Shown here in pieces: positions 1 to 22,619 of a stretch of 22,619 nt of DNA (position 1 is its first letter; the number at the start of each line of letters is the position of its first letter). The DNA lies in the IMG/VR virus record IMGVR_UViG_3300036851_000560, positions 1-22,619 of that record. The stretch is one strand, 5' to 3'. This DNA comes from a virus. The notes under the pieces are model-generated. The model was not told the DNA's origin and ran no database searches. It was given only the letters and a program-made list of their open reading frames with translations. The position numbers were made by a program, and so were the translations under genes.

Positions 1-429
1 GACCCCGCGCCGACGCTCCTGCCGACCGCCGCGCTGCTCGCCGCCGAGGCGCGGCTGGCCCGGGAGCAGGCCATGGTCGATGGGGCGTGGCGGCGAGACA
101 GGGCGCGCCGCGCCGAGCACGGCCTGGACCCCCGGCCCGCCGAGATCGAGGCCGTTGCTCGCTACGCCGCCCATCAATGGGGAGTCACCGTGGAGGCCGC
201 CCGTGGGGAGATCGCGGACGCCCTGCTGGGCCGTCCCGGAGCCGACGAAGCTCTCCGCTACCTCCGCAACGCCCTGGCCATGCTGCGCGCCGGCCACGCC
301 GACATGCGCCGGTTCATGGCCGAATACCCCGTCCCGGGCTACCACTCCGACGGTCTCCCCTGCCGCCACTGGAAGGCCACCCCCCTACCCCGGCCCGACC
401 CACGCCTCTCCAACCCCGTGCAGAAGTGA
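1..429 (+). CDS. Hypothetical protein, 5'-truncated by window edge
   Basis: The reading frame is open from base 1, so the true start probably lies outside the window; the first internal ATG is at 73. The visible part is about 142 residues, Ala/Arg-rich and largely helical in character, with a C-terminal tail rich in Pro, His and Trp (PGYHSDGLPCRHW region). I do not recognise a family. It ends 10 bases before the next gene, whose ribosome binding site overlaps its stop region. By position it is part of the same + strand phage operon. Confidence is in the coding call, not in any function. Confidence 0.6.
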   Translation, partial: DPAPTLLPTAALLAAEARLAREQAMVDGAWRRDRARRAEHGLDPRPAEIEAVARYAAHQWGVTVEAARGEIADALLGRPGADEALRYLRNALAMLRAGHADMRRFMAEYPVPGYHSDGLPCRHWKATPLPRPDPRLSNPVQK

Positions 430-439
430 GGAGGTCTCC

Positions 440-892
440 GTGCTGACCCGTCGCCGCTTCCTGACGCTCTCCGGATCTGCCGCGCTGCTCGTCGCCGCGC
501 CGGCCCTGCTGCTGCCGGAGCGCCGCACCTTCCCCTCCGCGTGGTCGGCGCTTCCGCCCGCCGTGCCGGTGCCCGGCTCGGCCGAGGTGCTGCTCGCCGC
601 CGACGCCCTCCGCAACTGGTGGGACGGCACGTTGCGCGATCCCTCCGACCCGCTGGACACGCTCGTCGGCGGGCTGGAGTTCCTGCCCGGGAGCTTCCGC
701 CTCATGGCCGAGCAGTCCGAACTCGCCCGGCGGCGGGTCGCCGACCTGCAGGTAGCGATGCTCGCCCGGCAGGGGGCGATATGGAGCGTCGAGTTCGTCG
801 GAGAGTTCCGCGACCTCCCGGACGACACCCGCCTCGTCGAGCGCATCGTGCCCGGCTCGGTCCGCTCGCTCGGCCTGTCGGCGCGGCCGTGA
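440..892 (+). CDS. Small protein with Tat-like N-terminal leader
   Basis: The start is the GTG at 440, chosen because AGGAGG at 429-434 lies five bases upstream. The product is 150 residues. Residues 3-25 read as a twin-arginine leader: an RRRFLTLSG motif followed by an Ala/Leu-rich hydrophobic stretch and a Pro-containing end, matching the known (S/T)RRxFLK consensus. The mature part (WWDGTLRD, a helical E/R-rich middle, a short C-terminus) matches no family I recognise. A Tat-type leader is unusual in a phage head operon. The alternative is a simple N-terminal membrane anchor. The stop overlaps the next gene's GTG start (GTGA). Confidence 0.65.
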   Translation: MLTRRRFLTLSGSAALLVAAPALLLPERRTFPSAWSALPPAVPVPGSAEVLLAADALRNWWDGTLRDPSDPLDTLVGGLEFLPGSFRLMAEQSELARRRVADLQVAMLARQGAIWSVEFVGEFRDLPDDTRLVERIVPGSVRSLGLSARP

Positions 893-1173
893 GCGCCGAC
901 CCGACCCGGCCGGAGCCGGACGCCGGACCCCCGCTGGCCAACCCGGAGCACGAGGCCGCCGCCCGGGAGCTGGCCGCCGTCGCCGCCCGCCCGCTGCACG
1001 AAGCCCGCTGGGCGATCCGCCAAGCGCTCCTCGCCGAGGACCGCACCACCGCCGCCATCGTGGAGGGAGTCTTGGACATGGCCAAGCTCAGCGCCCGCCT
1101 GCAGGTCCGGCTCTACGGCCGGCCCGAGCAGGCCAACCGTCGTAGCCGCCGCCGCGCCGCGAGGTCCCGCTGA
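889..1173 (+). CDS. Hypothetical small helical protein
   Basis: The 94-residue product starts at the GTG overlapping the previous TGA. It is Ala/Arg-rich, with a proline-rich first 18 residues, a predicted helical body (HEAAARELAAVAARPLHEA and following) and a very basic C-terminus with several Arg in RRSRRRAARSR. No family is recognised. The basic tail could bind nucleic acid, but that is inference only. The stop overlaps the ATG of the next gene by one base, so translation is probably coupled. The first 15 bases of this gene (GTGAGCGCCGACCCG) recur exactly at 1391. Confidence 0.6.
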   Translation: MSADPTRPEPDAGPPLANPEHEAAARELAAVAARPLHEARWAIRQALLAEDRTTAAIVEGVLDMAKLSARLQVRLYGRPEQANRRSRRRAARSR

Positions 1174-1394
1174 TGGGCCCGCTCCCGGTCGGCGATACCC
1201 TCCGCGTCGAGTCGTGCGACTGCTCGACCCGGCTCTCGGACCTGCACGTCCTGGTGCCCGACGACCCGTACGGGCCTGCCTGGGCGCTGCACCCCTTCCT
1301 CATCCTGGAGTTCTGGACGGTCGGCACCCAGGTCTGGCTCCGCGACGTCCCCGGCTCGGTCGGCTACCCCATCCTGCGGTTGCCGCCGGCGTGA
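1173..1394 (+). CDS. Hypothetical 73-residue protein
   Basis: The start ATG at 1173 forms a TGATG junction with the preceding stop. The product mixes a Cys-containing N-terminal part (VESCDCSTRL) with a hydrophobic, Trp-rich second half (ILEFWTVGTQVWL), and looks like a small compact beta-rich protein. No family is recognised. The CxC pair alone is not enough to call a metal site. It belongs to the chain of short overlapping genes upstream of the ParB-like gene. Confidence 0.55.
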   Translation: MGPLPVGDTLRVESCDCSTRLSDLHVLVPDDPYGPAWALHPFLILEFWTVGTQVWLRDVPGSVGYPILRLPPA

Positions 1395-1527
1395 GCGCCG
1401 ACCCGCGCCGCGTGGTGGGACTGCTCCGGTGCTGGGCTGCGGGACGCTGTGGGCGGCCGAGCAGGACGACGACGGCCTCGTGCGCTGCCCGGGCTGCGGG
1501 CGGACGGTGCGGCGGCTGCCGGCGTGA
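1391..1527 (+). CDS. Zinc-ribbon miniprotein, possibly frameshifted
   Basis: Between the genes ending at 1394 and starting at 1524, the best coding signal is a short zinc ribbon. The frame ending at TGA 1525-1527 reads GCGTLWAAEQDDDGLVRCPGCG and can start at GTG 1429, with a weak GGTGGGA upstream, giving 32 residues and three cysteines. The frame from GTG 1391, which overlaps the upstream TGA, reads VVGLLRCW up to about base 1435. Joining the two by a -1 shift near 1432-1438 would give a textbook CxxC...CxxC ribbon of about 45 residues. So this is either a start at 1429, or a gene broken by a one-base deletion or sequencing error. I see no slippery heptamer. Confidence 0.45.
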
Positions 1528-1763
1528 GGCGCCGGCTCGCCTTCGCGCTCTGGCTGGCCGGCTGCGGCCTCATCGCCGGCTCGCTCGAAGTCGGCTGGGT
1601 CTACGCCTGGGACGATCCGCGCTCGACGTGGGGGACGCTGGCGTTCATGGTCGCCGGGGCGGTCGTCAGCCTCGTCGGGGTGCATCTGATGGCCCGGGAG
1701 AGCCGGAGGCGCCGGACGACCCCAGATTCGCGTCTCCTGCGCGCTCAGCGCCCTCGTGGCTGA
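1524..1763 (+). CDS. Small two-pass membrane protein
   Basis: The start GTG at 1524 overlaps the stop of the zinc-ribbon frame. The 79-residue product has a basic N-terminus (RRR), a first hydrophobic segment (LAFALWLAGCGLIAGSL), a short Trp/Asp loop (VYAWDDPRSTW), a second hydrophobic segment (LAFMVAGAVVSLVGVHLM) and a strongly basic tail. By the positive-inside rule both ends should be cytoplasmic. Two-helix phage membrane proteins include class II holins, but there is no endolysin nearby, so that name is not justified. The gene overlaps the next GTG start by eight bases. Confidence 0.6.
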   Translation: MRRRLAFALWLAGCGLIAGSLEVGWVYAWDDPRSTWGTLAFMVAGAVVSLVGVHLMARESRRRRTTPDSRLLRAQRPRG

Positions 1764-2001
1764 CGGCCCCTGGCGCCGGCGAGCCCGCCCCGTCGCCCCG
1801 CTGGTCTCCGCCCGCGACGGAGTTCGTCGCCCCGTCAAGCCCTGCCCCTCCTGCGGCGCTCCGCTGACCGTGGCGGTCCCGCCCGGATACGACCGCGAGA
1901 TCCGTCGCTGCGACCCCTGCGCCGTCTGGTGGATGCCCCTGTCCCTGCTGCGCCACGGGCCCCAGCTGGCGCTGCTGCGCGCGGGACGGCCGCTGCGCTA
2001 G
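1756..2001 (+). CDS. Zinc-ribbon protein, TFIIB-zinc-finger-like
   Basis: The GTG at 1756 starts an 81-residue protein that overlaps the end of the membrane-protein gene. After about 28 basic residues it has CPSCGAPL, a 17-residue beta hairpin, then RRCDPCAVWW and a Leu-rich tail. The CxxCxxxL...CxxCxxxW pattern resembles the zf-TFIIB-type ribbons common as short bacterial and phage proteins. The four cysteines probably bind one zinc. Role unknown; a nucleic-acid or protein contact is possible. The TAG stop at 1999-2001 also forms the first three bases of a candidate -10 element for the ParB-like gene. Confidence 0.6.
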   Translation: MADGPWRRRARPVAPLVSARDGVRRPVKPCPSCGAPLTVAVPPGYDREIRRCDPCAVWWMPLSLLRHGPQLALLRAGRPLR

Positions 2002-2031
2002 AATCGGCCCCAACGCTGCCATGGAGGGAGG
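1999..2031 (+). promoter_or_regulatory. Candidate -10 element and strong RBS ahead of the ParB-like gene
   Basis: TAGAAT at 1999-2004 is AT-rich in a very GC-rich sequence and matches the sigma-70 -10 consensus at four of six bases. No convincing -35 lies 16-18 bases upstream. A start point near 2010 would give a leader of about 24 bases holding GGAGGGAGG (2023-2031), which sits two bases from the GTG at 2034 if read whole, or about six bases away if the first GGAGG is used. The same GCTAGAAT octamer recurs at 5719-5726. Confidence 0.35.
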
Positions 2032-2033
2032 CT

Positions 2034-2750
2034 GTGTCCGAGCCGGTCGTCGCGTTCCCCGCCGAACAGGTCCCCCTGTCGCTGCTGAAACCCCACCCCA
2101 AGAACTACCGCGAGCACCCGGAGGACGAGGTCGAGCATATCCGGGCCTCGCTCCGCGAGTACGGCGTCTACCGCAACATCGTCGTCGCCCGCGACCACAC
2201 CATCCTGGCCGGGCACGGCGTGGCCGAGGCCTGCCGGCTCGAGGGCCTGGAGCTGGTCCCGGTCGTGCGCTTGGACCTCGACCCCGACGACCCGCGCGCC
2301 CTCAAGGTCCTCGCCGGCGACAACGGCATCGCCCACCTCGCGATGGACGACGACCGCGCGCTGACCGAGCTGCTGCGGTCGATCCGCGACGACGGGGTGA
2401 GCCTCCTGGGGACCGGCTACGACGAGATGATGCTCGCCAACCTGGTGATGATCACCCGCCCGGCCGACGAGATCCGCGGTTTCGACGAGGCTGCCCACTG
2501 GGTCGGCATGCCCGAGTACGACCCGTCGCACAACCCCAAGACGCCGCAGCTCCTGGTGCATTTCGAGAGCGACGCGGACCGCGAGCGGTTCGCCAAGCTC
2601 ATCGGCGTCGAGCTCGGACGCCGCGACGGCCGAGCCAACTGGGTCCTCTCGACCTGGTGGCCCCCGCGCGAGCGCGACGACACGTCGGCCCTCAAGCTCG
2701 TCTCCACGGAGGCGCGCGACGGTGCCGAGCCGGTCGAGGCCGCCTCGTGA
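2034..2750 (+). CDS. ParB-like nuclease-domain protein
   Basis: The 238-residue product starts at the GTG after a strong Shine-Dalgarno. The N-terminal 110 residues follow the phage ParBc pattern: VPLSLLKPHPKNYREH (13-28), an EVEHIRASLREYGVYRNIVV helix-strand (32-51), ILAGHGVAEACR (57-68) in the position of the GxxR nucleotide-binding box, and DNGIAHLA (96-103). The canonical Arg of that box is missing (GHGVAEA). The C-terminal half (PQLLVHFESDADRERFAKLIG) looks like a small alpha/beta add-on. Phage ParB-like proteins often lie beside DNA-modification and terminase genes, as here. True plasmid-type partitioning is unlikely because no ParA is visible. The stop overlaps the next start. Confidence 0.8.
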   Translation: MSEPVVAFPAEQVPLSLLKPHPKNYREHPEDEVEHIRASLREYGVYRNIVVARDHTILAGHGVAEACRLEGLELVPVVRLDLDPDDPRALKVLAGDNGIAHLAMDDDRALTELLRSIRDDGVSLLGTGYDEMMLANLVMITRPADEIRGFDEAAHWVGMPEYDPSHNPKTPQLLVHFESDADRERFAKLIGVELGRRDGRANWVLSTWWPPRERDDTSALKLVSTEARDGAEPVEAAS

Positions 2751-3718
2751 ACCCGCCGCCGCCGCCGCCGCGCTACCCGGTCTACGTCCCGTCGAAGGGC
2801 CGCGCCGACACCTGCCTGACGGCCGATTGCCTCGTGGCCGACGGGGTGCCCTTCCGCTTGGTGGTCGAGCCCCAGGAGGCCGACCTCTACCGCGAGCGCT
2901 ACGGCGCCGAGCGCGTGCTGGTGCTGCCGTTCCGCGACCAGGGCTCGGTGGTCCCGGCCCGCAACTGGATACGCGAGCACTCCGAGTCCGAGGGGGCTGA
3001 GCGCCACTGGCAGGTCGACGACAACATCCGCTGTTTCCGCCGCTGGTACAAGGGCAAGCGCGTCCCGGTCGAGGCGGGGATCGGCCTGCGGGTCTGCGAG
3101 GACCTCACCGACCGCTACGAGAACGTCGGCATCTCCGGCCTCAACTACACTATGTTCTCGCTCTCCGGCGGCGGCTCGATGCGCCGGCTGCCGATGATCC
3201 TCAACGTGCACGTCTATTCCTGCACGCTCTTCCTGAACGCGCTGCCCTACCGCTGGCGGGGCCGCTACAACGAGGACACCGACATCTGCCTCCAGGTGCT
3301 CAGCAGCGGCGAGTGGTGCACGTTGCAGCTCAACGCCTTCACCGTCGACAAGCAGCGCACCCAGCTCATGCGCGGCGGCAACACCGAGACGCTCTACCGG
3401 GGCGACGGCCGCCTCCGGATGGCGCGGTCCCTCGAGCGGCTGTGGCCCGGCGTCGTGACCACCAAGCGCCGCTGGCAGCGCCCGCAGCACATGATCGCTT
3501 TCTCGTGGGGCCGCTTCGACACCCCGTTGCGGCTGCGCCCGGGCGTCGACCTCGCCGGCCTGCCGCCGATCGACGAGTACGGGATGGCCGTCAAGGTGCT
3601 CAAGGAGCCGCGCTCGGCCCGCATCCGCCGCATCGCCGGGACCGCCGCCCCCGCCGGCCCCACCCTGGCGCAGCGGGCCGCAGCCCTGCTGGACGGCCAG
3701 AGGGCCGCGGCCGGCTGA
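2747..3718 (+). CDS. Glycosyltransferase, TET-associated (TAGT)-like
   Basis: The GTG at 2747 overlaps the ParB stop; the first codons are a CCG run giving six prolines. The 323-residue protein has a GT-A-type nucleotide-sugar fold: YPVYVPSKGRAD (10-21), FRLVVEPQEADLY (36-48), WQVDDNIRCF (88-97) with DDN in the place of the DxD metal site, and YNEDTDICLQ (174-183) as the likely acceptor-side acidic motif. PSKGR plus DDNI is the pattern I associate with phage TAGT proteins, predicted to put sugars on oxidised methylcytosine made by TET/JBP enzymes. No TET or cytosine methyltransferase lies in this window, so the DNA substrate is inferred. The alternative is glycosylation of a protein. Confidence 0.72.
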   Translation: MNPPPPPPRYPVYVPSKGRADTCLTADCLVADGVPFRLVVEPQEADLYRERYGAERVLVLPFRDQGSVVPARNWIREHSESEGAERHWQVDDNIRCFRRWYKGKRVPVEAGIGLRVCEDLTDRYENVGISGLNYTMFSLSGGGSMRRLPMILNVHVYSCTLFLNALPYRWRGRYNEDTDICLQVLSSGEWCTLQLNAFTVDKQRTQLMRGGNTETLYRGDGRLRMARSLERLWPGVVTTKRRWQRPQHMIAFSWGRFDTPLRLRPGVDLAGLPPIDEYGMAVKVLKEPRSARIRRIAGTAAPAGPTLAQRAAALLDGQRAAAG

Positions 3719-4266
3719 TGCTCAACCGCGGCGCCATCAGCAAGGCCCCCGGCGGCTCCAAGGCGCTCGGCCGCAAGCGCGTGCCGCCGCCCCCCGCAGC
3801 CCGCAACGGCTCCGCCGCCCAGGTGGACTTGTTCACCATCGAGAAGCGCCGCCGCGACGTGGCCTCCCTCTACCGCTCGCGCGTGTCCGAGCGCGAGATC
3901 GCCGGCAGCCTCAACATCTCGCTCGCCACCGTCTACCGCGACATCCAGGTGATCATGGAGGAGTGGCGCCGGCAATACCTGGTGGACATGAACGCCTACG
4001 TCGTGCGCGACCTCGCGGACATGGACCAGATGGAGCGCGATTGCGCCGCGCAGTTCGCCGCCGGCCATCAGCCCATCTGGATCCTCCGCCGCCTCCAGAT
4101 CAAGGAGCGCCGCGCCGCCCTGCTCGGCATGGACGCCCCGGACAAGGTAGACCTGGAGGTGTGGGTCCGCGAGCAGGCGATCGCCATGGGGCTCAACCCC
4201 GACGAGGAGGTCCGGTACCTCCGCGAGCACATGCAGACGGCCATCCCGCCGGCGGACGGCGCCTAG
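3718..4266 (+). CDS. Terminase small subunit-like HTH protein
   Basis: The start ATG overlaps the preceding TGA (TGATG). The 182-residue product has a basic, Pro-rich N-terminus. A helix-turn-helix follows at about residues 42-80 (RRDVASLYRSRVSEREIAGS, then a recognition helix around SLATVYRDIQ). The rest is a long helical middle with WRRQYLVDMNAYVVRDLADM, which would suit oligomerisation. It lies directly upstream of the large terminase, the classical place for the subunit that recognises the packaging site and stimulates the motor. It could instead be a generic HTH protein, but length and position favour terminase. Confidence 0.72.
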   Translation: MLNRGAISKAPGGSKALGRKRVPPPPAARNGSAAQVDLFTIEKRRRDVASLYRSRVSEREIAGSLNISLATVYRDIQVIMEEWRRQYLVDMNAYVVRDLADMDQMERDCAAQFAAGHQPIWILRRLQIKERRAALLGMDAPDKVDLEVWVREQAIAMGLNPDEEVRYLREHMQTAIPPADGA

Positions 4267-4269
4267 GCG

Positions 4270-5718
4270 ATGCCCCGCGCCCCCGCGCTGACCGTCCGCC
4301 GCAACATCGCCACCAGGCACAAGGCGACCTTGGCGATGCTCATGCGCAACCGGCAGCGCATGGTGCGCGGGGAGGGCGACTTCGAGCGGGCGCGGCTCGA
4401 CCCCGAGTGGTTCCTGCGGGAGTGGCTGGGGGACGATCCCTACGACCGCCAGGTGGACATCCTGGAGGCGGTCCGCGACCACCGCCGCACGACCGTCCGC
4501 GGCTGCCACAGCGCCGGCAAGGACTTCCTGACCGCCCGGGCGGTGCTCTGGTACCTGCACGCGTTCAGCCCGTCGGTCGTCATCACCACCGCGCCGTCGA
4601 GCAACCAGGTTGAGAACATCCTCTGGCGTGAGATCCGCCACGCTGCCGCATCAGCCAGGCGCCCCCTCTACGGCCGCGCGCTGTTCCGCCGGTACGAGAT
4701 CGGGGCCAACCACTACGCCCTGGGCTTCAAGGCGTCGGACGCCGCGCCCGAGCGCTTCCAGGGTTTCCACTCGACGTACCTGCTCGTGGTGGTGGACGAG
4801 GCCGCCGGCGTCCCGGACCCCATCTACGACGCCCTCGACTCCCTCCTGTCGTCCGAGGGCGCGCGGCTGCTCATGATCGGCAACCCGACCACCACCTCCG
4901 GCCGCTTCTACGAGTCGTTCCACAGTCGCCGCGACCTGTACCACACCCTCACCATCCCGGCGTCGGACACCCCGAACATGCGCGCCGGCCGCGTCGTGCG
5001 CCCCTACCTCATCACCCAGCAGTGGATCGACGAGGCCGTCGCGCAGCACGGCGCCGACTCGCCCTACGTCCAGTCCCGCGTACACGCCGTCTTCCCGGAC
5101 GTGTCGGTCGACGACACCCTGATGCCCCTGGCCATGGTGGAGCGCTGCTCGGACGCCGACCCCCTCCCCACCGAGGAGCGCCCGGAGGCCGGGCTCGACT
5201 GCGCCCGCTTCGGCGACGACGAGAACGCCCTCTGCGTCCGGCAGGGTCCCAACGTCCTGCGCGAGCACCGTTGGTCCGGGATGGACACGATGGAGACCGT
5301 CGGCAAGGTCCGCAGCCTCATCCCCGACCCGCGCTCGGTCGAGGAGCTCAAGGTGGACGTGATCGGCCTGGGCGCCGGGGTCGCGGACCGCCTCCGGGAG
5401 CTGGGCTACCCCGTCGTGGACGTGAACGTCGGAGCACGCTCGTCCGACCGGACGCAGTTCTACAACCTGCGCGACGAGCTCTGGTGGCTGCTCAAGGAGC
5501 GCTTCCGGGAGGACCTCATCCGCGGCCCCATCAGCGAGAAGGCCAAGGGCCAGCTCGCGTCGATCCGCTACAAGTACGACTCCAGCCATACCAAGCCGCG
5601 CATCGAGAGCAAGGAGGAGGCGCGGGCTCGCCGGGTCGGCTCGCCGGACGCCGCCGAGGCCATCATGCTGGCCTTCGCCAAGCTCCGGCGGCAGCGTCGC
5701 ATGCGGGTGCTGGCGTGA
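4270..5718 (+). CDS. terL: Terminase large subunit
   Basis: This is the packaging motor: an N-terminal ATPase that drives DNA into the prohead, and a C-terminal RNase H-like nuclease that cuts the concatemer. In the 482-residue product, Walker A is GCHSAGKD (78-85) and Walker B is LLVVVDEA (171-178) with the catalytic Glu following the Asp. A TTAPS segment (106-110) and MIGNPTTTSG (202-211) fit the usual C-motif region. The nuclease acidic residues are likely D310 (GLDCARFGDD), D363 (KVDVIGLGAG) and D460 (GSPDAAEAIML). Length is typical. ATG 4270 lies three bases after the small-subunit stop with no clear Shine-Dalgarno, suggesting coupled translation. Confidence 0.93.
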   Translation: MPRAPALTVRRNIATRHKATLAMLMRNRQRMVRGEGDFERARLDPEWFLREWLGDDPYDRQVDILEAVRDHRRTTVRGCHSAGKDFLTARAVLWYLHAFSPSVVITTAPSSNQVENILWREIRHAAASARRPLYGRALFRRYEIGANHYALGFKASDAAPERFQGFHSTYLLVVVDEAAGVPDPIYDALDSLLSSEGARLLMIGNPTTTSGRFYESFHSRRDLYHTLTIPASDTPNMRAGRVVRPYLITQQWIDEAVAQHGADSPYVQSRVHAVFPDVSVDDTLMPLAMVERCSDADPLPTEERPEAGLDCARFGDDENALCVRQGPNVLREHRWSGMDTMETVGKVRSLIPDPRSVEELKVDVIGLGAGVADRLRELGYPVVDVNVGARSSDRTQFYNLRDELWWLLKERFREDLIRGPISEKAKGQLASIRYKYDSSHTKPRIESKEEARARRVGSPDAAEAIMLAFAKLRRQRRMRVLA

Positions 5719-5720
5719 GC

Positions 5721-5726
5721 TAGAAT
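5721..5726 (+). promoter_or_regulatory. Candidate -10 element (TAGAAT)
   Basis: TAGAAT lies three bases after the terminase stop. With flanks it is GCTAGAAT, identical to 5719's counterpart at 1997-2004. No good -35 is visible at the usual spacing. Transcription from here would begin at about the GGGCACGTGCCC palindrome and cross the structured gap. Confidence 0.3.
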
Positions 5727-5840
5727 GACGCAGGGCACGTGCCCGGCGTCGTCGCCGTGACGGCGTAGCGCGCACCCGCGGACCGGCTGTCGCTCCGAGT
5801 CGGCACAGCGCGCGGGATGGCGCCGCCAGGCACTCCCACA

Positions 5841-5868
5841 GGCCGTCGGGCCCGGAGACCCGACGGCC
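5841..5868 (+). terminator. Strong hairpin, terminator-like
   Basis: GGCCGTCGGG (5841-5850) and CCCGACGGCC (5859-5868) form a perfect 10-bp GC-rich stem with an eight-base loop. No T tract follows, so it is not a classical intrinsic terminator. T-poor hairpins have been proposed as terminators in actinobacteria. It sits between the two -10-like elements of the gap. Confidence 0.45.
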
Positions 5869-5909
5869 ACCTCGTCTCGACCCCCTAGCGTCCCGGCCGG
5901 CGCTCGTCG

Positions 5910-5915
5910 TAGACT
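5910..5915 (+). promoter_or_regulatory. Candidate -10 element just ahead of the portal gene
   Basis: TAGACT at 5910-5915 is part of GTCGTAGACT, a 10-mer repeated exactly at 14362-14371 ahead of the protease gene. The portal GTG is at 5925, so a start point six or seven bases after the -10 would lie only 2 to 4 bases upstream and give a nearly leaderless mRNA. No Shine-Dalgarno is visible before 5925, which agrees. The -35 region is poor. Confidence 0.4.
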
Positions 5916-5924
5916 GGCCGCGAC

Positions 5925-7577
5925 GTGAGCGCCCTCACCACCGTGCTGCGCGCCCCCGCTGCCGCCGCCGCCCTGTTCGGCGCGGGCGCCCGCGCCGTCT
6001 CATCCGCCTACAAGGCGGCGTCCGTGAGGTTCAGCCGCAACTCCGGCTGGTACGGCTTCCGCGTCCTGTGGTCCGAGCTGCTCAAGGATGTCGGCTCGAC
6101 CCGCCGCGCCGGGGAAGCGTCGTCCCTGGTGCAGGCGTGCGTGCTCTGGGTGCAGCGCACTTTCCCGGAGGCGCCGCTCCAGGTGCAGCGAGTGCTGGAC
6201 GACGGCACCATCCAGGCTGACCGCAAGAACAAGATGGCGCGGCTGATCCGCCGGCCCAACACGTTCTACTCCGGCCAGCTCCTCTGGTGGGGCACGCTGG
6301 CCGACTGGATCCTCGACGGCAACGCCTACTGGCTCAAGGTCCGCTCCGACGGCCGCAACGGAGTGGGGAGCCAGGTCGTCGAGCTCTGGTGGGCGCCGGC
6401 CCACATGATGGAGCCGCGCTGGCCGGACGACGGCTCCGAGTTCATCTCCCACTACGACTACAGCCCCAACGGGGTGCCGGAGCGATGGGAGGTCGAGGAC
6501 GTCGTCCATTTCCGGTATGGGCTCGACGGCGAGAGCCGCAAGGGCGTCAGCCCCCTCAAGTCGGTCCTGCTGGAGCTGGTCACCGACCAGGAGGCCGCCC
6601 GCTTCACCGCCGCGATGCTCAAGAACCTGGGCGTGCCCGGGGTGATCCTGGCCCCTAACGACCCGCGCGAGGCGCCGACCCCGGAGGACGCCGAGGCCAT
6701 CAAGGCCATGTACCAGCAGAAGTTCACCGGGGACAAGCGCGGCGAGCCGATGGTCATGGAGACGCCGATCTCGGTGTCGGTGCTCTCGTTCAACCCCCAG
6801 CAGATGCAGCTGGACCTGATGCGCGACGTGCCCGAGGAGCGCGTCTCGGCCGTCCTGGGCATCCCCGCCGTCGTCGTCGGCTTCGGCGCCGGCCTGGAGC
6901 GGGCGACCTTCACGAACTTCAAGGAGGCCCGCGAGTCGGCCTACGAGGGCAACATCATCCCCAGCCAGCGGCTCTTCGCGGAGGAGCTCGGCACCCAACT
7001 GCTCCCCGACTTCGGGGACCCGGACGACTACGAGGTGAGCTTCGACCTCGACAAGGTGCGCATCCTCCAGACCGACCAGAACGAGCTGCACGCCCGGGCC
7101 CGCGACGACCTCAAGTCCGGGCTGACGACCCTCAACCAGTCGCTCCAGATGATCGGCCTGCCGCAGGAAGAGGGCGGGAACATCCGCTACATCCCCGCCA
7201 ACCTGCTGCCGACGCCGGTCGGCGAGGAGGTCCCGGAGCCGGAGCCGGTCCCGGAGCCGCTGCGGCTCGTGCCGCCCCCGGAGGAGCTGGTCGGCGCGGC
7301 GGCTCAGCAGGCCGCAGAGGCCGCCGCCGCCCGCATCGAGGCATCGTTCTCGGCGCGCATGGGCGCGCTGGAGGAGCGCGTCCGCGACGACGCCGCCGCC
7401 GCAGCCGAGCGCACCAACGAGGTCGCGGCGGCGCTGGCGCAGCTCGACCGCGCCGCGTCGTCGCTGCTCGCGGCCAAGGCGACCAACGGGCACGCGCCGC
7501 GGCGCGAGCGGCGCACCGTCGAGCGCGACGACGACGGCCTCATCCGCGTCGTCACCGTCGAGCGCGAGAGCGTGTAG
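5925..7577 (+). CDS. Portal protein, HK97 family
   Basis: The portal is the dodecameric ring at the capsid vertex through which terminase pumps DNA and to which the tail connector binds. The 550-residue product matches the HK97-type portal family by overall pattern: SSLVQACVLWVQRTFPEAPLQV, MARLIRRPNTFYSG, DWILDGNAYWLKVR, HFRYGLDGESRKGVSPL, GVPGVILAP and EERVSAVLGIPAVVVGFG. The C-terminal 100 residues are an addition: a Pro/Glu-rich linker, then a long Ala/Glu/Arg helix of coiled-coil character at about 455-515, and a charged end. GTG 5925 has no Shine-Dalgarno but lies just after a candidate -10 element. It follows terminase directly, the usual order. Confidence 0.92.
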   Translation: MSALTTVLRAPAAAAALFGAGARAVSSAYKAASVRFSRNSGWYGFRVLWSELLKDVGSTRRAGEASSLVQACVLWVQRTFPEAPLQVQRVLDDGTIQADRKNKMARLIRRPNTFYSGQLLWWGTLADWILDGNAYWLKVRSDGRNGVGSQVVELWWAPAHMMEPRWPDDGSEFISHYDYSPNGVPERWEVEDVVHFRYGLDGESRKGVSPLKSVLLELVTDQEAARFTAAMLKNLGVPGVILAPNDPREAPTPEDAEAIKAMYQQKFTGDKRGEPMVMETPISVSVLSFNPQQMQLDLMRDVPEERVSAVLGIPAVVVGFGAGLERATFTNFKEARESAYEGNIIPSQRLFAEELGTQLLPDFGDPDDYEVSFDLDKVRILQTDQNELHARARDDLKSGLTTLNQSLQMIGLPQEEGGNIRYIPANLLPTPVGEEVPEPEPVPEPLRLVPPPEELVGAAAQQAAEAAAARIEASFSARMGALEERVRDDAAAAAERTNEVAAALAQLDRAASSLLAAKATNGHAPRRERRTVERDDDGLIRVVTVERESV

Positions 7578-7589
7578 GGGGAGGGGAGC

Positions 7590-7997
7590 ATGGCGCGGAG
7601 GACCACCATCGCGGCGGAGGTCGTCAACCTCCAGGCCGGCGTCCTCGCCAACCTGCTGGACGGCGGCTACCTCCGCATCTACGGCGGCACCCGCCCGGCC
7701 ACCCCGGACGACCCCGTCACCGACCAGACGTTGCTGGCCGAGCTGCGCTTCTCCGCGCCGGCCGCCGCCACCATCGAGGACGGCGTGGTCACGTTCGCCC
7801 CGCTGCAAGAGGAGCCGAGCGCCCCGGCCTCCGGCACCGCGCGGTGGTTCCGCTGCGTGTCCGCCGACGGGGTGACCCCGGTCTACGACGGCAACGTCGG
7901 CACGGCCGACGCCGACATCATCCTGAGCTCGGCGGGCGTGCAGGCCGGCGCGGCCGTCCAGATGACCGCCCTGAGCCACGTGGTGCCGCAGAGTTAG
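7590..7997 (+). CDS. Putative virion structural protein
   Basis: The start ATG has a strong GGGGGAGGGGAG leader. The 135-residue product begins with a short helix (ITAAEVV-like, residues 5-20), then LLDGGYLRIYGGTRPATPDD and LLAELRFSAPA, and ends in small-residue-rich beta segments (ADIILSSAGVQAGAAVQM). YLRIYxGTRPA plus LLAELRF is a pattern I have seen in unnamed phage proteins encoded among head and tail-fibre genes. Function is unproven. Its place between the portal and a tail-fibre-like protein supports a small virion or decorative role. Confidence 0.65.
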   Translation: MARRTTIAAEVVNLQAGVLANLLDGGYLRIYGGTRPATPDDPVTDQTLLAELRFSAPAAATIEDGVVTFAPLQEEPSAPASGTARWFRCVSADGVTPVYDGNVGTADADIILSSAGVQAGAAVQMTALSHVVPQS

Positions 7998-8006
7998 GAG
8001 GGGACC

Positions 8007-8624
8007 GTGTTCTTCACCGCCACCGCCAAGAACCTGATGCTGGACGCGATGGACGAGTCGCTGGCCACCGGCATGAAGTTCGGGTCGCTGCACAGCGCCT
8101 ACAGCGCCACCGGCGCCAACGAGCTGGCCGGCGGCGCGCCCGCCTACGCGCGCAAGGGCCTCACCTGGGCCGCGGCCGCCGGCGGCTCCAAGGCCCTGGC
8201 CGCCACCCTGCCGGTGTGGGACGTGCCGGCCGGGGCCGTCGCCCGCTGGATCGGCTTCTGGGACGCTGTCAGCGCCGGCACCTTCCTGGGGATGATGCCC
8301 GTCGGCGGCGGGGCCCTCCAGGAGTTCGCGGTCGACGACCTGGTGGCCGACACCCTCAAGGCCGAGAGCCACGGGTTCGTGGACGGCGACCAGGTCGTCG
8401 TCTGGGGCGCCGGCATCCCCAGCGACCTCGCGGTCGGCACGATCTACTTCGTGGTCACCGCCACCACCCACACCCTCCAGCTGTCGCTGACCTCGGGAGG
8501 TGCCGCGATCAACTTCGCGGACCGCGGCGAGGGGCATCTCCAGCGGATCATCCCGGAGACGTTCGGCAGCCAGGGCACCCTCAGCCAGTCCTCCGGCTCG
8601 ATCGACCTGAACGCCATCCAGTAG
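8007..8624 (+). CDS. Putative virion / tail-fibre-like protein
   Basis: GTG 8007 follows GGAGGGGACC. In the 205-residue product, the N-terminal half (FTATAKNLMLDAMDE, SLHSAYSATGANELAGGAPAYARKGLTW) resembles phage structural proteins of unknown role. Residues about 115-165 hold the motif HGFVDGDQVVVWG...LAVGTIYFVV...LQLSLTSGGAAI, a beta module seen repeatedly in phage tail-fibre and other virion-surface proteins. It is probably a surface or attachment component, but the exact place in the virion cannot be read from sequence. A large palindrome follows the gene, so it may end a transcript segment. Confidence 0.65.
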   Translation: MFFTATAKNLMLDAMDESLATGMKFGSLHSAYSATGANELAGGAPAYARKGLTWAAAAGGSKALAATLPVWDVPAGAVARWIGFWDAVSAGTFLGMMPVGGGALQEFAVDDLVADTLKAESHGFVDGDQVVVWGAGIPSDLAVGTIYFVVTATTHTLQLSLTSGGAAINFADRGEGHLQRIIPETFGSQGTLSQSSGSIDLNAIQ

Positions 8625-8637
8625 GACGTGCCGCTAG

Positions 8638-8663
8638 CCCGGCCGTGGGCGCCCACGGCCGGG
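8638..8663 (+). terminator. Perfect 26-base palindrome, terminator-like
   Basis: Bases 8638-8650 (CCCGGCCGTGGGC) are exactly the reverse complement of 8651-8663. As RNA this can fold into a stem of about 11 bp with a four-base loop. It lies in a 60-base gap between two genes, immediately before the GGAGGAGGAA ribosome site of the next. No T tract follows. It could attenuate transcription, protect the mRNA end, or bind a dimeric protein as DNA. Confidence 0.55.
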
Positions 8664-8684
8664 CGTAGGGGGAGGAGGAAGCCG

Positions 8685-8939
8685 ATGGCCGCCCTGCCAG
8701 CCGCCGAGATCGACCGGTTGTGGAAGGAGCTGATGGAGGAGGCGTCGGCCCGCCGCGAGTCGATGCCGTTCACCAAGGACGCCCTGCGCGCGGCCCTCGT
8801 CGCGGCCGACGCGTACCAGGAGAGCATCGCCGTCGCGTACAACAACGCGCTGCCGGCGGCGTTCCGCAACAACGCGACCGCGGGGCAGAAGTCCATCCTG
8901 TTCGAGCGGGTCGCCAGGCGACGGCGCGAGGTGCTGTAG
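8685..8939 (+). CDS. Hypothetical small helical protein
   Basis: ATG 8685 is chosen over upstream in-frame codons because GGAGGAGGAA (8671-8680) sits four bases before it and a palindrome precedes that. The 84-residue product is helical: LPAAEIDRLWKELMEEASAR, then FTKDALRAALVAADAYQES, a small-residue AYNNALPAAFRNNAT loop, and a basic KSILFERVARRRREVL end. I recognise the general look of short phage proteins beside virion genes but not a named family. The TAG stop is directly followed by the ATG of the next gene. Confidence 0.6.
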   Translation: MAALPAAEIDRLWKELMEEASARRESMPFTKDALRAALVAADAYQESIAVAYNNALPAAFRNNATAGQKSILFERVARRRREVL

Positions 8940-9440
8940 ATGGCCTCCGGCGACACGCTGCTCCAGTTCTTCCCGGCGGCGAACGAGCCGCCGGCCGCCA
9001 ACTTCGCTACGTTCGACACGCGCAACGGCCGACTCGTCCTGGACTTCGACCCGACGACCGACGAGTCGGCGATCTTCAGCGGCATCCTGCCCGCTAACTA
9101 CGGCGGAGGCGGGGTCACGGTCGAGATCGAGTTCGCCGCGTCGAGCGCCACGTCCGGCACATGCCGCTGGCAGACGGCGTTCGAGCGGCTCCAGACCGGG
9201 ACGCTGGACATCGACGCCGACAGCTTCGCCGCAGCGCAGTCGGCCGGCGGCGCTGCCAACGCCACCAACGGCGTGACGACCGAGGTGTCGATCGCGCACA
9301 CCGATGGGGCGCAGATGGACTCGCTGGCGGCCGACGAGCGGTGCCGCCTGAAGGTGACTCGGGATGCGGACGGGACCACCGGCACCGACGACATGACCGG
9401 CGACGCGGAGCTGGTCTCGGTCACGATCAAGGAGACGTAG
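8940..9440 (+). CDS. Putative virion protein, beta-rich
   Basis: ATG 8940 immediately follows the previous stop. The 166-residue product opens with GDTLLQFFPAANEPPAANFATFDTRNGR and continues with VLDFDPTTDESAIFSGILP, TVEIEFAASSATSGTCRWQ and several more beta strands ending in LVSVTIKET. The alternating hydrophobic strands suggest a jelly-roll or carbohydrate-binding-like sandwich, and similar unnamed proteins occur among phage virion genes. Ligand and location in the virion are unknown. It precedes a LamG-like repeat protein, and the two may belong to the same external structure. Confidence 0.62.
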   Translation: MASGDTLLQFFPAANEPPAANFATFDTRNGRLVLDFDPTTDESAIFSGILPANYGGGGVTVEIEFAASSATSGTCRWQTAFERLQTGTLDIDADSFAAAQSAGGAANATNGVTTEVSIAHTDGAQMDSLAADERCRLKVTRDADGTTGTDDMTGDAELVSVTIKET

Positions 9441-9443
9441 CTC

Positions 9444-11312
9444 GTGGCCCGCGGGTTCGGGGCCACCTTCGGCTCCGGCTCCACCGACCGGATCGCGACG
9501 TCCAAGACCGACCACGCGACCCAACGCACCTGGGGCATCTGGGCCTACCGCAACGGCCTGGGCGGCGGGTCGGTCGGTCGCGTGTGGGACAAGGGCGGCG
9601 CCGAGATCCTGCGCGTCAACGACGCCAGCGACTTCCGCTTCCATCGCGGCTGGTCGTCCAACGCGGGCACTTGGACGTTCCCGCTGATCGCCACCGGGGC
9701 CTGGCGCCACATCCTGATCGCCTACAACGCCGGCGCGACGGGCAACGACCCGCTCGTGTGGGTGGACGGCGTCGCGCAGACGGTGACCCAGGGCGGCACG
9801 CCGGCGGGCACCGTCAACACCAACGCCGATCCGTACCAGGTCGGCAATTCGTCCGGTGGTACCCAGGCGTGGGACGGCATCCTGGCCGAGTTCGCCGTGT
9901 GGGACGCGCTGCTCGGCCTGGCCGAGGCGCAGCAGCTCGCCGACGGCGTGAGCTCGCTCCTGATCCGCCCCGACGCGCTGGTTTCCTACGCGCCGCTGAT
10001 CCGCGAGGCGCTCGACCTGATGGGGTCCGGCGCGCTCACGCTGACCGGGACGGCGGTCCAGCCGCACCCGCGCCTGTACCTGCCGTGGCCGGCCCAGCTC
10101 GTGGTGCCCTCGGCGGTGGTCGCCGTCACCACGACCGCCGCAGGTTCGGCCGCCGGCGCCGGCGCCGGCGCAGCGGCCAAGTCCACGCCTGTGACCGCGG
10201 TGGGGCCGGCCGCCGGCCACGGCTCAGGCACGAGCGCCAAGGCCGCGGCCGTCTCCGGGAGCGGCTCGCTCGCGGCCGCCGGCCGCTCGGTCGTCGTCAA
10301 GGCCGCCACGCCGACGGCGAGCGGTCAGGGCGCCGGACACGCCGCGGCGTCCGCGACCTCCGACCGCTCGCCGGCCGTCGTCGGCCAGGCGGCCGGGCAT
10401 GGAGACTCCGCCCTCTCCGCCGCCAGGTCCCTGTCAGCCTTCGGCCACGGAGGAGCAGCCGCCTCTTCCGACATTTCGACCGCCCGACCCGCGACGAGCC
10501 TGGGGAGCGCCGCCCCGGCCGGCCGGGCGGTCGCGGCCGGCGACCGCCCGGCGAGCGCGCAGGGCGCCGCCGCCGGGGCCGGCGCGTCCGTCCAGACGAC
10601 CGGCCGGCCGGAAACGGCGCAGGGGCACGCGGCCGGGCACGGCGCGGCGACGGCTTCCGGCGAGCGCCCCGCGACCGGGCAGGGCTCCGTCGGCGCCGCC
10701 GGTCGCTCGTCCATCACCACCGGGCAGGCGACCGCGACGACCGGCCAGGGGCACGCGGCCGGCCGCGGAGCCTCGGAGGCGTCGGCCGCTCGCTCCGTCG
10801 TCGTCGCCGGCTCCGCAGCCGGGGCCGGGCGCAGCCAGGTCGTCGTCGGCCCGGCCCGGCAGCCGACGAGCCGCGGGGTGCTGCGTCGGCTGCCGCGGTT
10901 CCGCCCCACGTTCGTCCCGGTCCCCCCGCCCCGCCCGGTGCTCGTCGCCCGGGGGCGGACCGTCCAGGCGGCGCAGCGGGCCTCCGGCCGCGGCCGCCCG
11001 CGACTGCTGGCTCGGGGCGCGACCTCTCAGGCGGTGCAGCGGGCCGGAGGGCTCGGACGCCAGGTGCAGCGGCTGGTCGGCGCCCCGCGCCAAGCGGCGC
11101 CGCTGGCGCTGGGACACGCCCGGACGCTGCTGCGCGGCTTCGGGAAGGCCGTCGCCCCGCAGCCCGGCACGCACGGCACGGTCCGGCAGCGTAGCGGCCG
11201 GCTGCTGCCGAGAGACCGCAGGGAACGCCTGGAGTGGCTGCGCGCTCGTGAGGACGCGTTGCTCCTGGGCTTGGTGGACTCGTCCGGTGACGAAGCGGCG
11301 CTCGTCGGCTGA
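9444..11312 (+). CDS. LamG-like virion protein with Ala/Gly repeat stalk
   Basis: GTG 9444 follows AAGGAG (9429-9434). In the 622-residue product, residues about 1-180 look like a concanavalin A/LamG sandwich: FGSGSTDRIATS, TWGIWAYRNG, GAWRHILIAYN, LVWVDGVAQTV, WDGILAEFAVWDALL. Residues about 226-470 are some 12 tandem 20-residue Ala/Gly/Ser/Thr units, mostly ending in Arg or Lys. Residues 471-570 are very basic with a second, looser repeat (LLARGATSQAVQRAGG type), and the end is charged and helical (RRERLEWLRARED). It is probably an external binding protein: lectin-like head, repetitive stalk, basic base. Ser and Thr in every repeat make it a possible glycan acceptor for the cassette at 17022-21796; that is inference. 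Confidence 0.75.
   Translation: MARGFGATFGSGSTDRIATSKTDHATQRTWGIWAYRNGLGGGSVGRVWDKGGAEILRVNDASDFRFHRGWSSNAGTWTFPLIATGAWRHILIAYNAGATGNDPLVWVDGVAQTVTQGGTPAGTVNTNADPYQVGNSSGGTQAWDGILAEFAVWDALLGLAEAQQLADGVSSLLIRPDALVSYAPLIREALDLMGSGALTLTGTAVQPHPRLYLPWPAQLVVPSAVVAVTTTAAGSAAGAGAGAAAKSTPVTAVGPAAGHGSGTSAKAAAVSGSGSLAAAGRSVVVKAATPTASGQGAGHAAASATSDRSPAVVGQAAGHGDSALSAARSLSAFGHGGAAASSDISTARPATSLGSAAPAGRAVAAGDRPASAQGAAAGAGASVQTTGRPETAQGHAAGHGAATASGERPATGQGSVGAAGRSSITTGQATATTGQGHAAGRGASEASAARSVVVAGSAAGAGRSQVVVGPARQPTSRGVLRRLPRFRPTFVPVPPPRPVLVARGRTVQAAQRASGRGRPRLLARGATSQAVQRAGGLGRQVQRLVGAPRQAAPLALGHARTLLRGFGKAVAPQPGTHGTVRQRSGRLLPRDRRERLEWLRAREDALLLGLVDSSGDEAALVG
10119..10853 (+). repeat. Coding tandem repeat, about 12 units of roughly 60 bases
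   Basis: Within the LamG-like gene, units align as xATAxGxAAGxGxxxxSxxR, 20 residues (60 bases) each, occasionally 22. Examples of unit starts are STPVTAVGPAAGHG, SPAVVGQAAGHG, PASAQGAAAGAG, PETAQGHAAGHG and SVVVAGSAAGAG. The copies are diverged in both protein and DNA, so this is an old protein repeat rather than a recent slippage array. Confidence 0.7.
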
Positions 11313-11481
11313 GGCTCGCGCGGCGGAGCGTTTCGTCCCGGAGGGCGCCGACGAGCCGCTGCCGCCGGAGCCCGACGAGGTGGTGTACTCTGACCCCGAC
11401 CGTCGCCGCGCCCTGGAGGCGTGGGACGCGGCGGTGCCGGCCCGCTACGCCGGCTTGCTCGACGCCCGCCCGGCGTCGTAG
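11287..11481 (+). CDS. Hypothetical small acidic protein
   Basis: GTG 11287 lies inside the end of the LamG-like gene, overlapping it by 26 bases in another frame. The 64-residue product has a basic first 13 residues (TKRRSSAEARAAER), a Pro/Glu/Asp stretch (DEPLPPEPDEVVYSDPD) and a helical end (RALEAWDAAVPARYAGLLDARP). No family recognised. The frame runs into a stop just before the next gene's GGGAGGG ribosome site, which supports it being real. The start is less certain than the end. Confidence 0.5.
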   Translation: MTKRRSSAEARAAERFVPEGADEPLPPEPDEVVYSDPDRRRALEAWDAAVPARYAGLLDARPAS

Positions 11482-11492
11482 AGGGAGGGACC

Positions 11493-12569
11493 GTGCGACC
11501 CATCGACCAGCCCGGCAGCTTCGAGCTGCACGGCCCGGACGGCTCCGACATCGCGCCGCTGCCCGTCGTGCAGGGCCGGGCGACCGACGCCGACGGGCAG
11601 CCCACCGACCAGTCCGTCCTGGTGAGCCGCTGGCGCATGACCCTGTGGGAGCGGCTGCGCGCCCTCCGCTCGGGGGACGTGTGGCTCACCGTCCGGGGGA
11701 CGACGCACCCGCCGGTCGGCCTGGCGACGACCTCGCCGTTCGACCGCTCGCCGCCGACGCTCGGCCGGCTGGTGCGCGGCTGGCTGCGCCGGCGCGGGGT
11801 GTGGCTGTGGGGTCAGAACCTCAACGAGCACCGCACCGGCCGCGTCAAGGGCTCCATGCTGCGGCACGGCCGCGCGTCGGTGCGGTTCAACGCCGAGAGC
11901 CGCCGCACGCAGAAGGTCGGCGTCGAGTGGCTCTTGGGCAAGCTCGGCTGGGGCTTCTCCGTCGAGCTCGGCCGCTACGACGACGACGAGGTGCAGCTCG
12001 TCTGGAAGGTGCCGGGGGTCGCCCTGTACTGGTCGCTGGACGGCTGGCTGCCGCGCCGACTGCGGGACCGGCTGCTCCCGGAGCGTCAGCGCGAGGTGCG
12101 GCTCGACGCGCACGACGGAGCCCTGTGGTGGGGCCTGTGGGTGGACCCGATGGAGTGGGACAGCCGCACTCCAAAGTGGCGGCAGGGGAGCTTGCACCCG
12201 GTCGACGTGCTGCTGGGCTCGCCGCGCTACAAGCGTGCGGTCCTCAGGCGCGAGACGGCGCAGCTCGCCCTGCCGGAGTGGACCTACCACGCGACGGTCG
12301 AGCTGGTCGAGGATACCTGGAGCCGGCCACGCTGGCCGTGGCCGCGGCGGCTGCTGCGCGCCGAGGTCACCCCGGCCACCCCGGTGCCCGTGCCCGGCAA
12401 GGGCGAGAACTCCTGGGACTGTGACGACGACGCCGTGTACGGCATGACGGTGGTGGCCGGGACCGTCTCGGAGGCCGTCGGCGCGTTCGTGGCGTCGGTG
12501 CTGCGCGACCGCGAGCGGCACGGCGGCCCCAACTGGGCGCCGCCGGCGGCGACGGCGCGGGAGGCCTGA
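11493..12569 (+). CDS. Conserved phage protein of unknown function, Trp-rich
   Basis: GTG 11493 follows GAGGGAGGGA. The 358-residue product has a first part with VLVSRWRMTLWERLRALRSG and DVWLTVRGTTHPP, and a later part with WGLWVDPMEWDSR, LHPVDVLLGSPRY, WTYHATVELVEDTWSRPRWP, PGKGENSWDCDDDAVYGMTV and SVLRDRERHGGPNW. I recognise this as a recurring but unnamed phage protein encoded near head genes. The PGKGENSWDCDDD box is the most distinctive feature and could be a functional site, though no known catalytic motif fits. Head-associated role inferred from neighbours only. Confidence 0.65.
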   Translation: MRPIDQPGSFELHGPDGSDIAPLPVVQGRATDADGQPTDQSVLVSRWRMTLWERLRALRSGDVWLTVRGTTHPPVGLATTSPFDRSPPTLGRLVRGWLRRRGVWLWGQNLNEHRTGRVKGSMLRHGRASVRFNAESRRTQKVGVEWLLGKLGWGFSVELGRYDDDEVQLVWKVPGVALYWSLDGWLPRRLRDRLLPERQREVRLDAHDGALWWGLWVDPMEWDSRTPKWRQGSLHPVDVLLGSPRYKRAVLRRETAQLALPEWTYHATVELVEDTWSRPRWPWPRRLLRAEVTPATPVPVPGKGENSWDCDDDAVYGMTVVAGTVSEAVGAFVASVLRDRERHGGPNWAPPAATAREA

Positions 12570-12570
12570 G

Positions 12571-12954
12571 ATGGGCGAGACGCCGGCCCCCTACGCCGCC
12601 GACCCCTTCCGCACCAGGCCGCCCGAGCACATCCGGCCGCTCGAAGCGGTGAAGTACCTCGCGCAGGTCCAGGAGCTGGCGACCCTCTACCGCAACCTGA
12701 CCGGCCGTCGTCCGACCGTGCTGTACGTCGGGGGGCTCCAGCGCCAGTACCTCCGCACGGCCTCGTGGGCCGGGCTGGTGATCCACGACGAGCTGCCTCG
12801 CCGCGTCGACACCTCCGACCCCATCTCGGAGGTCGTGCGGGTCGACGAGGCCGCTCGCTGGCCGGACGGCGTCCCGACGCGGCTGTTCGGCATGACGGTG
12901 CGGCCGGTGCCCCGCGAGGACGTGCTGCTGGTCGACGCGCCGCCCGATGGCTGA
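12571..12954 (+). CDS. Hypothetical protein in head-gene cluster
   Basis: ATG 12571 follows GGGAGG (12559-12564) and the preceding TGA by one base. The 127-residue product has a helical LEAVKYLAQVQELATLYRNLTG stretch, an LYVGGLQRQYL segment and a beta-rich end (LFGMTVRPVPREDVLLVD). It looks like a small alpha/beta protein; no family recognised. The last eight bases overlap the next gene, a Mu F-like head protein, so the two are likely translated together. Confidence 0.6.
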   Translation: MGETPAPYAADPFRTRPPEHIRPLEAVKYLAQVQELATLYRNLTGRRPTVLYVGGLQRQYLRTASWAGLVIHDELPRRVDTSDPISEVVRVDEAARWPDGVPTRLFGMTVRPVPREDVLLVDAPPDG

Positions 12955-13585
12955 GAGCCCCTGGGCCTACGACCCGCGCGTCCGGCGCTACCGGGATACC
13001 CGCACCGGCCGCTGGCTGTCGGAGCAGCGGGTGGTCGGTCAGCGCGACGGCTTCGCCGCCGTCCGGGCCCTGCGAGCCCGCGCGCTGACCGACTCGCTGG
13101 TCGCCGGCGACGTGCGGCTGCCGGCCTGGGTGTCGGCGATGCGCGCCGACCTCAAGGCGACCTACGCCGCCCAGTACCTGCTGGGGATCGGGGGCCGCTC
13201 GCGCATGACCCCGTCGGACTGGGGCCGGCTGGGGGCCATGCTCAAGGCGCAGTACCGCTACCTCGACCGCTTCGCCGGCGAGGTGGCCCTCGGCTGGCTG
13301 ACTCCGGCCATGGCGGCGGCGCGCGCCGCCCTGTACGCCCGGTCGGCCGTGCAGGCGCACGCCGCCGGGCAGGCTCGCGCGTGGCGGGTGACGCTGCCGG
13401 CGCGGCCCGGCGACGGCTCGACGCCCTGCTTGGCGAACTGCCGCTGCTACTGGTGGCTGGTCGAGCAGGACGACGACACCGTGGCGGCCACCTGGGTCCG
13501 CACCAGCGCGGAAGGCTGCCGGCCCTGCGCCGGCCGGGCGGGCCTGTGGGCGCCGCTCGTCATCGTCCTGAGGGAGGCGGCATGA
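12947..13585 (+). CDS. Mu F-like minor head / head morphogenesis protein
   Basis: The 212-residue product has the layout of phage head morphogenesis proteins. It opens with YDPRVRRYRDTRTGRWLSE (8-26), followed by a helical middle with YLDRFAGEVALGWLTPAMAAARAALYA. The conserved end is LPARPGDGSTPCLANCRCYW (150-169), then TWVRTSAEGCRPCAGRAGLWAPLVI. Five cysteines (161, 165, 167, 191, 194) could hold a metal or structural disulfides. Mu F relatives are minor capsid proteins near the portal, sometimes injected. Here the gene lies about 5.4 kb after the portal gene rather than next to it, which is unusual. Confidence 0.78.
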   Translation: MAESPWAYDPRVRRYRDTRTGRWLSEQRVVGQRDGFAAVRALRARALTDSLVAGDVRLPAWVSAMRADLKATYAAQYLLGIGGRSRMTPSDWGRLGAMLKAQYRYLDRFAGEVALGWLTPAMAAARAALYARSAVQAHAAGQARAWRVTLPARPGDGSTPCLANCRCYWWLVEQDDDTVAATWVRTSAEGCRPCAGRAGLWAPLVIVLREAA

Positions 13586-13701
13586 TCCCGGACGACCGGG
13601 GGCCGGCCGAGCGACTGTCGGCCGGCGCGACGGCGCTCCTCCCCTTCGTCCTCGGCTTGTTCGCCTGGGAATGGCGGAACAGGCTGCGGGGGCGGATGTG
13701 A
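13582..13701 (+). CDS. Tiny single-pass membrane protein
   Basis: ATG 13582 overlaps the preceding TGA (ATGA) and follows AGGGAGGCGG. The 39-residue product has an acidic start (IPDDRGPAERL), one hydrophobic segment (ATALLPFVLGLFAW) and a basic end (RNRLRGRM), giving an N-out, C-in orientation by charge. No family recognised. Tiny membrane proteins in late operons can be holin or spanin partners, but no lysis gene is nearby. Confidence 0.5.
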   Translation: MIPDDRGPAERLSAGATALLPFVLGLFAWEWRNRLRGRM

Positions 13702-13737
13702 CGTCGCCCGTCGCCCTGTTGCGGGAGGCGGCCTGAC

Positions 13738-13893
13738 GTGGGGCTCGGCTGCGGGCTGACCGCCGGAGGGCTCCTGCTGCTCCTGGGGCTCTTGTTCGTC
13801 ATCCACCCGGCGCTCGGGCTGATCCTCCTCGTGGTGCTCGGCGGCAGCTTCCTGCTCGCCGAGGGCCTGTGGCGCCTGTCGGGGCCGCGCTGA
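13738..13893 (+). CDS. Small two-pass membrane protein
   Basis: The GTG at 13738 lies nine bases after GGGAGG (13723-13728) and opens a 51-residue frame. It encodes a first hydrophobic segment (LTAGGLLLLLGLLFVI), a His-Pro turn, a second (LGLILLVVLGGSFLLAEGL) and the short end WRLSGPR. The TGA at 13891-13893 shares its last base with the next ATG (TGATG), as at most junctions here, which supports coding. With 13582-13701 it forms a pair of tiny membrane genes in the middle of head genes. Function unknown. Confidence 0.55.
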   Translation: MGLGCGLTAGGLLLLLGLLFVIHPALGLILLVVLGGSFLLAEGLWRLSGPR

Positions 13894-14162
13894 TGGCCGC
13901 GCCGGTGGGCGTCGTGGTGACCATCAGCCCCTACCGCTACCGCGGCGCGCAGGCGCCCCCGCCGGCCGAGGGCGACTACCTGGAGTCGGAGGGCGGGACC
14001 ACCTACGCGGTGCTGGAGGCGCGCCCCATCGACGGGGAGCTCGACCGGCTGCACCTGCGCTGCCTCAAGCTCGGCCGCGACTACGACTACCCGCCGGACG
14101 CGCGCGTCTACCCGCTGGAGTGGGACAGCCGCGCGCCGAGGCGCGGACCGAGGCGACGGTGA
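13893..14162 (+). CDS. Hypothetical 89-residue protein
   Basis: The start ATG 13893 overlaps the preceding stop. The product reads GVVVTISPYRYRG, a Pro-rich turn, DYLESEGGTTYAVLEARPI, then LDRLHLRCLKLGRDYDYPPDARVYPLEWDSR, and a basic end. The alternating strands suggest a small beta barrel or SH3-like fold. No family recognised. The last four bases overlap the GTG of the Com-like gene, so the two are probably coupled. Confidence 0.55.
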   Translation: MAAPVGVVVTISPYRYRGAQAPPPAEGDYLESEGGTTYAVLEARPIDGELDRLHLRCLKLGRDYDYPPDARVYPLEWDSRAPRRGPRRR

Positions 14163-14368
14163 CGCCGGCGCCGGCGCGCGTCGAGCGCGAGCACCGCTGC
14201 CAGCGCTGCGGCTGGTACCTCTTCACGTCCGACGCCTCCGGCGGCCGGGTCCGCAACGTCAAGTGCGGCCGCAAGTCGTGCGGCAAGCGGCAGACGGTGA
14301 CCCTCGGCGAGGTCACTCCGACGCGAGCGACGGGCTCGCCCTTTGCCAGCACGTCGAGCGAGTCGTAG
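14159..14368 (+). CDS. Com-like zinc-finger protein
   Basis: GTG 14159 overlaps the preceding TGA (GTGA). In the 69-residue product, residues 10-50 read HRCQRCGWYLFTSD...VRNVKCGRKSCGKRQTVTLG. This follows the layout of Mu Com, a zinc finger that binds an mRNA and switches on translation of the DNA-modification gene mom: RCxxC...LF...(I/V)xxKC...C. The second pair here is spaced CxxxxC instead of CxxC, a variant I associate with other phage proteins of this type. The Ser/Thr-rich tail is probably disordered. The fold is a good guess; a translational-regulator role is inference. Its TAG stop forms the first half of the -10 element at 14366. Confidence 0.6.
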   Translation: MTPAPARVEREHRCQRCGWYLFTSDASGGRVRNVKCGRKSCGKRQTVTLGEVTPTRATGSPFASTSSES

Positions 14369-14371
14369 ACT
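14343..14371 (+). promoter_or_regulatory. Sigma-70-type promoter ahead of protease and capsid genes
   Basis: TTGCCA (14343-14348), a 17-base spacer and TAGACT (14366-14371) match the -35/-10 consensus at four of six bases each with ideal spacing, striking in such GC-rich DNA. The -35 lies inside the Com-like coding sequence and the -10 begins with its TAG stop. Expected start is near 14378, giving a leader of about 85 bases to the GTG at 14463. It would give the capsid gene its own strong supply of mRNA. Confidence 0.6.
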
Positions 14372-14397
14372 AGCGCGCAAAGCGCCGCTCGCCAGCA

Positions 14398-14444
14398 GGG
14401 CCCGCGAGGCCCCTACCGCCCCATCTCGGGCCCACGAGGTCCCC
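14398..14444 (+). repeat. Direct repeat in the protease leader
   Basis: GGGCCCGCGAGGCCCC (from 14398) and GGGCCCACGAGGTCCCC (from 14428) are two copies of GGGCCCRCGAGGYCCC spaced 30 bases apart, inside the 94-base gap between promoter and protease start. The second copy can also fold with the following GGGGCTCG. Role unknown: operator, RNA structure or chance in GC-rich sequence. Confidence 0.4.
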
Positions 14445-14462
14445 CGGGGCTCGGGGGTTCGC

Positions 14463-15704
14463 GTGGACCGCACGGTGTTCCCGTTCCTCGAAGCCAAGGC
14501 CATCGACGACGCCCCCAACGGGGGGCTGCTCGGCTACCTGTCGGTGTTCGGACGCACCGACTCGTACGGAGACACCGTCCGGCCGGGCGCGTTCGAGAAA
14601 ACCATCCCCGACTTCCTCCGCGACGGCTTCATCGCGTGGGCGCACGACTGGGAGACCCCGGTCGCCATGCCGATGGTCGCCCGCGAGGACGCTCGCGGCC
14701 TGTACATCGAGGCCCACTACCACAGCGACCCCACGTCGCAGCGGGCGCGGGCGATCACCAACGAGCGGCTCGAAGCCGGCAAGCGCATGGGCCTGAGCAT
14801 CGGCTACGAGGCCGAGTCGTACGAGATGGAGAAGGTGGACCCGCCGATCCGGGGGGCCTACGGCCAGCTCACCGACCAGCGCCGCGCGCTGACCCAGATC
14901 AAACTCTACGAAGGCTCGCTGGTGCTGGTGCCGGCCGAGCGCGAGGCCAACGTCACCGGCGGCAAGGACGGCCGCACCGGCCAGAAGGCCGCGATCCCGT
15001 CCCACAGCACCGCCACCGACGACGGCGCGTGGGACGGCTCCGAGATGCGGACCCGCCTGAGCAACGACGCCGGGCGGGCGACGTTCCGCCGCGCGTTCGC
15101 CTGGGTGGACCCCGACGGCGACCCGGACGTCAAGGCGTCGTACCGCTTCATCCACCACATGGTGTCCGAGGACGGCGCCGTCGGCGCCGCCAACCTGCGC
15201 GCCTGCTCGACGGGCATCGGCGTGCTCAACGGCGGCCGCGGCGGCACCACGATCCCCGCCGGCGACCGGGAGGGCGTGCATCGCCACCTGGCCCGGCACC
15301 TCACCGACGCAGGCCAGGAAGCCCCGCCATTGAAGTCGCTTGCGGACTTCGACGGGGAGACCTTCTCCGCTCACGGCGACCGCGTGCTGGGCGACGTGCG
15401 CGACTTCTGCGCTCGGGCCAGCGACCTCCACGAGCTCCGGCTCAAGGAAGGCCGCGAGCTGTCCGAGCGCAACCGCGGCCGGCTGCGCGACCTGCTGGAG
15501 GCCCTGGGCGGTCTTGACCCGCTGCGGGCGTCCCTCAGCGAGTGGCTGGCGGCGACGGAGCGCAAGCCGGAAGACGCCGGCGGCGAGGAGCAGCCCGAGC
15601 CCAAGCGGCTGCTGACCGCTGCGGAGTCGCGCCGGCTGCGCGTGGAAGCGGAACGCACGGCCGCGCGCATCGCGCGCGAGCTTCGAGGGAGGTTGTCAGC
15701 GTGA
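14463..15704 (+). CDS. HK97-type prohead protease with long C-terminal extension
   Basis: This serine protease of the S78 (U35) type cleaves the capsid delta domain and itself during head maturation. GTG 14463 is chosen because upstream in-frame codons cross the promoter and the domain begins here. In the 413-residue product, the protease is residues about 1-150: LLGYLSVFGRTDSYGDTVRPGAF (22-44), WAHDWETPVAM with H61, GLSIGYEA with S112, and LYEGSLVLVPAEREANV. Residues about 195-305 are a second module (FRRAFAWVDPDGDPDVKASY, HHMVSEDGAVGAANLRAC, GVLNGGRGGTTIP, HRHLARHLTDAGQEAPPL), which I know only as a companion of phage proteases. The rest is charged coiled coil, scaffold-like. About three times the length of a minimal protease. 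Confidence 0.88.
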   Translation: MDRTVFPFLEAKAIDDAPNGGLLGYLSVFGRTDSYGDTVRPGAFEKTIPDFLRDGFIAWAHDWETPVAMPMVAREDARGLYIEAHYHSDPTSQRARAITNERLEAGKRMGLSIGYEAESYEMEKVDPPIRGAYGQLTDQRRALTQIKLYEGSLVLVPAEREANVTGGKDGRTGQKAAIPSHSTATDDGAWDGSEMRTRLSNDAGRATFRRAFAWVDPDGDPDVKASYRFIHHMVSEDGAVGAANLRACSTGIGVLNGGRGGTTIPAGDREGVHRHLARHLTDAGQEAPPLKSLADFDGETFSAHGDRVLGDVRDFCARASDLHELRLKEGRELSERNRGRLRDLLEALGGLDPLRASLSEWLAATERKPEDAGGEEQPEPKRLLTAAESRRLRVEAERTAARIARELRGRLSA

Positions 15705-17008
15705 GCAAGCTCGCTGATCTGGTCGCGGAGATCGAGCGCAAGGGCGACGAGCAGTCCGCGATCTTCGACGAGGCCGACGAGAAGTCCGAGGGGGTCCTCT
15801 CCGACGAGCAGGCGGAGTCCGTCCGCAAGCTCGGGGCGGAGATCGCGGACCTGGAGAAGCGGGGCCTCCAGCTCAAGGAGCAGGAGGAGCTCCGGGCGCA
15901 GATGGAGCAGCGGCGGGCGTCGTACCGCACCGCCGGCTCCGGGCGCCGCCCGGAGCAGCCGGGCAACCAGCACCCCGGCGAGAGCAAGGACGGCGACCCG
16001 CGCCGCCGGCTGGTCACCGTCGGGCAGGAGTTCCTGGACTCCGACGAGTTCAAGGAGTGGTACGTCCGCATGGGCGGGGCGTCCAAGACGTTCGCCGGCG
16101 TGGGCATCCAGTCCCCGAAGGTCGGGGTCAAGCAGATCATCACCGGCGCCGACGTGACCAGCGCTGGCGCCATGGTCTGGCCGGACGTGCAGGTGGGCCT
16201 GACGCTGCTCGGTCGTCGGCCGCTGGTGATGCGCGACATCATCACGCTCGGCACGACCGACAGCGACCTCATCGAGTACGCCCGGGTGGTGTCGGAGACC
16301 AACCGAGCGGCGGTCGTGCCGGAGGCGACCAACGCCTACGACGACAACGCCATGAAGCCGGAGTCCGAGTTCGAGCTGGAGAAGGTCCAGGCGCCGGTCA
16401 AGACCATCGCCCACATGGTCACGACCACCACGCGCGCCCTGGCCGACGCCGGTCAGCTCCGGACGATGATCGACGGCTTCCTGCGCGACGGCGTGGCCCA
16501 GGCCCTCGAGGACGAGATGGTCACCGGCGACGGCACCGGCGAGCATTTCGAGGGCCTGGAGTCGCTGGAAGGCGTGCAGGACCAGGCGTTCGACACCGAC
16601 CGCCTCGTCACCGCCCGTCGCGCCCGGACGAAGGTGCGCGTGGTCGGCCGGGCCATCGCCACGGCCTACCTCATGCACCCCAACGACTGGGAGGACTTCG
16701 ACCTGATGACCGAGCTGGCGGGCCAGACGGGCCAGTACTACTTCGGCGGCCCGCGCGAGCTGGGCGTGCCGCGGCTGTGGGGCCTGCCGGTGATCGAGTC
16801 GGAGGCCGTCCCGGAGGGCACCGCCTACGTCGGGGACTTCCGGACGCTCGTCCTGTGGGACCGCCAGCAGGCCACGATCAGCCTGTCCAACTCCCACAAG
16901 GACTACTTCCAGCGCAACCTGGTCGCTATCCTGGGCGAGCTGCGGGCCGCGTTCGGCGCGATGCGGCCGGTCGCCCTCGTCCGCGTAGACCTCACCGCCG
17001 GCACCTAA
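15701..17008 (+). CDS. Major capsid protein, HK97 fold
   Basis: The 435-residue product starts at the GTG overlapping the protease TGA, with GGGAGG (15687-15692) eight bases upstream. Residues 1-75 are a charged coiled coil (delta domain acting as scaffold) followed by a Gly/Pro/Arg linker where the protease should cut. The mature shell protein runs from about residue 110 and has the HK97 pattern: VGVKQIITGADVTSAGAMVWPDV, RPLVMRDIITLGTTDSDLIEYAR, AAVVPEATNAYDDNAMKPESEFELEKV, ALEDEMVTGDGTGEHFEGL, YLMHPNDWEDFDLM, LWGLPVIESEAVPEGTAYVGDF. The order protease then capsid is standard; lack of a separate scaffold gene fits the delta domain. Confidence 0.94.
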   Translation: MSKLADLVAEIERKGDEQSAIFDEADEKSEGVLSDEQAESVRKLGAEIADLEKRGLQLKEQEELRAQMEQRRASYRTAGSGRRPEQPGNQHPGESKDGDPRRRLVTVGQEFLDSDEFKEWYVRMGGASKTFAGVGIQSPKVGVKQIITGADVTSAGAMVWPDVQVGLTLLGRRPLVMRDIITLGTTDSDLIEYARVVSETNRAAVVPEATNAYDDNAMKPESEFELEKVQAPVKTIAHMVTTTTRALADAGQLRTMIDGFLRDGVAQALEDEMVTGDGTGEHFEGLESLEGVQDQAFDTDRLVTARRARTKVRVVGRAIATAYLMHPNDWEDFDLMTELAGQTGQYYFGGPRELGVPRLWGLPVIESEAVPEGTAYVGDFRTLVLWDRQQATISLSNSHKDYFQRNLVAILGELRAAFGAMRPVALVRVDLTAGT

Positions 17009-17021
17009 GTAGGGCCGGGTG

Positions 17022-17975
17022 ATGGACGGCTGCCCGGTCTGCGGGGCGGCCGACGCCGGGTGCGGGGGGGATCCCCTGGGGCCTCCCCCGCGGCCGGTGG
17101 ACGAGCCGGTCCGCACCATCCGCATCGGAGGAGCGATGACCAGAGAGATCGTCAGAGTCCAGTTCAGGCCCGGCGACGTGCGGCGCTACGACCGCAAGAC
17201 GGCCGAGCGCCTCGTCGCCCGCACGCGCGGCGCCGTCATCCTGAACGATCGCCGCCAGCCGGCCGCCAAGGCGCAGGAGGCTCCGCCGGCGATCAAGGCC
17301 ATGCTGGCGCCGCCGGACACCAAGGGACCGGCCGCGAGCGGTGTGCTCACCGTGGCGACCCCGGCCCGCCGCCTCACCGGCGCGGCCAAGGCCGCCGCCG
17401 AGCGGCGGGCCGCTCGCGAGGCCCAGGCCGCAGCGGCGGCGGAGGGCGAGGGCGGCGACTCCGGCCGACGCGGCGACGCGGGCATCCTGGTGGTGCGCCT
17501 GCACAAGGGGATGTCCGTCGCGCCGTCGCTGGCGCGTCGGCTCGGACGCGGGCTCGCGGTCGCGTCCGACCTGTCCGGGCAGCCGCGCGAGCTGCCCTTC
17601 GCCCGCACCCTCTGGTGGGACGGGCGGGCCCAGTTCCGGCCGGACCTCGCCCGGCCCGGGCTGGCGTTGCTGCGCCGCTGGGAGGTGGCGGCCCCGCTCG
17701 ACGACGTGGACCGCCTCGCCCTCGAGCTCGGCAGCGGCGAGGACCGCGCCCGGGCGTCGGCGGTGCTGGGTGACCTGCGGGTGCCGGTGTATGATCCTCG
17801 CGTGCTCTACCTGCGGCGCTGCGAGGCGACGACTCGCCTGCTCGACGAGTGGGCGCGGCAGCGCGGGTCGATCAAGGAGGAGCGGCTGGCCTTCCTCTGC
17901 GCGGTGTATCTCACGCAGCCCAAGCTCTGCGCGTTGCCGCCCACCTGGATACGCGGCAAGCGCGCCGCCGCCTGA
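17022..17975 (+). CDS. Zinc-ribbon N-terminus joined to a GT-A-like C-terminal domain
   Basis: The 317-residue product starts at ATG 17022 (GTG 17019 is equally possible). The N-terminus CPVCGAADAGCGG (4-16) plus DEPVRTIRI and REIVRVQ...RYDRKTAERL resembles the short zinc-ribbon proteins found after capsid genes in actinobacterial phages. An Ala/Pro/Lys linker (about 80-152) follows. Residues 154-310 appear homologous to the GT-A domains downstream: ILVVRLHKG, TLWWDGRAQFRP in the place of LYLDADT, and VYDPRVLYLRRCEATTRLLDEWARQ...LPPTW in the place of LNGGVFGYRR...LLRAW. The DxD metal site is replaced by DGR, so it is probably catalytically dead or changed. ATG 17136, after GGAGGAGCG, is a strong internal start. 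Confidence 0.68.
   Translation: MDGCPVCGAADAGCGGDPLGPPPRPVDEPVRTIRIGGAMTREIVRVQFRPGDVRRYDRKTAERLVARTRGAVILNDRRQPAAKAQEAPPAIKAMLAPPDTKGPAASGVLTVATPARRLTGAAKAAAERRAAREAQAAAAAEGEGGDSGRRGDAGILVVRLHKGMSVAPSLARRLGRGLAVASDLSGQPRELPFARTLWWDGRAQFRPDLARPGLALLRRWEVAAPLDDVDRLALELGSGEDRARASAVLGDLRVPVYDPRVLYLRRCEATTRLLDEWARQRGSIKEERLAFLCAVYLTQPKLCALPPTWIRGKRAAA
17062..17091 (+). promoter_or_regulatory. GC-rich hairpin after the capsid gene
   Basis: GCGGGGG (17062-17068) and CCCCCGC (17085-17091) form a seven-pair stem enclosing a second CCCC/GGGG pairing. It lies 54 bases after the capsid stop and inside the first codons of the zinc-ribbon gene, before the internal start at 17136. It could reduce read-through from the abundant capsid message. 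No T tract follows. Confidence 0.4.
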
Positions 17976-17976
17976 C

Positions 17977-18180
17977 GTGCCCCGCAGCGGGGCGGCCCGG
18001 GACCTCCGGCTGCACGCGCGCCGGCGGGTCGTGGACGAGACGCTGCGGGTCGTGCGCGGACTGTTCGAGCAGGGCACCCTCCGGGGGGCCACGCGGCCCA
18101 TCGCCGACGTCCGGGACCTCGACTCCTTGCTCCTGCTGGCGGAGAGCGAGCTGCTGGACGCGGAGCGGCGCGAGCCGTGA
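17977..18180 (+). CDS. Hypothetical small helical protein
   Basis: GTG 17977 lies just after the preceding TGA (17973-17975). The 67-residue product is basic at the start (PRSGAARDLRLHARRRVVDE) and acidic at the end (LLLLAESELLDAERREP), with helices throughout (TLRVVRGLFEQGTL). It may pair with another protein through the Leu-rich helix, but no family is recognised. It lies in the sugar-transfer cassette by position only. Confidence 0.55.
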   Translation: MPRSGAARDLRLHARRRVVDETLRVVRGLFEQGTLRGATRPIADVRDLDSLLLLAESELLDAERREP

Positions 18181-18488
18181 GCGGCGTCGACCCGTCGGAC
18201 CCCCGGCTGGCGCGCTTCCGCCGGGCGGTGCAGGATCTCCCGCCCGAGGACCTCGGGGCGTGGCTGGAGTTCCTGGCACAGTTCGGCTTCGCGGTGACCC
18301 TCACCGCCTACCAGGGGAACCGCGGCGTCTGGAGGTGCCGGCTGGACCGTAGCTTCCGCAGCTACGGCGGGGTCGGCAGGAGCATGAGGGCCGCGCTGCT
18401 CGACGCGCTGCGCCGGGTCGAGCCCTACCTGGTGGACATGCCGTACCTGACGGTGCTGCCGCCCGGGACCAACGGCGCCGGTGGCTGA
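18177..18488 (+). CDS. Hypothetical alpha/beta protein
   Basis: GTG 18177 overlaps the preceding TGA. The 103-residue product reads as an N-terminal helix (DPRLARFRRAVQDLPPEDLGAW region), a central beta part (FAVTLTAYQGNRGVWRCRLDRSFRSYGGVG) and a C-terminal helix (MRAALLDALRRVEPYLVD). It looks like a small compact domain, perhaps a dsRBD- or ferredoxin-like alpha/beta fold, but that is only impression. No family recognised. It overlaps the following glycosyltransferase gene by eight bases, so both are probably made together. Confidence 0.58.
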   Translation: MSGVDPSDPRLARFRRAVQDLPPEDLGAWLEFLAQFGFAVTLTAYQGNRGVWRCRLDRSFRSYGGVGRSMRAALLDALRRVEPYLVDMPYLTVLPPGTNGAGG

Positions 18489-20325
18489 GCCCCGCGTCCA
18501 CATCGTCGGCTGCGAGCTGTCCGGGGAGCGCGTCCTGGCACGGCTGGCCCGCGAGCTGGCGCGCGGCACCGGCTGGTCCTTGTCCGAGAAGCCCGACCCC
18601 TCCGCGGACGCCAACCTGTTCCTGCCCTATCTGCTGGTGCCGAAGGCCGGCTACCGCGACACGCCGTCGCTGGCTTGGTTCACCCACCGCGAGGGCCACC
18701 TCCCGCCGAAGGCGCTGGTCTGGGACCGCGCCGCCGCGGCCGTCGGGCTGCGGGCGACCTCGGCCCGGATGTGGCTGGACGAGCTGGCGCCACGCGGCCC
18801 GAGCGTCCTGGTGACCCCGCCGCTCGACCGCGACCTGTTCAGCCCCGGCCCGCCGCCGCCCCGCCGCGAGCGCCGCCTGCGCCCGCGGATCGGCACCAGC
18901 GGCTTCGTCTACCTCGGCGGTCGGAAGGGTGAGAAGCTCTGGCGGGAACTCCTCGCCGGGCGCAAGCACGCCGTCCGCAACGCGGAATACGTCGCCGCCG
19001 GGCGGGGCTGGGGCTCCATGACCCGCGCCCTGCCGACGGTCGGGCACGTCGTGCCCTTCCTGCGCGGCCTGGACCTCTACGTCTGCTGCTCGACCCTCGA
19101 GGGCGTGCCGTACGGGCCGCTGGAGGCGCTGGCGTGCGGGGTGCCGGTCGTGATCCCGCGCGACGTGGGCCTGCTGGACAGCCTGCCGCCCTACCAGCAC
19201 GGCATCTACCGCTACGAGCGCGGCAGCCACGCGTCGCTGTCGGCGGCGGTCAAGCTCGCCATGGCCGATCACCACGAGGGCCGGCTGCACCGTCTCGACG
19301 TGGCCGAGGTGCTGCGGGCGGCCACGGAGCGCTTCACCGCCGAGGCCTGGTGCGCCGACTGGCGGGCCGCCGTCGCCGCGCTGCTGGAGCCCGCTGCGGC
19401 CGTGCCGGCGGAGCCCGCCGCGCCGGTCGCGGACGCTCCTGCGGCAGGGGAGGCCCCGGCACATGCCCCGCAGAGCGTCGTAGGAGCGCGAGAGGCCGCT
19501 CCGGAGCCCGAACCTGTCCCGGCAGCCATCCCGGCGCCGGAGCGCGCCCCGGCGAGCCTCCGGGGGGTCGTCTGCGTGGCCTACGGCAAGCCCGCCCGCG
19601 ACTGCGCCCGGCGGCTGATCCCCTCGGTGCGGCGCTTCGCCCCCGGGCTGCCGGTCTGCCTGATCTCCGACGCGCCGCTCGGCGTCGAGGACGTGTGGGC
19701 CGAGCACCCCGACGAGGACCTGGGGGCGCGCAGCGCCAAGACCAAGATGTACGACCTGACCCCTCAGGAGTGGCGGACGGTCCTGTACCTGGACGCCGAC
19801 ACCTGGCTGCTCGACTCGCCGGAGCCCATCTTCCGCCACCTGGAGGCCGGCTGGGAGCTGGCGCTGGTCCCGGACCCGTCGAAGTACTCCTTGGCCAGGA
19901 ACGGCATCCGGCCCGACAACAAGGACGAGGCCAAGGAGACGTTCCGACGCTGGGGCACCGACGAGTTCCTCCAGTACAACGGCGGGGTGATGGGCTGGCG
20001 CCGCTGCCCCGAGGTGGCGGCGTTCTTCGTCACCTGGCACGCCGAGTGGCTGGTGTGGGCTAAGCGCGACCAGATGGCGCTGAGCCGCGCCATCGAGCAG
20101 CACGCCCCGCGCATCATGACGCTCGGGCGTCCGTACAACCACGTGGTCCGCTACGGCAGCCCGACCAACCGCACCGTCGTCGCCCACGCCCCGACCACCG
20201 CCCGCCGCTGGTCGGGCATCGTGCCCGGCCGGCTCGACGGCCCGGACGCGCGCCGGCTCATGGAGGTCGGCTTCAACCGCCACCCCGAGCCGCCGCCGGG
20301 CCTGCGGACGGGAGCCGCCGGGTGA
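18481..20325 (+). CDS. Two-domain glycosyltransferase: GT-B (GT4-like) fused to GT-A (GT8-like)
   Basis: GTG 18481 overlaps the previous gene. In the 614-residue product, residues 1-300 form a compact GT-B enzyme: AWFTHREGHLPPKALVWD (65-82), VLVTPPLDRDLFSP (109-122) and STLEGVPYGPLEALACGVPVVIP (204-226), with the GT4-type E207/E215 pair that binds the donor sugar nucleotide. Residues 303-358 are a Pro/Ala/Glu linker. Residues 360-600 form a GT-A domain: VVCVAYGKPARDCARRL, VLYLDADTWLL with DAD (438-440), EFLQYNGGVMGWRR (495-508), KRDQMALSRAI (528-538) and NHVVRY. Two active-looking sites could add two sugars in turn. The GT-A part is a clear paralogue of the next gene. Confidence 0.85.
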   Translation: MAEPRVHIVGCELSGERVLARLARELARGTGWSLSEKPDPSADANLFLPYLLVPKAGYRDTPSLAWFTHREGHLPPKALVWDRAAAAVGLRATSARMWLDELAPRGPSVLVTPPLDRDLFSPGPPPPRRERRLRPRIGTSGFVYLGGRKGEKLWRELLAGRKHAVRNAEYVAAGRGWGSMTRALPTVGHVVPFLRGLDLYVCCSTLEGVPYGPLEALACGVPVVIPRDVGLLDSLPPYQHGIYRYERGSHASLSAAVKLAMADHHEGRLHRLDVAEVLRAATERFTAEAWCADWRAAVAALLEPAAAVPAEPAAPVADAPAAGEAPAHAPQSVVGAREAAPEPEPVPAAIPAPERAPASLRGVVCVAYGKPARDCARRLIPSVRRFAPGLPVCLISDAPLGVEDVWAEHPDEDLGARSAKTKMYDLTPQEWRTVLYLDADTWLLDSPEPIFRHLEAGWELALVPDPSKYSLARNGIRPDNKDEAKETFRRWGTDEFLQYNGGVMGWRRCPEVAAFFVTWHAEWLVWAKRDQMALSRAIEQHAPRIMTLGRPYNHVVRYGSPTNRTVVAHAPTTARRWSGIVPGRLDGPDARRLMEVGFNRHPEPPPGLRTGAAG

Positions 20326-21092
20326 GGCTGCTCGACGACGAGGACCTGGCCCGCTGCGGCGTGCTCGTGGTCGCGTACGGCGAGCCGGCCCGCGCCTGCG
20401 CCGACCGGCTGCTGGCGAGCGTGCGCCGCCACATGCCCGGCCTGGCCGTGTGCGCGGTGTCCGACGTGCCGCTCGGGCGCGAGGACGTGTGGCGGGAGTA
20501 CCCCGACCTGGACCTCGGCGGCCGCCGCGCCAAGACGTGCATGGACGAGCTCGCCCCGACCGCCTGGGAGGTGGTCCTGTACCTGGACGCGGACACGGAG
20601 CTGCTGGGTCGCGTCGACGGCGCCCTGGGCCCGCTGCTCGACGGGTGGGACGCGGTGGCCTGCCCGAACCCGCCGAGGTGGGCCCGGCTGGCCGACGCCG
20701 GCCGGCCCGACAACGCCGACGAGCTGCGCGAGACGGCGGCCCTGTTCGGGACGACGGAGATCCTGCAGCTGAACGGCGGCGTGTTCGGCTATCGCCGCTC
20801 GCCCGCCACCGCCGCCCTGCTGCGCGCCTGGCACGCCGAGTGGGACCGCTACGGCAAGCGCGACCAGGCGGCGCTGCTGCGCGCCCTGCATCGGTGTCCG
20901 GTCCGGCTGTGGCTGCTCTCGGACGAGTACAACCGCCTCGTGCGGTACCGGGACCCGTCGGCGCGGACGGTGATCGCGCACCACACCGGCCAGGCTCGCC
21001 GCCTGACGGGCCTGTACCCCGGCCGCCTGGACGATCCCGAGCTGCGCCGCTCCTGGGAGGCCGCCCGATGGGCGAGTACGACCCCGGCCTGA
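20322..21092 (+). CDS. GT-A (GT8-like) glycosyltransferase
   Basis: GTG 20322 overlaps the preceding TGA. The 256-residue single-domain enzyme lines up with residues 360-600 of the upstream protein along its whole length: VLVVAYGEPARACADRL, VCAVSDVPLGREDVW, VLYLDADTELL with DAD (89-91) for metal and UDP-sugar, RPDNADELRET, EILQLNGGVFGYRRSPAT (147-163), HAEWDRYGKRDQAALLRAL and EYNRLVRY. The DAD and NGG motifs are intact, so it should be active. Donor, acceptor and linkage cannot be read from sequence. Its neighbours are the paralogous fusion and a methyltransferase, which suggests one glycan pathway. Confidence 0.85.
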   Translation: MRLLDDEDLARCGVLVVAYGEPARACADRLLASVRRHMPGLAVCAVSDVPLGREDVWREYPDLDLGGRRAKTCMDELAPTAWEVVLYLDADTELLGRVDGALGPLLDGWDAVACPNPPRWARLADAGRPDNADELRETAALFGTTEILQLNGGVFGYRRSPATAALLRAWHAEWDRYGKRDQAALLRALHRCPVRLWLLSDEYNRLVRYRDPSARTVIAHHTGQARRLTGLYPGRLDDPELRRSWEAARWASTTPA

Positions 21093-21796
21093 GCCTGCCG
21101 AGGCCGCTGTGGCTGGACGGCCTGCTGCCGTTCGAGATCGCGGACGTGCTCCGCCGCCGCTGGCCGGGCGCGGTCGAGGCGGTCGCCGCCGCGCGTCGCC
21201 TGATCCCCCCGACCCCGCGCGAGGTGTGGCCGGAGCAGGCCCTGGCCTTGGCGGTGCTCGCCCGCGCCTACGACGCCGACGGGGCCGGGTTCCTGGAGAT
21301 CGGCACCGCCACCGGATACTCCGCCGCCGTGCTGGCCCTGGCCGCCCCGCGGGCTACGCTGTGGACGCTCAACCCGTCCACGGTCGAGCACCCGTACGCC
21401 GCCGAGAACCTCCGTCCGCTGGGAGAGCGCGTGCGCCCGCTCAACATCGACTCGCGCTCCCACTGGCTGGCGACGTCCGAGGATCCGCCGCTGGACCTGG
21501 TGTTCGTGGACGGCGATCACCGGGTCGCCGCCGTGGGGTACGATTGTCGCTGGCACTGGCGGTTGCGTCCGGGCGGTCTCATCGTGTTCCACGACTACTC
21601 GCCGGCCTGGAGCCGTCGGCCGACCCCGAGCGTCATCGAGGCGGTCGACGCCTTCGCGGCGGTCCTGGGCCGCGGGCCGGACGTCCTGGTCCGCGAGGAC
21701 AGCGGCGTGGCGCTGGTCGGCTTCCTGCGGCGCGGCGACGACCCGCCGCTCGAGCGCTACCTCGCTCCGCCGACACCCGAGGAGGAGACGCCATGA
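21068..21796 (+). CDS. Class I SAM-dependent methyltransferase
   Basis: ATG 21068 lies inside the end of the glycosyltransferase gene (25-base overlap). The 242-residue product has the Rossmann SAM site FLEIGTATGYSAAVLALA (75-92), an acidic strand-loop DLVFVDGDH (143-151) and GGLIVFHDYSP (169-179). FVDGDH followed by VFHDY is typical of the Methyltransf_24-type group, which includes sugar and macrolide O-methyltransferases that use Asp and His near a metal. DNA methyltransferase motifs (DPPY, PCQ) are absent. Next to two glycosyltransferases, the simplest role is O-methylation of a sugar. A protein substrate is the alternative. Confidence 0.82.
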   Translation: MGEYDPGLSLPRPLWLDGLLPFEIADVLRRRWPGAVEAVAAARRLIPPTPREVWPEQALALAVLARAYDADGAGFLEIGTATGYSAAVLALAAPRATLWTLNPSTVEHPYAAENLRPLGERVRPLNIDSRSHWLATSEDPPLDLVFVDGDHRVAAVGYDCRWHWRLRPGGLIVFHDYSPAWSRRPTPSVIEAVDAFAAVLGRGPDVLVREDSGVALVGFLRRGDDPPLERYLAPPTPEEETP

Positions 21797-22314
21797 TCTA
21801 CACGCTGGGCCACGCCGTCGGCTATCGGCGCGGGATGGCCGAGCGGGCGCCTAGGCCGCTGCTCAAGGTGGGCCGTCTGCCGCCGGGCCACCCCGACTGT
21901 CCGGCCGACCGGCCCGGCGGCTACCCGGGCGGCTCGGTGTGGCGCACCTACGAGGAAGCGCGGGCGCATCTGGAAGCGGCCGAGGGCCTCGGCGAGCTGG
22001 CCGTGTTCGGGGTCGAGGCTGACTGGGACACGCAGACGGCCGCGCGCGACGACGGCGCGCTCTGGCACGATCTCCTGGTGGACGCGCCGCTCGTGGACCT
22101 CGAACCGCCCGGAGGGATCACGCTCCGCTTCGTCCGCAGGGACCCGTTCGAGGCGGCCGGCGTCGAGCCGACCCAGGGGCCCGGCATCGACCGCCCGCCC
22201 TACTGCGACGGGTCGGACTCGTGCCCCCTGCACGTCGAGCCGGCCGAGCCGTGGGACCCCGCGCTCGGGCCGCCGGACCCGCCGCGCGTCGCCGGGCACC
22301 GCATGTGGGCGTGA
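21793..22314 (+). CDS. Conserved-looking phage protein, unknown function
   Basis: ATG 21793 overlaps the methyltransferase TGA (ATGA) and follows GGAGGAGACG. The 173-residue product contains YPGGSVWRTYEEARAHLEA, LAVFGVEADWDTQTAARDDG and LWHDLLVDAPLVDLE, a pattern I have seen in unnamed phage proteins, then a Pro-rich end with PPYCDGSDSCPLH. The FGVxADW...WHDLLVDAPL core is probably a small alpha/beta domain. The CDGSDSC segment could bind metal. No enzymatic motif is recognised. Confidence 0.6.
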   Translation: MIYTLGHAVGYRRGMAERAPRPLLKVGRLPPGHPDCPADRPGGYPGGSVWRTYEEARAHLEAAEGLGELAVFGVEADWDTQTAARDDGALWHDLLVDAPLVDLEPPGGITLRFVRRDPFEAAGVEPTQGPGIDRPPYCDGSDSCPLHVEPAEPWDPALGPPDPPRVAGHRMWA

Positions 22315-22442
22315 TGCGCTGCCGCGGCTGCGGGCTGCGGCTGCGGGTCCGGCGCGGCTGGCTGCGCCGGGGGCTCATGCACCCGTTCGGCGGGGTGCCG
22401 CGCCGCTGGCACCGCCGCTGCTACGCCCGGGCGACCTCGTGA
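22314..22442 (+). CDS. Tiny basic Cys/His protein
   Basis: ATG 22314 shares a base with the preceding TGA (GTG 22311 is an in-frame alternative). The 42-residue product is CRGCGLRLRVRRGW followed by a His/Pro turn and RRWHRRCYARATS. CxxC plus HxxC (CRGC and HRRC) would make a complete zinc site, and the rest is strongly basic, so nucleic-acid binding is plausible. Short length and Arg-rich composition lower certainty, but junctions at both ends fit the operon pattern. Confidence 0.5.
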   Translation: MRCRGCGLRLRVRRGWLRRGLMHPFGGVPRRWHRRCYARATS

Positions 22443-22619
22443 GCCCCGTCGGCCTCGGCGTCACCTACGCCCCGCGCCTGGAGCTCCCGGCCGAGCAGCT
22501 CGTTGAGCGCGTGGCCGACGACCGCAGCCACGGTGCCCTCTCCCGCACCGCCCACCTGAGCCGCAAGGGCTCCCTGGCCGACCACGAGGCCCACGTCCTG
22601 CACCACCTCGCGCGCCGCT
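22439..22619 (+). CDS. Hypothetical protein, 3'-truncated by window edge
   Basis: GTG 22439 overlaps the preceding TGA (GTGA) and opens a frame that runs 60 codons to the end of the window without a stop. The visible part reads SPVGLGVTYAPRLELPAEQL, then VERVADDRSHGALSRTAHLS and a His-rich helix (DHEAHVLHHLARR). No family recognised from this fragment. By position it could be a head-tail connector or another small late protein. Confidence 0.5.
   Translation, partial: MSPVGLGVTYAPRLELPAEQLVERVADDRSHGALSRTAHLSRKGSLADHEAHVLHHLARR

Follow-up and report, generated by a model that had tools for sequence, protein, structure and literature searches.

To our knowledge, only a handful of cultured phages, mainly mycobacterial ones, have been shown to carry glycosylated proteins on their particles. 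Freeman et al. (2023, Cell Host Microbe; cited through PMC11600133, PMC12619734 and PMC12363180) are reported to describe virion glycosylation in three mycobacteriophages, Corndog (cluster O), Che8 (cluster F) and Myrna. In cluster O mycobacteriophages, an O-methyltransferase and three glycosyltransferases (GTs) are reported to modify the capsid and the tail tube (PMC11600133), and in Mycobacterium phages glycans are reported at the C-termini of these two proteins (PMC12619734). Other described systems that invite comparison are the capsid GT domain of PBCV-1 (PDB 2p72/2p6w), a virus-encoded GT-A-fold domain whose substrate is a major capsid protein; staphylococcal SdgB, a GT4-like GT-B enzyme that glycosylates peptide serine (Ser); and the TET-associated glycosyltransferases (TAGTs) of DNA-hypermodifying phages.

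Here we describe a cassette of predicted GT and methyltransferase genes in a viral DNA of 22,619 bases (GC ~74%), the whole of which is referred to below as the window. Comparative sequence evidence makes the virion its very likely target. The window carries, in this order, genes for a ParB_N-like protein, a TAGT, a small HTH protein, the terminase large subunit, the portal, head/fibre-like proteins, an S78 prohead protease and an HK97 capsid, followed by the cassette. The capsid gene and the features behind it are:

15698..17008, plus strand: HK97-type major capsid protein (Phage_capsid PF05065, E 3.7e-36) with the C-terminus ...RVDLTAGT, whose final threonine (Thr) is the proposed glycan acceptor
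17136..17975, plus strand: DXD-less GT-A-like protein (probable pseudo-GT) whose N-terminus forms a short domain (VRVQFRPGDV...) and which contains an Ala-rich linker, recognised by blastp, iterated profile and structural model
17977..18180, plus strand: small ORF of 67 aa without family match, a reading frame only, in the same gene run
18177..18488, plus strand: small ORF of 103 aa without family match, a reading frame only, overlapping both neighbours
18481..19404, plus strand: GT-B (GT4-like) domain of the fusion protein (PF00534, E 2.1e-8; AlphaFold; Z 26.9 to MshA)
19552..20325, plus strand: GT-A domain of the 614-aa fusion protein (DAD and C-terminal His; family alignment)
20322..21092, plus strand: free-standing second GT-A of 256 aa, 52% identical to the fused GT-A
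21068..21796, plus strand: SAM-dependent methyltransferase (Methyltransf_24, PF13578, E 7.6e-15), proposed to add an O-methyl cap

With Corndog/Che8-type systems the cassette has in common several GTs, an O-methyltransferase and a head-gene neighbourhood. The Corndog group was represented by its cluster O relatives Firecracker and Catdawg. The methyltransferases also share a profile family, that of the cassette matching Firecracker gp33 (E 5e-14) and Che8 gp108 (E 2.5e-13). In contrast, the GTs are not homologous by profile, all cassette GT profiles giving E >0.1 against gp34-36 of the Corndog group and gp108-110 of Che8, and a GT-B/GT-A fusion as well as a DXD-less paralogue distinguish the cassette. 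Capsid and tail tube are Ser-final in the Corndog and Che8 types (capsid/tail protein ends ...KTGS/...SDGS in Che8 and ...LVGS/...KGDS in Firecracker); on the cassette side, the window's capsid is Thr-final and the capsid and tail tube of its relatives end in Ser or Thr. Since the methyltransferases match, the GT profiles do not and Ser-final tails recur, the cassette seems to work like the mycobacteriophage system without sharing its transferases. A large group of uncultured phages would thus use unrelated enzymes that appear to choose their substrates by the same logic. Position and host differ as well: the cluster O genes lie between portal and capsid, whereas the cassette follows the capsid gene, and its hosts are not known to be mycobacteria.

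The PBCV-1 domain aligns with the DXD-less domain at Z 9.1, but it comes from an algal virus with a different capsid, identity is ~10% and the fold is common to many GTs. A Foldseek search with the fusion matched SdgB, although other GT4 enzymes score better, the SdgB substrate is a bacterial adhesin and identity is low. The TAGT encoded upstream in the window lies outside the cassette and is absent from nearly all related records.

Composition of the cassette

The overlapping gene run that had been predicted behind the capsid gene was confirmed in its coordinates. Cassette genes overlap by 4-25 nt, both small ORFs follow the DXD-less gene and precede the fusion, and the arrangement recurs in ~80 other viral contigs, which argues that it is not due to chance. 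Among the genes further upstream, the S78 prohead protease (14343-15704) bears a C-terminal extension of ~250 aa. Between portal and protease, among the head/fibre-like genes, positions 9444-11312 encode a Laminin_G_3/lectin-like domain followed by a long low-complexity stretch rich in Gly, Ala, Ser and Thr. Upstream of the terminase gene, the ParB_N-like gene overlaps that of the TAGT (1929-3718), and the pair possibly serves a separate DNA hypermodification.

The 614-aa protein (18481-20325) consists of a GT4-type GT-B domain with a GT-A domain (about 19567-20300) fused C-terminally. In the AlphaFold model most of the GT-B domain is confident, and the linker has low confidence (pLDDT <50 at residues 308-350). 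PF00534 (Glycos_transf_1) is matched by 54 of the 55 members of the fusion family, the GT-B model resembles MshA, BshA and related GT4 enzymes (Z 23-27, with MshA at 26.9), and the EX7E residues E207 and E215 are invariant in the family alignment of 55 sequences; fold and motif are therefore those of GT4, and the single GT-B domain of the original prediction stands. In the fused GT-A domain D438, A439, D440 and H569 are invariant across the same 55 sequences, 10 of which match Nucleotid_trans and 10 Glyco_transf_8, and DAD is kept in 78/78 fused GT-A domains. Both the fused and the free-standing GT-A carry a DXD motif and a C-terminal His, as GT8-like enzymes do. A reading of the fusion as a polymerase resembling EXT1/EXT2, in which GT-B and GT-A also occur in one chain, was considered and found to be without specific support. 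The predicted methyltransferase was borne out by a PF13578 score of 56.1 bits (curated cut-off 26.3) and by PDB relatives that are O-methyltransferases.

The gene nearest the capsid is the most divergent. Its frame is open from 17019, and the protein most likely starts at the ATG at 17136, which follows a GGAGG, rather than at 17022. Upstream of this likely start, in frame, positions 17022-17090 encode a possible zinc-ribbon-like Cys motif, CPVCGAADAGC. Single-sequence searches with the ORF gave no GT-A match, and Pfam profiles recognised 0/44 members of its family as GTs. It is related to its counterpart in locus L003 (blastp E 3e-19), an iterated GT-A family profile reaches it at E 3.7e-40, and residues 113-279 of its model align with alpha-1,3-galactosyltransferase at Z 9.6. 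All three predicted GT-A-like domains were thus recovered, the prescribed structure predictions and profile searches finding GT folds, but Pfam alone was silent on this family and one of the three lacks both DXD and the C-terminal His: WDGR replaces the motif in the 17136-17975 protein, and the chain stops before the His. DXD is likewise absent from 63 paralogues encoded upstream or downstream of the fusion, which retain other strong motifs (DLRVPVY, LAFLRALY); those of the upstream layout have a ~45-aa N-terminal domain in common. Because both features are lost and its counterparts in related cassettes also lack DXD, the DXD-less protein is probably not an ordinary transferase. Loss of DXD is no proof of inactivity, since the metal-independent GT-A enzyme BoGT6a is among the fold matches of the model.

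Ser/Thr-final virion proteins

Relatives of both capsid families that occur with the cassette were collected to test whether its presence predicts a Ser/Thr-final capsid. Counting unique capsids, 106/109 with a cassette end in Ser or Thr, against 3/43 without. For the window's capsid family alone the figures are 25/28 and 2/42 (Fisher 1.6e-13; because the sequences are related, such P values overstate their independence). The second family is Ser/Thr-final throughout (81/81) and offers almost no cassette-free members for comparison. Among loci gathered after the rule had been formed, 46/46 conformed. The tail of cassette-bearing capsids is usually Gly-Ser, Ser-Thr or similar: cassette-free capsids typically end in ...VEVDLTA and cassette-bearing ones in ...DLESGS, with two extra residues. 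On the capsid tree the window's lineage branches separately from the main clade, yet it has both a cassette and the end ...DLTAGT, its ...AGT contrasting with ...LTA in relatives. Ala is the final residue in the closest relatives that have been isolated (Dagobah ...VGA; W2, Cupello and Lton ...VAA). As far as these sequences go, Ser/Thr tails and cassette are correlated.

The tails extend to other proteins of the particle. All ORFs on the plus strand of loci with the cassette were grouped into clusters, and the 42 clusters with at least 5 loci were scored. The median Ser/Thr-final fraction was 9.5%; five families reached at least 0.87, and the next stood at 0.33. Capsids account for two of these five; the others are a major tail protein (PHROG 1407, E 8e-14), the head closure protein Hc1 (PHROG 25, E 4e-5) and a tail-tube-like family of 154 aa, without library match and named by appearance only. 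Once the profiles had been extended, Ser/Thr-final members made up 12/13 and 10/10 of the two tail families, and for head closure 13/15 with the cassette against 0/13 without. In the window itself, neither a tail-tube nor a head-closure gene could be recognised. A conserved 150-aa protein, PHROG 28483 (L005:2471-2920 and relatives), lies between the capsid and the DXD-less GT in many relatives; it was rejected as an acceptor, being Ser/Thr-final in just 16%.

Cassette-bearing loci whose capsid is not Ser/Thr-final comprise the L058/L069/L080 lineage (...DLL/...DLA) and L040 (...LTP); L080 and L040 retain a Ser/Thr tail on another virion protein, either head closure or the tail tube. Another GT4-type GT-B gene occurs in 2/42 cassette-free records, in both downstream of a capsid gene with an altered tail: L159 has a methyltransferase and GT4 set (9342-12188) behind a capsid ending ...AAGS, and L139 a GT4-type gene (~3921-4112) ~1.2 kb behind a capsid ending ...PPASGG. 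In L123, also cassette-free, a GT2-type domain is found and the capsid ends in ...WTE.

The probable acceptors are thus the very last residues, Ser or Thr, of the capsid, tail-tube and head-closure proteins. It is improbable that these virion proteins are glycosylated elsewhere and that the tails have a function in assembly, in packing or in stability against proteolysis and were merely co-inherited with the cassette. Consistent with such a history, the tails are short, the L058/L069/L080 capsids have none, and independent origins of the cassette are few, parsimony on the window-family capsid tree requiring only ~3 changes of state. It would nevertheless have to account for the same tail on three unrelated virion proteins, tracking the presence of the cassette; for the association of tail and GTs both in the window lineage, which is independent, and in L159, whose GT set differs; and for the C-terminal glycans of Mycobacterium phage capsid and tail tube (PMC12619734).

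Linkage to the capsid gene and proposed pathway

In 63/63 inspected loci with a capsid gene, the cassette lies downstream of it on the same strand, at a distance of 88-3489 nt (median 717). PF05065 is matched in 43/48 long cassette records and a TAGT is found in 2/48, which, together with the synteny, argues that the cassette belongs with the capsid and not with DNA modification. Transfer of sugars to hypermodified viral DNA bases, jointly with the TAGT and as protection against restriction, is accordingly very unlikely. The window does encode a TAGT (PF20691, E 1e-43; 2747-3718) and a ParB_N-like protein, and PF20706, a family of GTs in conflict systems, weakly matches the GT-B domain; but the cassette tracks the capsid gene and not the TAGT, a TET/JBP search of the fragment records, in which the control was also silent, gave no match, and DNA modification leaves the Ser/Thr tails unexplained. 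Modification of a host surface polysaccharide, for seroconversion or superinfection exclusion, is a common role of phage GTs (PMC12619734) but scarcely credible here, as the cassette sits within the late head operon and not in a lysogeny locus, inspection of the transferase alignments and model gives no sign of membrane segments, and neither the capsid link nor the tails would be explained.

We consider it likely that the cassette is a virion-glycosylation pathway acting on C-terminal Ser/Thr of capsid, tail-tube and head-closure proteins, with chain extension and a methyl cap. The original prediction of a glycosylation and methylation pathway directed at a virion protein is in this respect supported by comparative evidence, namely capsid synteny and Ser/Thr tails. 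The genes would probably be expressed late in infection alongside the head genes. A first transferase would O-glycosylate the terminal Ser or Thr, the remaining GT domains would lengthen the sugar chain, and the methyltransferase would cap it. The benefit to the phage may lie in masking of the particle, in its stability or in adsorption. More speculatively, the DXD-less paralogue may lack catalytic activity and act as a partner protein, holding the acceptor or recruiting it; its conservation raises the question of how these enzymes find their acceptors. The C-terminal tail could serve as a simple rule for predicting, from sequence, glycosylated phage particles and the proteins in them that carry the sugars. 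We advance only tentatively, as a possibility of lower probability, that a portable C-terminal Ser/Thr tag constitutes a phage glycosylation code, read independently by unrelated cassettes on capsid, tail tube and head closure, with the conserved GT-A paralogue of the present family, then catalytically dead, as the tail-recognising subunit of a GT complex.

Relatives and hosts

A search of viral contigs with the fusion protein alone returned no match, and tblastn of four fusion-family members and the free-standing GT-A against 50,697 phage records found no homologue. The GT-A domain profile matched 233 viral contigs, the loci of 80 of which were retained for comparison; nearly all 80 contain the GT-B/GT-A fusion. 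In 42 loci the order is DXD-less gene, DXD-bearing GT-A, fusion, and in 18 the DXD-less gene lies downstream of the fusion. The window has a layout of its own (DXD-less gene, fusion, DXD-bearing GT-A). Many cassettes are accompanied by methyltransferases, which fall into two families.

Among the matches listed from 84,980 bacterial and archaeal genomes, all three strong ones are carried by Chloroflexota MAGs, in which binning errors are possible; the Chloroflexota MAG contig L084 appears to join bacterial-looking genes to a degraded prophage. Sampling by phylum yielded 1/400 genomes in one phylum, the hit being the seed itself, and 0/396 and 0/299 in two others. On this thin evidence, a Chloroflexota host is more likely than an actinobacterium.

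Some cassettes have further genes or domains. In locus L048 (8102-10582) two GT-B domains and a GT-A follow one another in a single 894-aa frame. Sulfotransferase-family genes adjoin the cassette in two Chloroflexota MAG contigs (L083:6741-7124 and L084:9426-10004), so that some phages may carry a sulfated glycan.
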